From contig CALVIN010000009.1 in the NCBI GenBank assembly GCA_944330115.1, forward strand, positions 1 to 51,615: a stretch of DNA of 51,615 nucleotides. Direction: 5' to 3'. The notes beneath the pieces are model-generated. The model was not told the origin of the DNA. It was given only the letters and a program-made list of their open reading frames with translations, and did not search any database. The stretch is from an uncultured Clostridia bacterium (lineage in GTDB: Bacteria; Bacillota; Clostridia; Christensenellales; Borkfalkiaceae). Positions 1 through 51,615 of this stretch are shown here, in pieces. The stretch's first letter is position 1; each line of letters begins with the position of its first letter. Position numbers and translations under genes: made by a program.

Positions 1-245
1 TAGGCATTTTCGCTGTGCCACGACATTCCACCGATCAGTATGAGCGCATCGTATTCTTCGGGTATGCTTTTCAAATCATAATCGGGCAGAACGGAAAAGC
101 CGCCGATAGATTTTACAGGTTTATCCGTAAGCGAAACAATTTTATTTTCAAATTGTCCGCCGCCTATCATGCTAACGGCGGTGGACAGATACGCCGCTTC
201 AAAGTCCGCCCATTGATCGAGCAAAAAGTACAATATTCTTTTCAT
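1..245 (-). CDS. DJ-1/PfpI (type 1 glutamine amidotransferase-like) family protein, partial
   Basis: The gene runs off the left edge of the window, so only about 81 N-terminal residues are visible. They read MKRILYFLLDQWADFE, later a segment YDLKSIPEEYDALILIGGMSW. Both the start and the 'DALILIGG' strand match the DJ-1/PfpI fold, in which a nucleophile elbow Cys would follow outside the window. A good ribosome site (AGGAG) lies 6-7 nt before the ATG. The catalytic residue is not visible, so enzyme versus chaperone-like function cannot be decided. It has its own promoter with an operator-like dyad shared with the DUF3788 promoter, so the neighbouring WYL regulator probably controls it. Confidence 0.75.
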   Translation of the reverse strand, partial: MKRILYFLLDQWADFEAAYLSTAVSMIGGGQFENKIVSLTDKPVKSIGGFSVLPDYDLKSIPEEYDALILIGGMSWHSENA

Positions 246-268
246 GTCAGTTCTCCTTTTTTTCTTGT

Positions 269-304
269 ATTATAGCAAAGAGAACATGACAACAGTGCGT
301 CATC
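269..304 (-). promoter_or_regulatory. Promoter and operator-like dyad upstream of the DJ-1/PfpI gene
   Basis: Reading the minus strand, a perfect -10 TATAAT lies at 269-274. No good -35 box is present (GCACTG at 293-298). A dyad at 285-304 (CATGAC-N8-GTCATC on the plus strand) covers the -35 position and runs over the stop codon of the WYL gene. The plus-strand string ATGACAACAG-N3-GTCATC recurs at 1672-1691, also 10 nt from its -10 box. Regulation by the WYL protein is inference. Confidence 0.6.
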
Positions 305-1208
305 GTTCCGAATAATTTTTCAGCATTTCTTTAATTTTTTTCTGTAATGTTTTGCGTAAGGTTGTCGGTTCAAGAATATGCACGTTATCGCCGTAAGAGA
401 GAAAGTAACCATATACCCATTCGTCAAAAGGCATGGACGTATCGACGGTAAAGGAGCCGTCCGCATTTTTTGATATATCTTCCGGGTTGAATTCATCATA
501 AATACGATAAGCGACTGCTGCCGTAAAAACTGCCCGAAGGTGTATCTTATCTTGCGTTGGAATACTTTGTGGGACAACAGGCGGCGGTGTATATAAGGTA
601 GCCTCAAATGTTTCGGGCAATACCTGTAAATCAATCATTCGATTGATTTTGAATGTTCGATAGTCCTTTTTCAAAAGGCAAAAAGCCTGTATGTACCACG
701 CTTGGCCTTGAAAAACAAGTTTTAACGGATACGCTTTGCGTTTAGAGATTTCGCCGGTTGAATTCGGATAAGAAAAAGCGAGCGTTTTCCTCTGCATAAT
801 AGCATCTTTCAAGGTATCGAATTTTTCGCGGTCATGCTTTGGGTTGCTCCAACGAGAAAAATCAATCTCGATCCAATCGGTGTTTTTTACTGCAAAAAGA
901 GAGCCGAGTTTCGACAGAGCCTTGTCGCTCGCATTACCTGTTGGCAAAAGTGTTTTTATGCCGAGAAGAATTTGTTCCTTTTCTTCGTCAGAAAGAACGG
1001 CTTTATCAAGAACATATCCATCCAATAAAGAAACGCCGCCGCCTTTGCCCTGCGTAGTATAGACGGGTACTTTGGCGAGAGCAAGCGTTTCAATATCGCG
1101 TAAAATCGTGCGTTTGGAAACATTCAATTTATCGGCAAGTTCTTGTGCTGTTACTGTTCCTCTATCAAGTAAAGTATATACGATTTCAAAAAGTCTTTCA
1201 ATTTGCAT
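300..1208 (-). CDS. WYL-domain transcriptional regulator (YafY/DeoR-like HTH)
   Basis: A 302-residue regulator. Residues about 1-60 form a winged helix-turn-helix of the HTH_11 type (ERLFEIVYTLLDRG, then SKRTILRDIETL). Residues about 140-210 carry the WYL domain, with the signature as WYI in 'QAWYIQAFCLLKKDYRTFKINRM'. A C-terminal WCX-like extension ends in 'EWVYGYFLSYGDNVHILEPTTLRKTL'. The length is normal for the family. WYL domains usually sense a ligand or nucleic acid and couple it to DNA binding. The gene starts 6 nt after the DUF3788 stop, so the two are probably cotranscribed. The same dyad flanks the pair on both sides, which suggests autoregulation. Confidence 0.9.
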   Translation of the reverse strand: MQIERLFEIVYTLLDRGTVTAQELADKLNVSKRTILRDIETLALAKVPVYTTQGKGGGVSLLDGYVLDKAVLSDEEKEQILLGIKTLLPTGNASDKALSKLGSLFAVKNTDWIEIDFSRWSNPKHDREKFDTLKDAIMQRKTLAFSYPNSTGEISKRKAYPLKLVFQGQAWYIQAFCLLKKDYRTFKINRMIDLQVLPETFEATLYTPPPVVPQSIPTQDKIHLRAVFTAAVAYRIYDEFNPEDISKNADGSFTVDTSMPFDEWVYGYFLSYGDNVHILEPTTLRKTLQKKIKEMLKNYSER

Positions 1209-1214
1209 GACATA

Positions 1215-1628
1215 TTATTTTCTATTAGGTTTTCTTTTAATATGCAACAATCTCATAAAATCGCTGAACAAAGCGGCATCGGTCGGCTCAAACATCATCC
1301 ATTTGCCGTCGTGGAATGTCTGCGCTTTGTCGTAAACGGTTTGCGTTTCCTTTGAATAACAATCTCGTTCTTCTTCAAATTTTGTCCTTTCGTCTTTACC
1401 GAAGATGACCATAAACCCGATACAGTTTTCCCGCGCATAGAGCGAGCATAGCGTTTTTCCGCCGCGGCGGTACTTGTATTCATACTTCCATGCTTTGCCG
1501 CCATTATTCCATATATGTTCCATATCATAGCTTTCATCGATCAAAGCAATTAAACTATCCCATATTTCGTATAAAGATTTTCCGACCAGATTTGTCAATT
1601 CTTCCGCGGTTGGTACTGTATCAAGCAT
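1215..1628 (-). CDS. DUF3788 family protein
   Basis: A 137-residue cytosolic protein that I recognise as DUF3788: an N-terminal helix, 'SYDMEHIWNNGGKAWKYEYKYRRGGKTLCSLY', 'GFMVIFGKDERTKFEE', and a C-terminal 'YHDGKWMMFEP'-like segment (here FHDGKWMMFEP). The fold resembles the YdhG/DUF1801 type, but no reaction is established for the family. A strong AAGGAGG site lies 6 nt before the ATG. It is the first gene of a two-gene unit with the WYL regulator. Confidence 0.85.
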   Translation of the reverse strand: MLDTVPTAEELTNLVGKSLYEIWDSLIALIDESYDMEHIWNNGGKAWKYEYKYRRGGKTLCSLYARENCIGFMVIFGKDERTKFEEERDCYSKETQTVYDKAQTFHDGKWMMFEPTDAALFSDFMRLLHIKRKPNRK

Positions 1629-1655
1629 GACGACCTCCTTATGTACTTTTCTTTA

Positions 1656-1691
1656 ATTATACCATATTAAAGATGACAACAGCAAGTCATC
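1656..1691 (-). promoter_or_regulatory. Promoter and operator-like dyad of the DUF3788-WYL unit
   Basis: Minus strand: -10 TATAAT at 1656-1661, an 18-nt spacer, and -35 TTGCTG at 1680-1685. A dyad GATGAC-N8-GTCATC lies at 1672-1691, over the -35 box. It shares ATGACAACAG-N3-GTCATC (plus-strand reading) with the site at 285-304, at identical spacing to the -10. Confidence 0.7.
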
Positions 1692-1694
1692 TTA

Positions 1695-1721
1695 TAAAAA
1701 ACTCCCGACAAAATTGCCGAG
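1695..1721 (-). terminator. Rho-independent terminator after the GNAT gene
   Basis: On the minus strand an imperfect hairpin (CTCGGCAA / TTGTCGGGAG) is followed directly by a T run. It sits about 20 nt beyond the GNAT stop and ends the seven-gene operon that starts at about 5.1 kb. Confidence 0.6.
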
Positions 1722-1741
1722 CGTTTTTCCATTTCTTCATA

Positions 1742-2242
1742 TTACAAACTTACTACTTTACATTCTTTTATTATTTTAAGCATGACAAGCTCCTCGCCGT
1801 TGTCTTTTACAACTTCGAAACCAGCTCTTTCATACAGCTTTACGGCAAAATTTTCTTTTTGGACAGACAGAGAAACCGCAGAAAATCTCTCTTTTTTCAA
1901 AACTTCGATCATCTCTAAAAGCAGACGCGTCCCTATACCATTCCCTCTGCTCTCTTTTGAAACGGCAATGGCAAGTGACGGTACATCGTCATCGATATGG
2001 CCAAAGTCGTTTACAATCCTCGTCCATACTGCACCGACAATTTTGTTATCGGTTTCGGCAATAAGGCAAATATCTCCCGCTCTCGTTCCAAAATCCTGAT
2101 AATAAACTTTTAGTTCGGGAAGTTCAACAATATGCTTTGGCGGCATATTTACACCTGTTGGAACATAAATCGCATGATATGTAAACTCTTTTAGCAAAAA
2201 ATATTCATCTGTCTTCATCCTTCGAATAATAACTTCTTTCAT
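1742..2242 (-). CDS. GNAT family N-acetyltransferase
   Basis: A 166-residue acetyltransferase with the full GNAT core. Motif A is 'LAIAVSKESRGNGIGTRLLLEMIEVLKKE', with the acetyl-CoA loop RGNGIG. Motif B follows as 'AVSLSVQKENFAVKLYERAGFEVV'. The substrate cannot be told; such proteins acetylate small amines or protein N-termini. The start ATG overlaps the TfoX stop (ATGA), so translation is probably coupled. It is the last gene of the seven-gene operon. Confidence 0.92.
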   Translation of the reverse strand: MKEVIIRRMKTDEYFLLKEFTYHAIYVPTGVNMPPKHIVELPELKVYYQDFGTRAGDICLIAETDNKIVGAVWTRIVNDFGHIDDDVPSLAIAVSKESRGNGIGTRLLLEMIEVLKKERFSAVSLSVQKENFAVKLYERAGFEVVKDNGEELVMLKIIKECKVVSL

Positions 2243-2553
2243 TTTCTTTTTTTCGGCTCCGGCAAATCTTCGTAGATAGCGTTGAATAATCCTCTCAAAA
2301 ATGATTTGTCTTCAACTTCGTCAACAAGTAGCATTTCCTTTGCTCCTTCATAAGGCAATTCATACGTCGCTGACGGCATATAAGAAATTGCGGTTTTCAC
2401 GGGTTTTACAAGCAATCTGTCGTCATAGATTCCCCCTACGATTTTTCCCCGATAATAGATAATATACTCACCCATCATCGGACGATATGTGATTTCTTCC
2501 AATTCAGATAGCTGTCCTAAAATATATTGAAGATACGCGTTGCTCGACGCCAT
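2239..2553 (-). CDS. TfoX/Sxy N-terminal domain protein
   Basis: About 104 residues, covering a single TfoX N-terminal domain: 'ITYRPMMGEYIIYYRGKIVGGIYDDRLLVKPV' and 'GAKEMLLVDEVEDKSFLRGLFNAIYEDLPEPKKRK'. I chose the ATG at 2553 (MASSNAYL) because GAGG lies 8 nt upstream; the longer reading lacks a site. In gamma-proteobacteria Sxy acts with CRP in competence, but single-domain Firmicute members have no proven role. The gene at 4098-4622 carries a helix-hairpin-helix segment like the TfoX C-terminal domain, so the two halves appear as separate genes in one operon. Confidence 0.88.
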   Translation of the reverse strand: MASSNAYLQYILGQLSELEEITYRPMMGEYIIYYRGKIVGGIYDDRLLVKPVKTAISYMPSATYELPYEGAKEMLLVDEVEDKSFLRGLFNAIYEDLPEPKKRK

Positions 2554-2581
2554 AATTTTATCCTCTCTTTTGGCTAACAAG

Positions 2582-2821
2582 TCAGTTTTTCATACATTTT
2601 TCAACTTTTCCTATATACAACAGATGCTCGCAAAATATGGTTTTCGCTCCGTGTTTGCGGCAGCCCTCGCAGTTGATGTGTTCGGGCAAAATCGGAGCGT
2701 TGTTCAACCCTGCCCACAACTTTGCCGTTTTCTCGCGCAAGACTAGATCGTCATGGACGGTCGCTATGTATGCATCACATGTTTCGCAGTCCAATCCACT
2801 GTACCCAATCATATCTTTCAT
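2582..2821 (-). CDS. DUF3795 protein, C-terminus replaced (probably truncated)
   Basis: A 79-residue cysteine-rich protein. The N-terminal part (YSGLDCETCDAYIATVHDD, REKTAKLW, INCEGCRKHG) matches DUF3795, a probable zinc-binding family. Intact members usually continue after 'FC' with further Cys pairs. Here the reading turns into HLLYIGKVEKCMKN and stops. The string HLLYIGK also ends the methyltransferase encoded 450 bp upstream, so the tail looks like the end of a deleted methyltransferase gene joined to a cut DUF3795 gene. The ribosome site AAGGA is good. The product may be non-functional. Confidence 0.75.
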   Translation of the reverse strand: MKDMIGYSGLDCETCDAYIATVHDDLVLREKTAKLWAGLNNAPILPEHINCEGCRKHGAKTIFCEHLLYIGKVEKCMKN

Positions 2822-2824
2822 AGT

Positions 2825-3226
2825 CTACATCCTTCCCAATGCCTTTCTTATATCCGCAACAAACTGTGCTTGCTGTTTTCTCAGATATGACTTAACAAAT
2901 GGTTTCATAAACCACTTTTTTGCTTTCACGCACTCTGTAAAATCTATCTCAGTTTCGTCTCCTCTCTCCGTAAACACTCCAATCCAATGCCCTGTCATAT
3001 TGCTGTTTTCCATCTCAAACTCCCATCGTGCGTATGGCTCGACAAGCGTTACCGTAAACTTCGTGGAATAGCCGTCTTTGGTATATTCAATAAACTGTCT
3101 ATTGTTTATCACTTCGGTTTTGCTCAAATCGCTTCTCCAAGCGCCGTAATTTTCCACCCCCAAGACAAGCTCCCACACTTTATTTATCTCGCACGGAAGC
3201 ACCGCTTTTATACTTGTAACCGCCAT
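2825..3226 (-). CDS. SRPBCC (START/Bet v1-like) family protein
   Basis: A 133-residue protein of the polyketide cyclase/START fold: an N-terminal 'AVLPCEINKVWELVLGVENYGAWRSDLSKTEV', the central strands 'TKFTVTLVEPYARWEFEME', 'GHWIGVFTERGDETEIDFTECV', and a C-terminal long helix 'KPFVKSYLRKQQAQFVADIRKAL'. Members bind hydrophobic ligands or act in stress responses; the ligand here is unknown. GAGGTG lies before the ATG. The gene is 3 nt from the DUF3795 start, within the same operon. Confidence 0.88.
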   Translation of the reverse strand: MAVTSIKAVLPCEINKVWELVLGVENYGAWRSDLSKTEVINNRQFIEYTKDGYSTKFTVTLVEPYARWEFEMENSNMTGHWIGVFTERGDETEIDFTECVKAKKWFMKPFVKSYLRKQQAQFVADIRKALGRM

Positions 3227-3270
3227 TTCTCACCTCTTTTTTCCATTTTGCCTGTTTTACTTTTTTTCGT

Positions 3271-4089
3271 TTATTTTGCTTTCCCGATATACAGCAGGTG
3301 ATTGCTGTAAGCATAATATTGCGGATTTTCGCACACGCGCAAGGAAATTTCGAGATAGGTTTTGCGTACCTCTTCGTCGGAATTTTCTATTTTTGTCAGA
3401 CGCGGACCCGTTAGACCTTCCTGTCCCAACAGAGCAAGTTTCTCAAAACCGAGTTCGTCAAAAAACGGCAACACTTCCAGACTATTGATAAAGGTTGCCT
3501 GCGTAAAAGCCATACCGCTCCAAGATTCGTCCCTCTCCATACGGTCGAACAGATCCATTGCGGGTTCGTGTATCAACTGTTCGGGAGCTGTATCGAGATA
3601 ATAGTTCAGTCCCGCAGTAAGCGTAATAAACGACGTAAACAAAATACCGTCTTTTGCAAGGTGCTTTTTTGCCTCCAAAACGCATTTCTTTCTGTCCTCA
3701 ACGTCGGACAAATGATACAGAGGCCCCATGATGAGCACATTATCGAAAATCGAAAGACCGAGAGCAGACAAATCCCGCGCATCGCAGACATACGCTTTTA
3801 CCTGTACACCGTACTCCTGAAATTTCTGTTTTGCAAGTGCAATGTTGTTTTCACTCAGATCGACAAGGGTCACGTCGTACCCCTGCTTGGCAAGCCACAC
3901 GCTGTATCTGCCCGGACCGCCTCCGATATCCAAAACAGTTTTCCCACGCAGATATTTTTTCAGATAATGTTTTGCAATCTCAAACTCAAAGTGGAAACCT
4001 TCCAGACGTTCCCATTCTAACTGTGCGTTTTTATTATAGTTTTCCTTCACGATCTCGGCATCGTTATTCTTCTTTTTTTCGGCATACAC
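3271..4089 (-). CDS. Class I SAM-dependent methyltransferase
   Basis: A 272-residue methyltransferase. Motif I is 'TVLDIGGGPGRYSVWLA' at residues 51-67, followed by 'YDVTLVDLSENNI' (the acidic residue that binds the ribose of SAM) and 'DNVLIMGPLYHLSDVEDRKKCVLEAKKHL' (motif IV and post-motif). The substrate is not evident; this subgroup is common as a single gene in Clostridia. The extreme C-terminus (NHLLYIGKAK) is echoed at the end of the truncated DUF3795 gene. A GAGAGG site precedes the ATG. Confidence 0.92.
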   Translation of the reverse strand: MYAEKKKNNDAEIVKENYNKNAQLEWERLEGFHFEFEIAKHYLKKYLRGKTVLDIGGGPGRYSVWLAKQGYDVTLVDLSENNIALAKQKFQEYGVQVKAYVCDARDLSALGLSIFDNVLIMGPLYHLSDVEDRKKCVLEAKKHLAKDGILFTSFITLTAGLNYYLDTAPEQLIHEPAMDLFDRMERDESWSGMAFTQATFINSLEVLPFFDELGFEKLALLGQEGLTGPRLTKIENSDEEVRKTYLEISLRVCENPQYYAYSNHLLYIGKAK

Positions 4090-4097
4090 TTTCCTCT

Positions 4098-4622
4098 CTA
4101 TCCCTTTAACCGCGCCAACATCTTTTTAAGATTTTCCTCGTTCTGTTCGTCAGAAACCGTGGGGTCTTTGGTAAATCGTTCGCAGGGCAGACGGTCGCAT
4201 TTTCCGCAATTTGTCTGTCCCTTCTGATTGACACAGCAATCGTAAACTTTGCACACATCCCCGCCCGTGTATTGCAGCCAATACACTTTTCCTTTTATTT
4301 TGCGGCAACCTTCGCATGCTTTGGGAAACAGACCGCATTCGGCGCACACCGCTCCGCAGGGAGAAGGCTCTACAAATTCATCCTTCCAAAGCCACCACGG
4401 GCATTTTGAAAGATCTGGGTTTTCGGAATTTACGAAATATTCGACGGCTCGATATAAATACAACTGACAACGATCGATGAGTTCTCCGCGCAAAGAACAT
4501 TCTTCTTCGTAAAGCTGCTCTGCGGTTTTCCCTTTCAATGATTCTATGGTCGTGTATCCCATCGCAATAAGGTCTTTTTCCGTTGTCTTTCCCACATTAG
4601 GGATTTTGCGAAGTTCACTCAT
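4098..4622 (-). CDS. Helix-hairpin-helix plus DUF3795 fusion protein
   Basis: A 174-residue fusion. Residues about 1-80 are a helix-hairpin-helix unit (LRKIPNVGKTTEKDLIAMGYTTIESLKG) like the C-terminal domain of TfoX and of Pathogenicity-locus proteins. Residues about 90-160 form a DUF3795 domain with many Cys residues (CGAVCAECGLFPKACEGC, then CKVYDCC, NCGKCDRLPCERF) that could bind metal. The C-terminus is helical. No function is established. It shares the operon with a TfoX-N gene and a cut DUF3795 gene. Confidence 0.85.
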   Translation of the reverse strand: MSELRKIPNVGKTTEKDLIAMGYTTIESLKGKTAEQLYEEECSLRGELIDRCQLYLYRAVEYFVNSENPDLSKCPWWLWKDEFVEPSPCGAVCAECGLFPKACEGCRKIKGKVYWLQYTGGDVCKVYDCCVNQKGQTNCGKCDRLPCERFTKDPTVSDEQNEENLKKMLARLKG

Positions 4623-4634
4623 CTCTTTCTCCTA

Positions 4635-5057
4635 TCAAAACCACTTACTTTTCTCATCTCTAAAAACAGGTTCACTACCTTCTTGATAAGGATTATAGTT
4701 ATTGATATTGCAACCATATTCTTTCAGAAAGCAGATTTTACCATTTTCCCATTGAATTAAAGAAAGCCCATCGAACTCCTCTTTCCTGCCATCATCCATT
4801 TCGCTGCAGAAATACCACTCTACAATCGTCTGCTCGTCCTTGTGAAAAAACTGTTTAATATCCCACGTCTTAACGCTACCGCGTGTGTTCCACTCAACAA
4901 ACCAATGTTTAATAGCTTTTATTCCTATATATTTAGGTCCCCAACTTTCAACATAAACAGCATCAAAACAAAACAATTCCTCTATACCTTTGCAGTTTTT
5001 ATCTATCCACATTGAGAACCATTTTCCAATTTTCAATTCTCTTTCCTTTTGCATCAT
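4635..5057 (-). CDS. NTF2-like (SnoaL-type) family protein
   Basis: A protein of about 140 residues of the nuclear transport factor 2-like fold: an initial helix 'KIGKWFSMWIDKNCKGIEELFCFDAVYVESWGPKYIGIKAIKHWF', and strands 'EQTIVEWYFCSEMDDGRKEEFDGLSLIQWENGKICFLKEYG'. Such small cone-shaped proteins bind or transform small molecules; many in Clostridia are uncharacterised. An upstream TTG at 5072 is in frame, but I prefer the ATG at 5057. It is the first gene of the seven-gene operon, with a promoter at 5104-5133. Confidence 0.8.
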   Translation of the reverse strand: MMQKERELKIGKWFSMWIDKNCKGIEELFCFDAVYVESWGPKYIGIKAIKHWFVEWNTRGSVKTWDIKQFFHKDEQTIVEWYFCSEMDDGRKEEFDGLSLIQWENGKICFLKEYGCNINNYNPYQEGSEPVFRDEKSKWF

Positions 5058-5103
5058 CTTAACTAATCCCAAAACGCTATTTAAGAACTTTTTATCGTTA
5101 TCT

Positions 5104-5133
5104 ATTATATCACAATAAAAGAAAAAAGCGCAA
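5104..5133 (-). promoter_or_regulatory. Promoter of the seven-gene operon
   Basis: Minus strand: -10 TATAAT at 5104-5109, an 18-nt spacer and -35 TTGCGC at 5128-5133. It lies about 45 nt before the NTF2-like start. Confidence 0.6.
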
Positions 5134-5294
5134 GTCTTGTTAGGATATGCCCCCCTTATTCATTTGATTATGATTAAATATAAATAACATAAAGGTTCAA
5201 GTCCTGTTTTTGCTCGAAAATGGCAAAAAGACAGCATAAAATTAAAATCTTTCTTTCCATAGGAAAAATTCCCTGTTTTTGCCAAAAAAATAGC

Positions 5295-5331
5295 AAAAAC
5301 CCTGAAAAACTCATCGTTTTTCAGGGTTTTT
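5295..5331. terminator. Perfect 16-bp hairpin with flanking T/A runs
   Basis: Arms 5295-5310 and 5316-5331 are perfect complements around a 5-nt loop TCATC. The arms begin and end with A and T runs, so it can work as a rho-independent terminator in either direction. It lies downstream of no visible plus-strand gene; for minus-strand transcripts it lies beyond the yolD end. Confidence 0.65.
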
Positions 5332-5340
5332 ACAGTGGAC

Positions 5341-5384
5341 AGCATTTTTATCCACTAAACATGGGTTTAGTGGATAAAAATGCT
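5341..5384. repeat. Perfect 20-bp inverted repeat, 4-nt loop
   Basis: Arms 5341-5360 and 5365-5384 are exact reverse complements with loop ATGG. Each contains the string TTTATCCACTAAAC or its complement. It begins 9 nt after the neighbouring 16-bp hairpin and lacks a T run, so it looks less like a terminator than a mobile-element end or a protein-binding palindrome. Confidence 0.75.
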
Positions 5385-5651
5385 ACCTCTGTTACCATTG
5401 GTAATTGACACTTCTTTCAATGTTTTATTGTAAAAACAAAAAACATCTATTACTATCCAACCACATCAGTTCGGATTGCAATATGCGTATCAATCTCTAT
5501 TATAGAATAATATTTATATGATCAATAATCGATCGAAAAAGAGCTGTAATCCATGTGTTTTTTTGGAAGTTTTCTCTAGATATTAGCATATCCTTTAAAA
5601 TATCCTTTAATTTTTCTATACCTTCTTTAAAAGCTATTCTTTTCCAAGCAT

Positions 5652-6077
5652 CTAAGTTTTCTGCAACTTCAGTTGTTGCCTGTATTGCATCTCTACAATG
5701 TTGCAGACTTCTATTTCTCTGCCATCTTCAAAAATGAGCTGGCGTTTATAACAGTCAATCTTTTTGAGTTTACCCACGCAGGTAATATAAGCTCCACCCT
5801 CCTTTTTATCGTCAGGTTTGAAGTAGGTTATCGTAACTTCGGGGTGTTCTTCAATACATGTCATCAGGTCGGCGAGCTTTTGGTCAAGTTCTTCAAGCTG
5901 ATTTTCGTCAAGTTCAGGCTTACTGTCTGTCAGTCGCCTTGCCTCCTTTACCGCATCGTCATAGCCTGTGAGTGCGGCAAACGGTGCAAACTGAGCCGCC
6001 CGGTCGTACAGCGACATGTGCGGGTTATTTTTTGACTGATGGTGCGGCAGATTGATTATATCGTCATAGTCGCTCAT
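5652..6077 (-). CDS. yolD: YolD-like family protein
   Basis: A 141-residue protein with the YolD signature near the N-terminus (YDDIINLPHHQSKNNPHMSLYDRAAQFAPFAALTGYDDAV), followed by a helical region and a small beta domain ending in 'REIEVCNIVEMQY'. YolD-like proteins are typically encoded next to Y-family polymerases of the UvrX/YqjW group and are thought to act as their partners, like UmuD with UmuC. The ATG overlaps the polymerase stop by 4 nt, and GGAGG lies upstream. LexA control is likely through the box at 7363-7376. Confidence 0.9.
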   Translation of the reverse strand: MSDYDDIINLPHHQSKNNPHMSLYDRAAQFAPFAALTGYDDAVKEARRLTDSKPELDENQLEELDQKLADLMTCIEEHPEVTITYFKPDDKKEGGAYITCVGKLKKIDCYKRQLIFEDGREIEVCNIVEMQYRQQLKLQKT

Positions 6078-7345
6078 GCTTTGTGTCCTCCTATCTGATT
6101 TGCCGTTATATACAGGCGGCGGATATTGAGCTTTTTATCGACTATTCTGTCGAACAACTCCGTTGCAGCATAGCACAGATATTTTCCTGAAGAGGAGTAC
6201 TCGTCGAGGTTATATGTGCCGTGCGCGTGTTTAGGTATCTTTCTGCCATAGTGGTCGTAGGTAAATTCGCCGTCGTAGTTTTCGTTGTCGCAGTCGTAGC
6301 CAACGGTCATAACTATCTGATTTGTAACAAGCCCCTTTGCAACAAGGTCGAGCGCAAGGGCGTCCGCCATTTCTGTTACGACGAGCTTTGCCTTTTTATA
6401 CGGGTAAGGCTCCTGCAATACCTGACCTGAACCGAGGCTGTTTGCCTGCGGTTTATATGCTTTTATGTCTGCAATAGTGCACGGCTCCCACCCCCACGCG
6501 TGGTCGATGAGAAGTTCGGCATTGATACCGAACATACGATAGAGTAAATCTTCATTGTAAAATGAACCGTTCTCTATGGAGCAGCGAGCAATATCGCCCA
6601 TAGTGTAAAGTCCGTGGCGTTCCAACTTATTGGAATAACCTCTACCCACGCGCCAGAAGTCTGTTAGCGGACGGTGACTCCACAATGTTTGACGATAGGT
6701 CATCTCGTCAAGCTCTGCAATGCGCACTCCGTTCTTGTCGGCGGGGACGTGCTTTGCAACAATGTCCATTGCAACTTTGCAGAGATATAAATTTGTACCT
6801 ATACCTGCCGTAGCGGTTATGCCCGTTTCCTTTAAAACATGCTTTATCATACGCATGGCGTATTCGCGGGCGGTGCACTTTGCCGTTTTAAGGTATGAAG
6901 TTACGTCGATAAACACCTCGTCTATCGAATAAACGTGAATGTCGTCGGGCGCGGCGTACTGTAAATATATCTGATAAATCTTCGTGCTGTATTCAATGTA
7001 GTGCGCCATACGGGGCGGTGCGACAATATACCCAAGTTCGAGCGACAGATCGGCTTTAAGTTCGCTGTCAAAGTGCGACTTGCCCGTAAACTTCCTGTTC
7101 GGAGCATTCTTGCGGCGTTCACGGTTGACCTCCTTCACTCTCTGCACAACTTCAAACAGGCGCGCTCTGCCAGACACACCGTATGATTTGAGCGCAGGCG
7201 TTACGGCAAGACAAATTGTCTTGTCCGTCCTGCTCTTATCTGCTACGACAAGGTTAGTATCCAACGGGTCGAGCCCTCTGTCCACGCACTCTACGGAGGC
7301 ATAAAATGATTTAAGGTCGATTGCAATATAAGTACGCTCCTTCAC
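6074..7345 (-). CDS. Y-family DNA polymerase (UvrX/YqjW-type, ImpB/MucB/SamB)
   Basis: A 423-residue translesion polymerase. The palm carries the catalytic residues in 'YIAIDLKSFYASVEC' (Asp10) and 'YSIDEVFIDV' (Asp142-Glu143). A helix-hairpin-helix follows (FWRVGRGYSNKLERHGLYTMGDIA), then the little-finger domain. The start is GTG, 7 nt after AGGAGG. It copies past damaged bases with low fidelity. The promoter (-35 over the ligD stop) and an SOS box between promoter and start show that it has its own damage-induced transcript, shared with yolD. Confidence 0.93.
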   Translation of the reverse strand: MKERTYIAIDLKSFYASVECVDRGLDPLDTNLVVADKSRTDKTICLAVTPALKSYGVSGRARLFEVVQRVKEVNRERRKNAPNRKFTGKSHFDSELKADLSLELGYIVAPPRMAHYIEYSTKIYQIYLQYAAPDDIHVYSIDEVFIDVTSYLKTAKCTAREYAMRMIKHVLKETGITATAGIGTNLYLCKVAMDIVAKHVPADKNGVRIAELDEMTYRQTLWSHRPLTDFWRVGRGYSNKLERHGLYTMGDIARCSIENGSFYNEDLLYRMFGINAELLIDHAWGWEPCTIADIKAYKPQANSLGSGQVLQEPYPYKKAKLVVTEMADALALDLVAKGLVTNQIVMTVGYDCDNENYDGEFTYDHYGRKIPKHAHGTYNLDEYSSSGKYLCYAATELFDRIVDKKLNIRRLYITANQIGGHKA

Positions 7346-7362
7346 TTTTACCTCCTAAAATA

Positions 7363-7376
7363 CAAACATTTGTTTG
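7363..7376 (-). promoter_or_regulatory. LexA (SOS) box before the Y-family polymerase
   Basis: The palindrome CAAACAAATGTTTG (minus strand) matches the Bacillus-type SOS consensus CGAACRNRYGTTYG at 13 of 14 positions. It lies just downstream of the -10 box, where a bound repressor would block transcription. Confidence 0.8.
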
Positions 7377-7380
7377 CATT

Positions 7381-7409
7381 ATTTTAATACTTGAAATCCC
7401 ATTTGTCAA
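7381..7409 (-). promoter_or_regulatory. Promoter of the polymerase-yolD unit
   Basis: Minus strand: -35 TTGACA at 7404-7409 (overlapping the ligD stop codon), a 17-nt spacer and -10 TAAAAT at 7381-7386. Confidence 0.75.
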
Positions 7410-8329
7410 TAGATTTTATCAAATCTCAAACCTTTCCATACGGGCTGGCGCATTCCGCCACTCTCTGTCTCGTGCATGAAGTGTGCCGTGCCTATAAGTT
7501 GAGGTTTGAGCCAGACGGCGTTTTTATATTTGGGGAACCACGGATTTTTGACCGTATTCCCTTTTGAGAATTGCGCTATGATACCCCTCTCCTCCTTCGA
7601 TATGCCAAGGTAGACTTTGCCGCGGCATTGCAATTTTCCCTCATCGTCGTAATAACCCAAAATGAGGTCTTTGACCTCGCCGTACTCGTCGAGCTGGTAG
7701 CCCAAAATCAGCAAGTCCTCGTCCTGCATTACCTTGATTTTGAGCCAGTCGCGCGTGCGCTTGCCTATGTGGTACAGCCCATCCTTCCTTTTAGCAACTA
7801 TGCCTTCAAGCTCCTGTGACTTTGCAAGCTCAAAGAAGGCAATGCCATTCTTTTCTATATACCTTGAAATTGTGAGGTTATTGCCCTCGCGCACCGCCTT
7901 TGAAAGTATAGCCTTGCGCTCCATGAGCGGCTTATCCGTAAGGTCTTTGCCGTTATGATAAATAATGTCGTAGGCGACAAACTGAACGGGATTACTCTTT
8001 GCCGCAAGACTGATTTTAAAACTGTCCGCCATGAGGCTGCGGCGTTGAAGGGCATAAAAATCGGGCTTGCCGTCTTTATTTAAAACGACAAGCTCGCCGT
8101 CAAGTATGACGCGCCTCTTGACGCACTTGCTCATCTGCGAAAGTTCTGGATAGATTGCCGTCACGTCCTTATGGCGCTTGTTTTGCAATACTACTGATTT
8201 ACTGTCGATATAGGCGAGGCAACGTATTCCGTCCAGCTTTAATTCATAGATATAGTTTTCGTCGTCGAAGGGCTGTGTTTCGTACAGAAGCATGGGCGAT
8301 ATGTTTTTATCCTCAAACAGGTCGCTCAC
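7406..8329 (-). CDS. ligD: ATP-dependent DNA ligase, stand-alone LigD ligase domain
   Basis: A 307-residue ligase. Motif I 'ELKLDGIRCLAY' places the AMP-accepting Lys at residue 31. Motif III-like 'VILDGELVV' and motifs IV/V ('EGIVAKRKDGLYHIGKRTRDWLKIKV') follow, then an OB domain ending in 'RQPVWKGLRFDKIY'. The polymerase and phosphoesterase domains of the large mycobacterial LigD are absent. The start is GTG and overlaps the ku stop (GTGA), so the two are translationally coupled. With Ku it makes a minimal non-homologous end-joining system. Confidence 0.93.
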   Translation of the reverse strand: MSDLFEDKNISPMLLYETQPFDDENYIYELKLDGIRCLAYIDSKSVVLQNKRHKDVTAIYPELSQMSKCVKRRVILDGELVVLNKDGKPDFYALQRRSLMADSFKISLAAKSNPVQFVAYDIIYHNGKDLTDKPLMERKAILSKAVREGNNLTISRYIEKNGIAFFELAKSQELEGIVAKRKDGLYHIGKRTRDWLKIKVMQDEDLLILGYQLDEYGEVKDLILGYYDDEGKLQCRGKVYLGISKEERGIIAQFSKGNTVKNPWFPKYKNAVWLKPQLIGTAHFMHETESGGMRQPVWKGLRFDKIY

Positions 8330-9141
8330 GCCTTTTTACGCTCCGAAGTTTTTTTGACTGCCGTCCGTTTGGCAGGCTTAGGCTTTTGAGCAAGTTCGAG
8401 ACTCTTTGTCAGTGCCTCCATTAAATCTATCATCTTGCCCGAACCGCTCTCCTTGGGAGATACAATCCCCTTGCCCGCGATTTTGCGCTCTATTGCCTCC
8501 TGCACTTTGCTGCGGTATTCGTCCTTATAGTCCGAGGGATTGAACTTGCCGCTCATACCCTCTATCAGGGCTTTCGCCATTTTAAGTTCAGCTTCACTGC
8601 CCTGCTCCTTTACCTCTTTGGCAGGGTTGGCTGTAATTTCTTCCTCAAAGAATAAAGTATTTAAAAGCATCTGCCCGCCCTTTGCGCGGATGAGAATTAG
8701 CGTTTCCTTTGTACCGAGCACGGTTTTGGCAACAGCCGCTTTATCCTCCTGCTCCATTGCAGCAAGTAACACGGCAAATGCCTTCTCCGCGCCCGTGGGG
8801 ACTACATAGTATGGCTTATCGAAATAGATGGGGTCGACTTCGGAGAGCTTGACGAACTTTTCGATGGTAATGTTCTTATCCTTCTTAGATTTGAGCTTAT
8901 CGAAGTCCTTATTTTCAAAAATAACGTACTTGCCGTCCTCGTACTCGAAGCCCTTTACTATGTCCTCCTGCTTGACCTCCCTGCCGTCGCAGTCGGCGCA
9001 AGTCTTTTTGTACTTCACGCGACTCATCGTCTTTTTGTCTATCATGTTGAAGCCGATGGAATTGTCCTTCACCGCGCTGTGGAGCGTGACAGGGATATAA
9101 ACAAGTCCGAAACTTATGCTGCCTTTATAACTGTATGCCAT
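8326..9141 (-). CDS. ku: Ku DNA end-binding protein
   Basis: A bacterial Ku of about 271 residues. The core reads MAYSYKGSISFGLVYIPVTLHSAVKD, then 'CADCDGREVKQEDIVKGFEYEDGKYVIFENKDFDKL', 'YVVPTGAEKAFAVLLAAM'. A Lys/Arg-rich C-terminal tail (KPKPAKRTAVKKTSERKKA) is typical of forms that contact DNA ends and the ligase. Ku forms a ring that holds double-strand ends and recruits LigD. I chose the start by family alignment (MAYSYKG); in-frame ATGs at 9159 and 9183 would add 6 or 14 residues, and none has a clear ribosome site. Confidence 0.93.
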   Translation of the reverse strand: MAYSYKGSISFGLVYIPVTLHSAVKDNSIGFNMIDKKTMSRVKYKKTCADCDGREVKQEDIVKGFEYEDGKYVIFENKDFDKLKSKKDKNITIEKFVKLSEVDPIYFDKPYYVVPTGAEKAFAVLLAAMEQEDKAAVAKTVLGTKETLILIRAKGGQMLLNTLFFEEEITANPAKEVKEQGSEAELKMAKALIEGMSGKFNPSDYKDEYRSKVQEAIERKIAGKGIVSPKESGSGKMIDLMEALTKSLELAQKPKPAKRTAVKKTSERKKA

Positions 9142-9207
9142 ATATACAGTTTGAGTCATTTTATTCAAAATAAAACTCTGCATAAACCATATGAATGAGT
9201 TTTAGAA

Positions 9208-9269
9208 TTGAATTTTTTATTAAAACCATTGGTATGACCAAGCAAAAAATTCAACATTAGTTCAACATT
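9208..9269. repeat. Inverted and direct repeats upstream of ku
   Basis: TTGAATTTTTT (9208-9218) is complemented exactly by AAAAAATTCAA (9244-9254). TTCAACATT occurs twice in tandem (9250-9258 and 9261-9269), 11 nt apart. They could form an operator or hairpin in the ku 5' region; no promoter of good quality is visible. Confidence 0.5.
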
Positions 9270-9547
9270 TCAGGTAAAAACGCATTAAAACATATAAACA
9301 CGATAAAAGGCAAAAACAGAAGCTTTTCAGCCAAAAATACGCTGATTTTGCTCAAAAATGAGTATTTTTGAGACGTATTAAGACGATAAAAATTGCTGTT
9401 TTTCGTTGGGCAACAACCCCATGGTAGGCGCAACCGTTGCCGTTGCAGTTGCCGTTCAGGAAGGCATGAGCAAGTAATGCAAAATGGCGGTAATTGCGGC
9501 ATAGTATGCGGTCAATTATCATTTTTATAGATGCAAATTTAAAATTC

Positions 9548-9575
9548 AAGCGCCCCGACGGCCGTCGGGGCGCTT
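9548..9575. terminator. Perfect 28-nt palindrome, terminator
   Basis: AAGCGCCCCGACGG and its exact complement, flanked by T/A-rich sequence on both sides (ACTTTTTTTG on the plus side). It ends the ferredoxin-reductase transcript on the minus strand. Confidence 0.75.
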
Positions 9576-9631
9576 ACTTTTTTTGTGGTATCTGTTTTTT
9601 GCTGTCTGCCGTCAGCGGGCGCAGATATGCC

Positions 9632-10783
9632 TTACTCGCCAGAGGGGACCTCTATCTCCATATCCGAATCGGGATAGGTGCAGCAGGGGTGAATGTAGCC
9701 GAACTTTACGTCGGCAAGGCGGCGCTTATCCCCTCCCGCTATCGTGTACTTGCCCGATATGAGCCGGCTGTGGCAGTAGCCGCATCCTCCCGCGCGGCAC
9801 TTCGAGGGCACGCGCAGCCCCGCGCGCTCCATGGCAACGAGCAGCGTTTCGCGCGAGTTTGCGGTGATATTGAACACCTCGTCGCGGATGTGCACGGTGA
9901 GGGCGTATTTTTGCGGCTTAACGTCGCGGTCGCCTATGCAGTTGGCCTCTTTGCGCACATACTTGCCGCCCAACCCGAGGGATGCGAGCTGCTTATCGGC
10001 AAAGTCATACATGGCCTGCGGGCCGCACATCATCACCGAATAGCTTGCGGGGGCATACTTTTTGATTATGTCGGCGCTCACGAAGCCGCTCTCAAAACCA
10101 GGCTTCTTTTCGTCGCTGAGCACATATACCACCCTGAACTTATCGCCCGAGAGTCTGTCGAGCTCGTCCTTGAAGGCGAGGTCGGCCTGCGTGCGGGCGC
10201 CGTATATTAAGGTGAGGTCGAAGTCTTCGCTGCCCTCGGCAATGGCGCGCGCCATGCACACGAAGGGCGTTATGCCGCTGCCGCCCGCGATGCCGACAAT
10301 ATTTTTGCGGTCGCGCACGCCGTCGTAAAAGAAGAAGCCCGAAGGGTCGCCTATAACGAATATATCGCCCGGCTTGGCGTTTTCATACAGCCAGCCGCTG
10401 AAAAAGCCCGCCTTTTTTACCGTTACCGAGAGCTTGCCCTCGTGCAGCGCCGCATAGGGCGAGGAGCTTATCGCATACGGGCGGGATACGAAGGAGCCGC
10501 CCACGGCGTGCCCCACGGTGACGTACTGCCCCGCGCGGAACATCATATTTTTTGAGAGTTTGAAGGTGTATGTCTTCATATCGGCGGTGACGCTCTCTAC
10601 TGATACAAGTTCGGCGCTCTGCGTGCCGGGGTGGAGTATTTCCGCCGTTTGGTTTACGCGGTAGGTCTTGGGAATGGGCGCGGCCGAGCCCTCGGAAAGC
10701 TTCTTTTCGCGGAGGGGCACCATCTTTTTGAAGCGCAAGAGGTCCATGAAGCCGAATACCTGTCTTTTAAATTTGTATGCCAT
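9632..10783 (-). CDS. Ferredoxin-NADP reductase-like flavoprotein with C-terminal 2Fe-2S ferredoxin domain
   Basis: A 383-residue reductase. After about 60 N-terminal residues comes the FAD domain with 'FRAGQYVTVGH' and 'SRPYAISSSP' (RxYS-type flavin motif). The NAD(P) domain shows 'GIAGGSGITPFVCMARAI' and ends at 'YSVMMCGPQAMYDFA'. A plant-type ferredoxin domain closes the protein, with cluster ligands in 'CRAGGCGYCHS' and 'HPCCTYP'. It moves electrons from NAD(P)H through flavin to the iron-sulfur centre. Only 4 nt separate it from the FAD-dependent oxidoreductase upstream, which is its likely partner. GAGGG lies before the ATG. Confidence 0.9.
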   Translation of the reverse strand: MAYKFKRQVFGFMDLLRFKKMVPLREKKLSEGSAAPIPKTYRVNQTAEILHPGTQSAELVSVESVTADMKTYTFKLSKNMMFRAGQYVTVGHAVGGSFVSRPYAISSSPYAALHEGKLSVTVKKAGFFSGWLYENAKPGDIFVIGDPSGFFFYDGVRDRKNIVGIAGGSGITPFVCMARAIAEGSEDFDLTLIYGARTQADLAFKDELDRLSGDKFRVVYVLSDEKKPGFESGFVSADIIKKYAPASYSVMMCGPQAMYDFADKQLASLGLGGKYVRKEANCIGDRDVKPQKYALTVHIRDEVFNITANSRETLLVAMERAGLRVPSKCRAGGCGYCHSRLISGKYTIAGGDKRRLADVKFGYIHPCCTYPDSDMEIEVPSGE

Positions 10784-10787
10784 ATTT

Positions 10788-12311
10788 TCAGCCCTCCTTC
10801 TTTATGTCGCCGACGGTCTGCCTGCCGGTTATATCACCCGAGAAGTATGCGCTCGAATAGCCCGAAAGGCGCATGGAATAGCCGCCCGCAAAGCGCAGGC
10901 CGCGCGTCTGGTGGTCCTCCGCCATCATCTGCAGCCTGGGGTTGAGGCCGTCCCAATACTGCGATTCATAGCCGTATATGCCGCCCTCGGGGTGGCCGCA
11001 GTAGTGCGCGTACGTCATGGGCGTGGCAACGGAGATCTCCTCTATGCTGTCGCGTATCTTGCTGCCCGTGTCGCGCTCGAACCTGTCTATCATCATGTTT
11101 GCCACCTTTTCCTTGGTGCGCGCGTAGTCTTCGGGCTTTACATCGCCCCAGCAGTCCGACATATACAGCGTGGTGAAGTACATGAGCGACGTACCCTTTG
11201 GCGAGCAGTCGGGATGGGCGCGGTTGAGGCACACGGTGGCCTGCGCACTGTTTGTATCTATGCTCTTCATCAGCTCGTACTGCTTTGCGCTGTTTGACGT
11301 GTCGTATAAGAAGTAGTTGTGGTTTTCGATGCCCAGCTCGTCGGCACTCTTATTGAGGCCGAGGAACATGCAGAAGCCCCTGCCCGCGAACTTGCGCGCG
11401 TTGGTGGCGCGCACTATCCTTTCGGGCACGCCATCCATCATCCTGCCGTATACGACGTGAGGCGAGCAGTTGGCAACGACGTGGCGCGTTTTTATCAGCC
11501 TGCCGCCCTTTAATATTACGCCCTCCACGCCGCCGTCGGCGCCGGTGACTATCTTTTCGGCCTCGGTATTGAACCATATGTCGCCGCCCAGCTCGCGTAT
11601 GCGCTCGCACATGGCGAGAGATATCTCGTGCGAACGCATCTTGGGCGCCATTGCGCCGCGGGTGATATACCTTATCACCATGGATACATAATGAGTAAAA
11701 CTCAGCTCGTCGCAGTGGGCGCCGAGGTAGCACCAGTAAGCGTTGATGATATCGCGCGCCTTCTGCGGCATTTTGAGCGACTCGAGCACCTCGTTTACCG
11801 AATAAGAGCCCGTGCGCACATAGTTGCCGTGCTCCTTTACCATCACCGACGAATCGACTATGCCGTTGCGCGAGTTGGTGTATGCCTGCGCGGCGCGTAT
11901 CTGCTCGCCAAGTTCAAAAAAGCGCTCGGCGGAGAGGCGCGAGCCGGGCACGTAGCTCTCCAACTTATCGATGAAGGCCTGTTTGCCGAAGGGCATGAGC
12001 GCGTCCAGCCCCTCGCTGCGCACTATCACGCGGTAGGCATCCGGTATGGGTACCCACTCCACCTTGTCGGTGACGCCCAAACTGTCGAACAAGTCGCGCA
12101 CGTCGCCGCCGTTGCCGGCGGGGCCGAAGTCGTTGAGCTCGTGCAGCGAGGCCTCGAATTCAAACCTGCCGCGGCGGAAGCTTGTGGCAAAGCCGCCGGG
12201 GAGGTTGTGCTTTTCGACGAGCAGCACCTTTGCGCCGCCCTGCAACAGCCTTATAGCCGCGACGAGGCCGCCGTTGCCGGCGCCTATGACCACAGCATCA
12301 TATCTGTCCAT
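10788..12311 (-). CDS. FAD-dependent oxidoreductase, phytoene desaturase/retinol saturase-like
   Basis: A 507-residue flavoprotein. The N-terminus has a dinucleotide-binding motif 'VVIGAGNGGLVAAIRLLQGGAKVLLVEKHNLPGGFATSF', as in CrtI-type desaturases, isomerases and retinol saturases. A second FAD contact occurs near the C-terminus (GLRFAGGYSMRLSGYSSAYFSGDITGRQTV). No other carotenoid gene is nearby, so carotenoid synthesis is unlikely; reduction of a C=C bond in a hydrophobic substrate is a reasonable inference, with electrons from the neighbouring reductase. AAGGGG lies before the ATG, and a consensus promoter lies at 12379-12407. Confidence 0.88.
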   Translation of the reverse strand: MDRYDAVVIGAGNGGLVAAIRLLQGGAKVLLVEKHNLPGGFATSFRRGRFEFEASLHELNDFGPAGNGGDVRDLFDSLGVTDKVEWVPIPDAYRVIVRSEGLDALMPFGKQAFIDKLESYVPGSRLSAERFFELGEQIRAAQAYTNSRNGIVDSSVMVKEHGNYVRTGSYSVNEVLESLKMPQKARDIINAYWCYLGAHCDELSFTHYVSMVIRYITRGAMAPKMRSHEISLAMCERIRELGGDIWFNTEAEKIVTGADGGVEGVILKGGRLIKTRHVVANCSPHVVYGRMMDGVPERIVRATNARKFAGRGFCMFLGLNKSADELGIENHNYFLYDTSNSAKQYELMKSIDTNSAQATVCLNRAHPDCSPKGTSLMYFTTLYMSDCWGDVKPEDYARTKEKVANMMIDRFERDTGSKIRDSIEEISVATPMTYAHYCGHPEGGIYGYESQYWDGLNPRLQMMAEDHQTRGLRFAGGYSMRLSGYSSAYFSGDITGRQTVGDIKKEG

Positions 12312-12350
12312 TTTATACCCCTTTTAAATTTATTTTGGTGCGTTTTAAAG

Positions 12351-12369
12351 CGGGGAATTTACTTCCCCG
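12351..12369. promoter_or_regulatory. Dyad between promoter and start of the FAD oxidoreductase
   Basis: CGGGGAA (12351-12357), 5-nt spacer, TTCCCCG (12363-12369). It falls at or just after the predicted transcription start and could be an operator or a 5' hairpin. Confidence 0.5.
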
Positions 12370-12378
12370 TTCCATATA

Positions 12379-12407
12379 ATTATAGCCCAGTTTTGGCGGA
12401 CTGTCAA
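12379..12407 (-). promoter_or_regulatory. Consensus promoter of the redox pair
   Basis: Minus strand: -35 TTGACA at 12402-12407, a 17-nt spacer and -10 TATAAT at 12379-12384. Confidence 0.8.
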
Positions 12408-12483
12408 CGGGCAATTTTTATATTTACGGCACAAAAAAGCGCACCATGTGTTTATAAAACGCCGTTTTGCGCGCATATAAAAG

Positions 12484-12522
12484 GGCCGCGCGGGCGCGCA
12501 ATTTTTGCGCGCCCGCGCGGCC
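12484..12522. terminator. 18-bp GC-rich hairpin after rsfS
   Basis: Arms 12484-12501 and 12505-12522 are perfect complements with a 3-nt loop. Minus-strand transcription from rsfS ends here. Confidence 0.7.
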
Positions 12523-12553
12523 TTGTATTAAAATCAACTTTTAAATACTTATT

Positions 12554-12904
12554 TTAATCTTTATATGCGGTAAGGTTTTTGCCGTCCTCCCACAGGCGCT
12601 CGAGGCGGTAAAAATCGCGCATCTCGTCGTTGAAGACATGCACTATTACGTCGCCGTAGTCGAGCACGCCCCAGCGCCCCTCTCTGCCGCCGTCTTTGCG
12701 CTCGGGCGAAAGGCCGAAGTCCTTTTCCATCTTCTCCTCCAGATTTTCGGTGAGCGACTTGACCGCCGTGGACGACCTGCCGCCCGCGATGACGAAGTAG
12801 TCGCACAGCGAGCTCTTGTCGGCGACGTCGATATACACGATGTTTTCGCCCTTTTTATCGGAGAGGATCTTGCAGATAGCAAGCGTCTTTTCTTTACTTG
12901 TCAT
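12554..12904 (-). CDS. rsfS: Ribosomal silencing factor RsfS (Iojap/YbeB)
   Basis: A 116-residue RsfS. The family core 'IVYIDVADKSSLCDYFVIAGGRSSTAVKSLTENLEEKM' and 'GRWGVLDYGDVIVHVFNDEMRDFYRLERLW' is complete. RsfS binds ribosomal protein uL14 on the large subunit and blocks subunit joining under poor nutrition. AAGGAAA lies before the ATG. The gene is downstream of nadD-yqeK, the usual order in Firmicutes. Confidence 0.96.
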   Translation of the reverse strand: MTSKEKTLAICKILSDKKGENIVYIDVADKSSLCDYFVIAGGRSSTAVKSLTENLEEKMEKDFGLSPERKDGGREGRWGVLDYGDVIVHVFNDEMRDFYRLERLWEDGKNLTAYKD

Positions 12905-12953
12905 ACTGATAGTTTTTCCTTATTATTTATTATTTTGCGCTGCCTTTGCCGCA

Positions 12954-14084
12954 TTACTTCTTTGCGCGCTCGGCGCGGATATAGTCGTAAGCCTGCTGCG
13001 TGAGGGGATATATCTCCTTGCCCGACGACTTCAGGTATTTCAGCTGCTCCTTCAGTGCCTCCTCGAGGCACTCGTCGATGTCGCGCGCGAAGATGGCGCG
13101 CAGCCTGTCAACCCCCTCATACACCCTGCCCTCTTCGAGCATGTCCGAGAGGAATATCAGCTTTTCGAGGGGCGACATGCCCGCCCTGCCGCTGGTGTGG
13201 TAGCGTATGGCGTTTAAAACGTCCTCGTCGGTGATGCCGAACTCGTGCTCGGCAAGGTATGCGCCCGTGTATTGGTGCATTACGCTTTCGGGCACGTTTT
13301 CGGGCGGTTCAAAGCCCTTTAAGCGCTCGTCGGAGAGCTTTAAATACTTGGCGGCATCGTGCAGGGCAGCCGCGGTGACGGCCTTCTTTTCGGGTATTTT
13401 GAGCCTGCGGCAGTTTTCCGCCGCCATGAACGCCACGCCGAGCGTATGGCGGGCGCGCTTTTCGGTGAGCAGCTTTTGCGCCTCGGCGAGCTGAGGTATG
13501 AGATACAGCCCGTTCTTTTTGATGTATTTTTCCACTTCGGGCGGGACGCACGCCGATATATCGGCGCCTATGGCCGCAAGCGTCCTCACGCGGGTGGAGG
13601 ATACCACCGAGCCGGTGTAGCCAACCACGAGCGCCTCGCGCTTATACAGCTGCTTGAAGTTCTGCTGGGCCTTGGCCACATCTGCGCTGCCCTCGCGCGC
13701 GCACACCGCCACGTTTACGCAGTTTAAGATGCGCTCGGGATATACCCAGTCGGGGAAGCAGGCGAACATATCCGCGCCCATGAGAAAGAATATCTCATCA
13801 TTCGGATACTTGTGCTTCAAGCGCTCGCACGTTATGTACGAAAAACTTGCGCCGCCCTTTTCCACCTCGAAGTCGGAAACTTCGGCAAAGCTGCCGAAGG
13901 CCAGGCGGCACATCTCCAGCCGCTCTGCGGGCGAGGCCGTCATCTGCCCCGTCTTGTGGGGAGATACCGCCGTGGGCATTACTATCACCTTGTCGGCGCC
14001 TATTGCTGCGGTGGCCGCCTTTAACATTGCCAGATGCTCATTGTGAACGGGGTTGAAAGCCCCTCCGAAAAGTATGATCTTCAT
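12954..14084 (-). CDS. nadD: Nicotinate-nucleotide adenylyltransferase fused to YqeK HD-domain hydrolase
   Basis: A fusion of about 376 residues. Residues about 1-195 are NadD: 'KIILFGGAFNPVHNEHLAML' with the GGxFxPxHxxH nucleotidyl-transfer motif, and 'VVSSTRVRTL' (ISSTxIR). Residues about 200-376 are YqeK: 'RARHTLGVAFMAAENCRRL', 'AALHDAAKYLK' (HD metal site), 'HQYTGAYLAEHEFG'. NadD makes deamido-NAD from nicotinate mononucleotide; YqeK splits Ap4A symmetrically. In Bacillus the two are adjacent separate genes. The ATG at 14084 (MKIILFGG) fits the family; the 28 residues upstream are noncoding. Confidence 0.95.
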   Translation of the reverse strand: MKIILFGGAFNPVHNEHLAMLKAATAAIGADKVIVMPTAVSPHKTGQMTASPAERLEMCRLAFGSFAEVSDFEVEKGGASFSYITCERLKHKYPNDEIFFLMGADMFACFPDWVYPERILNCVNVAVCAREGSADVAKAQQNFKQLYKREALVVGYTGSVVSSTRVRTLAAIGADISACVPPEVEKYIKKNGLYLIPQLAEAQKLLTEKRARHTLGVAFMAAENCRRLKIPEKKAVTAAALHDAAKYLKLSDERLKGFEPPENVPESVMHQYTGAYLAEHEFGITDEDVLNAIRYHTSGRAGMSPLEKLIFLSDMLEEGRVYEGVDRLRAIFARDIDECLEEALKEQLKYLKSSGKEIYPLTQQAYDYIRAERAKK

Positions 14085-14146
14085 AATTATTATATAAAAA
14101 AATAAAAGTGCGTTTAAACGGCCGCCTTTGCGGCAAAAATTTTGGT

Positions 14147-14890
14147 ATGAGAAAGTATATACCTGCAATTTGCGACGCGCTGCTGGCGGCAGTATGCGTG
14201 TTTTTGCTGTTTTTTACGCTTATAAGGTACTATTTTGACGCCGCCGCGGGGCTTGCCGCGGGCATAGTTTGCGGGCTTGCCGCAGGAGTTGGCGCCTATT
14301 TTTTGATAATGGCGAGGCGCAGCAGAGCCGACGGCATAACCGAGGGCAGGGCGGAGGCGCAAAAACTTGCCGTGCACCTTGCCATACTCGGCGAGGAGGG
14401 CGCAAACAAGCTGCTTGCCGACTGCCTTTACGGAGCAAGACTGGACGGGCAGTTTATTTTAAAGGATGGCGCCGTATATCTTGCCTGCTTTAAGGCCGAA
14501 CCGGTAACCGCCGACTGCCTGCTGCCGCTTGTAAGGCGGGAGGGCGGAAAGAAGTATTTTGTGTGCTCCTCCGCCACGCAGAGCTGCGCCGACTTTGCCG
14601 CCGCAACGCGGATAGAGCTGCTGCGCGCCGACGACGTTTATAAGATATTCAAAGAGGCGGGCAAGCTGCCCGAAAAGTACCTGTTTGAGGGCAAAAAGCG
14701 CACTAAATTTTTTGCGCTGGTGCGCTCGCGCTTTACGCGCAAGCTGTGCCTGCCCGCATTTTGGTCGGGTGCGGCGCTGCTCTTTTTCAGCTACTTCACC
14801 TACTACCCGATATACTATATAGTTTCAGGCTCGCTGCTGCTGTTGCTGTGCTGCCTTGCCGCGCTTTTCGGTAAGAGAAAGAGTGCATAG
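14147..14890 (+). CDS. Membrane protein with a central Mrr-like domain, function unknown
   Basis: A protein of about 247 residues. Two membrane segments at the N-terminus (ICDALLAAVCVFLLFFTLI and AGLAAGIVCGLAAGVGAYFLIM) and two at the C-terminus (PAFWSGAALLFFSYFTYY and IYYIVSGSLLLLLCCLAALF) flank a soluble domain of about 120 residues. Within it, 'KYFVCSSATQSCADFAAATRIELLRADDVYKIFKEAG' resembles the last strand and helix of Mrr-type restriction endonuclease folds. I do not see an intact catalytic D-x-E/Q-x-K set. It is the only plus-strand gene in this cluster, between nadD-yqeK and yhbY. I chose the ATG at 14147. Confidence 0.7.
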   Translation: MRKYIPAICDALLAAVCVFLLFFTLIRYYFDAAAGLAAGIVCGLAAGVGAYFLIMARRSRADGITEGRAEAQKLAVHLAILGEEGANKLLADCLYGARLDGQFILKDGAVYLACFKAEPVTADCLLPLVRREGGKKYFVCSSATQSCADFAAATRIELLRADDVYKIFKEAGKLPEKYLFEGKKRTKFFALVRSRFTRKLCLPAFWSGAALLFFSYFTYYPIYYIVSGSLLLLLCCLAALFGKRKSA

Positions 14891-14970
14891 GCGCAAGTGT
14901 GCATATTTTGATATTTTGACGGCAGCATATATTTAAATTGCCAAGCGCGCCGCCGTATCGGCCGCCGCGT

Positions 14971-15264
14971 TTAAAGCTGGATATGCTCGAAATTTTTGCG
15001 GGAGGAGCGGCGGTACAGCACGGCCTTGCGGCCTATTACTATGACGCACTCCGCGCCCAGCCTTGCGGCGAGCTCCTCGCCTATCTCGCGGGGGACGCCC
15101 TCGGCATTCTCCAGAATATTTACCTTTATCAGCTCGCGCGCCTCGAGGCAGTCGGAAAAGCTCTTGAGCATATTTTCGCCTATGCCCTCCTTGCCCACCT
15201 GCCCCACGGGCGAGAGGTTTGCCGCGAGCGACTTTAATTTGCTGCGCTGTTTTGATGTAAGCAT
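14971..15264 (-). CDS. yhbY: YhbY-family RNA-binding protein
   Basis: A 97-residue single CRM domain: 'LTSKQRSKLKSLAANLSPVGQVGKEGI', 'LIKVNILEN', 'ECVIVIGRKAVLYRRS'. YhbY associates with pre-50S particles and is usually encoded beside obg or in the yqeH-nadD cluster of Firmicutes. AAGGAT lies before the ATG. It is 66 nt downstream of obg in the same direction. Confidence 0.95.
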   Translation of the reverse strand: MLTSKQRSKLKSLAANLSPVGQVGKEGIGENMLKSFSDCLEARELIKVNILENAEGVPREIGEELAARLGAECVIVIGRKAVLYRRSSRKNFEHIQL

Positions 15265-15330
15265 ATATTATCCTTATATTTATTTTGTACTCATTTTGCG
15301 CCGAAATTTTGCCGCGCAAATTTATTTTTG

Positions 15331-16611
15331 TTATTCGACGAAGTCGAACTCCACGTCGCCGATAGATACGGTGTCGCCCTCGTTTATGCCCATCTCCTTG
15401 AGCTTTGCTATAACGCCCTTTTCGCGCAATATCTTTTGGAAGTATGCCATAGAGTCGGGATCGGCGAGGTTGACGTTGCGGCAGAGCATATCCACGAGCG
15501 GACCCACCACCACATACACGTCGCCGTCGAGGAATATCTCGAAGCCGAGGTCGGAGGGCTTGCGGTAGGTGAACAGCTCGTCCGCCTCCTCCCTTGCGAC
15601 GGGCGGGAGCGCCTCGAGCTCCTTTACCAGCTCGTCCAACAGCGGCTGCAGACCCTCGCCCGAGACCGCCGTTATGGGGAATATCTTATATTTTTTGCCG
15701 TACTTCTTTTTGAAGGCCGCAAGGTGCTCATCCGCGCCGTAGACGTCGCACTTGTTGAGCGCTATCACCTGCGGAAGGGAGGCGAGTTTTTGCGAATAGC
15801 CCGCGAGCTCGGCATTTATCTTTTTAAAGTCCTCGACGGGGTCGCGCCCCTCACTGCCCGAGATGTCCACAACGTGCAGAAGAAGGCGGGTGCGCTCGAT
15901 ATGGCGCAAAAAGTCGTGCCCGAGGCCGGCGCCTTCGGCCGCGCCCTCGATAAGGCCGGGTATATCGGCCGCGACGAAGCTCTTATCATACACCTTTACC
16001 ACGCCGAGATTGGGCGAGAGGGTGGTGAAGTGATAGTTGGCGACCTTTGGCCGCGCCGCAGATATCTTTGAGAGCAGCGTGCTTTTGCCCACGTTGGGGA
16101 AGCCTATTATGCCCACGTCGGCTATTACTTTGAGCTCGAGAATGAGCACGTGCGGCTCGGTTTTTTCACCCTTTTGGGCGAAGTTGGGCGCATGCCTGCG
16201 CGAGGTGGTGAAGCGTACATTGCCCTTGCCGCCCCTGCCGCCCTCGGCTATCAGCTTTTTTTCGCCGTCGGAGAACATATCGGCTATCACCGTGCCCGTT
16301 TCGGCGTCCTTTACTATGGTGCCCACGGGCACTTTGATTATAACGTCCTTGCCGCTCTTGCCGAAGCACTGGTTGGTGCCGCCCTTTTCGCCGTCGCCGG
16401 CAAAATATTTGGAAGTAAAACGAAAGGGCAGAAGGTCGTTTTGCCCTCTGTCCGCAACGATATAAACGTCGCCGCCCTTTCCGCCGTCGCCGCCGTCGGG
16501 ACCGCACGCCGGCTTGCCCTTGAATGACTTAAAGGAGTTCATTCCGTCGCCGCCGTCGCCCGACTTTATTTTTATTTTGACCTTATCGGTAAAAGTGTTC
16601 TTTTCTGCCAT
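15331..16611 (-). CDS. obg: GTPase Obg (CgtA)
   Basis: A 426-residue Obg with three domains. The glycine-rich Obg fold lies at about 1-160 (KIKSGDGGDGMNSFKSFKG, GGRGGKGNVRFTTSRR). The G domain follows, with G1 'GFPNVGKST', G3 'DIPGLIEGA' and G4 'NKCD'. The C-terminal OCT domain lies at about 350-426. Obg acts in late 50S assembly and stress responses. Length and domain order are normal. It lies between rho and yhbY. Confidence 0.97.
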   Translation of the reverse strand: MAEKNTFTDKVKIKIKSGDGGDGMNSFKSFKGKPACGPDGGDGGKGGDVYIVADRGQNDLLPFRFTSKYFAGDGEKGGTNQCFGKSGKDVIIKVPVGTIVKDAETGTVIADMFSDGEKKLIAEGGRGGKGNVRFTTSRRHAPNFAQKGEKTEPHVLILELKVIADVGIIGFPNVGKSTLLSKISAARPKVANYHFTTLSPNLGVVKVYDKSFVAADIPGLIEGAAEGAGLGHDFLRHIERTRLLLHVVDISGSEGRDPVEDFKKINAELAGYSQKLASLPQVIALNKCDVYGADEHLAAFKKKYGKKYKIFPITAVSGEGLQPLLDELVKELEALPPVAREEADELFTYRKPSDLGFEIFLDGDVYVVVGPLVDMLCRNVNLADPDSMAYFQKILREKGVIAKLKEMGINEGDTVSIGDVEFDFVE

Positions 16612-16687
16612 GTTATTATTCTGCTATATCTCTGCCGCCGTATAAATTTATTTTTTTAATTTATTATCTTGTGCCGCGTGCCTTTTC

Positions 16688-18121
16688 TTATATGCCCGAC
16701 TTTTCGGCGCGCTCTATAAGCTCGGCATTGGTGCGCGTTTTGTTCATGAGGGCATACAGCCCCTCGCTGTTGAGCTGCCTGCCTATCATCTGGCGCAGCC
16801 TGCAGGAAAGGTCGAGCTCCTTTTCGGATAAGAGCAGCTCCTCTTTGCGCGCGCCCGAAGACTTTATGTCTATCGCGGGGAAGATGCGGCGCTCGGCAAG
16901 CTCGCGCGAAAGCACTATCTCCATGTTGCCCGCGGCCTTGAATTCTTCGTATATCACGTCGTCGAGGCGGCTGCCCGTATCGACGAGCGCAGTGGCTATT
17001 ATGGTGAGCGAACCGCCGTCTTCGGTGTTTCGCGCCGCGCCGAAGAACTTGCGCGGCTCGATGAGCGCCTGCGGATCGAGCCCGCCCGAGAGCATGCGCC
17101 CCGAATTTGTGACCGCGTTGTATGCGCGCGTTAAGCGCGTTATGCTGTCGAGCAGAATGACCACGTCTTTGCCCGCCTCCACGAGGCGCTTGGCGTGCTC
17201 GAGCGTGAGGCTTGCGGCGTGGATATGGTGGTGCTCGCCCCTGTCGAACGTAGAATATATCACGCGCGCCGACGTTACCGTGCGGCGGATATCGGTCACT
17301 TCCTCGGGCCGCTCGTCGATGAGCAACACGAGCACTTCGGCCTCGGGATAGTTGGCCGTTATTGAGCAGGCAATATCCTTGAGCATCGTGGTTTTGCCCG
17401 CCTTGGGAGGAGAGACGATGAGCGCCCTCTGCCCCCTGCCTATCGGCGAGAAGAGGTCTATCACCCTGTCGGTAAGGGTGCCGCCCTCGCGCTCCAAAGT
17501 AAAGCGCCTGTCGGGATAGCAGGGAATGAGTTTATCGAACACAGCGCGCGGGTTGAGCATGTCGGGACGCACGCCGTTTACGCTTATTATATATGTTGCG
17601 CCGGGGCACTCGCCCTCTTTGCGGCGCTTTGCCTTGCAGGTTATATAGTCGCCCTCGCGCAGATGAAAGCGCGTGACGAAGGAGGTGTGAACGAATACAT
17701 CGCCGCCCGTGGTGAGCTCGAAATTGTGCGTACGCAAAAACCAGAACTTTTCGGTAAATTCAAGCACGCCGCTGTATACGTTTTCGTCGTCGGGGCCGCC
17801 CTCGGAGCGCACGGACATATCGTTGCCGCGCCCCTCTTCGGAGGGCTCGTCTTTGTAGCCGCTGTAACACTTCATGCACTTTTCGACGAGCGCGACCACA
17901 TCGTTATCGAATGAACTCGACTTGGGAGGAGCTCCCTTGCCCGTGCGGGGGAAGGGCGCCACCTTGCACTCGGCTATATCGAGTATTGCCGAAATGAGAG
18001 GCTCCTTATTCATATCGGAGGGGCGCTTTACGCCTACCGCCCTTCCTACCTGACGGAGATCGTATATGCTTCGCTTTTCAAGTTGGTCACGCAGGGTCTG
18101 CAATAATTCGTCGGATATCAA
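16688..18121 (-). CDS. rho: Transcription termination factor Rho
   Basis: About 477 residues. An N-terminal helical domain (DLRQVGRAVGVKRPSDMNKEPLISAI) is followed by a short acidic, low-complexity linker and the cold-shock-like RNA-binding domain (GVLEFTEKFWFLRTH). The hexameric ATPase domain has Walker A 'SPPKAGKTTMLKDIA', 'LVLLIDERPEEVTDI', Q-loop-like 'STFDRGEHHHIHAA' and 'LLDSITRLTRAYN'. I place the start at TTG 18121, because the upstream gene ends there (TTGA overlap) and purine-rich sequence precedes it. Rho-dependent termination may complement the hairpin terminators seen throughout the window. Confidence 0.96.
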   Translation of the reverse strand: MISDELLQTLRDQLEKRSIYDLRQVGRAVGVKRPSDMNKEPLISAILDIAECKVAPFPRTGKGAPPKSSSFDNDVVALVEKCMKCYSGYKDEPSEEGRGNDMSVRSEGGPDDENVYSGVLEFTEKFWFLRTHNFELTTGGDVFVHTSFVTRFHLREGDYITCKAKRRKEGECPGATYIISVNGVRPDMLNPRAVFDKLIPCYPDRRFTLEREGGTLTDRVIDLFSPIGRGQRALIVSPPKAGKTTMLKDIACSITANYPEAEVLVLLIDERPEEVTDIRRTVTSARVIYSTFDRGEHHHIHAASLTLEHAKRLVEAGKDVVILLDSITRLTRAYNAVTNSGRMLSGGLDPQALIEPRKFFGAARNTEDGGSLTIIATALVDTGSRLDDVIYEEFKAAGNMEIVLSRELAERRIFPAIDIKSSGARKEELLLSEKELDLSCRLRQMIGRQLNSEGLYALMNKTRTNAELIERAEKSGI

Positions 18122-18771
18122 TCTTCCACTCTCTCCATAACAATAATTTTCGTGCTGTCGCCGCCGAGGTCCTCGCGGGAGATCTCTATTTCGCTCTCGC
18201 CCTCGTTTTCTATCTCCTCCTCTTCGAAGAGGTCGCAAAAATCGTCCACCTTGTCGATATCGAGCTTTTTGCCCTTTTCGCGGTAGTGCATGGGGATGAC
18301 TATGTCGGGCATTATCCTGTCGACATACTCCTTGGCCTGTTCGGCGTCGATGGTATATGTGCCGCCGACGGGGATCATGAGCACGTCGACGGGAAGGAGA
18401 GCTTCGATAAGTTCGGTGGAGCACTCCTCGCCGATGTCGCCGAGGTGGCATACCTCTATGCCGTCCATGCTGAATTTGAATATTATGTTTTCGCCGCGCA
18501 GCCTGCCGCCCTCGGGATCGTGAAAGCTCTTTATAGAGTTTATCTCCACGCCCGAAAGCTCGTAACTGCCCTCCTTATCTATCACGATGGGCGAACCGCC
18601 TATCTTTTCGATGGCGTCGTGATCGTAGTGGTGATGCGAAACGGTAACCGCGTCGGCGGATACTTTGGGCATTGTGCAACCCACGCTGTCGGCATACGGG
18701 TCGGTGACCACCGTTGTGCCCGTACTTTCGATCAGCTGAAAGCTGGAATGACCTAAATACCTGATTTTCAT
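18118..18771 (-). CDS. MBL-fold metal-dependent hydrolase (UPF0173/YtkL-like)
   Basis: A 217-residue metallo-beta-lactamase fold. The metal motif is 'VSHHHYDHDAI' (HxHxDH), with an initial 'RYLGHSSFQL' and later 'HLGDIGEECSTELIEAL', 'DVLMIPVGGTYTIDAEQAKEYVDRIMPDIVIPMHYRE', whose His completes the site. This group is related to L-ascorbate lactonase UlaG; the substrate is unknown. An acidic C-terminal extension (EEEEIENEGESEIEIS) is unusual. The stop overlaps the rho start. Confidence 0.9.
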   Translation of the reverse strand: MKIRYLGHSSFQLIESTGTTVVTDPYADSVGCTMPKVSADAVTVSHHHYDHDAIEKIGGSPIVIDKEGSYELSGVEINSIKSFHDPEGGRLRGENIIFKFSMDGIEVCHLGDIGEECSTELIEALLPVDVLMIPVGGTYTIDAEQAKEYVDRIMPDIVIPMHYREKGKKLDIDKVDDFCDLFEEEEIENEGESEIEISREDLGGDSTKIIVMERVED

Positions 18772-18931
18772 AGAAAAAGAATTTACTCCTGAGGCTTTTG
18801 AGGCCTATTATTTTGCCTTTTTAATTATATTTACCCTTAAGGGGCCTTTTTTAAATGATAGTGCGCCCTGTTTGAACGGAATTGCGCATATTTTGCCGTT
18901 TTGTATGCACTATTGCCGCCAATTGCAATTT

Positions 18932-19342
18932 TTAACGGCTGCGGGGAGAGCGCTTTTCGTCGCGAGCGCGGAAGTGCTCGGCCGAAAATACCAGCTCGGT
19001 ATCCTCGCGCTCCTCGCCCTGAAGGTATTTTAAGGTGAGCGTGCAGCCCTCCTCCGTCATCGATACTCCCATGACCGAAGTGAAAACGGGGAACACAAAC
19101 TTTGAGCCGCCCTCCGAGAGGACGCACTCCGTCTCCTCCCCCTCGCAGAACTGCATTATGAAGGTGAGCCGCCCGCTGCGGCGCTGCACGGCGCGCATAT
19201 CGGCGTATTCCAACACGCAGTCGTCGCCGTCGAGCCGGTAATTCACGATAAAGCCGCCGTTTAAAAATTCCAGCTCGCCGAAGGTGCGGAAATTATGCTC
19301 CTCGCCGCCCGCGAGCGAATGTATGCTTATTTTAACTTTCAT
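18932..19342 (-). CDS. DUF1934 (YwiB-like) beta-barrel protein
   Basis: A protein of about 136 residues starting MKVKISIHSLAGGEEHNFRT, with 'FIVNYRLDGDD', 'RSGRLTFIMQFCEGEETECVL' and 'GCTLTLKYLQ'. These match the calycin-like DUF1934 family (B. subtilis YwiB). Its function is not known. It lies between tyrA and the MBL hydrolase on the same strand. An in-frame ATG 6 codons upstream is possible but less like family starts. Confidence 0.8.
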   Translation of the reverse strand: MKVKISIHSLAGGEEHNFRTFGELEFLNGGFIVNYRLDGDDCVLEYADMRAVQRRSGRLTFIMQFCEGEETECVLSEGGSKFVFPVFTSVMGVSMTEEGCTLTLKYLQGEEREDTELVFSAEHFRARDEKRSPRSR

Positions 19343-19375
19343 ATGTATTACGGCGCGCACATAGCGCCGCGCCCG

Positions 19376-20245
19376 TCACTTTAACAGCGTAACGGTTATT
19401 CCGCCGCTCTGCGCCCTCTCCTTTGACTGGAGGAAGCGCTCGCGCCCCGCCCGCAGCACCGCGCGCAGCTCCTCTTCGCTGCCGCCGTCTACCGCCGACT
19501 TTATTTCGGCGAGGTTGTTTATGAGCGTGCCTATGCGCTCGGAGAGGTTGGCCTCGTTCAGAAGGTAAAGCTCTGCCCACACGCCCTCGTCTACGCCGGC
19601 GATCCTCGTCATATCCTGAAAGCTGCCGCCCGTAAAGCCCAGGCAGCTGACTATTTCGCCGTCCTTTACATAGGCGTTTGAAACAATGTGCGCGAGCTGC
19701 GAGGTGTAGGCAATCTTTTTATCGTGCACCTCGGCAGAGCACTCGACTATGCACTTAAAGCCCATGTCGCGCGTGAGCTGCTTTATAAGCTGCTTTGCGT
19801 CCTCGTTGGTGCCCTTCGACGAAGTTATCACCATGCTCGCCCTGTCGAAGAGGTCGGCGCAGGCGTTGTGCACGGTGGATACCTCTTTGCCCGCCATGGG
19901 GTGCGTGCCGACGTAGTAAAAGTTGTGCGGCTTTGAGCACACTTCGCTCTCCAAATAGCCCTTTACGCCGCAGATATCGGCCACGACGGCGCCATCTTTA
20001 AATGCGCGCGTGTTTATGAAGTTTGCCGAGGCCTTGGGCGGGAGGGCGACGAACACCGCGTCGTACTCCGTAAAATCTTGGGCGGCGGAGCAGATTATGC
20101 CGTTATTCAAGGCATATTCGAGGGGCTCCTTCGAGCGGTTCCAGCCCGCAGGCGAATAGCCCGCGCGGCGGAGCGCCATGCACATAGAGCCGCCTATGAG
20201 CCCCAGGCCGGCGACGCATATTTTAAGATCTTTACTGTATTTCAT
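19376..20245 (-). CDS. tyrA: Prephenate dehydrogenase
   Basis: A 289-residue enzyme with the NAD-binding motif 'CVAGLGLIGGSMCMALRRAGY' at the N-terminus, 'DICGVKGYL', 'YVGTHPMAGKEVSTVHNA' (the catalytic His in HPMAG) and 'HDKKIAYTSQLAHIVSNAY'. It converts prephenate to 4-hydroxyphenylpyruvate in tyrosine synthesis. The C-terminal ACT domain found in many Firmicute TyrA proteins is absent, so feedback control by tyrosine may be missing. No other aromatic-pathway gene adjoins it. It has a strong promoter, divergent from pgk. Confidence 0.95.
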   Translation of the reverse strand: MKYSKDLKICVAGLGLIGGSMCMALRRAGYSPAGWNRSKEPLEYALNNGIICSAAQDFTEYDAVFVALPPKASANFINTRAFKDGAVVADICGVKGYLESEVCSKPHNFYYVGTHPMAGKEVSTVHNACADLFDRASMVITSSKGTNEDAKQLIKQLTRDMGFKCIVECSAEVHDKKIAYTSQLAHIVSNAYVKDGEIVSCLGFTGGSFQDMTRIAGVDEGVWAELYLLNEANLSERIGTLINNLAEIKSAVDGGSEEELRAVLRAGRERFLQSKERAQSGGITVTLLK

Positions 20246-20278
20246 ACGCTTTGACGGTCAACTGCAATTTTCCTCCCC

Positions 20279-20307
20279 ATTATAACATAAATTTAGTGTT
20301 AGTTCAA
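20279..20307 (-). promoter_or_regulatory. Promoter of tyrA
   Basis: Minus strand: -35 TTGAAC at 20302-20307, a 17-nt spacer and -10 TATAAT at 20279-20284. Confidence 0.75.
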
Positions 20308-20429
20308 ATAAAATAGCTATATTGTAAAAAATTCTTTTGTCCGCCCCGGACGCCCTCCTCCGCCGCCCGCAGACGGCGTGCGGCCGTGTAAAAAATTTGT
20401 GTAAGCGGCGCGAGATACGCTCTCTGAAG

Positions 20430-20458
20430 TTGACTTTCTTTTGCAGATTGATTATAAT
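20430..20458 (+). promoter_or_regulatory. Promoter of pgk
   Basis: -35 TTGACT at 20430-20435, a 17-nt spacer and -10 TATAAT at 20453-20458, 45 nt before the pgk start. It probably drives pgk-tpiA. Confidence 0.8.
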
Positions 20459-20503
20459 TGTAGTCGTTAAAAAAATATTGATTACAAGGAGAACGATTTT
20501 TTT

Positions 20504-21814
20504 ATGAACAAAATGTCTGTAAGAGATCTCAAAGATCTTAAAGGCAAAAAAGTGCTCGTAAGGTGCGACTTCAACGTTCCCATGAAGGACGGCAAGATCA
20601 CCGACGAAAACAGGATACAGGGTGCGCTTCCCACCATAAAATATCTGCTTGAAAACGGCGCAAAGGTAACGCTTTGCTCGCATCTCGGCAAACCCCATTC
20701 GATATTCTCCGAAACTTTCAAACTCAATAAAAAAGACAAGAAGAAGGTAGAGGCCGGCGAGACCACCGCCGAGGCCATAGAGGCAAAGGCGCGCAAGGAC
20801 GAGCCCGTAAAGCTTACGCTTGCACCCGTTGCGGCAAGGCTCAACGAGCTTTTGGGCGGCAAGGTTACATTTGCGAAGGACGTTATAGGCCCCGACGCAA
20901 AGGCTAAGCGCGACGCGCTCAAAGAGGGCGAGGCCGTATTGCTTGAAAACCTCAGGTTCCACTGGGAGGAAGAGGCCAACGACGAGGGCTTCTGCAAGGC
21001 GCTTGCATACGACGCTGAAATTTATGTGAACGACGCCTTCGGCACCGCTCACCGCGCACACGCCTCCACCGCCGGCATAGTTCAGTACGGCATAATAAAG
21101 ACGGCCGTATGCGGCTTCCTCATCGAGAAGGAGCTCACCGTTATGGCCGACACGCTCGACCACCCCGCACGCCCCTTCGTTGCAATACTCGGCGGCGCAA
21201 AGGTTGCCGACAAGCTCAACGTTATAAACAACCTGCTTGAAAAGTGCGACACCCTTATAATAGGCGGCGGCATGGCATACACCTTCTTAAAGGCAAAGGG
21301 CTATGAAGTGGGCACCTCCCTTTTGGACGAGGAGAAGATAGACTACTGCAAGCAGATGATGGAGAAGGCAGAAAAGCTTGGCAAAGAGCTGCTCCTTCCC
21401 ATAGATACCGTGGTTACCGCCTCCTTCCCCGATCCCATCGACGCACCCGTCGAAGTTGAGACCGTAGATTCCGACAAAATCCCCGCCGACAAGATGGGCA
21501 TGGATATAGGCGAAAAGACGAGAGCGCTGTATGCAAGCAAGGTACACACCGCAAAGGCAGTCATCTGGAACGGCCCCATGGGCGTATTCGAGAACCCCAC
21601 ACTTGCAAAGGGCACGATAGCAGTCGCTCAGGCGCTTGCAGACGTTTACGGCAAGTGCACCACCATTATAGGCGGCGGCGACAGCGCGGCGGCCATTCAG
21701 CAGCTCGGCTTTGCCGACAAGGTGACGCACATCTCTACGGGCGGCGGCGCTTCGCTCGAACTCTTCGAGGGCAAGGTGCTCCCCGGCATTGCCTGCCTCA
21801 ACGACAAGAACTGA
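20504..21814 (+). CDS. pgk: Phosphoglycerate kinase
   Basis: A 436-residue glycolytic kinase: '[25 protein letters not shown]' (substrate loop), '[17 protein letters not shown]', '[16 protein letters not shown]', '[12 protein letters not shown]', and the nucleotide loop '[13 protein letters not shown]'. It transfers phosphate from 1,3-bisphosphoglycerate to ADP. It is about 40 residues longer than usual; most of the excess lies after 'CSHLGKP' as a charged stretch (about residues 67-103, rich in Lys and Glu) before '[13 protein letters not shown]'. AAGGAG precedes the ATG. Confidence 0.97.
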
Positions 21815-21836
21815 ATTTGAATTTGTGTTTTGACCT

Positions 21837-21871
21837 ATTTGGCGGCGGCATACATTTTGCCGCCGCCAAAT
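21837..21871 (+). other. Hairpin between pgk and tpiA
   Basis: ATTTGGCGGCGGCA (21837-21850) and its exact complement (21858-21871) around a 7-nt loop. No T run follows, so it is more likely an mRNA processing or stability element than a terminator. Confidence 0.6.
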
Positions 21872-21965
21872 GAAAATATTCGAGCTTTTATACTCTATCA
21901 TACGGCGGCGCGAAAATTTAAGACGAGGCGCGGCCGCACTAAAAACAGGAGATATTTTTGTAACA

Positions 21966-22712
21966 ATGGAAAGAAAACCCTTTATTGCAGGCAACTGGAA
22001 GATGAACATGACCGCCGAGAGCGGCACAAAGCTCATTGAGGAGCTCAAACCCTTAGTTAAAGACGCCGACTGCGACGTGGCGCTGTGTGTGCCCGCCATA
22101 CTCATCCCAGCGATGAGCAAGGCAGCCGAGGGCAGCAACATTGCCATAGGCGCGCAGAACATGCACTGGGAGCCTAAGGGCGCATACACCGGCGAAATTT
22201 CCGCCGACATGCTCAAGGAATACGGCGTTAAATACGTTATAATAGGCCACAGCGAGAGAAGGCAATACTTCGGCGAGACCGACGAGACGGTAAACAAGCG
22301 CACAAAGGCCGTGCTTGCCGCAGGCATGACGCCCATAACCTGCGTCGGCGAGACGCTCGCAGAGCGCGAGGGCGGCATAACCGAAAAGGTGCTCGACCGT
22401 CAGCTTGAAGTCGGCCTTGCGGGCATCGACGACATAACCAAGGTAGTCATTGCCTACGAGCCCGTCTGGGCGATAGGCACGGGCAAGACGGCCACCGACG
22501 AGCAGGCCGAGGAGACAATCGCCTATATAAGAAAGAAGATCGGGCAGCTTTTCTGCCCCAAGTGCGCCGAAAAGGTGATAATACAGTACGGCGGCTCGAT
22601 GAACGCAGGCAACTGCAAGGGCCTTATGGCTCAGCCCGACATCGACGGCGGCCTTATAGGCGGCGCATCGTTAAAGCTCGACTTTGCAAAGATCGTAAAT
22701 TACAACAAATAA
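21966..22712 (+). CDS. tpiA: Triosephosphate isomerase
   Basis: A 248-residue TIM barrel. 'FIAGNWKMN' carries the substrate-binding Asn and Lys, 'VIIGHSERR' the catalytic His, 'VIAYEPVWAIGTGKTAT' the catalytic Glu and the mobile loop, and 'IQYGGSMN' the phosphate site. I chose the ATG at 21966 (MERKPFIAG) by family alignment; the AGGAG upstream is rather far (about 14 nt). It interconverts dihydroxyacetone phosphate and glyceraldehyde 3-phosphate. Confidence 0.97.
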   Translation: MERKPFIAGNWKMNMTAESGTKLIEELKPLVKDADCDVALCVPAILIPAMSKAAEGSNIAIGAQNMHWEPKGAYTGEISADMLKEYGVKYVIIGHSERRQYFGETDETVNKRTKAVLAAGMTPITCVGETLAEREGGITEKVLDRQLEVGLAGIDDITKVVIAYEPVWAIGTGKTATDEQAEETIAYIRKKIGQLFCPKCAEKVIIQYGGSMNAGNCKGLMAQPDIDGGLIGGASLKLDFAKIVNYNK

Positions 22713-22877
22713 AAAATAAATCAAAATTTAATTAAAAAATAAAATAATTTAATTTTTTGCGTTTTATTTTGCCTTTAAAACGCACATATGTGCGCATGAA
22801 CGGCACTTTGAACGCAAATAAAAAAATAAAAATAAAAAATATTTTTATTTATTAAATTATTTTTCACGAGGAAATAT

Positions 22878-24431
22878 ATGGCTAAAAAACCCTATGCGAT
22901 AATAATAATGGACGGCTACGGCATAGCCCCCGCCGGCCCCGGCAACGCGATAGCGCTCGACGGCAGCAAGAACGTGAGCGAGCTTGAAAAGAAATACCCC
23001 TCCGCCACTTTAGGCGCGAGCGGCCTTTCGGTAGGCCTGCCCGACGGACAGATGGGCAACAGCGAAGTGGGCCACCTGAACATGGGCGCGGGCAGGATAG
23101 TTTATCAGGACCTTACGAGGATAACCAAATCGATACAGGACGGCGACTTTTTTGAGAACCCCGTGCTCTTGAAGGCGATGGACAACGCCAAGAACGGCAA
23201 GAAGCTGCACCTTTACGGCCTGCTTTCGGACGGCGGCGTGCACAGCCACATCACCCACCTTTTCGCACTTTTGGAGATGGCGAAGAGGCAGGGCGTGAAG
23301 GACGTGTTCGTTCATTGCTTCACCGACGGCAGGGACGTATCACCCACCTCGGGCGCGGGCTTTGCGCGCGAGCTGCAGGCCGAGATAGACAGGATAGGCT
23401 GCGGCAAAATAGCCGACGTGTGCGGCAGATACTACGCAATGGACCGCGACAACAACTGGGACCGCGTTGAAAAGGCATACGATATGCTCACGCTCGGCGA
23501 GGGCGAGAAGTGCGACAACATAGCAGACGCGCTTGATAAGAGCTATAAGGAGGGTGTTACCGACGAGTTCGTAAAGCCCGCAAAGGTATATGAAGACGGC
23601 AAGCCCGTGGGACTCATTGAAAAGGGCGACAGCATAATATGCTTCAACTTCCGCCCCGACCGCGCAAGGGAGATCACCCGCGCCATGTCGCAAAAGCAGT
23701 TCGTGGTGCCCAAGGGTACGGCGTTTGAGAGAAAGACGGGATTTTTGGAGCCCGTGTATGTGTGTTTCACCGTTTACGACGCGCAGTTTGAGGGCGTGAA
23801 CATCGCCTTCCCCGAAAAGCACATAAAGAACACGCTGGGCGAATACCTTGCCTCCCTCGGCAAAAAGCAGCTTAGGATCGCCGAGACCGAGAAGTATGCG
23901 CACGTGACGTTCTTCTTCAACGGCGGTGTTGAGGCACCCAACCCCGGTGAGGTGCGCGACCTTATCCCCTCGCCCAAGGTGGCTACCTACGACCTGCAGC
24001 CCGAAATGAGCGCATACCTCGTCACCGACAAGGTAATAGAGGAGCTTGAGACGGGCGAGTTCGACGTAATGATACTCAACTTTGCAAACTGCGACATGGT
24101 AGGCCATACGGGCGTTATACCAGCAGCCGTAAAGGCCGTGCATGTTGTGGACGAGTGCGTCAAGCGCGTCACCGACAAGATACTCGAGATGGGCGGCTCG
24201 GCCCTGCTGACCGCCGACCACGGCAATGCCGACAGGATGATAGGCGACGACGGCAAGCCCTTCACGGCGCACACCACCAACCGCGTGCCCGTAGTGCTCG
24301 TATCGGACGAGTTCAAAGACGTGAAGCTGCGCGAGGACGGCATACTTGCCGACCTTGCCCCCACCCTTCTCACCGTTATGGGCCTGCCCGTACCCGAGGA
24401 GATGACCGGCAAGAGCCTCATCATAAAATAA
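22878..24431 (+). CDS. gpmI: 2,3-bisphosphoglycerate-independent phosphoglycerate mutase
   Basis: A 517-residue alkaline-phosphatase superfamily enzyme with two metal ions. 'IIMDGYG' at the start and 'GQMGNSEVGHLNMGAGRI' (catalytic Ser) are followed by 'DGRDVSPTSG', 'FRPDRAREITRA', 'NCDMVGHTG' and 'LTADHGNADRM' (metal ligands). It converts 3- to 2-phosphoglycerate. GAGG lies before the ATG. It follows pgk and tpiA after an AT-rich gap of 165 nt; gapA and eno are not in the window. Confidence 0.97.
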   Translation: MAKKPYAIIIMDGYGIAPAGPGNAIALDGSKNVSELEKKYPSATLGASGLSVGLPDGQMGNSEVGHLNMGAGRIVYQDLTRITKSIQDGDFFENPVLLKAMDNAKNGKKLHLYGLLSDGGVHSHITHLFALLEMAKRQGVKDVFVHCFTDGRDVSPTSGAGFARELQAEIDRIGCGKIADVCGRYYAMDRDNNWDRVEKAYDMLTLGEGEKCDNIADALDKSYKEGVTDEFVKPAKVYEDGKPVGLIEKGDSIICFNFRPDRAREITRAMSQKQFVVPKGTAFERKTGFLEPVYVCFTVYDAQFEGVNIAFPEKHIKNTLGEYLASLGKKQLRIAETEKYAHVTFFFNGGVEAPNPGEVRDLIPSPKVATYDLQPEMSAYLVTDKVIEELETGEFDVMILNFANCDMVGHTGVIPAAVKAVHVVDECVKRVTDKILEMGGSALLTADHGNADRMIGDDGKPFTAHTTNRVPVVLVSDEFKDVKLREDGILADLAPTLLTVMGLPVPEEMTGKSLIIK

Positions 24432-24471
24432 GCGCGTAAAAAACAAAAATTTAAAATTTTTATGTAACCCA

Positions 24472-24510
24472 CGCCCGCGCGGAAAATTCCGCGCGGGCGC
24501 AATTTTTTTT
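24472..24510 (+). terminator. Terminator of gpmI
   Basis: A 13-bp perfect GC-rich stem (24472-24484 with 24487-24499) is followed by eight T residues. Confidence 0.85.
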
Positions 24511-24598
24511 AAAACACCCCGCAATACGCCTCAAATAACGCTAGGCGGGCGCGGCTGAAAGTCTGCCGTGACAAAAATTTGCCCGCACGCAAAATCAT

Positions 24599-24627
24599 TT
24601 GCCAAATTTTGCGCATAAGAATATAAT
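24599..24627 (+). promoter_or_regulatory. Promoter of the EamA transporter
   Basis: -35 TTGCCA at 24599-24604, a 17-nt spacer and -10 TATAAT at 24622-24627. Confidence 0.7.
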
Positions 24628-24668
24628 TTATAGCAAATCAACGCATAGCCGCCGCGGGCGGCGCTTTT

Positions 24669-25706
24669 ATGAGAGACATGTTTAAATTTGACGCGCAAAA
24701 ATTTTTTTCGAAAAACATAGTTGTGGTGTTCGGCGCGCTGCTGTGCTGCATGCTGTGGGGCAGCGCATTCCCCTGCGTGAAGCTGGGATATACGCTGTTC
24801 AACGTAGACTCCTCCTCATACTCCTCGCTGATACTGTTTGCGGGGGTGCGCTTTACGCTTGCCGGCGTGCTGGTGCTGATATTCGGCAGCATAACCCAGC
24901 GCCGCCTGCTGCTGCCCAAAAGGGGCAACATATGGCGCGTGCTTGTGGTGGCGCTCTTTCAGACGGCCGTGCAATACACCTGCTTTTACATAGGCCTTGC
25001 GCACCTTACGGGCGTGAAGAGCTCGGTTTTGAACGGGCTGGGCGTGTTTTTTACGATAATAGCCGCCTGTTTTATATTCCGCACCGAAAGATTTACGATA
25101 GTAAAGCTTTTAGGCTGCGTGCTGGGGTTTGGCGGCGTGCTTATAATGAACCTCGACGGGCTCAACTTTGAGTTCACATTCGCGGGCGAGGGGCTGATAA
25201 TTTTAAGCGGTATTTCGGCGGCCATGGCGGCGGGGTTTGTTAAGGTATTTTCGCGCCATGAGAACACCACCACGCTGTGCGGCTGGCAGTTTTTGTGCGG
25301 CGGGCTTGCGCTGGTGATAATAGGCGCGGCCTCGGGCGGGAGCATAAGGCCGCAGTCGGGCGCAAGTTTTGCAATGCTCTTTTACCTTGCATTTTTATCG
25401 GCGTGCGCCTTTACGCTGCAGGGCTACCTTTTAAAATACAACCCCGTATCAAAGGTGGCGGTGTTCAAGAGCACCAACCCGCTGTTCGGCGCGCTCTTTT
25501 CGGCCATAATACTCGGCGAGAGCGAGCAGCTGCTGCACTACACCACCCTTTTGGCGCTGCTGCTTGTGTGCGGCGGCATACTTATAATAAACCTTTTGGG
25601 CGAAAGGCGGCTGTATGACCCCAAGCGGCGGCTGTGGCGCGAGATGCTTAAATTCAGAATAAGGCTGCCGCGGCGGAAGATGAGGCGGCGTGCGCGAAGA
25701 TTTTGA
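24669..25706 (+). CDS. EamA/DMT-family transporter
   Basis: A 345-residue membrane protein with about ten hydrophobic segments in two EamA repeats. The first begins 'VVFGALLCCMLWGSAFPCVKLGYTLF' with the typical 'WGSxF' near the first helix. The second includes 'AFTLQGYLLKYNPVSKVAVFKSTNPLFGALFSAIILGESE', with the conserved P-x-x-x-x-x-x-x-LGE end. A basic C-terminal tail (RIRLPRRKMRRRARRF) faces the cytosol. The family exports amino acids, nucleotides or other metabolites; the substrate is unknown. It stands alone, with its own promoter. Confidence 0.92.
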   Translation: MRDMFKFDAQKFFSKNIVVVFGALLCCMLWGSAFPCVKLGYTLFNVDSSSYSSLILFAGVRFTLAGVLVLIFGSITQRRLLLPKRGNIWRVLVVALFQTAVQYTCFYIGLAHLTGVKSSVLNGLGVFFTIIAACFIFRTERFTIVKLLGCVLGFGGVLIMNLDGLNFEFTFAGEGLIILSGISAAMAAGFVKVFSRHENTTTLCGWQFLCGGLALVIIGAASGGSIRPQSGASFAMLFYLAFLSACAFTLQGYLLKYNPVSKVAVFKSTNPLFGALFSAIILGESEQLLHYTTLLALLLVCGGILIINLLGERRLYDPKRRLWREMLKFRIRLPRRKMRRRARRF

Positions 25707-25779
25707 GCATACTGCAAAAAGCGGCGCAAAAAAATAGGGTTTTCAGTGCAAAAAATTTTGTTTACGGCGGCATTTTTGT

Positions 25780-25808
25780 TTGTGTTAGACTGCGCTTTGT
25801 GTTATAAT
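25780..25808 (+). promoter_or_regulatory. Promoter of secG
   Basis: -35 TTGTGT at 25780-25785, a 17-nt spacer and -10 TATAAT at 25803-25808. Confidence 0.6.
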
Positions 25809-25847
25809 GCTATACGCACAATAAATCGGTGAGGGAATTTAGCTGAT

Positions 25848-26120
25848 ATGAATACACCCCAATATACACTGTATATAACTTTCACTTTAATATTTATGGC
25901 GCTTTTGTTTATAGCCGCCATCGTAGCCATCGTGGTAGTTCTCTTCCAGAAGAGCAATTCCGACGGTATTCAGGGCATCACGGCTACCAGCGAGACCTTC
26001 TTCGGCAAGAACAAGGGCCGCAGCATAGAGAGCAAGCTCAAGAAATGGTCGTGGATAACGCTCATAGTTATAGGCGTACTCTCCCTGGTCATCTATATCG
26101 TTCAGATAATCGCTCCCTGA
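25848..26120 (+). CDS. secG: Preprotein translocase subunit SecG
   Basis: A 90-residue membrane protein with two hydrophobic segments (LYITFTLIFMALLFIAAIVAIVVVLFQ and WITLIVIGVLSLVIYIVQII) around a loop 'GITATSETFFGKNKGRS', a variant of the SecG loop. SecG supports SecYE during protein export. It lies before rnr and smpB, the usual secG-rnr-smpB order in Firmicutes. GAGGG lies about 11 nt before the ATG. Confidence 0.94.
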   Translation: MNTPQYTLYITFTLIFMALLFIAAIVAIVVVLFQKSNSDGIQGITATSETFFGKNKGRSIESKLKKWSWITLIVIGVLSLVIYIVQIIAP

Positions 26121-26147
26121 ATTTCGGGCAAGGCGGACATAGCAAAC

Positions 26148-26179
26148 AAAAGCGGCTTTTTTTAAGGCCGCTTTTTTTT
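26148..26179 (+). terminator. Terminator of secG
   Basis: AAAAGCGGC pairs with GCCGCTTTT over a 10-nt T-rich loop, followed by T residues. It separates secG from rnr. Confidence 0.7.
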
Positions 26180-26240
26180 ACAACCATAAGAACTTTTTAA
26201 TACATAACTATATAACATAGGCTTTTTTATACGCGACAAA

Positions 26241-28574
26241 ATGACTGTAAAAGAAAATTTGGAACAGCTGTTCGGTGATGGCAAGCTGGCATTTAAAACG
26301 GAAAGACAGATATCTGAAATACTTAAAATAAAGCCTGCCGAGAGGAAGGCGCTTTTGCGCATACTCGGCGAGCTTGAAAAGGGCGGCGTTATATTAAAGA
26401 ACAACGCAGGCGAATACTTCACTCCCGCGCAGGCGGGGGTAATCAAGGGCACCATTCAGGCCAACGAGCGCGGCTTTGCCTTTCTTATACCCGACGACAG
26501 GAGCTTGAGCGACTTTTTTATACCCCGCCACTCACTGCACGGCGCGCTCGACGGCGACACGGTGTTCGTTACAAAGGTAAAGGGCACCGTAGACGAGGCG
26601 AGCGTGCTAAAAATACTTGAGCGCGGGCACAGGGCCGTTGCCGGCACCTTTGAAAGGATGGGCGGCGCATGCTACGTCGTGCCCGACTCGGCAAGGTTTG
26701 TGCCGAGGATATTTGTGCCCTCCTCCCTTACCATGAACGCCGAGGACGGCTACAAGGTGGTGTGCGCTATAACGTCATACCCGCAGGGCAAGGCGCCCAA
26801 CGGAAAGGTAATTGAGATACTCGGCAAAAGCGGCGATTTTTATGCCGAGGAGCTGTCTATCATACGCAACTACGGGCTGTATGAGCAATTCCCCGAGGAG
26901 GTAGAGCGCGAGGCCGAGGAGGTCGCCGCACAGAAGATATCGGCGCGCGGGCGGAGAGATCTGCGCGGACAGCTTATAATAACCATAGACGGCGACGACA
27001 CGCGCGACATCGACGACGCGGTATCGCTTGAGAGGCGGGGCGAAAACTTTGTGCTGGCCGTGCACATAGCCGACGTGGGCAACTACGTTAAGCGCGGCAG
27101 CAAGCTAGACGAGGAGGCCTACCGCCGCGGCACGAGCGTATATTTCCCCGACAGGGTGCTGCCCATGCTGCCGAGGGCGCTCTCTAACGGGGCGTGCAGC
27201 TTAAACGAGGGCGAGGACAGGTATGCCCTCTCCTGCGTGATGACGATAGATAAAAACGGCGAAAGACGGGACTGCGAGATATTTGAGAGCATAATAAAAA
27301 GCAGCCGCCGCATGACATATAGAGAGCTGACGGCCATAACCGAGGGCGACGGGGACGCGGTAAAAAAATACCCCGAACTTACCAGGCTGTGCGCCGACAT
27401 GAAGGAGCTTTGCGGCATACTCACAAACAGGCGCGAACGGCTGGGAAACATCGATTTGAGCGTAAAAGAGGCGCACATATACCTTGACGAACGCGGCGAG
27501 ATAGTAATACCCGACTACGAGCGCACGATATCCGAAAGGATGATAGAGCAGTTTATGATAAGCGCCAACGAGGCGGTGGCCGAGTTCATGGAAAAGAAGG
27601 GCGCGCCCTTTATGTTCCGCGTGCACGAGCCGCCCGCACCCGAAAAGGTGACCTCCTTTCTATCCTTCCTCTCCGACCTCGGCATAGGCGGCAGGATAAG
27701 CGAGGACGAGCCCAAGCCCGAGCAGTTCAGGAACATACTAAAGAGCATTGATGGCAAGCCCGCGGAGAGCGCCGTGAACAAGGCCATGCTGCGCACCATG
27801 CAGAAGGCGCGCTACTTTGAGCGCAACCTGGGGCACTTCGGCATAGCCAGCGAGTGCTATTGCCACTTCACCTCCCCCATTCGCCGCTATCCCGACCTGT
27901 TCATTCACCGCATAATAAAGGGCGTGCTGCACGGCGATGGCGAGCTGATGAAAAAGAAGTACGCCTCCGTCGCCGCCGAGGAGGCCGCGCACTGTTCGCT
28001 TTGCGAGAGGAACGCCGACGGGGCCGAGCGCGACGTTGACAGCCTTTATAAGACTGTGTATATGAGCGACCGCGTTGGCGAGGAATACGAGGCCACCGTT
28101 TCGGGCGTGACGGCATTCGGCGTGTTTGCCGAGCTCGACAACACAGTTGAAGGACTCATCCGCCTTGAAAAGCTGCCGGGCGGCAGCTATGAATACCTCG
28201 AGGACAAGTTCACATTGAAGGGCGAGCGCACCTTCCGCCTGGGCGACAGAATAAAGATACGCGTGGACGGGTGCGACTGGGGCAACATGCGCCCCGAATT
28301 TTCGCTTGCAGACTGCCCGCCCGAGGAAAGCGATCGCGGCCACACCCGCGCAAACGGCAAGAGCGGCGGAAATACGCACAAAAATACGCTCGCAGGCGCG
28401 GGCGAAAATACCAAAAAAGGCGGCAGACATCCGCATGCAGACGGCGAGCGCAAGCCGAGGAAAAAATCTTCGCAGGGCGCACATATAAAGCAGAGCAACA
28501 GGCGGTATGCGCGCGATAAAAAGCGGGGCGCAGGCGGCAAAAAGCACGGGCGCGGCCCCAAGAGGCAGGGTTAA
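26241..28574 (+). CDS. rnr: Ribonuclease R
   Basis: A 777-residue RNase II/R family 3'-5' exonuclease. An N-terminal helix-turn-helix region and two cold-shock domains (GTIQANERGFAFLI) precede the catalytic domain with 'TIDGDDTRDIDDAVS' (metal-binding Asp residues) and 'CHFTSPIRRYPDLFIHR'. An S1 domain follows (YEATVSGVTAFGVFAELDNTVEGLI). The last 90 or so residues are Lys/Arg/Gly-rich and low in complexity, typical of RNase R tails. It degrades structured RNA and works with SmpB in trans-translation. No clear Shine-Dalgarno precedes the ATG. Confidence 0.97.
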   Translation: MTVKENLEQLFGDGKLAFKTERQISEILKIKPAERKALLRILGELEKGGVILKNNAGEYFTPAQAGVIKGTIQANERGFAFLIPDDRSLSDFFIPRHSLHGALDGDTVFVTKVKGTVDEASVLKILERGHRAVAGTFERMGGACYVVPDSARFVPRIFVPSSLTMNAEDGYKVVCAITSYPQGKAPNGKVIEILGKSGDFYAEELSIIRNYGLYEQFPEEVEREAEEVAAQKISARGRRDLRGQLIITIDGDDTRDIDDAVSLERRGENFVLAVHIADVGNYVKRGSKLDEEAYRRGTSVYFPDRVLPMLPRALSNGACSLNEGEDRYALSCVMTIDKNGERRDCEIFESIIKSSRRMTYRELTAITEGDGDAVKKYPELTRLCADMKELCGILTNRRERLGNIDLSVKEAHIYLDERGEIVIPDYERTISERMIEQFMISANEAVAEFMEKKGAPFMFRVHEPPAPEKVTSFLSFLSDLGIGGRISEDEPKPEQFRNILKSIDGKPAESAVNKAMLRTMQKARYFERNLGHFGIASECYCHFTSPIRRYPDLFIHRIIKGVLHGDGELMKKKYASVAAEEAAHCSLCERNADGAERDVDSLYKTVYMSDRVGEEYEATVSGVTAFGVFAELDNTVEGLIRLEKLPGGSYEYLEDKFTLKGERTFRLGDRIKIRVDGCDWGNMRPEFSLADCPPEESDRGHTRANGKSGGNTHKNTLAGAGENTKKGGRHPHADGERKPRKKSSQGAHIKQSNRRYARDKKRGAGGKKHGRGPKRQG

Positions 28575-28620
28575 ACGGCATATGCGCAAAAGTTACCGCC
28601 GCGGGCGGTGCAAAAAACAG

Positions 28621-28648
28621 TTTACAAGCGCGGCGATTATGGTATAAT
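28621..28648 (+). promoter_or_regulatory. Promoter of smpB, probably leaderless
   Basis: -35 TTTACA at 28621-28626, a 16-nt spacer and -10 TATAAT at 28643-28648. The smpB ATG follows the -10 after only 7 nt, so the transcript would begin at or next to the start codon. Confidence 0.6.
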
Positions 28649-28655
28649 AGAAGAT

Positions 28656-29105
28656 ATGAAGAGAACGATAGCTGTTAACAGGCAGGCCTCGTTTGAGTAC
28701 TTCATAGAGGAGAAGTTCGAGGCGGGAATACAGCTCGAGGGAGCGGAAGTTAAGTCTTTGAGGCAGGGCAACTGCAGCCTTAAAGACAGTTTTTGCTACC
28801 TTACGGGCGGCGAGATATTTATAAAGAACATGCACATCGCCGTGTATGACAAGGCGGGCGCGTTCAACTCGCACGATTCCAAACGCGACAGAAAGTTGCT
28901 GCTGCACAAGTACGAGATATCGCGCATAGCCGGCAAGGTAAATTCAAAGGGCATGACGGTGGTCCCCCTTTCGCTCTATTTTTCCGACGGGCTTGTAAAG
29001 GCCGAGATAGCGCTGTGCCGCGGCAAACAGACCTTCGACAAAAAGCGCAGCATACGCGAACGCGACATAAAGCGCGACACCGAGCGGCAGCTGAAGGAAT
29101 ATTAA
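28656..29105 (+). CDS. smpB: SsrA-binding protein SmpB
   Basis: A 149-residue SmpB: 'RQASFEYFIEEKFEAGIQLEGAEVKSLRQGNCSLKDSF', 'FIKNMHIAVYDK', 'DRKLLLHKYEI', and a basic C-terminal tail 'KKRSIRERDIKRDTERQLKEY'. It carries tmRNA to stalled ribosomes. The family start (MKRTIAVNRQASF) fixes the ATG at 28656. No tmRNA gene follows in the window. Confidence 0.97.
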   Translation: MKRTIAVNRQASFEYFIEEKFEAGIQLEGAEVKSLRQGNCSLKDSFCYLTGGEIFIKNMHIAVYDKAGAFNSHDSKRDRKLLLHKYEISRIAGKVNSKGMTVVPLSLYFSDGLVKAEIALCRGKQTFDKKRSIRERDIKRDTERQLKEY

Positions 29106-29198
29106 AGTTTTACGCGCAGTTCTGCGCAAGGCTGTTGCCGCACGGCTTGCCATACATAAAAATTTGCAAAAAAATAAACTGATACCGAGGTTGAACAT

Positions 29199-30470
29199 AT
29201 GAAAGATTACAAACAGGACACGCTTTGCGTGCAGGCGGGCTGGCACCCCGCCACGGGGGAGAGCAGGATCCCCTCGATATGCCAGAGCACTACCTTTTTT
29301 TACGGCGACAGCCAGGCGATGGCCGACTGCTTTGATTTGAAGAGCGACGGCTACTTCTACTCCCGCCTTGCAAACCCCACCGTTGCGGCCTTTGAGGGCA
29401 AGGTGGCGGCGCTCGACGGCGCGGTTGCGGCCGTGGGCTGCGCGAGCGGCATGTCGGCAATAACGCTTGCGGCGCTCACCATTGCTGGTGCGGGCGACAA
29501 CGTGGTGTGCAGCCAGTCGGTATACGGCGGCACATTCAACCTGTTCGGCACTACGCTGCCCAAGCTCGGCATAGAGTGCAGGTTTTTCGACCCCGACGAC
29601 AGCGCCGAACACATACAGTCGCTGATCGACGACAAAACCAAGTTTATAATAGCCGAAACGATAGCCAACCCCTCGATGGTGGTGCTCGACTTCGACAAAA
29701 TAGCAAATATTGCAAAGAGCAACGGGCTGGTGTTTATGGTGGACAACACCCTCGCCACCCCCATACTTTGCAGGCCCAAGGACTTTGGCGCGAACATTAT
29801 AATATACTCCACCTCCAAGTATATGGAGGGGCACGCCGCGGCGCTCGGCGGAATGATAGTCGACGCGGGCACATTCGACTTTAAAGATAACCCCCGCTAC
29901 CCCGCCTTCAACGTGCCCGACGAGAGCTATCACGGCCTTGTTTATGCCGACCTTGCCGTGCCCTTTGCCACAAAGTGCAGGGCGCAGCTCATACGCGACA
30001 CGGGAGCCATTATGGCGCCCATGAACGCATACCTTTCATTCCTCGGCTGCGACACGCTTGCGCTGCGCATGGAGAGGCACTCGGCAAACGCCAAGAGGAT
30101 AGCGGCATACCTCGATAAGCACCCCAAGGTGGCGTGGGTAAAGCACCCCTCGCTGCCCGACAACAAGTATCACGCGCTCGCCGAAAAGTACCTGCCCAAG
30201 GGGCAGGGCGGCATGCTGAGCTTTGGCATAAAGGGCGATATTTCGCAGTGCCGCGCATTTATGGAGAGCCTTAAACTTATAACGCAGGAGACGCACGTTG
30301 CCGACGTGCGCAGCTGCGTGCTTCACCCCGCCTCTACCACGCACAGACAGCTTTCGGAGCACGAGCTTGAAATGGCGGGCGTGCCTGCAAACCTTGTGCG
30401 CCTTTCCGTGGGCATAGAGAACGCCGACGACCTTATCGCCGACATCGAGAGCGCCTTAGAGAGAGTGTAA
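29199..30470 (+). CDS. metY: O-acetylhomoserine sulfhydrylase (Cys/Met metabolism PLP enzyme)
   Basis: A 423-residue PLP enzyme of the cystathionine-gamma-synthase family. 'TLCVQAGWHPATGESRIPSICQSTTF', 'YSRLANPTVAAFEGKVAALDG', 'GCASGMSAI' and 'YSTSKYMEGH' (PLP Lys207) are all present. The length and the 'YSRLxNPT' motif favour O-acetylhomoserine aminocarboxypropyltransferase, which makes homocysteine from O-acetylhomoserine and sulfide. A cystathionine-type enzyme is less likely. The adjacent metA has the acetyl-CoA-type residue, which supports this. GAGG precedes the ATG. Confidence 0.92.
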   Translation: MKDYKQDTLCVQAGWHPATGESRIPSICQSTTFFYGDSQAMADCFDLKSDGYFYSRLANPTVAAFEGKVAALDGAVAAVGCASGMSAITLAALTIAGAGDNVVCSQSVYGGTFNLFGTTLPKLGIECRFFDPDDSAEHIQSLIDDKTKFIIAETIANPSMVVLDFDKIANIAKSNGLVFMVDNTLATPILCRPKDFGANIIIYSTSKYMEGHAAALGGMIVDAGTFDFKDNPRYPAFNVPDESYHGLVYADLAVPFATKCRAQLIRDTGAIMAPMNAYLSFLGCDTLALRMERHSANAKRIAAYLDKHPKVAWVKHPSLPDNKYHALAEKYLPKGQGGMLSFGIKGDISQCRAFMESLKLITQETHVADVRSCVLHPASTTHRQLSEHELEMAGVPANLVRLSVGIENADDLIADIESALERV

Positions 30471-30476
30471 CAAGCC

Positions 30477-31385
30477 ATGCCCATAGTCATCGACAGAGAT
30501 ATACCGGCATTTAAGATACTCACGGGCGAAAGGTGCTTCGTGATGGACAAGGAGAGGGCGCACTCGCAGGAGATAAGGCCGATAGAGATAGCCATTTTAA
30601 ACCTTATGCCCACCAAGGAGACGACCGAAACGCAGTTTATGAGGCTGCTTTCAAACAGCCCGCTGCAGGTGAACATAACGCTGATAAAGACCTCTACCTA
30701 CCGCAGCACGCACACCGAACAGCAGCACCTTGAGCGCTTTTATAAGACCTTTGACGAGATAAAGGGCCAGCGCTTCGACGGCATGATAGTTACGGGCGCG
30801 CCCGTGGAGAACATGGAATTTGAGGAAGTGGCATATTGGGACGAGTTCAAGGAGATACTCGACTGGACGAATACGCACGTCACCTCCACCCTGTTCATAT
30901 GCTGGGGAGCGCAGGCGGCGCTGCACTATTTTTACGGCATAAAAAAGCACCCCTTAAAGCAAAAGTGCTTCGGCATATTTGCGCACCACCGCATACGCGG
31001 TGACGTGCCCGAACCGCTGATGAGGGGCATTTCGGACGAATTCCACATGCCGCACTCCCGCCATACCGTGGTATATGCCAAGGACATAGAACACATAAAG
31101 GAGCTTAAGATACTCGCCTATTCCAAGCGCGCGGGCGCCTCTATAATAAAGAGCGACGACAACAAGCGCGTGTTTGTGATGGGGCACATGGAGTATGACC
31201 GCGACACGCTTAAAAACGAATATGAGCGCGACAAGGCCAAGGGGCTGGACATTCAGCCGCCCGTAAACTACTTCACCGACTCCACCCACACGGCGGTGAA
31301 GATGAACTGGACCTCCACCGCCAACCTCTTTTACATAAACTGGCTGAACTACTACGTATATCAGGTTACGCCCTATGTGCTTTGA
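30477..31385 (+). CDS. metA: Homoserine O-acetyltransferase (MetA family)
   Basis: A 302-residue MetA. 'FDGMIVTGAPVENMEFEEVAYWDE' has Glu at position 111, the residue known to select acetyl-CoA over succinyl-CoA in Bacillus MetA. The catalytic Cys is Cys142 in 'LFICWGAQAAL', and 'GHMEYD' carries the His and Glu. The product O-acetylhomoserine feeds the metY enzyme, 6 nt upstream in the same operon. A strong terminator follows. Confidence 0.95.
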   Translation: MPIVIDRDIPAFKILTGERCFVMDKERAHSQEIRPIEIAILNLMPTKETTETQFMRLLSNSPLQVNITLIKTSTYRSTHTEQQHLERFYKTFDEIKGQRFDGMIVTGAPVENMEFEEVAYWDEFKEILDWTNTHVTSTLFICWGAQAALHYFYGIKKHPLKQKCFGIFAHHRIRGDVPEPLMRGISDEFHMPHSRHTVVYAKDIEHIKELKILAYSKRAGASIIKSDDNKRVFVMGHMEYDRDTLKNEYERDKAKGLDIQPPVNYFTDSTHTAVKMNWTSTANLFYINWLNYYVYQVTPYVL

Positions 31386-31421
31386 TATGCGCATATGCAA
31401 AAATAAAATATTTTTACCGCA

Positions 31422-31452
31422 AAGGCGGCGGCACAGTATGTGCCGCCGCCTT
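31422..31452 (+). terminator. Terminator of metY-metA
   Basis: A 14-bp perfect stem AAGGCGGCGGCACA and its complement, 3-nt loop, followed by an AT-only tract. Confidence 0.75.
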
Positions 31453-31561
31453 AAATTTTTATTAAATTATTTATTTAATTTAAATTTTTAATTTATTTAT
31501 TTTTTTAATTAAATTTAATTTAATTTATTTTATTTTTAATTAAATTTTATTTTTAATTTTT
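31453..31561. repeat. AT-only low-complexity tract
   Basis: More than 100 nt made only of A and T (repeats of TTTAATT, TTTATT and similar) between two convergent operons in a GC-rich chromosome. A shorter version lies at 22713-22760. I see no gene. Confidence 0.7.
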
Positions 31562-31597
31562 GATACATGGTGCGCTCTTTGCGCCCGCCAAACGCTT

Positions 31598-32947
31598 TTA
31601 CCAGGTGAGCTGGTAGGCGGAAGAGGGCACCTCGTCGATGGTGACCACCATCTCCTCGCCGCCTCTGTTCACGGTGATATTCACCTTATCGCCCGCGCGT
31701 ATCGCAAGCACGGCGTCGCCGAGGTTGAACGAACGCTCTATCTTAACGCTCTCGCGAATGGTGCCGTCGGGCTTTACTATCTCTATCGCCTTTAAGAAGT
31801 CGCCGCGCTCGAGCACGCCGTCGGCGGGGGAGCCGAAGTTGGTGCTCTCCACCTCTACCGTTTCGACTATTTTTACGAGGTTGGTATCGTTATCGAGCAC
31901 GGCGCGGGGAGACACCGAGAGCACGGTGACGCCCAGGAGCGGCCTGCGCACGCCTTCGGTGTGGACGGCGCCGTCCTCCTCGTACCAGTCTAACATGTTC
32001 TGCGCGACGCGGCGCGCCACCGAGGCGGGTATGGCGCTCGTCATATTGTCGGCCGGTTCGTTATCCGTTTCGCCGGGGATATACCACGTCTTTGAATTGA
32101 GTATGCCCACAAGGTTGCCGCCCTCGTCGTAGAGGCCGCCGCCGGAGTTGCCGCTGTAGATGGGCACGCTGGTGCGTATGGTGCGGTATTCCCGCTCATC
32201 TACCTGATCGGAGCCCATGTCCACAGTTATCTTTTCGCTGTCTACGCTTACGATGCCCGTCGTGGCCGAAAGGCCGTCGCCTGCGCCGTTGCCCACCGTG
32301 TAGACCGTTTGCCCGACGCTTATGTTCTCTTTATCCGTCCACACGGCAGCCATCGCGTCGCTGTTTTTAACTATATCGGAATCTTCCACCCGCAAAACGG
32401 CTATATCATAGCTTATAGAGGCGCCGATGACCTCGGCGGGAATGGCGTACTGCTCCTGCTCGCGGCCGTAGAGATATACCTTTACGTTCTCAGAGATGAC
32501 GTTGCCCATCGAGGAGTCGTCGTACACGACGTGGCAGTTGGTGATGACGTACATGTCGCCCGCGTCCTTATCTATATCCAATATCACGCCCGTGCCGCCG
32601 TATGTAGCCAGGTCGGAGCCGGCCGCGGGTGGCGTGGCGTGTACGCGGAAACTTGAAGATATAGAGACCGCCGAGAGCAGCGAGCGGTTTATTGAGGTTT
32701 GCAGGGAGGTAAGATCCTCCACCTCCGAGCCGTCGTAGCTAAGGTATTCCGACACGAACTCCAGAAAAGTGAGCTGCGAGAGCCCCTCCTCTGCCCTGGC
32801 GGCGTTTGTCGCCTCGTAAATTTCGTAGATGGATACGTCCTGACCGTCGAGCCCGTCGGCCCCGCGCGACGCACAGCCGCCGAACAGTGCGGCGGCCGCC
32901 GCTACCGCCACGGCAGCCGCCGCGGCAAACACTCTTTTTGCCTTCAT
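31598..32947 (-). CDS. HtrA/DegP-like serine protease lipoprotein
   Basis: A protein of about 449 residues. A signal peptide with lipobox (ALFGGC) starts it, so it should be anchored outside the cell. After a helical stretch the trypsin-like domain carries the triad: His in 'VITNCHVVYDD', Asp in 'ISYDIAVLRVED', Ser in 'PIYSGNSGGGLYD'. A PDZ-type domain follows (LLGVTVLSVSPRAVL..., GVLERGDFLKAIEI). It probably handles misfolded envelope proteins. I chose the ATG at 32947 (MKAKRVF), which gives a proper signal peptide. It follows the UDP-sugar pyrophosphorylase gene. Confidence 0.92.
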   Translation of the reverse strand: MKAKRVFAAAAAVAVAAAAALFGGCASRGADGLDGQDVSIYEIYEATNAARAEEGLSQLTFLEFVSEYLSYDGSEVEDLTSLQTSINRSLLSAVSISSSFRVHATPPAAGSDLATYGGTGVILDIDKDAGDMYVITNCHVVYDDSSMGNVISENVKVYLYGREQEQYAIPAEVIGASISYDIAVLRVEDSDIVKNSDAMAAVWTDKENISVGQTVYTVGNGAGDGLSATTGIVSVDSEKITVDMGSDQVDEREYRTIRTSVPIYSGNSGGGLYDEGGNLVGILNSKTWYIPGETDNEPADNMTSAIPASVARRVAQNMLDWYEEDGAVHTEGVRRPLLGVTVLSVSPRAVLDNDTNLVKIVETVEVESTNFGSPADGVLERGDFLKAIEIVKPDGTIRESVKIERSFNLGDAVLAIRAGDKVNITVNRGGEEMVVTIDEVPSSAYQLTW

Positions 32948-33013
32948 ACAGACCTCTTGATATTTATTATTGACCGCGCTGCCGCGCGGAAAACGGCGCA
33001 ACTTTATGCTATT

Positions 33014-34234
33014 TTAAAGAATGACGCCGTTCTTTTTTAAGAGGGCGCGTGCGCTTTCGACGCTGTCGACGCCCGTTCTGTTCTTTACGGGAGCAAACTC
33101 CCTTTCGCGCTCCACCTCCACCGCGAGACAGCTGCCCATGAACTTTATCATGTCGAGCACAAGGTGCTCGAATTTATAGCCGTTGGGCTGCTCGGGCGTG
33201 ATGAGCGCGCCGTCTTTGATATACGGTATCTTTTTGAGCGAAAGATGTACGGGCAGGGGCTTGGATATCGTCTTGTTGAGCATATCCACCCTGAACAGAT
33301 AGTTGAGTATGACGCCGTACATAAATTTGAGCTCGCCGTCCGGCCGCCTTAAAGAGGCGAGGGCAGGGGGCATTTCATAGTACTCCACTATGGCGGGGCT
33401 GCCGTTTTCCATGCACAGCACGCCCACCTTTTCATCGGGGGAGACCTTTTTTACCACCTTGGCGGCGCAGTTGCAGCCGCTTGAGAGGGCGGCGCCTATG
33501 AACACGGGATCGCATATGCGCTGCAATACGTTGTCTACGGCATATACGTTTATCCACTCTATGCCCTCGCGCGATAAAAGGTCGCCGAAACCCGACTTTA
33601 TGAGCGAGATATACCACCCGCCGTTGCCGTTGGGCGACATGGCCACTTTGCCCTTTCCGGCAAGCAGTATCTTGCCGTTTAAGTCGCAGCAGGGGGCCAT
33701 GTCCTGCACAAAGAAGTGTATTTTATCTTCGGGATAGCCGAAGAAGTTTTTTTGTCTGAAAAATTCACGCGTGGGCCCGTCGTTGAGCTCGCTGGTCATG
33801 ACGAATATATGGAAATACTCGCCCGATTTATCGGTGACCTCCTTTATGTTTGCAAACTGGCAGGCAAATATAGAGAGGTCGCGCGTAAGCCCCATATTGA
33901 ACGTGCCCTTTGGCGCGTCCGAGCCGAGGCGGGTACCCTGACCGCCCGCAAGCAGCACGGCGGCCACCTTTCCCGCGCGCAGCGCGGCAAGGCCGAGCGA
34001 GGCAAATTTATCCCTTTGGCGCTCCACCTCCACGCAGGAGAGGGCGGGAACGGTGGAAAGCTGACCTAAATTTCTCCCCGCGGGCGAGGAGGGCAGCTTT
34101 ACGCTTGAAAAATTTATGCCTGCTATCTGATCGAGCAGGGCGCTCTTCAGTTCCTTGGAAAGCTCGTCGTAATATTGTAAGAGCTGTTCCTGGCCGTGTT
34201 CGCGCAAGAGCGCCAGAGCATTTGAATAGGTCAT
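33014..34234 (-). CDS. UDPGP type 1 family UTP-sugar-1-phosphate uridylyltransferase
   Basis: A protein of about 406 residues. The nucleotide loop 'VLLAGGQGTRLGSDAPKGTFNMG' and 'NGNGGWYISL', 'INVYAVDNVLQRICDPVFIG', 'YIKDG' belong to the UDPGP family, which includes eukaryotic-type UDP-GlcNAc and UDP-glucose pyrophosphorylases. The sugar cannot be decided from sequence; it is distinct from GalU and GlmU. It makes activated sugars for the envelope. GGGGGA precedes the ATG at 34234, and a consensus promoter lies at 34316-34344. Confidence 0.9.
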   Translation of the reverse strand: MTYSNALALLREHGQEQLLQYYDELSKELKSALLDQIAGINFSSVKLPSSPAGRNLGQLSTVPALSCVEVERQRDKFASLGLAALRAGKVAAVLLAGGQGTRLGSDAPKGTFNMGLTRDLSIFACQFANIKEVTDKSGEYFHIFVMTSELNDGPTREFFRQKNFFGYPEDKIHFFVQDMAPCCDLNGKILLAGKGKVAMSPNGNGGWYISLIKSGFGDLLSREGIEWINVYAVDNVLQRICDPVFIGAALSSGCNCAAKVVKKVSPDEKVGVLCMENGSPAIVEYYEMPPALASLRRPDGELKFMYGVILNYLFRVDMLNKTISKPLPVHLSLKKIPYIKDGALITPEQPNGYKFEHLVLDMIKFMGSCLAVEVEREREFAPVKNRTGVDSVESARALLKKNGVIL

Positions 34235-34315
34235 GGTAAGTTTTCCCCCAAATGTATGTATAGGCACCGCGTGCCGAATGCGCACAGCGGCGAAAGGGCA
34301 CGTATGCTGAACACA

Positions 34316-34344
34316 ATTATATATTATAGCAAAAAATATGTCAA
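34316..34344 (-). promoter_or_regulatory. Promoter of the UDPGP-protease unit
   Basis: Minus strand: -35 TTGACA at 34339-34344, a 17-nt spacer and -10 TATAAT at 34316-34321. Confidence 0.8.
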
Positions 34345-34370
34345 GTCGGTGTTAAATTTGCGCCAAATTA

Positions 34371-34399
34371 TTGAAAAAATCGAAATTATGTTTTATAAT
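34371..34399 (+). promoter_or_regulatory. Promoter of the Nudix gene
   Basis: -35 TTGAAA at 34371-34376, a 17-nt spacer and -10 TATAAT at 34394-34399; divergent from the UDPGP promoter. Confidence 0.75.
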
Positions 34400-34492
34400 A
34401 AATATGTGTACTGAAAAAATTGTTTATGTGCGGCGCGGCGGAAAGCTATCCGCGCCCCGAAGATATGAGATTTGATTTAAGGAGGATTTTAA

Positions 34493-34990
34493 ATGTATTG
34501 CACAGAATGCGGAGAAAAACTCACGCTCGTTTTCAATCACCGCGAGGGGCTGGTGCCCTTCTGCAAGAAGTGTAACGAATACCGCTTCCCCCAATTTGCT
34601 ACGGCGGTGAGCATGGTGGTAACAAACAGAAGTAAAGACAGGATATTGCTTGCAAAGCACAAGGATCAGGGCGACTATATTCTGTTCGCCGGATATATAA
34701 AGAAGGGCGAAACGGCCGAAAAGGCAGTCACGCGCGAGTTCAAAGAGGAGACCAAACTCAACACCGTAAAGTTCAAGTTTATGAGTTCGCGCTACCACGA
34801 GCCGAGGAACGTGCTCATGCTCAACTTCCTCACGATGGCCGAAAACGGCGAACCCGAGATCGATGCCGAGGAGATAGACGAGATAAAGTGGTTCACCTTT
34901 GATGAGGCCCTCGGCGCGGTGAGAAAGGAGAGCACGGCAGAATTCTTTTTGAAGAATGCCATCGCCGAATTGAAAAAGAACAACTTTTAA
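34493..34990 (+). CDS. Nudix hydrolase with N-terminal zinc ribbon
   Basis: A 165-residue protein. The first 30 residues form a zinc ribbon (CTECGEKL and CKKCNEY). The Nudix box 'GYIKKGETAEKAVTREFKEETKL' gives the Gx5Ex7REUxEE pattern. This arrangement resembles NudC-type NADH pyrophosphatases but lacks their N-terminal domain, and the substrate is unknown. GGAGG lies 7 nt before the ATG. It stands alone with its own promoter and terminator. Confidence 0.92.
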   Translation: MYCTECGEKLTLVFNHREGLVPFCKKCNEYRFPQFATAVSMVVTNRSKDRILLAKHKDQGDYILFAGYIKKGETAEKAVTREFKEETKLNTVKFKFMSSRYHEPRNVLMLNFLTMAENGEPEIDAEEIDEIKWFTFDEALGAVRKESTAEFFLKNAIAELKKNNF

Positions 34991-35048
34991 GCTGAAGGCG
35001 CAAGGCATTTGCCCTGCACCCGCCATAGGCACGCATTTTATACCAAAA

Positions 35049-35077
35049 GCGCGGCGCGAATATCTTTCGCACCGCGC
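35049..35077 (+). terminator. Hairpin after the Nudix gene
   Basis: GCGCGG-C-GCGAA pairs with TTCGC-A-CCGCGC (one mismatch), followed by TTATTTTA. It also lies downstream of mazF on the other strand. Confidence 0.55.
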
Positions 35078-35229
35078 CGTTATTTTATGCGGTATTTTTT
35101 TATTCTGATCTGCGGCAAAAGCGGCGCACCGTTTTTTATGCGGCGCAAAGGCGCATACATGCCCGCATAAAACGCGCACGCGACGGCGCATATGCCGCAA
35201 ATACGCATACATGCCTGCCGCAAATATTC

Positions 35230-35580
35230 TTAAGAGGGCTGGAAGCCCAGACTTATTAAAATGGCCCTGTCTACACGGTGCATGGTGCTTTCGTTGAGTT
35301 CGCCTATGCGCTCCTTTAAGCGGCGCTTATCGAGCGTGCGTATCTGCTCGAGCAATATCACCGAGTCCTTCACGAGGCCGTAATCGTTCTTGGGCAGCTC
35401 GATGTGCGTGGGCAGCTTTGCCTTGTTTATCTTGCTCGTGACTGCCGCCGCGATTATCGTGGGGGAATACTTGTTGCCCACGTCGTTCTGCACAATGAGG
35501 ACGGGGCGCACTCCGCCCTGCTCGCTGCCCACTACCGGCGACAGGTCGGCGTAGTACAATTCACCGCGCTTGACGTTCAT
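35230..35580 (-). CDS. mazF: MazF/NdoA-type endoribonuclease (PemK-like)
   Basis: A 116-residue PemK/MazF fold very like B. subtilis NdoA: '[31 protein letters not shown]', '[26 protein letters not shown]' and '[16 protein letters not shown]'. It would cut mRNA at specific short sites. No MazE-like antitoxin ORF lies beside it; a nnr gene precedes it instead. In Bacilli the toxin also sits near acpS/alr and nnr genes, so the neighbourhood is conserved even though the antitoxin is not visible here. Confidence 0.93.
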
Positions 35581-35697
35581 ATCAACCTCTCACTCCGCAG
35601 GGGAATACCCGCGGCACAGGCAGCCTTTATTTTATTATATGTAACTGCCTGATTTTATTGTTGACAAAACGGCGGGAATTATACCGTGCCGCCGCTT

Positions 35698-37122
35698 TCA
35701 GACGGTAATATTTTTTATTGCGACGGGGATATCGGCAAGGATATCGGCTGAGGTGACGCAGTATTCGGTCAGCCTGCCCGCAGACAGCTCTGCCGAGGCG
35801 CCCAAAATGTATGCCGCGCACACGGCGCTTTCAAATACGGTGAGGCCGCGCGCCGCGCTGCCGCACATGAAGCCCGCGAGCATATCGCCGCTGCCCGCCT
35901 TGGAGAGGGCCGAACAGCCGCGCACGTTTATTGACATATTATCTTTATCGCAGATTATCGTGCCCGCGCCCTTTAAGAGCACGGTGACGTTGTATTCGCG
36001 TGCGAAGTCCTTTGCGCACGCTACGGGGTTTGAGAGTATGTCCTTCACCGGCTTTTTTGTAAGGCGGGAGAACTCCTTTACGTGCGGCGTTACCACCACC
36101 TCGCACGCCTTTTCGCGCAGTATATCCACGCCGTACTCTGCGAGGCTGTTGAGGCCGTCGGCATCTATTATAAGCTTGCCGCGGTACTCTTTAAGCAGCC
36201 AGGCGATGCCGTCGTACAGCGAGCGCGAGGCGCCGCAGCCCATGCCAACGGCTATTGCGGCGGAATTTAAATCACAGTCGGAGGTGAACACCGTCTGCGG
36301 CCAGTTGGGCGCTATGGCGGCCTTAACCGCGTCGGGGCAGACGGCCTTCACATAGCCGCACCCGCTTTTGAGCGCGGCCGATACGGCGAGCACGGCGGAG
36401 CCGATGTACTGCTCGCTGCCGCATATGAGCGTGGCCGTGCCGAACGTGCCCTTGTGCGTGTTGCGCTTTCTTTTGGGGAAGAAATTTTTGATATCCTCAT
36501 CCTCGTATATGCAGGCGTAGTTGTCCTCGGGCAGGGAGATGCCGATATCCTTTTTAATTACGGTGCCGCAGATATCGAAGCCGTCGGAGAGGACGAAGCC
36601 CGCCTTTAATTCGCCGATGGTAACCGTTCTGTCGGCGCGGACGCACACGCCGAGCGCGGTGCCGCTGTCGCCCGACATGCCGCTGGGGATATCGGCGGAG
36701 ATGACATATGCGCCGCTCTTGTTTATGGCCTCTATCACCTCAGCATATTCGCCCGTCACCTCGCGCGAAAGACCCGTGCCGAAGATGCAGTCGACTATCA
36801 CGTCGCCCTCGATAGTTTGGGCATACTTGCCGGTGTATTTGAGTTTTTCACGCTCGCAGTCTGGCGAAGGGCGGCCTCCGCAGGCATATACCTTTACATG
36901 GAAGCCGCGGCGCAGCAGCTGCTGGGCGCACACATACCCGTCGCCGCCGTTGTTGCCCGCGCCGCACACGACGAGCACGTTGCCGCCTGCGGCGACTTCG
37001 GCCACGGCCTCGGCTATGGCGACGCCCGCGCGGCGCATGAGTTCTTTGGAGGGCACGCCCACCTTTTCGATAGTGTATTCGTCGGCCGCGCGCATCTGGG
37101 CGACCGTAAGTATTTTGCGCAT
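35698..37122 (-). CDS. nnr: Bifunctional NAD(P)H-hydrate epimerase / ADP-dependent dehydratase
   Basis: A 474-residue fusion. The N-terminal YjeF domain has 'VLVVCGAGNNGGDGYVCAQQLLRRG' and 'VDCIFGTGL' (epimerase). The C-terminal ribokinase-like domain has 'HKGTFGTATLICGSEQYIGSAVL', 'IIDADGLNSL', 'VVTPHVKEFSRL' and 'SKAGSGDMLAGFM' (dehydratase). It repairs hydrated NADH and NADPH. GAGGTG precedes the ATG. It lies between birA and mazF on the same strand. Confidence 0.95.
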   Translation of the reverse strand: MRKILTVAQMRAADEYTIEKVGVPSKELMRRAGVAIAEAVAEVAAGGNVLVVCGAGNNGGDGYVCAQQLLRRGFHVKVYACGGRPSPDCEREKLKYTGKYAQTIEGDVIVDCIFGTGLSREVTGEYAEVIEAINKSGAYVISADIPSGMSGDSGTALGVCVRADRTVTIGELKAGFVLSDGFDICGTVIKKDIGISLPEDNYACIYEDEDIKNFFPKRKRNTHKGTFGTATLICGSEQYIGSAVLAVSAALKSGCGYVKAVCPDAVKAAIAPNWPQTVFTSDCDLNSAAIAVGMGCGASRSLYDGIAWLLKEYRGKLIIDADGLNSLAEYGVDILREKACEVVVTPHVKEFSRLTKKPVKDILSNPVACAKDFAREYNVTVLLKGAGTIICDKDNMSINVRGCSALSKAGSGDMLAGFMCGSAARGLTVFESAVCAAYILGASAELSAGRLTEYCVTSADILADIPVAIKNITV

Positions 37123-37278
37123 ATTGTCACCTCTAACTTTTTTATATTCAAAATAAATTTTTATTTGCTTTTACTTTTGTTTCTGCCGTTTGAAGGCGCC
37201 GCGCAGCATACCGCTATATGGCGCGCCGCATGGCGGCAAATATGCGGGTAGTTGCGGCATATGTGCCACCCTTTTTAT

Positions 37279-37959
37279 TTAAAGCCGCAGCGATACTTCG
37301 GCGGAATTTACGTTGAACACCTCGTCGCCGCGGGCGCATATAAGCTCGCCCCGCTCGGAGATATCGACGGCTGTGACCTGCTCGGAAGCGTCACCGCGCA
37401 GCAATGTTATCGGCTCGCCCAGCCAGTTTATGTAGCGCTTGTATTCCCCGACGGAATATATCGAGCGCATATTTTTAATGAGCACGCCTATCAGCCCGTC
37501 GAGCTCCACCGTGTGCCCCAAAACCTCGCTCACCGAGGTGGCGATGCCGTTGAGCTCGGGCGTGAGGGCGTTGTTTACGTTTATGCCTATGCCGACGATA
37601 GACCGCGATATATAGCCGTTTGAAAAGGTATTTTCAATTAAAGTGCCGCTTATTTTAAGCCCGCCCGCAAGCACGTCGTTGGGCCAGCGTATTACGGGAT
37701 GCACGCCGAACCTTTCGAGCGTTTTACACACCGCCGTGCAGGCGTTTATCATTATTTTAAAGGCGTTTTCGGCGGGGAAATTTTTGTATTCGCTCTGAAA
37801 GGAGGCGTATACTCCCCCCTCTTGCGAAATAAAGCTCCTGCCCTTTGTGCCGCGCCCGCCCGTCTGGCGCTTTGCCACCACGCACACGTCGCCGCAAAAA
37901 TTGCCGCGCTTTAAATATTCGTTGGTGCTGTCGGTCTCTGTAAGGTCAATCAGCTTCAT
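37279..37959 (-). CDS. birA: Biotin-[acetyl-CoA carboxylase] ligase
   Basis: A 226-residue ligase: 'TDSTNEYLKRG', the biotinyl-AMP loop 'KRQTGGRGTKGRSFISQEGGVYAS', 'RWPNDVLAGGLKISGTLIE' and 'VGIGINVNN'. It lacks the N-terminal DNA-binding domain, so it should only attach biotin, not regulate transcription. The start overlaps the recX end by 14 nt, and GGAGG precedes the ATG. Confidence 0.95.
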   Translation of the reverse strand: MKLIDLTETDSTNEYLKRGNFCGDVCVVAKRQTGGRGTKGRSFISQEGGVYASFQSEYKNFPAENAFKIMINACTAVCKTLERFGVHPVIRWPNDVLAGGLKISGTLIENTFSNGYISRSIVGIGINVNNALTPELNGIATSVSEVLGHTVELDGLIGVLIKNMRSIYSVGEYKRYINWLGEPITLLRGDASEQVTAVDISERGELICARGDEVFNVNSAEVSLRL

Positions 37960-38563
37960 CCCCGTCCTCCGAAAAGTTTGTTGCCCTGCGGGCGGCCTCG
38001 TAGCTGTACCCGCGCGAGACGATATACTTTACCGCCTTATACAAATTTTCGCGCGAGCGCTCCTTGCCGCGCAGATATTTTTCGGCGAGCTGTTTTGCGC
38101 CTTCCTCGTCCTCCTCCGTTTCGGAGAGGGCGCGCTCTATAGCCTCGCGGCTTGCGCCCCGCTTTATCAGGTCTGCCTCTAAAAGCCGCCTGCCCCTGCC
38201 GCTTACGCTTGCTATATACGCCTTGCAATAGGCGTAGTCATCCAAAAAGCCGTAGTAGCGCATGCGCTCGAGCACATATTCACACACGGCGTCAGTGTAG
38301 CCCTTTTTGTTTAAAAAGTCCCTTATCTGCCTCTCCGTCTTCATGGTGGCGGAAATGTGGGTGAGCGCCTTGTCGAGCGCGGTGCTCTTTTCCGTTTCGA
38401 GCTGAATTTCGTCGAGCAGGCTGCGCTCTATGTGCATGCCCGCCTTCAGGCGGTACTTTACAGCAGCCTCCAGCGTGAGGCCGCAGTAGAACCTGCCGTC
38501 GATATATATGCTGCACCTGTTTTTATCGTGCTTTTGCGGTTGGATAGAAGTAATTTCGGGCAA
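37946..38563 (-). CDS. recX: Regulatory protein RecX
   Basis: A 205-residue RecX with three-helix repeats: 'ALDKALTHISATMKTERQIRDFLNKKGYTDAVCEYVLERMRYYGFLDDYAYCKAYI', then 'RRLLEADLIKRGASREAIERAL' and a further repeat. RecX inhibits RecA filaments. The start is TTG with GGAGGTG a few nt upstream. It heads a minus-strand run recX-birA-nnr-mazF. recA is not in the window. Confidence 0.93.
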   Translation of the reverse strand: MPEITSIQPQKHDKNRCSIYIDGRFYCGLTLEAAVKYRLKAGMHIERSLLDEIQLETEKSTALDKALTHISATMKTERQIRDFLNKKGYTDAVCEYVLERMRYYGFLDDYAYCKAYIASVSGRGRRLLEADLIKRGASREAIERALSETEEDEEGAKQLAEKYLRGKERSRENLYKAVKYIVSRGYSYEAARRATNFSEDGDEAD

Positions 38564-38646
38564 GCCGCCACCTCCGCCGTAACTTGAGCTATATTAAAAG
38601 CGTCAAGTCTATTTTAACACAATGTGCAAATTTTTGTCAATGGCGT

Positions 38647-38675
38647 TTGACATTGTATAAATGCAGTTGTATAAT
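38647..38675 (+). promoter_or_regulatory. Perfect consensus promoter of ilvE
   Basis: -35 TTGACA at 38647-38652, a 17-nt spacer and -10 TATAAT at 38670-38675. Confidence 0.88.
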
Positions 38676-38716
38676 TATAAATAATAAATTTTATATGATA
38701 TAAAGAGGTGTGTGAT

Positions 38717-39739
38717 ATGAGCGTAGATCTTGACTGGGGAAACCTCAGCTTCGGCTATATTAAAACTCCCTATCGCTATGTGAGCGATTTTAAGGACGGC
38801 AAGTGGGACGAGGGAAGGCTCACCGAGGACGACAAAGTTGTTCTTTCGGAGTGCGCCGGCGTGCTGCAGTATGCGCAGACCTGCTTTGAGGGCCTGAAGG
38901 CATACACCACCGCCGACGGAAGGATAGTCACCTTCCGCCCCGATTTAAATGCGGAGAGAATGGAGAGCTCGGCGGCAAGGCTTGAGATGCCCGTGTTCCC
39001 CAAAGAGAGATTTTTGGACGCCGTCGACAAGGTGGTGGCCGCCAACCGCGACTACGTTCCCCCCTACGGCAGCGGCGCGACGCTGTATATAAGGCCGTAT
39101 ATGTTCGGCTCTTCGGAAGTTATCGGCGTAAAGCCCGCAAAGGACTATCAGTTCAGAATGTTCGTGACGCCCGTGGGCCCCTACTTTAAGGAGGGCGTAA
39201 AGCCCATAGTTATACGCGTTTCCGACTTCGACAGGGCGGCTCCCCGCGGCACCGGCCACATTAAGGCGGGCTTAAACTATGCGATGAGCCTGCACGCCAT
39301 AGTTGACGCGCACAACAACGGCTTTGAGGAGAATATGTACCTCGACCCCGGCACGCGCACATACGTTGAAGAGACGGGCGGCGCCAACTTTATTTTCGTC
39401 ACCAAGGACGGCAAAGTGGTAACTCCCCTCTCCGACTCGATACTGCCCTCTATAACGCGGCGCTCTATCTGCTACGTTGCCGAGCACTACCTCGGCCTTA
39501 CGGTGGAGCACAGAAAGGTGAAGTTCGACGAGGTGAAGGACTTTGCCGAGTGCGGACTGTGCGGCACGGCGGCAGTTATATCGCCCGTAGGCAAGATATT
39601 CGACCACGGCAAGGAGATCGACCTGCCCTCCGGCATGGACGCCATGGGCCCCGTAACGCAGAAGCTGTATGATACGCTCACCGGCATACAGATGGGCACC
39701 ATAGAGGCCCCCGATGGCTGGATAAGAGAGATAAAGTAA
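38717..39739 (+). CDS. ilvE: Branched-chain amino acid aminotransferase
   Basis: A 340-residue fold-type IV PLP enzyme of the class II BCAT type: 'VLQYAQTCFEGLKAY', 'FRPDLNAERMESSAARLEMP', 'LYIRPYMFGSS', 'GTGHIKAGLNYAMSLHA' (PLP Lys183), 'YVEETGGANFIFVTKDGKVVTP' and 'CGLCGTAAVISPVGKI'. It makes Leu, Ile and Val from keto acids or degrades them. I start at the ATG 38717 (MSVDLDW), 7 nt after GAGGTG. A very long hairpin terminator follows. Confidence 0.96.
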   Translation: MSVDLDWGNLSFGYIKTPYRYVSDFKDGKWDEGRLTEDDKVVLSECAGVLQYAQTCFEGLKAYTTADGRIVTFRPDLNAERMESSAARLEMPVFPKERFLDAVDKVVAANRDYVPPYGSGATLYIRPYMFGSSEVIGVKPAKDYQFRMFVTPVGPYFKEGVKPIVIRVSDFDRAAPRGTGHIKAGLNYAMSLHAIVDAHNNGFEENMYLDPGTRTYVEETGGANFIFVTKDGKVVTPLSDSILPSITRRSICYVAEHYLGLTVEHRKVKFDEVKDFAECGLCGTAAVISPVGKIFDHGKEIDLPSGMDAMGPVTQKLYDTLTGIQMGTIEAPDGWIREIK

Positions 39740-39757
39740 AATTTTGTTGTGACATAA

Positions 39758-39797
39758 AAGTGAGAGCGCCGCGCGAAATCGCGCGGCGCTCTCACTT
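39758..39797. terminator. 19-bp perfect hairpin after ilvE
   Basis: Arms 39758-39776 and 39779-39797 with a 2-nt gap, then ATTATTTAT. It lies between convergent genes and can serve both. Confidence 0.85.
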
Positions 39798-39923
39798 ATT
39801 ATTTATCGTAATTTTTATATGATTTTTTAAATTACCCCCTACATATGCCTAAACGAACGGGGTTTTGGTACACGGCACGCCCCGCAATGCGGACATGGCG
39901 GCCGGGTTTAAGGCGCGGCGCAA

Positions 39924-40442
39924 TTATTGCGAAAGGTCGAGCGTTATGCCCTCCTCTTTGAGCCACTTTGAAAGGGCGCGGGGCGACTTGAACACGAGCG
40001 AGCGCGCGGCGTTTTGCGCAAGGCGCTTAAAGCGCCTGCGCTTTTTTAAGGTGCGGCCTTTGAAGAGTATCCACCACGCAAACTCAAGGTCCATCTTTTC
40101 GTTGCAGGGAAGGTCGGGGCGGGGCCTGCCCTTATATTTTTTGTAACGCGAAAGGCACTTTTTAAGGCAATAGAAGCGGCCGAACTGCAGCAAAATAAAG
40201 AGGTCGCACTCGGTAAAGCGTTGCGGGCACACCTTTGTATAGTTGCCTTCGATCACCCAGCCGTCGTTTTCGGCGAGGAATTTACCTGCTATTTCCGACT
40301 GCTCCTCCACGCTCCTCGCCTGCCAGTTGCCGTACCACTGCACGCTGTCGAGATGGAGCACGGGGAGGCCGTACTTTTTGCCGAGGGCGCGCGCGAGCGT
40401 AGATTTGCCGCTGCCCGAGTAGCCGCTTATCTGTATTTTCAA
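39924..40442 (-). CDS. Small P-loop kinase-like protein (DNA topology modulation/FlaR-like)
   Basis: A 172-residue adenylate-kinase-like protein. Walker A is 'ISGYSGSGKSTLARALGKKYGLPVLHLDSVQW'; 'EGNYTKVCPQRFTECDLFILLQFGRFYCLKKCLSR' holds the Walker B region. This family is often labelled topology modulation protein, but its real substrate is unknown. I set the start at TTG 40442, because GGGGGG lies 5 nt upstream; the 34 residues before it lack similarity to the family. Confidence 0.85.
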   Translation of the reverse strand: MKIQISGYSGSGKSTLARALGKKYGLPVLHLDSVQWYGNWQARSVEEQSEIAGKFLAENDGWVIEGNYTKVCPQRFTECDLFILLQFGRFYCLKKCLSRYKKYKGRPRPDLPCNEKMDLEFAWWILFKGRTLKKRRRFKRLAQNAARSLVFKSPRALSKWLKEEGITLDLSQ

Positions 40443-40521
40443 AATTACCCCCCTATATATGTGGCAACTAACACACTTTTTATATCGCTGCACGCCCCGC
40501 AATGCGGCGGAACAAGCGCAA

Positions 40522-41148
40522 TTACAGTTTAAATCCGCACACAAATTCGCGCAGTTTTTTTATATCTATCCTGCCGTTCAATCTGTCGTATATGGCGGCG
40601 GTGAAGGCTGCCGCCTGCTCCTTTTTTACCGCCACGGTAAAGGAGACCGACGAGGAATACTCGGTGTTCTTCACCTCGCAGTCGCTCAGACCGAAATAGC
40701 GGTTGCATATATCCACGCAGTCGTAGCCGACGGTGAAAAGGTACTCCTCGCACGGCATATACATGAGCTTGGGGGCGCTCTCTAAATTTTCGGCGGCGCA
40801 GCCCGAATAGGCGCGCACCAGCCCGCCAGCGCCCAGCTTTATGCCGCCGAAATAGCGCGTGACCACCACCGCCGTGCAGAACAGCTTTTTGTTTTTTATC
40901 ACCTCGAGTATGGGCATGCCCGCCGTGCCGCCCGGCTCGCCGTCGTCGGAGAAGCGGGGGAAATTGCCCGTTGGATCGGCTATATATGCGTGGCAATTAT
41001 GAGTTGCGTCGGCAAATTTGGCGCGCATGCGCGCTATGAAGGCCTTTGCCTGCTCCTCGCCCTCGGCGTGACATGAAGTTGTGATAAAGCGGGAACGCTC
41101 TATCACCTTTTCGGTGGTATGCTCCCCGCTTACCGACAGATATCCCAT
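40522..41148 (-). CDS. yigZ: YigZ/IMPACT family protein
   Basis: A 208-residue protein. The conserved N-terminal domain includes 'SRFITTSCHAEGEEQAKAFI', 'THNCHAYI', 'RFSDDGEPGGTAGMPILEVI' and 'VVVTRYFGGIKLGAGGLVRAYSG'. A C-terminal ferredoxin-like domain (DUF1949) follows. The family is linked to translation control, but its bacterial role is unsettled. Its ATG overlaps the tyrS stop by one base (TAATG), so the genes are cotranscribed. Confidence 0.95.
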   Translation of the reverse strand: MGYLSVSGEHTTEKVIERSRFITTSCHAEGEEQAKAFIARMRAKFADATHNCHAYIADPTGNFPRFSDDGEPGGTAGMPILEVIKNKKLFCTAVVVTRYFGGIKLGAGGLVRAYSGCAAENLESAPKLMYMPCEEYLFTVGYDCVDICNRYFGLSDCEVKNTEYSSSVSFTVAVKKEQAAAFTAAIYDRLNGRIDIKKLREFVCGFKL

Positions 41149-42332
41149 TATTTTAAAATTACCTTGATGTGCTGTTTTTTGCCCTTGTGAATGATATCGC
41201 CGCTCTTTACGGGGGCATTTATATCGGTGACCTTATTTTCGCCTATCGAAACGCCGCCCTGCTGAATGAGCCTGCGCGCCTCGCCGTTGGAGGAGCACAG
41301 TTTTGCCGCGACGAGCACGGGAATTATCGTGGGCGTTTCCACGGATACCTCCACCTCGGGCAGTTCGCCGCCGCCGCCGAACGCCGCCTTTGCCTGCGCC
41401 ATGGCCCTGTCGGCCTTTTCGCGGCCGTGAACGAGGGAGGTGAGCTCGTATGCGAGGATCTCCTTCTTTTCGTTTATGCGGCTTGCGTCCCACTCCTCCA
41501 TCTTTGCAATCTCATCGAGCGGGATAAAGGTGAGCATCTTTATGCACTTCATAACATCGGCGTCGTCGATGTTGCGCCAGTACTGATAGAACTCGTAGGG
41601 CGAAGTCTTATTTTCGTCGAGCCATACGGCGCCCTTTGCCGTTTTGCCCATCTTTTTGCCCTCGCTGTTGAGTAGCAGGGTTATAGTCATGGCATATGCG
41701 TCTTTGCCGCTCTTCTTTCTTATGAGCTCGGTGCCGGCGAGCATGTTACTCCACTGGTCGTCGCCGCCGAACTGCATGTTGCAGCCGTAGTGCTCATTCA
41801 AATACCAGAAGTCGTAGGCCTGCATTATCATGTAGTTGAACTCTAAAAACGAAAGGCCCTTTTCCATGCGCTGCTTGTAGCACTCGGCACGCAGCATGTT
41901 GTTTACCGTAAAGCATGCGCCCACTTCGCGCAGAAGTTCGACATAGTTGAGCTTTAACAGCCAGTCGGCATTGTTTACCATAACGGCCTTACCGTCGCCG
42001 AATTCGATGAAGCGCTCCATCTGCTTTTTGAAGCACTCGCAGTTGTGGTTTATGACCTCGTCGGTCATCATGGTGCGCATATCGGTGCGGCCGGAGGGGT
42101 CGCCTATGTGGCCTGTGCCGCCGCCCACGAGCACCACGGGCTTGTTGCCCGCCATCTGCAGCCTCTTCATAAGGCAGAGCGCCATAAAGTGGCCTACGTG
42201 AAGGCTGTCGGCCGTGGGGTCGAAACCTATATAAAAGCGTGCGCCACCGCCGTTTATAAGCTCACGTATCTCCTCTTCGTCGGTGACCTGCGCGATAAGG
42301 CCGCGCGCCTTTAATTCTTCGTAAATACCCAT
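41148..42332 (-). CDS. tyrS: Tyrosyl-tRNA synthetase
   Basis: A 394-residue class I synthetase. The HIGH motif is 'HVGH' at residues 45-48 and the KMSKS loop is 'KMGKT' at 227-231. 'GGDDQWSNMLAG' and 'FLEFNYMIMQAYDFWYLN' shape the tyrosine pocket. An S4 RNA-binding domain closes the protein (SSNGEARRLIQQGGVSIGENKV). GAGAGG precedes the ATG. Upstream lie a terminator, a Tyr/Phe-containing leader ORF and a promoter, so synthesis is probably controlled by attenuation. Confidence 0.97.
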   Translation of the reverse strand: MGIYEELKARGLIAQVTDEEEIRELINGGGARFYIGFDPTADSLHVGHFMALCLMKRLQMAGNKPVVLVGGGTGHIGDPSGRTDMRTMMTDEVINHNCECFKKQMERFIEFGDGKAVMVNNADWLLKLNYVELLREVGACFTVNNMLRAECYKQRMEKGLSFLEFNYMIMQAYDFWYLNEHYGCNMQFGGDDQWSNMLAGTELIRKKSGKDAYAMTITLLLNSEGKKMGKTAKGAVWLDENKTSPYEFYQYWRNIDDADVMKCIKMLTFIPLDEIAKMEEWDASRINEKKEILAYELTSLVHGREKADRAMAQAKAAFGGGGELPEVEVSVETPTIIPVLVAAKLCSSNGEARRLIQQGGVSIGENKVTDINAPVKSGDIIHKGKKQHIKVILK

Positions 42333-42394
42333 AAATTTTTCCTCTCAGATAAATTACCCTTTTATTTTAGCACAAAAAAGCATAAAAAAGCAAT

Positions 42395-42424
42395 AAAAAA
42401 GCGGCTTGCACGCAGGCAAACCGC
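42395..42424 (-). terminator. Terminator/attenuator upstream of tyrS
   Basis: Minus strand: GCGGTTTGC pairs with GCAAGCCGC (one G-T pair) over a 6-nt loop, followed by six T residues, A, and more T-rich repeats. It lies between the leader ORF and tyrS, about 60 nt before the tyrS start. Confidence 0.75.
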
Positions 42425-42482
42425 AATAAATAGCAAAATTGCTGTATTATGCGCAAATTTTTACCCACGGCAAAACATCGTA

Positions 42483-42545
42483 TCACCCAAGGCGGCGGTA
42501 CGAGTAGCCGAAGAATATCGCGTTTTCATAAAATCTGCGCTTCAT
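42483..42545 (-). CDS. Putative tyrS leader peptide, 20 residues
   Basis: A 21-codon ORF starts ATG AAG CGC AGA TTT TAT and ends at TGA. It contains Tyr at positions 6, 14 and 16 and Phe at 5, 11 and 12 (segment IFFGYSYRR). The ATG lies 6 nt after the -10 box, so it would be translated from a leaderless transcript. Together with the downstream terminator and tyrS it fits a ribosome-stalling attenuator that senses charged tRNA-Tyr. Translation itself is not proven. Confidence 0.6.
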   Translation of the reverse strand: MKRRFYENAIFFGYSYRRLG

Positions 42546-42551
42546 ATAGTC

Positions 42552-42581
42552 AGTATAGCATGACTGATATATAGCTGTCAA
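42552..42581 (-). promoter_or_regulatory. Promoter of the tyrS leader
   Basis: Minus strand: -35 TTGACA at 42576-42581, an 18-nt spacer and -10 TATACT at 42552-42557. The -10 is flanked by AGTCA and TGACT (an inverted repeat with 8-nt centre), which could be an operator. Confidence 0.75.
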
Positions 42582-42608
42582 GTGTGAGAGTTCCAAATTT
42601 TTTACCTT

Positions 42609-42678
42609 AATGATACCTCCCCTTTGAGGGGAGGTGGGTTGAGCGCAGCGAAACTCGGTGGAGTTTCACCACCCCAAA
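42609..42678. repeat. REP-like palindromic element after sigK
   Basis: CCTCCCCT-TTG-AGGGGAGG (42616-42634) is followed by a second imperfect dyad with GGTGGAGTTTCACC. Such compact double-hairpin units are usually dispersed repeats. No other copy lies in this window. Confidence 0.5.
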
Positions 42679-42694
42679 CAAACTCAATTTATAC

Positions 42695-43399
42695 TCAATC
42701 TGTAAAGAAATCTTCCTTATTCAGTTTTTTGCGCGCCTTTTCTATCGCGCGCTTTTCGATGCGCGAGATGTACGAGCGCGATATGCCCAATTTTTTGGCA
42801 ACCTCGCGCTGGGGCTCGGGGTTGTCGTCGAGCAGGCCGTAACGCATGGAGATTATGGCAAATTCGCGCTCGGTTAGTATTTCGCCGAGCAGCTTTACAA
42901 ACTTTTCGCGCTGGATAGACCGCTCCACCTTTGCAAATACACTGTCTTCCTTTTCAGACAATAGGTCTATGAGCGTAAGCTCGTTGCCGTCTTTATCCAC
43001 TCCCACGGGCTCGGAGAGCGAGAGGTCGTTTTTGTGCTTTTTGCCCGTGCGAATTAACATGAGTATCTCGTTTTCGATACAGCGGGCGGTGTATGTGGCA
43101 AGCTGCGTGCCCTTGCCCTCTTTATATGTATTTATGGCCTTTATAAGGCCTATCGAGCCGACGGAAATGAGGTCGTCGGCCTCGGCCGCGCCGCTGTATT
43201 TTTTGGCTATGTGCGCAACCAGGCGCATATTGTGCTTTATTAGTATATTTTTGGCCTCGTTATCGCCCGCGCGGGCGGCCATAAGATACTTCTTCTCCTC
43301 CTCGGGCGAGAGCGGTTTGGGAAAGGATCCCTTGCCCTGCACAAGCCCCGTAAACAGAAATACTTTGCCGAAAATAAGGCTGAGAAAATCAAAAAACAT
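42695..43399 (-). CDS. sigK: RNA polymerase sporulation sigma factor SigK, with pro-sequence
   Basis: A 234-residue sigma-70 family factor. The N-terminus MFFDFLSLIFGKVFLFTG is the hydrophobic pro-sequence that holds pro-sigma-K at the membrane until SpoIVFB cuts it. Region 2 follows (NMRLVAHIAKKYSGAAEADDLISVGSIGLIKAINTYK), then region 4 with helix-turn-helix (REVAKKLGISRSYISRIEKRAIEKARKKL). It directs late mother-cell transcription (coat, cortex). GGAGGGG lies before the ATG at 43399. The gene is whole, with no skin-type insertion. Confidence 0.95.
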   Translation of the reverse strand: MFFDFLSLIFGKVFLFTGLVQGKGSFPKPLSPEEEKKYLMAARAGDNEAKNILIKHNMRLVAHIAKKYSGAAEADDLISVGSIGLIKAINTYKEGKGTQLATYTARCIENEILMLIRTGKKHKNDLSLSEPVGVDKDGNELTLIDLLSEKEDSVFAKVERSIQREKFVKLLGEILTEREFAIISMRYGLLDDNPEPQREVAKKLGISRSYISRIEKRAIEKARKKLNKEDFFTD

Positions 43400-43504
43400 A
43401 AGCCCCTCCGTGCAGCACCGCCACACGCAAATAGCTTATGTTTTTAACAGTTTGTACTATTCTATTTTGCCCGCCTATCGGCTTGTACTATTTTTTACCC
43501 GGCG

Positions 43505-43828
43505 CTAAGCCTGGTTTGAGGATATTATGCTCTTTATTATTGAGATGACGTTGGCCTTTTGCTCTTCGCTGAGCTTTGAAAAAAGTTCGAGCAGCTCGAG
43601 CTGTTTGGGATTGAGCCTGTCGCAGTCTACATCGGCAAATAATTCTGCCATGCTTATACCGAACAGCGCGCACGCGTCCTCGAGCACGCGCACGGTGGGC
43701 ATGGAATTTTTTTCGTTGTACCAATTATAGACAGACGTGTTAGAGAGCCCGAGCGCCCCTGCAAGCTGCGAAAGCGTCATATTGTTTTTGATGCGCAACT
43801 CGTCTATCTTTTTCCGCGGATCGGCCAT
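43505..43828 (-). CDS. XRE-family transcriptional regulator
   Basis: A 107-residue regulator with an N-terminal Cro/CI-type helix-turn-helix (IDELRIKNNMTLSQLAGALGLSNTSVYNWYNEKNSMPTVRVLEDACALFGIS) and a C-terminal helical part (LNPKQLELLELFSKLSEEQKANVISIIKSI), a common dimer module. AGGAG lies before the ATG. It is divergent from the SLOG gene, with several TTGCG-containing repeats in between, so it probably regulates that promoter and its own. Confidence 0.9.
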   Translation of the reverse strand: MADPRKKIDELRIKNNMTLSQLAGALGLSNTSVYNWYNEKNSMPTVRVLEDACALFGISMAELFADVDCDRLNPKQLELLELFSKLSEEQKANVISIIKSIISSNQA

Positions 43829-43853
43829 AGCAACTCCTGTAACTGCAAGTTCA

Positions 43854-43882
43854 ATTATATTTTACCGTAATTTAACTTGTAA
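43854..43882 (-). promoter_or_regulatory. Promoter of the XRE regulator
   Basis: Minus strand: -35 TTACAA at 43877-43882, a 17-nt spacer and -10 TATAAT at 43854-43859. Confidence 0.6.
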
Positions 43883-43918
43883 AATACTGTATACGCTTGC
43901 GATATTATTACAGTTTAC

Positions 43919-43947
43919 TTGCGATTTACGCAATTTTATATTATACT
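43919..43947 (+). promoter_or_regulatory. Promoter and dyad of the SLOG gene
   Basis: -35 TTGCGA at 43919-43924, a 17-nt spacer and -10 TATACT at 43942-43947, only 6 nt before the ATG. A perfect dyad TTGCG-N5-CGCAA (43919-43933) covers the -35 box; a half site CTTGCGAT also occurs at about 43896-43903. Confidence 0.65.
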
Positions 43948-43953
43948 ATCGCT

Positions 43954-44412
43954 ATGAAAGTAATGTTTTGCGGACACAGAACGCTAAATGAAAAAGATAA
44001 AATAAGAGAAGCGCTCTTAATTCAGATAGATAAATTGCTCCTAAATGCCGAAAGTAAAGGCGAAAGCATTACATTTTATTGCGGCGGATATGGTGACTTT
44101 GATATGCTTGCCGCAAAAACAGTTGATTTACTGCGCAAAAAATATAGCGACATAAAATGTGAAAATATTTTTATTACGCCTTATATCACGCAGGGATATA
44201 AACAGAGAAATGAATTTATGAGCAAACAATTTGATGAAATTATTTACCCGCCCATAGAAAATGCACCATATCGGCTGGCAATAATCAAAAGAAATGAATG
44301 GATGGTAAAAAACTGCGACATTGTTATTTGTCATGTTATTTATTCATGGGGAGGAGCGGCACGAACGCTTGAATTTGCCATTAAAAACAAAAAACAAATT
44401 ATAAGAATTTAA
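43954..44412 (+). CDS. SLOG-family protein (DUF1273/YpsA-like)
   Basis: A 152-residue protein: 'KVMFCGHRTL', 'ITFYCGGYGDFDMLAAKTVDLLRKKYSDIK', 'NIFITPYI', 'KRNEWMVKNCDIVICHVIYSWGGAARTLEFAIKNKKQIIRI'. The GG-Y/F-GDFD and the late 'GGAARTLEFA' are features of the SLOG nucleotide-binding fold (Rossmann-like, related to YpsA and LOG). SLOG proteins bind nucleotides and some act in immunity; the role here is open. The gene is clearly richer in AT than its neighbours, and the start ATG 43954 fits the family. Confidence 0.85.
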   Translation: MKVMFCGHRTLNEKDKIREALLIQIDKLLLNAESKGESITFYCGGYGDFDMLAAKTVDLLRKKYSDIKCENIFITPYITQGYKQRNEFMSKQFDEIIYPPIENAPYRLAIIKRNEWMVKNCDIVICHVIYSWGGAARTLEFAIKNKKQIIRI

Positions 44413-44463
44413 AAACCGCGAAAGGCGGCACGATTGTGCGCTGAACCTTTCGCGGTTTTTTTT
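44411..44463. terminator. Bidirectional terminator between SLOG and ABC genes
   Basis: AAAAACCGCGAAAGG (44411-44425) pairs with CCTTTCGCGGTTTTT (44446-44460), followed by T residues. Confidence 0.85.
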
Positions 44464-44494
44464 ATTTGTTTGGTGTAAAAACTGCCTTACGCCC

Positions 44495-46423
44495 TTACTC
44501 CAGCTCGAAGGCGCCAGTGTAGAGCTGATAGTATACGCCGTGCTGTGCGATGAGCTGATCGTGCGTGCCGCGCTCTATGATGCGGCCGTGGTCGAGCACC
44601 ATTATCGCCTGGCTGTTGCGCACGGTGGAGAGCCTGTGCGCTATTACAAACACCGTTCTGCCCTCCATGAGCTTATCCATGCCCTGCTCGATGAGCTTTT
44701 CGGTACGGGTATCTATCGAGGAGGTCGCCTCGTCGAGAATGAGCACGGGGCACTCGGATACCATTGCGCGGGCTATTGCAAGCAGCTGGCGCTGGCCCTG
44801 CGAGAGGTTGGCGCCGTCGCCCCTGATCATGGTGTTGTAGCCCTCGGGCAGGTGGGTTATGAAGCTGTCGGCATTGGCAAGTTTTGCGGCCTTTATGCAC
44901 TCGTCGTCGGTGGCGTCCAGCCTGCCGTAGCGGATATTGTCCATTACCGTGCCGGTAAACAGGTGGGTATCCTGCAGCACTATGCCGAGCGAGCGGCGAA
45001 GATCGGATTTTTTGATATCCCTTATGTTTATGCCGTCATAGGTGATAGTGCCCGACTGAATGTCGTAGAACCTGTTGATGAGGTTGGTTATAGTCGTCTT
45101 GCCCGCGCCCGTCGCGCCGACGAAGGCTATCTTTTGCCCGGGCTTTGCGTAGAGGCTGATGTCCTTTAAGATGACCTTTTCGGGAGTATAGCCGAACACG
45201 ACGTCGTTGAAGCGGATATCGCCCTTAAGCGGGATATATTCAAACGTACCGTCGTCGTGGGGCTTTTTCCATGCCCAGCCGCCTCCTTCCACTTCGCCGT
45301 GGGTGAGGACGATGTTTCCGCCTACATCCTCGGGGGTGGTATCTATCATTTCAAATATGCGCTCGGCGCCGGCAAGGGCCATTACTATAGCGCTGAACTG
45401 CTGCGAAACCTGCTGAACGGGCATATTGAACTGCCTTGAGTACATGAGGTAGGATACGAGCATACCCGCCATGAGCGCCATGGAGTTGGTGACATCGGAA
45501 TTGGCGCAATAGATGGAGAGCAAGCCGGCCTGCCCGGCAGTCGCCATTATTATTACGCCGACCAGGGCTACCAATACATATTGCAGATAACCGAGGTTGT
45601 TGTTTACGGGGCCCATAAGGAAGGCGTAGGCGTTGGCCTTGCTGCCCGCCTCGTTGAGGGCGTCGTTCACCTCTTTAAAGCCCGCACGCGCATTGGGTTC
45701 GTGGCAGAATACCTTTATTACCTTCTGCCCCTCGGTCATCTCCTCGACGTAGCCGTTGAGCGCGCCGAGCGCCCTCTGGTTTGCGAGGTAGTACTTTGCC
45801 GACCTGCTGCCTATCATCTTTGTAACAAGCACTATGGCCACGAGCACCACGAGCACTACGAGCAGCAGCGTTATGCTGTAATATATCATGAACCCGAGCA
45901 CCGCGAGCAGCGTGAGCACCGACGAGATGAGCTGAGGTATGGTCTGCGTCAAGAGCTGGCGCATGGTATCAACGTCGTTGGTGTAGAGGCTCATGAGATC
46001 GCCGTGGGTGTGGGTATCGAAGTACTGCAGGGGAAGCGTCTGCATGGTGGCAAACATATCGTTGCGCATCTTGCGGAGCGTGCCCTGTGCGATATACATC
46101 ATTATAATGTTATACGCAAACGACGATGCGGCGCCGACGAAGTATATCACGCCCATTATCAGGATGTTTGTATATATGAGCTGAGTGTCCCAGCTGCCCG
46201 AAGTTGTGCCGTCGATGAGCGCAGTTACGATGACCGAAACGCGCGAGGCGGCCGTTACGGTAGCAACGGACGACAGGAGGACGAATATGACGACGCATAT
46301 AGTGGCAAACTTGTTGCGGAGGAAGGCATACCTTAAAAGTCTGCCGAGGGCCTTCATGGGAGATTTTGCGCCTTTAGAATTTTTGGCGGAGTTTTCGCCG
46401 TGAGCATGCTTAATTGCAGGCAT
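44495..46423 (-). CDS. ABC exporter half-transporter (ATPase/permease), subunit with LSQGQ signature
   Basis: A 642-residue fusion of a six-helix membrane domain and an ATPase. Walker A is 'GATGAGKTT', the signature is 'NLSQGQRQLLAIARAM' and Walker B is 'PVLILDEATSSID' with the catalytic Glu. The signature has Gln in place of the first Gly of LSGGQ. Its partner, 1 bp away, has the opposite defect, so the two should form a BmrCD-like heterodimer. Substrates may be drugs or lipids. The start overlaps the partner's stop. Confidence 0.93.
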   Translation of the reverse strand: MPAIKHAHGENSAKNSKGAKSPMKALGRLLRYAFLRNKFATICVVIFVLLSSVATVTAASRVSVIVTALIDGTTSGSWDTQLIYTNILIMGVIYFVGAASSFAYNIIMMYIAQGTLRKMRNDMFATMQTLPLQYFDTHTHGDLMSLYTNDVDTMRQLLTQTIPQLISSVLTLLAVLGFMIYYSITLLLVVLVVLVAIVLVTKMIGSRSAKYYLANQRALGALNGYVEEMTEGQKVIKVFCHEPNARAGFKEVNDALNEAGSKANAYAFLMGPVNNNLGYLQYVLVALVGVIIMATAGQAGLLSIYCANSDVTNSMALMAGMLVSYLMYSRQFNMPVQQVSQQFSAIVMALAGAERIFEMIDTTPEDVGGNIVLTHGEVEGGGWAWKKPHDDGTFEYIPLKGDIRFNDVVFGYTPEKVILKDISLYAKPGQKIAFVGATGAGKTTITNLINRFYDIQSGTITYDGINIRDIKKSDLRRSLGIVLQDTHLFTGTVMDNIRYGRLDATDDECIKAAKLANADSFITHLPEGYNTMIRGDGANLSQGQRQLLAIARAMVSECPVLILDEATSSIDTRTEKLIEQGMDKLMEGRTVFVIAHRLSTVRNSQAIMVLDHGRIIERGTHDQLIAQHGVYYQLYTGAFELE

Positions 46424-48186
46424 TATTCCTCACCTCCCTTTACCTGAGATTGGTAAATTTCTCTGTATATCTCATTGCTCTCGAGAAGCTCCTCGTGCGT
46501 GCCTATGCCGTCTATCTTGCCCTCGTCTATTACGATGATCTTATCGGCATCCTGAACGGAGGCAATGCGCTGAGCTATTATTATCTTTGTGGTTTCGGGC
46601 GCGTATTTGCGGAGATTTGAACGTATGGTGGCGTCGGTCTTCGTATCTACCGCCGAAGTAGAGTCGTCGAAGATTATTATTTTGGGGTGTTTGAGCAGGG
46701 CGCGCGCTATGCACAGCCTCTGCTTCTGGCCGCCCGAGACGTTTACGCCGCCCTGGCCGAGGTCGTAGTTATATCCGCCCGGGAGCTGCTGAATGAACTC
46801 GTCGGCGCACGCCTGCTCGGCTGCCTCGCGGATCTGCTCGTCTGTGGCGTTCTCGTCGCCCCAGCGCAGGTTCTCTGCAACGGTGCCCGAAAAGAGCACG
46901 TTCTTTTGCAGCACCATGGCAACGCTGTTGCGGAGGGCGTCGAGGTTATACTTGCGAACGTCCACGCCGCCCACTTTTACGGTGCCCTTGGTGGGATCGT
47001 AAAGGCGGGGTATAAGCGAGACGAGCGAGCTCTTGCCCGAACCGGTAGAACCGATTATGCCTATCGTTTCGCCCGACTTTATGTGCAGATCGATATCCTT
47101 AAGCACGGCCACGTCCGCCTTCTGCGAATAGCAGAACTCAACGCCGTCGAAATCGACGGAGCCGTCCTTCACCTCTTTGATCTGCTCCTTAGACTTAGGC
47201 AAAGTGGTCCTTTCGTCGAGCACCTGCACGATACGCTCGGCAGAGCCCCTTGAAAGGGCGATAAAGTTGAGACACATCGCAACCATCATTACGCCGGAAA
47301 GCACCTGCGCGGAATACTGGAAGAGCGTCTGCATCTGGGTGGGGTCTACACTGCCGTCGATATTGCCCATGGTCATGTTTGAACCGAGCGTGAGGACGAG
47401 AATATTTACAATGAACATGACGAGCATTACGCTGGGCATCATGACAGTAAGTATTCTTTCGGCCTTTACCGAGTATGTATATACGTCGCCCGTGGCCTTT
47501 TTCATCTTGGAATCTTCGAGGTCTTCCCTTACGTAAGATTTAACGACCCTTATTGCCGTAAGGTCCTCCTGCACGACGGCGTTGAGCGCATCGTACTTTT
47601 TGAACATCGTTCTGAAGTAGGGCACGACCTTGAACATACATATGAATACGACTATGCCCAGAACGACGGCGGCGCCCGCGAACAGCAGAGCCATCAAAGG
47701 TTCGATAAAGCACGTCATGATTATGGACGCAATGAAGAGAATGGGTGCGCGTATGAGCATACGGATAGCCATCTGATATGCGTTCTGCACGTTGGTCACG
47801 TCGGTAGTGATACGGGTGATGAGGCTTGCGGTGGAGTAGTTATCGATATTTGCAAACGAGAATGTCTGCAAATTATTGTACATATCCTCCCTTAAGTTGT
47901 GCGCAAAGCCGCACGAAGCTTTTGCCGCGAGTTTGGCGCCCACCGTGCCTGCAATGAGCGCGCCGACGGCGCAGACGATCATGAGCGCGCCATATAGGAT
48001 TACGGTGTTCATGTCGACCGTGACATTGCTGTCTGTGCTCTCTGCAACGCGTTGCAGCTCGCCGACGATCGCGGTCATAAGGAAGGGTATTACGATTTCC
48101 ATTATGGCCTCCACCACCATGAGGACGGGGACGATGATGGAAGCCGTTTTGTACTCCCTTACGCTTTTTAGCAGTTTTCTGATCAT
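46423..48186 (-). CDS. ABC exporter half-transporter (ATPase/permease), subunit with degenerate Walker B
   Basis: A protein of about 587 residues with six membrane segments and an ATPase domain. Walker A is 'GSTGSGKSS', the signature 'NVSGGQKQRLCIARALL' and Walker B 'IIIFDDSTSAVD', with Asp where the catalytic Glu normally stands. Such a subunit contributes the degenerate site of a heterodimer. I start at the ATG 48186 (MIRKLLKSV), preceded by GGAGA; an in-frame TTG 4 codons upstream is less likely. It lies between the MarR gene and its partner ABC gene. Confidence 0.93.
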   Translation of the reverse strand: MIRKLLKSVREYKTASIIVPVLMVVEAIMEIVIPFLMTAIVGELQRVAESTDSNVTVDMNTVILYGALMIVCAVGALIAGTVGAKLAAKASCGFAHNLREDMYNNLQTFSFANIDNYSTASLITRITTDVTNVQNAYQMAIRMLIRAPILFIASIIMTCFIEPLMALLFAGAAVVLGIVVFICMFKVVPYFRTMFKKYDALNAVVQEDLTAIRVVKSYVREDLEDSKMKKATGDVYTYSVKAERILTVMMPSVMLVMFIVNILVLTLGSNMTMGNIDGSVDPTQMQTLFQYSAQVLSGVMMVAMCLNFIALSRGSAERIVQVLDERTTLPKSKEQIKEVKDGSVDFDGVEFCYSQKADVAVLKDIDLHIKSGETIGIIGSTGSGKSSLVSLIPRLYDPTKGTVKVGGVDVRKYNLDALRNSVAMVLQKNVLFSGTVAENLRWGDENATDEQIREAAEQACADEFIQQLPGGYNYDLGQGGVNVSGGQKQRLCIARALLKHPKIIIFDDSTSAVDTKTDATIRSNLRKYAPETTKIIIAQRIASVQDADKIIVIDEGKIDGIGTHEELLESNEIYREIYQSQVKGGEE

Positions 48187-48216
48187 ATATTTCTCCAAAA
48201 AAATTGATGCAAAAAA

Positions 48217-48732
48217 TTAGTTTTTCAAATGCTTCATTATCTTTAGAAGGAGCGACTGAAACAGAGCCCGCTCCTCATCGGTGAGCGCGGACTGAATTAT
48301 TTCGTCGCACTTATCGATAAGTTCGCGGTTTTTGAGGCACAGCTCCTCCCCCTTCGGGGTGAGTTCGATAAATTTTGTGCGGTTGTCGCCCTCGGCGTAT
48401 GAGCGGGTGATGTAGCCGCCCGAAGTCAGCTGCGACAGCATGGTGGATACCGACGAGGCGCGCAGGTTGAGTTCGCGCTCGACGTCGCGCTGGCATACGC
48501 TTTTGCCCTGAACGGCGTTCCTGTGCACGAATACGAGCGTTTGAAGCTGCGCGCCCGTTATGCCGAAGGACGAGAGAGCCTCGCTGTTGCGCCTGCCCAT
48601 CTCTCTGTTTACGTAGCACATCAATCCGAAGAGCCTTCTGTTTTCCAAAATCTGACCTACCCTTTTACTTTTGCCGTACTTTTGCCGTGCTTTTGCCATA
48701 CTTTTGCCACGGTTTGAATTATTCTCACACAC
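48217..48732 (-). CDS. MarR-family transcriptional regulator
   Basis: A winged helix regulator: 'FGLMCYVNREMGRRNSEALSSFGITGAQLQTLVFVHRNA', then 'CQRDVERELNLRASSVSTMLSQLTSGGYITRSYAEGDNRTKFIELTPKGEEL'. It very probably represses the two downstream ABC genes and its own promoter. The N-terminus is uncertain: GTG 48732, ATG 48699 or TTG 48648. The stretch between them consists of 11-bp tandem repeats, and the TTG gives a typical length of about 144 residues with AAGGGTAGG upstream. A dyad in the promoter region is a candidate operator. Confidence 0.92.
   Translation of the reverse strand: MCENNSNRGKSMAKARQKYGKSKRVGQILENRRLFGLMCYVNREMGRRNSEALSSFGITGAQLQTLVFVHRNAVQGKSVCQRDVERELNLRASSVSTMLSQLTSGGYITRSYAEGDNRTKFIELTPKGEELCLKNRELIDKCDEIIQSALTDEERALFQSLLLKIMKHLKN
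48667..48710. repeat. Four 11-bp tandem repeats at the marR 5' end
   Basis: ACTTTTGCCGT, ACTTTTGCCGT, GCTTTTGCCAT, ACTTTTGCCAC (plus strand) follow one another without gaps. The period is not a multiple of three, so copy-number change would shift the reading frame of the long form of MarR. Confidence 0.85.
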
Positions 48733-48766
48733 GGCACGGCGCCTTTCGCCGTAAAATAAAAAATAT

Positions 48767-48827
48767 AGTTAGACAGCTAACTGTTTGAGAACGAACTCAT
48801 TTTATAATATGGCAAGCGCCTTGTCAA
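48767..48827 (-). promoter_or_regulatory. Promoter and candidate MarR operator
   Basis: Minus strand: -35 TTGACA at 48822-48827, a 17-nt spacer and -10 TAAAAT at 48799-48804. A perfect dyad AGTTAG-N4-CTAACT lies at 48767-48782, just downstream of the predicted start of transcription, a usual place for a MarR-type operator. Confidence 0.65.
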
Positions 48828-48980
48828 GTGAATAAAAAAATATTTCACCGCGGGGCACAAAAATGTTAAATATTGCAACCGGTCTGTTATTTTTTGCGCG
48901 AAATGTGCGCCGCGCGGGCCCGCCACAGACCCGCCGCCGCAAAAAAAGAATAAAAAAGCAAAAATTTTGGGCAAATTTGC

Positions 48981-49009
48981 TTGCCAAGGCGGGCGGCGTA
49001 TGATATAAT
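48981..49009 (+). promoter_or_regulatory. Promoter of the tRNA gene
   Basis: -35 TTGCCA at 48981-48986, a 17-nt spacer and -10 TATAAT at 49004-49009, 20 nt before the tRNA. Confidence 0.75.
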
Positions 49010-49029
49010 CAACACCGTTGAAAATTTTT

Positions 49030-49104
49030 GGCCTTGTGGTCAAGCGGTTAAGACGGAGCCCTCTCAAGGCTCAATCCCGGGTTCGATTCCCGGCAAGGTC
49101 ACCA
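49030..49104 (+). tRNA. tRNA-Glu (anticodon CTC)
   Basis: A full cloverleaf: acceptor GGCCTTG with CAAGGTC (one G-T pair), D arm with AAGCGGTTAA loop, anticodon stem GAGCC/GGCTC with loop CTCTCAA (anticodon CTC), T arm CCGGG-TTCGATT-CCCGG, and an encoded CCA end. It reads GAG codons. tRNA genes are frequent targets for integrating elements, and foreign-looking DNA follows. Confidence 0.93.
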
Positions 49105-49111
49105 AACAAGT

Positions 49112-49153
49112 TAAAGGCGAACCCGTTTCCATTAGGAGACGGATTCGCCTTTA
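49112..49153 (+). terminator. 19-bp hairpin after the tRNA
   Basis: Arms 49112-49130 and 49135-49153 match except for two G-T type pairs, with loop ATTA. The T run is short, so termination efficiency is uncertain. Confidence 0.55.
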
Positions 49154-49189
49154 TCGTATACTTTAAGTAAAAATTAAGGTGGGATGCAT

Positions 49190-50227
49190 ATGATTATTAT
49201 TGAGAAAAAAGATTTAGATTTATATCGCTACAGCGTAGCAAAAATCATCTTCTTGAGGGTATATGAAGAATACACTTTTTTAGAAGATGTAAAAGGAAGC
49301 AATTGTTTATTGGCTAGAAAAGGCCAAGAACGATTTTATATTTCCATTTTCGGTAAACCAACTATCGATTTAGGCAATTTTAATCTAAATAGCAATATCT
49401 TGATATATTATCAAAAACCCCAATTCAGTCGAAATAGAAATAAGTTTAATAACGGTCTTGTTTACGAATTAAGCGATGAATTTGATGAGCAATATAACAT
49501 TGCCTTAAACGAAGCTATTCTATTTCCCAATAAATTTATTAAAGGCAACAAACAATTTGATTTGTTTTTGGAAGATATTAAAATCAACGCATTTGTTGTC
49601 CATGACACAGCAGGCAAACTATATAAATATTACTCAATAAGGAAGGTGAAAGAGAATAAATATGGCATAAACGATGGATACGTCTCTTTTCTTAATCCAA
49701 GTTGTTTTAATGATCCGTTTGATTGCTCTTATGTTTTACCCAATCGTAAATCCGTATCTAATAAATTTCGAGTTTTATGCACAATACAAGATCCCAAAAA
49801 TATTTTAATGTGGTCTTACTACGGAGAAGATCACAAAGGGTACTGCTTCGAGTATTCTAAACATGAGATCGTTTCAGAATTAATTAATTTGAATATAGAT
49901 GGGTTATGCATAATGGGAAGAGTACAGTATGCAGATGATAGACCTTATTATACAAGTCCAACTAAAACATTCTCTTATAGCAATATAAAGTCTATAATAG
50001 AATCTACTTTTACTAAATTTAAGAAGTGGCAACACGAAGAAGAATATAGGTTTGTCATTGTGTCAGATAGCTTTTCTGATGAAAATGTAGCAACTACGTT
50101 AAAGGTCTCTATACATAATATATTTAATGGATGTAAAGGCGATGGGATGCCTGTATTGGATTCAAATAATGAGCTGACCACAGTAAGAAAATTGGTCGCT
50201 GATGACGAAAATTATAAATTGATTTAA
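49190..50227 (+). CDS. DUF2971 domain protein with unknown N-terminal half
   Basis: A 345-residue AT-rich gene. From about residue 145 the DUF2971 signature is clear: 'YKYYSI', 'YVSFLNPSCFNDPFDCSY', 'ILMWSYYGEDHKGYCFEYSK' and 'KFKKWQHEEEYRFVI'. The first 140 residues (IIIEKKDLDLYRYSVAKIIF...) form no domain that I recognise. DUF2971 proteins are abundant on mobile elements and some lie in defence islands, but no activity is established. I start at the ATG 49190, 6 nt after AAGGTGG. Base use is unlike the core. Confidence 0.82.
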   Translation: MIIIEKKDLDLYRYSVAKIIFLRVYEEYTFLEDVKGSNCLLARKGQERFYISIFGKPTIDLGNFNLNSNILIYYQKPQFSRNRNKFNNGLVYELSDEFDEQYNIALNEAILFPNKFIKGNKQFDLFLEDIKINAFVVHDTAGKLYKYYSIRKVKENKYGINDGYVSFLNPSCFNDPFDCSYVLPNRKSVSNKFRVLCTIQDPKNILMWSYYGEDHKGYCFEYSKHEIVSELINLNIDGLCIMGRVQYADDRPYYTSPTKTFSYSNIKSIIESTFTKFKKWQHEEEYRFVIVSDSFSDENVATTLKVSIHNIFNGCKGDGMPVLDSNNELTTVRKLVADDENYKLI

Positions 50228-50233
50228 AATTAT

Positions 50234-50265
50234 AGCGGCGGGCTGCGTATGAAGCACCCGCCGCT
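50234..50265. terminator. GC-rich hairpin between DUF2971 and the mobilization genes
   Basis: AGCGGCGGG-C-TGC pairs with GCA-CCCGCCGCT over a 7-nt loop. The region from here to 50401 holds no gene that I can support. Confidence 0.6.
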
Positions 50266-50401
50266 GCCGTTAATCAAGGTTTATGAATTTCGGCGCAACC
50301 TGATGATCTGATAAATAGACTTATATCCCGCACCGCATTCAAGCGGCGACCCCTTACCGTACTTTTTTCACGGTCATCCGTATGATCCCAATCGGATATT
50401 C

Positions 50402-50563
50402 TTACTTGCGATTTGGTTGTAAATTCCGTTCTGCCTGCCACTTTTCAAACGCCCGTTGATTTTCCTCGTCCGCCATATAGGCGCGGATCGCGGGCAGCAG
50501 AAACCGTGCGAGCGAGTCAAGCTCGCAGTTTGAAGTGCCTGTCGTTTTGTTTCTTCTCGCCAT
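50402..50563 (-). CDS. Small 53-residue protein downstream of the relaxase
   Basis: An ORF of 53 codons starts MARRNKTTGTSNCELDSLARF, continues with LLPAIRAYMADEENQRAFEKW and ends QAERNLQPNRK. A purine-rich GGGG lies just before the ATG. The composition (helical, charged, no repeats) and position directly behind the relaxase gene support a real gene, as in many Clostridial mobilizable elements. I know of no function. A longer ORF in another frame (to 50619) has an odd composition and is a shadow. Confidence 0.65.
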   Translation of the reverse strand: MARRNKTTGTSNCELDSLARFLLPAIRAYMADEENQRAFEKWQAERNLQPNRK

Positions 50564-50622
50564 TCCCCGTTGTTATGTAATTTGCTCGATAGCCTTTCTC
50601 CTTGTATTCGGTTATTCAATTT

Positions 50623-51615
50623 TTACTTTCCGCCGCGGTCGTTACTATTTGCTTTGAACGGCGGGGCGACATTCTTTGCGCGCGACTTATTCAATAGAGC
50701 GTCGAACTCGTCCGGATAGGCTGCAAGCATATCGCTTACCATCCCAAACGCTTGCTCCTTGCCTTTGGCGCGGCGTTCTGCTTTCTGCAACTGCTCGAAC
50801 AGGTCGCTGCGATCGCGGTCGGCAATAGCTTTCGATTGCCGCAGGGCGGCGTTCTCCGTGCGGAGAGCGGAAAGTTCTTCCTCGGCTTGCCGTTTTCGCT
50901 TCGGCGTGGGCTTGCTGCGCTCCGCCTCGATGCTCTGCACGACGCCGTCCAGATATTCCTGCGCTTGCTGATTTGTTTTCTCCGCCGTCTGTTTCGCCTG
51001 CGATAGGATTCCATCCGCGTAAATTTGCGCGATTTTCACTTTGCGCTCTGCGTTATGGTCAGCTTCGGCAATGATGTTTTTTGCCTGCCCGTGCGCCTGC
51101 TCGACGATCTTCTTCGCCTTGAACTCCGCCGTGTCAAGGTGTTTTGCCTGACTTCCTTCTTTGCCGCGCTGCAAATTCCATTTCGCGCCGACTTCTCGAT
51201 GCAGGTCTGTCTGCAATGCGGTAAGCGCCTTCCTGTCAAACAGCTTCTTCGCGCACAGTCTGCCGTCCGCAATGGGAATTAAATTCAGGTGCAAGTGCGG
51301 CGTGGTTTCGTCCGTATGGACAACGGCAGAAATGATATTGCCCTCGCCGTAGTGCTCCGAAAAGAAGCGGGTGCATTCGGCAAAGAATTGCCGTTTCTCG
51401 CTTGGAGATAGCTCGCCAAAGAATTTCCTGTCCGAGCCCACAACGAAGGAGCACATCAGCACGGCATCCTTGCGCACTTTGGTCGGCAAGTCGAGAGTTT
51501 TGATCTTATCGTTGATGAACTGCGTGTAGCTGCGCTGACGTTTGACGATGTGGTAGTTGCCTCCCGTGCGCGTTTTGTCTATCTGCGGATTGCTCGCCTG
51601 ATAGGTTTCGTCGCG
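50623..51615 (-). CDS. Mob_Pre-family relaxase (plasmid recombination enzyme), partial
   Basis: The gene continues beyond the right edge; 330 residues are visible. The frame is open up to the edge with 'RTGGNYHIVKRQRSYTQFINDKI', typical of the N-terminal region of pMV158 MobM-type relaxases. 'AVVHTDETTPHLHLNLIPI' is the HxDExxPHxH metal site. A long coiled-coil tail follows (AKKIVEQAHGQAKNIIAEADHNAERKVKIAQIYADG...). It would nick the transfer origin and pilot DNA during mobilization. A short start at TTG 51489 is wrong: coding continues upstream. Confidence 0.92.
   Translation of the reverse strand, partial: RDETYQASNPQIDKTRTGGNYHIVKRQRSYTQFINDKIKTLDLPTKVRKDAVLMCSFVVGSDRKFFGELSPSEKRQFFAECTRFFSEHYGEGNIISAVVHTDETTPHLHLNLIPIADGRLCAKKLFDRKALTALQTDLHREVGAKWNLQRGKEGSQAKHLDTAEFKAKKIVEQAHGQAKNIIAEADHNAERKVKIAQIYADGILSQAKQTAEKTNQQAQEYLDGVVQSIEAERSKPTPKRKRQAEEELSALRTENAALRQSKAIADRDRSDLFEQLQKAERRAKGKEQAFGMVSDMLAAYPDEFDALLNKSRAKNVAPPFKANSNDRGGK

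Follow-up and report, generated by a model that had tools for sequence, protein, structure and literature searches.

What lies in front of tyrS at this locus? The window—the whole 51,615-nt stretch of DNA that was analyzed—carries on its minus strand, as read from its sequence, a promoter (P1), a 20-codon open reading frame (ORF), a terminator, and tyrS, in that order, with sigK as the upstream gene (Table 1). P1 matches the consensus at 11 of 12 positions, and a GC-rich terminator hairpin begins 58 nt beyond the ORF. Tyrosine is encoded by codons 6, 14, and 16 of the ORF and phenylalanine by codons 5, 11, and 12. The original prediction had described a TTGACA-18-TATACT promoter, a 20-codon ORF, a hairpin with a T run, and then tyrS, and all of these elements are confirmed in the window sequence, as is an ATG 6 nt from the −10 box. 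Its count of three Tyr and three Phe codons also stands, but it had placed all of the Tyr codons in a final cluster, where only two of them lie; the third is codon 6. Between sigK and P1, positions 42610–42680 contain inverted repeats of high GC content, GGGGTGGTGAAACTCCACC and, read on the plus strand, CCTCCCCTTTGAGGGGAGG; the repeat at 42615–42635 is present as a single copy in the window. No such repeats were seen at the same place in two other genomes, G029 and G015. The P1 spacer (42561–42580) contains an imperfect palindrome, TGACTGATATATA/TATATAGCTGTCA, that is not obvious in G029 and is possibly a product of chance.

Table 1. Features of the tyrS leader region in the window, followed by the loci of three leaders found before DAHP synthase genes elsewhere in the order
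Feature	Position	Strand	Details
sigK, upstream gene (sporulation sigma factor SigK)	42695..43426	-	sigK motif 5' of tyrS in 53/58 genus loci
Promoter P1	42552..42581	-	TTGACA (42581-42576), 18 nt, TATACT (42557-42552); TG before -10
Leader ORF MKRRFYENAIFFGYSYRRLG*	42483..42545	-	20 codons; ATG 6 nt 3' of -10; predicted leaderless
Additional Tyr codon 6 of leader ORF	42530-42528	-	
Tyr codons 14 and 16 (TAC TCG TAC)	42498..42506	-	likely stall site
Outer helix of protector hairpin (segment 1:2)	42465..42513	-	arms 42513-42509 / 42469-42465; alignment columns 42-46 with 88-92
Inner hairpin over Tyr codon 16 and stop codon	42479..42502	-	arms 42502-42494 / 42487-42479
Candidate antiterminator (segment 2:3)	42412..42468	-	GTGGGTAAAA 42468-42459 with TTTGCCTGC 42420-42412
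Intrinsic terminator (segment 3:4) and T6	42395..42424	-	hairpin 42424..42401; covarying in alignments
Candidate second promoter P2, weak	42364..42393	-	TTGCTT-18-TAAAAT; TGC before -10; 3' of terminator; read by eye
Likely ribosome-binding site of tyrS, GAGAGG	42346-42341	-	
tyrS, tyrosine--tRNA ligase	41148..42332	-	TIGR00234
DAHP synthase leader locus L212 (G659)	1501-3124		
DAHP synthase leader locus L353 (G342)			
DAHP synthase leader locus L355 (G437)	1501-2849		

How widely is this arrangement conserved within the genus? We found tyrS in 59 of 61 genomes and took upstream DNA from 59 loci of 58 genomes; G057 had no upstream DNA and G018 no 5' end of tyrS, and 58 loci were usable. Eighteen of them, selected with no condition on Tyr, have TTGACA, a −10 box, an ATG 6–7 nt farther on, and an ORF of 18–30 codons, and every one of these 18 ORFs holds two to six Tyr codons. 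A nineteenth leader (L074, in G031) has an ORF of the same kind on a contig that begins at the ATG, and the remaining 39 of the 58 loci have no leader. The peptides fall into five groups: IFFGYSY in clade A, FAHLYYR in clade B, CGYSYYR(Y/F)W in clade C, NGLSYGYSYCYYRN and relatives in clade D, and NGYVYAYAY in clade E. The comparison with relatives proposed in the original prediction came out in its favor—those that have the ORF keep both the frame and the Tyr codons—with the single exception of G091 (L190), in which one nucleotide is apparently missing and a broken frame leaves the Tyr codons out of frame, through either assembly error or decay. The terminator is kept, and promoter and ORF are missing, in G072 and in G014 and G002, whose tyrS genes are 95 and 94% identical to that of the window.

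The genus contains two types of tyrS, the full-length ones being 82–100% versus 62–67% identical to the window tyrS. Both types, about 65% identical to each other, occur behind sigK at the sigK–tyrS site (L009–L074), and G031 has both, with a leader only at the second. sigK precedes tyrS at 45 of 48 type-1 and 8 of 10 type-2 loci; the corresponding numbers for the leader are 13 of 48 and 6 of 10. At the sigK site, tyrS may have been exchanged beneath a resident leader.

Do such leaders occur outside the genus? In 8 of the 18 genera of the family (g1, g2, g3, g5, g9, g11, g12, and g17), tyrS can have a leader, and the leader sequences differ widely, with peptides as divergent as MKRSLAVAIYGYWYYVCS, MKILAVIYYYNYYTYYSFRNNNIIG, and MKNYFAYVTTAYYAAYYSCDD. 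A covariance model (R1) built from 19 leaders scored above 60 bits in 24 of 93 genus genomes, 19 being the model's own sequences; among 301 family genomes, it matched 55 with an E value of at most 0.01. Inspection covered 52 of these 55 matches, all but those of G003, G075, and G162: 39 proved to be tyrS leaders, of which 17 belong to the genus, counting the frame-broken G091, and 22 to other genera, and 13 are not leaders. Because R1 bit scores overlap, with terminator-only regions reaching 41.6 and leaders going down to 31.8, the score does not separate leaders from terminators, and each region was therefore read by eye. Of 18 fetched family regions with weak R1 matches, 8 proved to be leaders and 10 terminators only. 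Among the loci inspected, those of G052, G034, G011, G005, G072, G014, G002, G512, G774, G750, and G1064 have no leader. Antisense matches on the terminator palindrome, together with L190, L193, and L195, were excluded before alignment A3. A survey of tyrS upstream regions in 151 family genomes, 143 of them with tyrS, yielded 12 further leaders among 109 fetched non-genus upstreams (one only 99 nt long). Including the 11 found before, a leader is present in 23 of 120 non-genus tyrS upstreams (120 of 124 were examined).

Beyond the family, a second model (R2) matched 10 of 396 genomes of the order at E 0.001 or better, four of them outside the family. In G659 and G342, which belong to one genus, and in G437, from another family, Tyr-rich promoter-placed ORFs (MKKNIIANAFYYFYFYGFNKS, MKNLNRNAFEYFYFYGFMKS, and MKRNFVLNAYYYGYGYYYDGRCFDMR) and a terminator precede a gene for DAHP synthase, assigned by NCBIfam in G659 and G437 and from sequence in G342. 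The fourth match, G512, was rejected as a leader on inspection. The start of a prephenate dehydrogenase gene lies 3' of the DAHP synthase gene in G659 (NCBIfam, under curated cut-offs; the locus ends there), and a prephenate-dehydrogenase-like gene follows it in G342. Within the family to which G659 belongs, matches are confined to 2 of 43 genomes. Across the class, 5 of 391 genomes match, and the three from outside the order were read as terminators. The gene behind the inspected leaders is tyrS in the family and DAHP synthase in the three order relatives.

Which amino acid would these leaders sense? At least two Tyr residues are present in 57 of 57 intact leaders—a set that leaves out G091 for its broken frame, adds G031, and includes 12 leaders selected under a condition of at least two Tyr—and Tyr is the only residue with that property. 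YY or YxY is present in 55 of the 57, and Tyr accounts for 71 of 422 codons in the first 19 leaders, as opposed to 21 expected from composition. Phe is absent from 11 of the 57 intact peptides; a Tyr/Phe sensor is thereby ruled out, and of the initial description as a Tyr/Phe leader peptide only the tyrosine part survives. Besides Tyr, the 57 peptides have little in common. In nine leader pairs, with clade B leaders trimmed to their first 39 nt, substitutions at codon positions 1, 2, and 3 number 23, 27, and 46 (P = 0.002 against one third). The same pairs differ by 40 nonsynonymous and 28 synonymous codon changes, so the leader peptide as such would be free to change.

Could Tyr-rich ORFs be placed behind promoters by chance? 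A strict detector, calling for a promoter, an ATG 5–9 nt after the −10 box, an ORF of 12–40 codons, at least two Tyr, and YY or YxY, picked out 28 of 171 tyrS upstreams, compared with 0 on the reverse strands and a mean of 0.01 in dinucleotide shuffles (100 rounds). Matches in G125 and G146 look like chance and were removed before counting. Without the Tyr condition, a promoter-placed ORF of 12–40 codons was found in 31 of the 171 upstreams and once on the reverse strand, and 30 of these 31 ORFs contain at least two Tyr.

How would the leader RNA fold? For alignment A1, comprising 19 leaders, RNAalifold yields three elements, namely the terminator, an outer helix, and an inner hairpin that spans the stop codon. 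Together these helices are paired in 92.6% of cells, versus 38–46% when slid, and eight pairs are changed on both sides; in the shuffle control, the values were reached in 0 of 500 rounds for four of five measures and in 12 of 500 for the fifth. Four of the five outer-helix pairs in the window are standard. The candidate antiterminator is paired in 87.6% of A1 cells, versus 32–48% when slid, and its shuffle control is modest: of 500 rounds, 14, 47, 7, 78, and 6 reached the values of the five measures, where 14 refers to pairing, 47 to pairs changed on both sides, and 6 to covariation. In a model-fitted alignment of 43 leaders, a kind of alignment that favors structure, both partners change in 21 of 25 pairs; the inner hairpin there is paired in 94% of cells, with both-side changes at 9 of 9 pairs. 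One terminator-like hairpin was found in the window leader, and since shuffles give 0.7, the window hairpin by itself is no proof of a terminator. Computed energies in the window are −10.5 kcal/mol for duplex 1:2, −12.6 for duplex 2:3, and −15.2 for hairpin 3:4.

Equilibrium folds were also computed for the 19 leaders on transcripts ending ahead of segment 4, either with a ribosome placed over the Tyr codons or with none. With the stalled ribosome, segments 2 and 3 pair by 7–13 bases in 13 leaders, that of the window included, by one base in one, and not at all in five; with no ribosome they pair by at least 7 bases in 10, by one base in one, and not at all in eight. Folding had been put forward as a check on the original prediction. 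The alternative pairings are conserved in the alignment; in the folds, the expected shift, with 2:3 absent when free and present when stalled, appears in 6 of 19 leaders (G000, which is the window, G032, G035, G001, G030, and G049). The reverse is seen in G015, G046, and G031. A ribosome at the stop codon blocks 2:3 in the 6 leaders of clades D and E but allows it in the 13 of clades A–C, the window leader forming it with 12 pairs. When full leaders are folded with a stalled ribosome, the terminator is retained, as in the window, except in L019 and L022 among the leaders listed; full-leader folding of L014 gave no terminator. Our model assumes a kinetic switch between the folds. A blind partner search scored 46 of the 57 leaders, of which 27 reach at most 5 of 100 shuffles and 12 reach none; the partner found for the window lies inside the ORF and is equalled by 25 of 100 shuffles. 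For 10 of the 12 leaders scored in genus g9, the antiterminator duplex scores above the terminator.

Comparison shows the promoter/ATG layout, the frame, the Tyr codons, the helices, and the gene linkage, and in our judgment it is probable that the window leader attenuates transcription of tyrS through a ribosome that responds specifically to tyrosine, on a leaderless RNA. The reading of the tyrS leader as a ribosome-mediated attenuator is supported, and from the comparison we infer its transcription start, leaderless initiation, stalling, and read-through. RNA from P1 would begin at or a few nucleotides from the AUG of the Tyr-rich leader peptide. With charged tRNA-Tyr plentiful, the ribosome would read through the ORF and leave; segment 1, in the ORF, would then pair with segment 2, and segment 3, left free, would form the 3:4 terminator and end transcription before tyrS. 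With charged tRNA-Tyr scarce, the ribosome would stall at the Tyr codons, cover segment 1, and open the inner hairpin; segments 2 and 3 could then pair while segment 4 has yet to be transcribed, and the polymerase would continue into tyrS. In clades A–C, the window's included, the ribosome would have to leave because one at the stop codon does not block 2:3. Because leaders of clades D and E have their stop codon in or at segment 2, a terminating ribosome would mask that segment as well.

Is a leaderless start plausible in this organism? The −35 box is TTGACA in 56 of 57 leaders, window included, and the distance from the −10 box to the ATG across the 57 leaders of 8 genera is 6 nt in 41, 7 nt in 4, and 9 nt in 12. 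The RNA should therefore start at or within ∼3 nt of the AUG, and translation of the leader peptide probably starts on a leaderless RNA end. Two promoter patterns were searched in the window's own genome, giving 13 and 12 matches, some common to both. The pattern TTGAC-N17..20-TATAAT-N5..8-ATG accounts for the 13 (its reversed control gave 0), and ORFs of at least 170 aa open at 6 of these 13 ATGs, which suggests that leaderless starts are used in the window organism. Seven loci of this genome (L156, L158, L161, L164, L165, L167, and L216) have long ORFs whose ATG lies 5–8 nt behind a strong −10 box, and these are probable leaderless mRNAs. At L162 (G000:C4:183271), a strong promoter is followed by a 45-codon ORF that extends into an element resembling, by reading, an FMN riboswitch. 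Reading the own-genome matches gave no clear case of another amino-acid leader of the same design.

Does tyrS expression depend on P1? P2-like sites are present at 17 of the 57 leader loci: 14 in g1 (two of them in clade B), two in g5, and one in g12. The P2 site of the window is also found in G091, with similar ones in further g1 members of clades A, D, and E. The automatic scan took the wrong T run as the terminator in at least five rows (G000, G015, G032, G092, and G058), so that the distances and P2 calls of those rows were not used and P2 of the window comes from reading by eye. P2 probably adds unregulated tyrS transcription in the window's clade and could supply tyrS in the window. One might then imagine that P1 yields an independent small mRNA or sRNA that invariably stops at the terminator and whose Tyr-rich peptide or RNA has its target elsewhere, with tyrS transcribed from P2, an arrangement we consider unlikely. 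The P2-like sites at 17 leader loci, 14 of them in g1, would fit it, as would the relatives with no leader at the locus, which by reading appear to have a P2-type promoter alone; trans-acting leader products are also known, as described for peTrpL of S. meliloti (PMC7298713). However, 40 of the 57 leader loci have no P2-like site; the terminator there mostly lies 22–99 nt before tyrS, and read-through from P1 should therefore feed the gene. An RNA or peptide acting elsewhere also sits poorly with peptides that are alike in little but Tyr, with the position of every inspected leader before tyrS or DAHP synthase, and with the conserved alternative pairing.

Might the RNA be read by something other than a ribosome? 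TyrRS or another factor could bind the large hairpin and choose between terminator and antiterminator, the ORF being incidental; E. coli ThrRS, which acts at thrS, is the model for a protein-binding leader of this kind. The conserved, covarying outer and inner hairpins are what such binding would predict, and within clade B the inner hairpin is kept while the frame through it varies. Yet it is the Tyr codons and the placement of the AUG that are conserved, and not the peptide sequence, and two tyrS types as different as those of this genus stand behind such leaders at the sigK site; we hold a protein- or ligand-binding leader to be very improbable.

At amino-acid genes in this phylum, T-boxes (RF00230) respond to uncharged tRNA, and they too work with a terminator. 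They sense the tRNA directly, not via the ribosome. Neither a T-box nor any other Rfam family was found in the window leader at gathering scores. The 12 Rfam matches in 42300–42720 at E up to 10 include no T-box, and all are far below gathering scores; 20 tyrS loci of the genus likewise gave no T-box at gathering scores. These covariance searches rule out a T-box identity of the window leader and agree with the original prediction, which had seen none. The window's own 1.77-Mb genome has seven T-box matches elsewhere, three of them above the cut-off; from their N-termini we take six of the seven genes behind them to be aspS, leuA, a trpB-like gene, pheS, thrS, and ileS. In a search of 20 upstreams from 12 genera, a T-box lies directly 5' of tyrS in 3 of 7 upstreams of genus g8, and among loci L082–L104 it lies directly before tyrS in 4 of 20, with a fifth 1.1 kb upstream. 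T-boxes in g8 and leaders elsewhere mean that both controls exist at tyrS within one family. A degenerate T-box, to which the T-boxes of g8 and of some more distant loci might point, retains next to no probability: the 20 genus loci give no match at gathering scores, and the leader of the window gives none even when E values up to 10 are admitted.

On a wider scale, we tentatively picture an order-wide tyrosine attenuator regulon, which we regard as possible, if short of probable: leaderless Tyr-rich leaders would govern tyrS in one family and, in other families, aroF(-tyrA), the T-box would have been displaced at these genes, and in the window genus the leader would have been kept behind sigK while tyrS was swapped for the other type.

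How does the proposed attenuator compare with known systems? The expectation that leader-peptide attenuation is typical of proteobacteria proved too narrow—the literature describes or predicts it also in Actinobacteria and some Firmicutes (PMC2965389, PMC5794164, PMC8079986; further background in PMC1262725 and PMC9413887)—but the accompanying expectation of a T-box at tyrS holds for some relatives. In S. lividans, leader peptides are reported before leuS, trpS, alaS, and thrS, and the leuS, leuA, trpS, and thrS leaders are described as leaderless (PMC8079986). The window resembles these in that a synthetase gene follows a short ORF with many codons for its own amino acid; the S. lividans cases, however, come from Actinomycetota, concern other amino acids, and in several instances are described without a clear terminator (PMC8079986), whereas the window system concerns tyrosine, belongs to Clostridia, and has a terminator and covarying hairpins. 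A leaderless leader peptide ahead of a synthetase gene therefore has precedent in Streptomyces, whereas a tyrosine version of it apparently has none.

Other parallels lie in Firmicutes and beyond. In the histidine leaders described before hisS*/hisZ in bacilli (PMC2965389), an attenuator likewise replaces a T-box at a synthetase-related gene of Firmicutes, with histidine where the window system would sense tyrosine. The Leu-rich attenuator peptide of S. aureus ilv (PMC5794164) also belongs to a Firmicute in which a T-box might be expected, but it concerns leucine and a biosynthetic operon, and genetic support is described for it. Ribosome-mediated attenuation has been predicted for a synthetase gene at cysS of Rhodobacterales (uORFC-8-2) and for the first gene of the aromatic pathway at aroF of Acholeplasma (uORFC-13-1); these involve Cys and, with a ribosome-binding site, Phe, in lineages other than that of the window (PMC8632094). 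In S. meliloti trpL, the attenuator RNA is described as starting with the ATG of the leader peptide, much as predicted for the window; that system is for tryptophan, in Alphaproteobacteria, and is reported as experimentally tested, with a peptide that also acts in trans (PMC7298713). Our literature search, which covered open-licence papers, found no leader-peptide attenuator for tyrosine or tyrS. The mechanism would be that of the known trp-type attenuator; as far as we searched, its use for tyrosine, at tyrS, and in this lineage is apparently new, as is the link to aroF.

If this reading is true, it would add a tyrosine sensor to the leader-peptide attenuators, and T-box and leader peptide would be alternatives at one gene within one family. 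It would also provide a leaderless attenuator from the Clostridia, suited to testing the need for fast ribosome loading.
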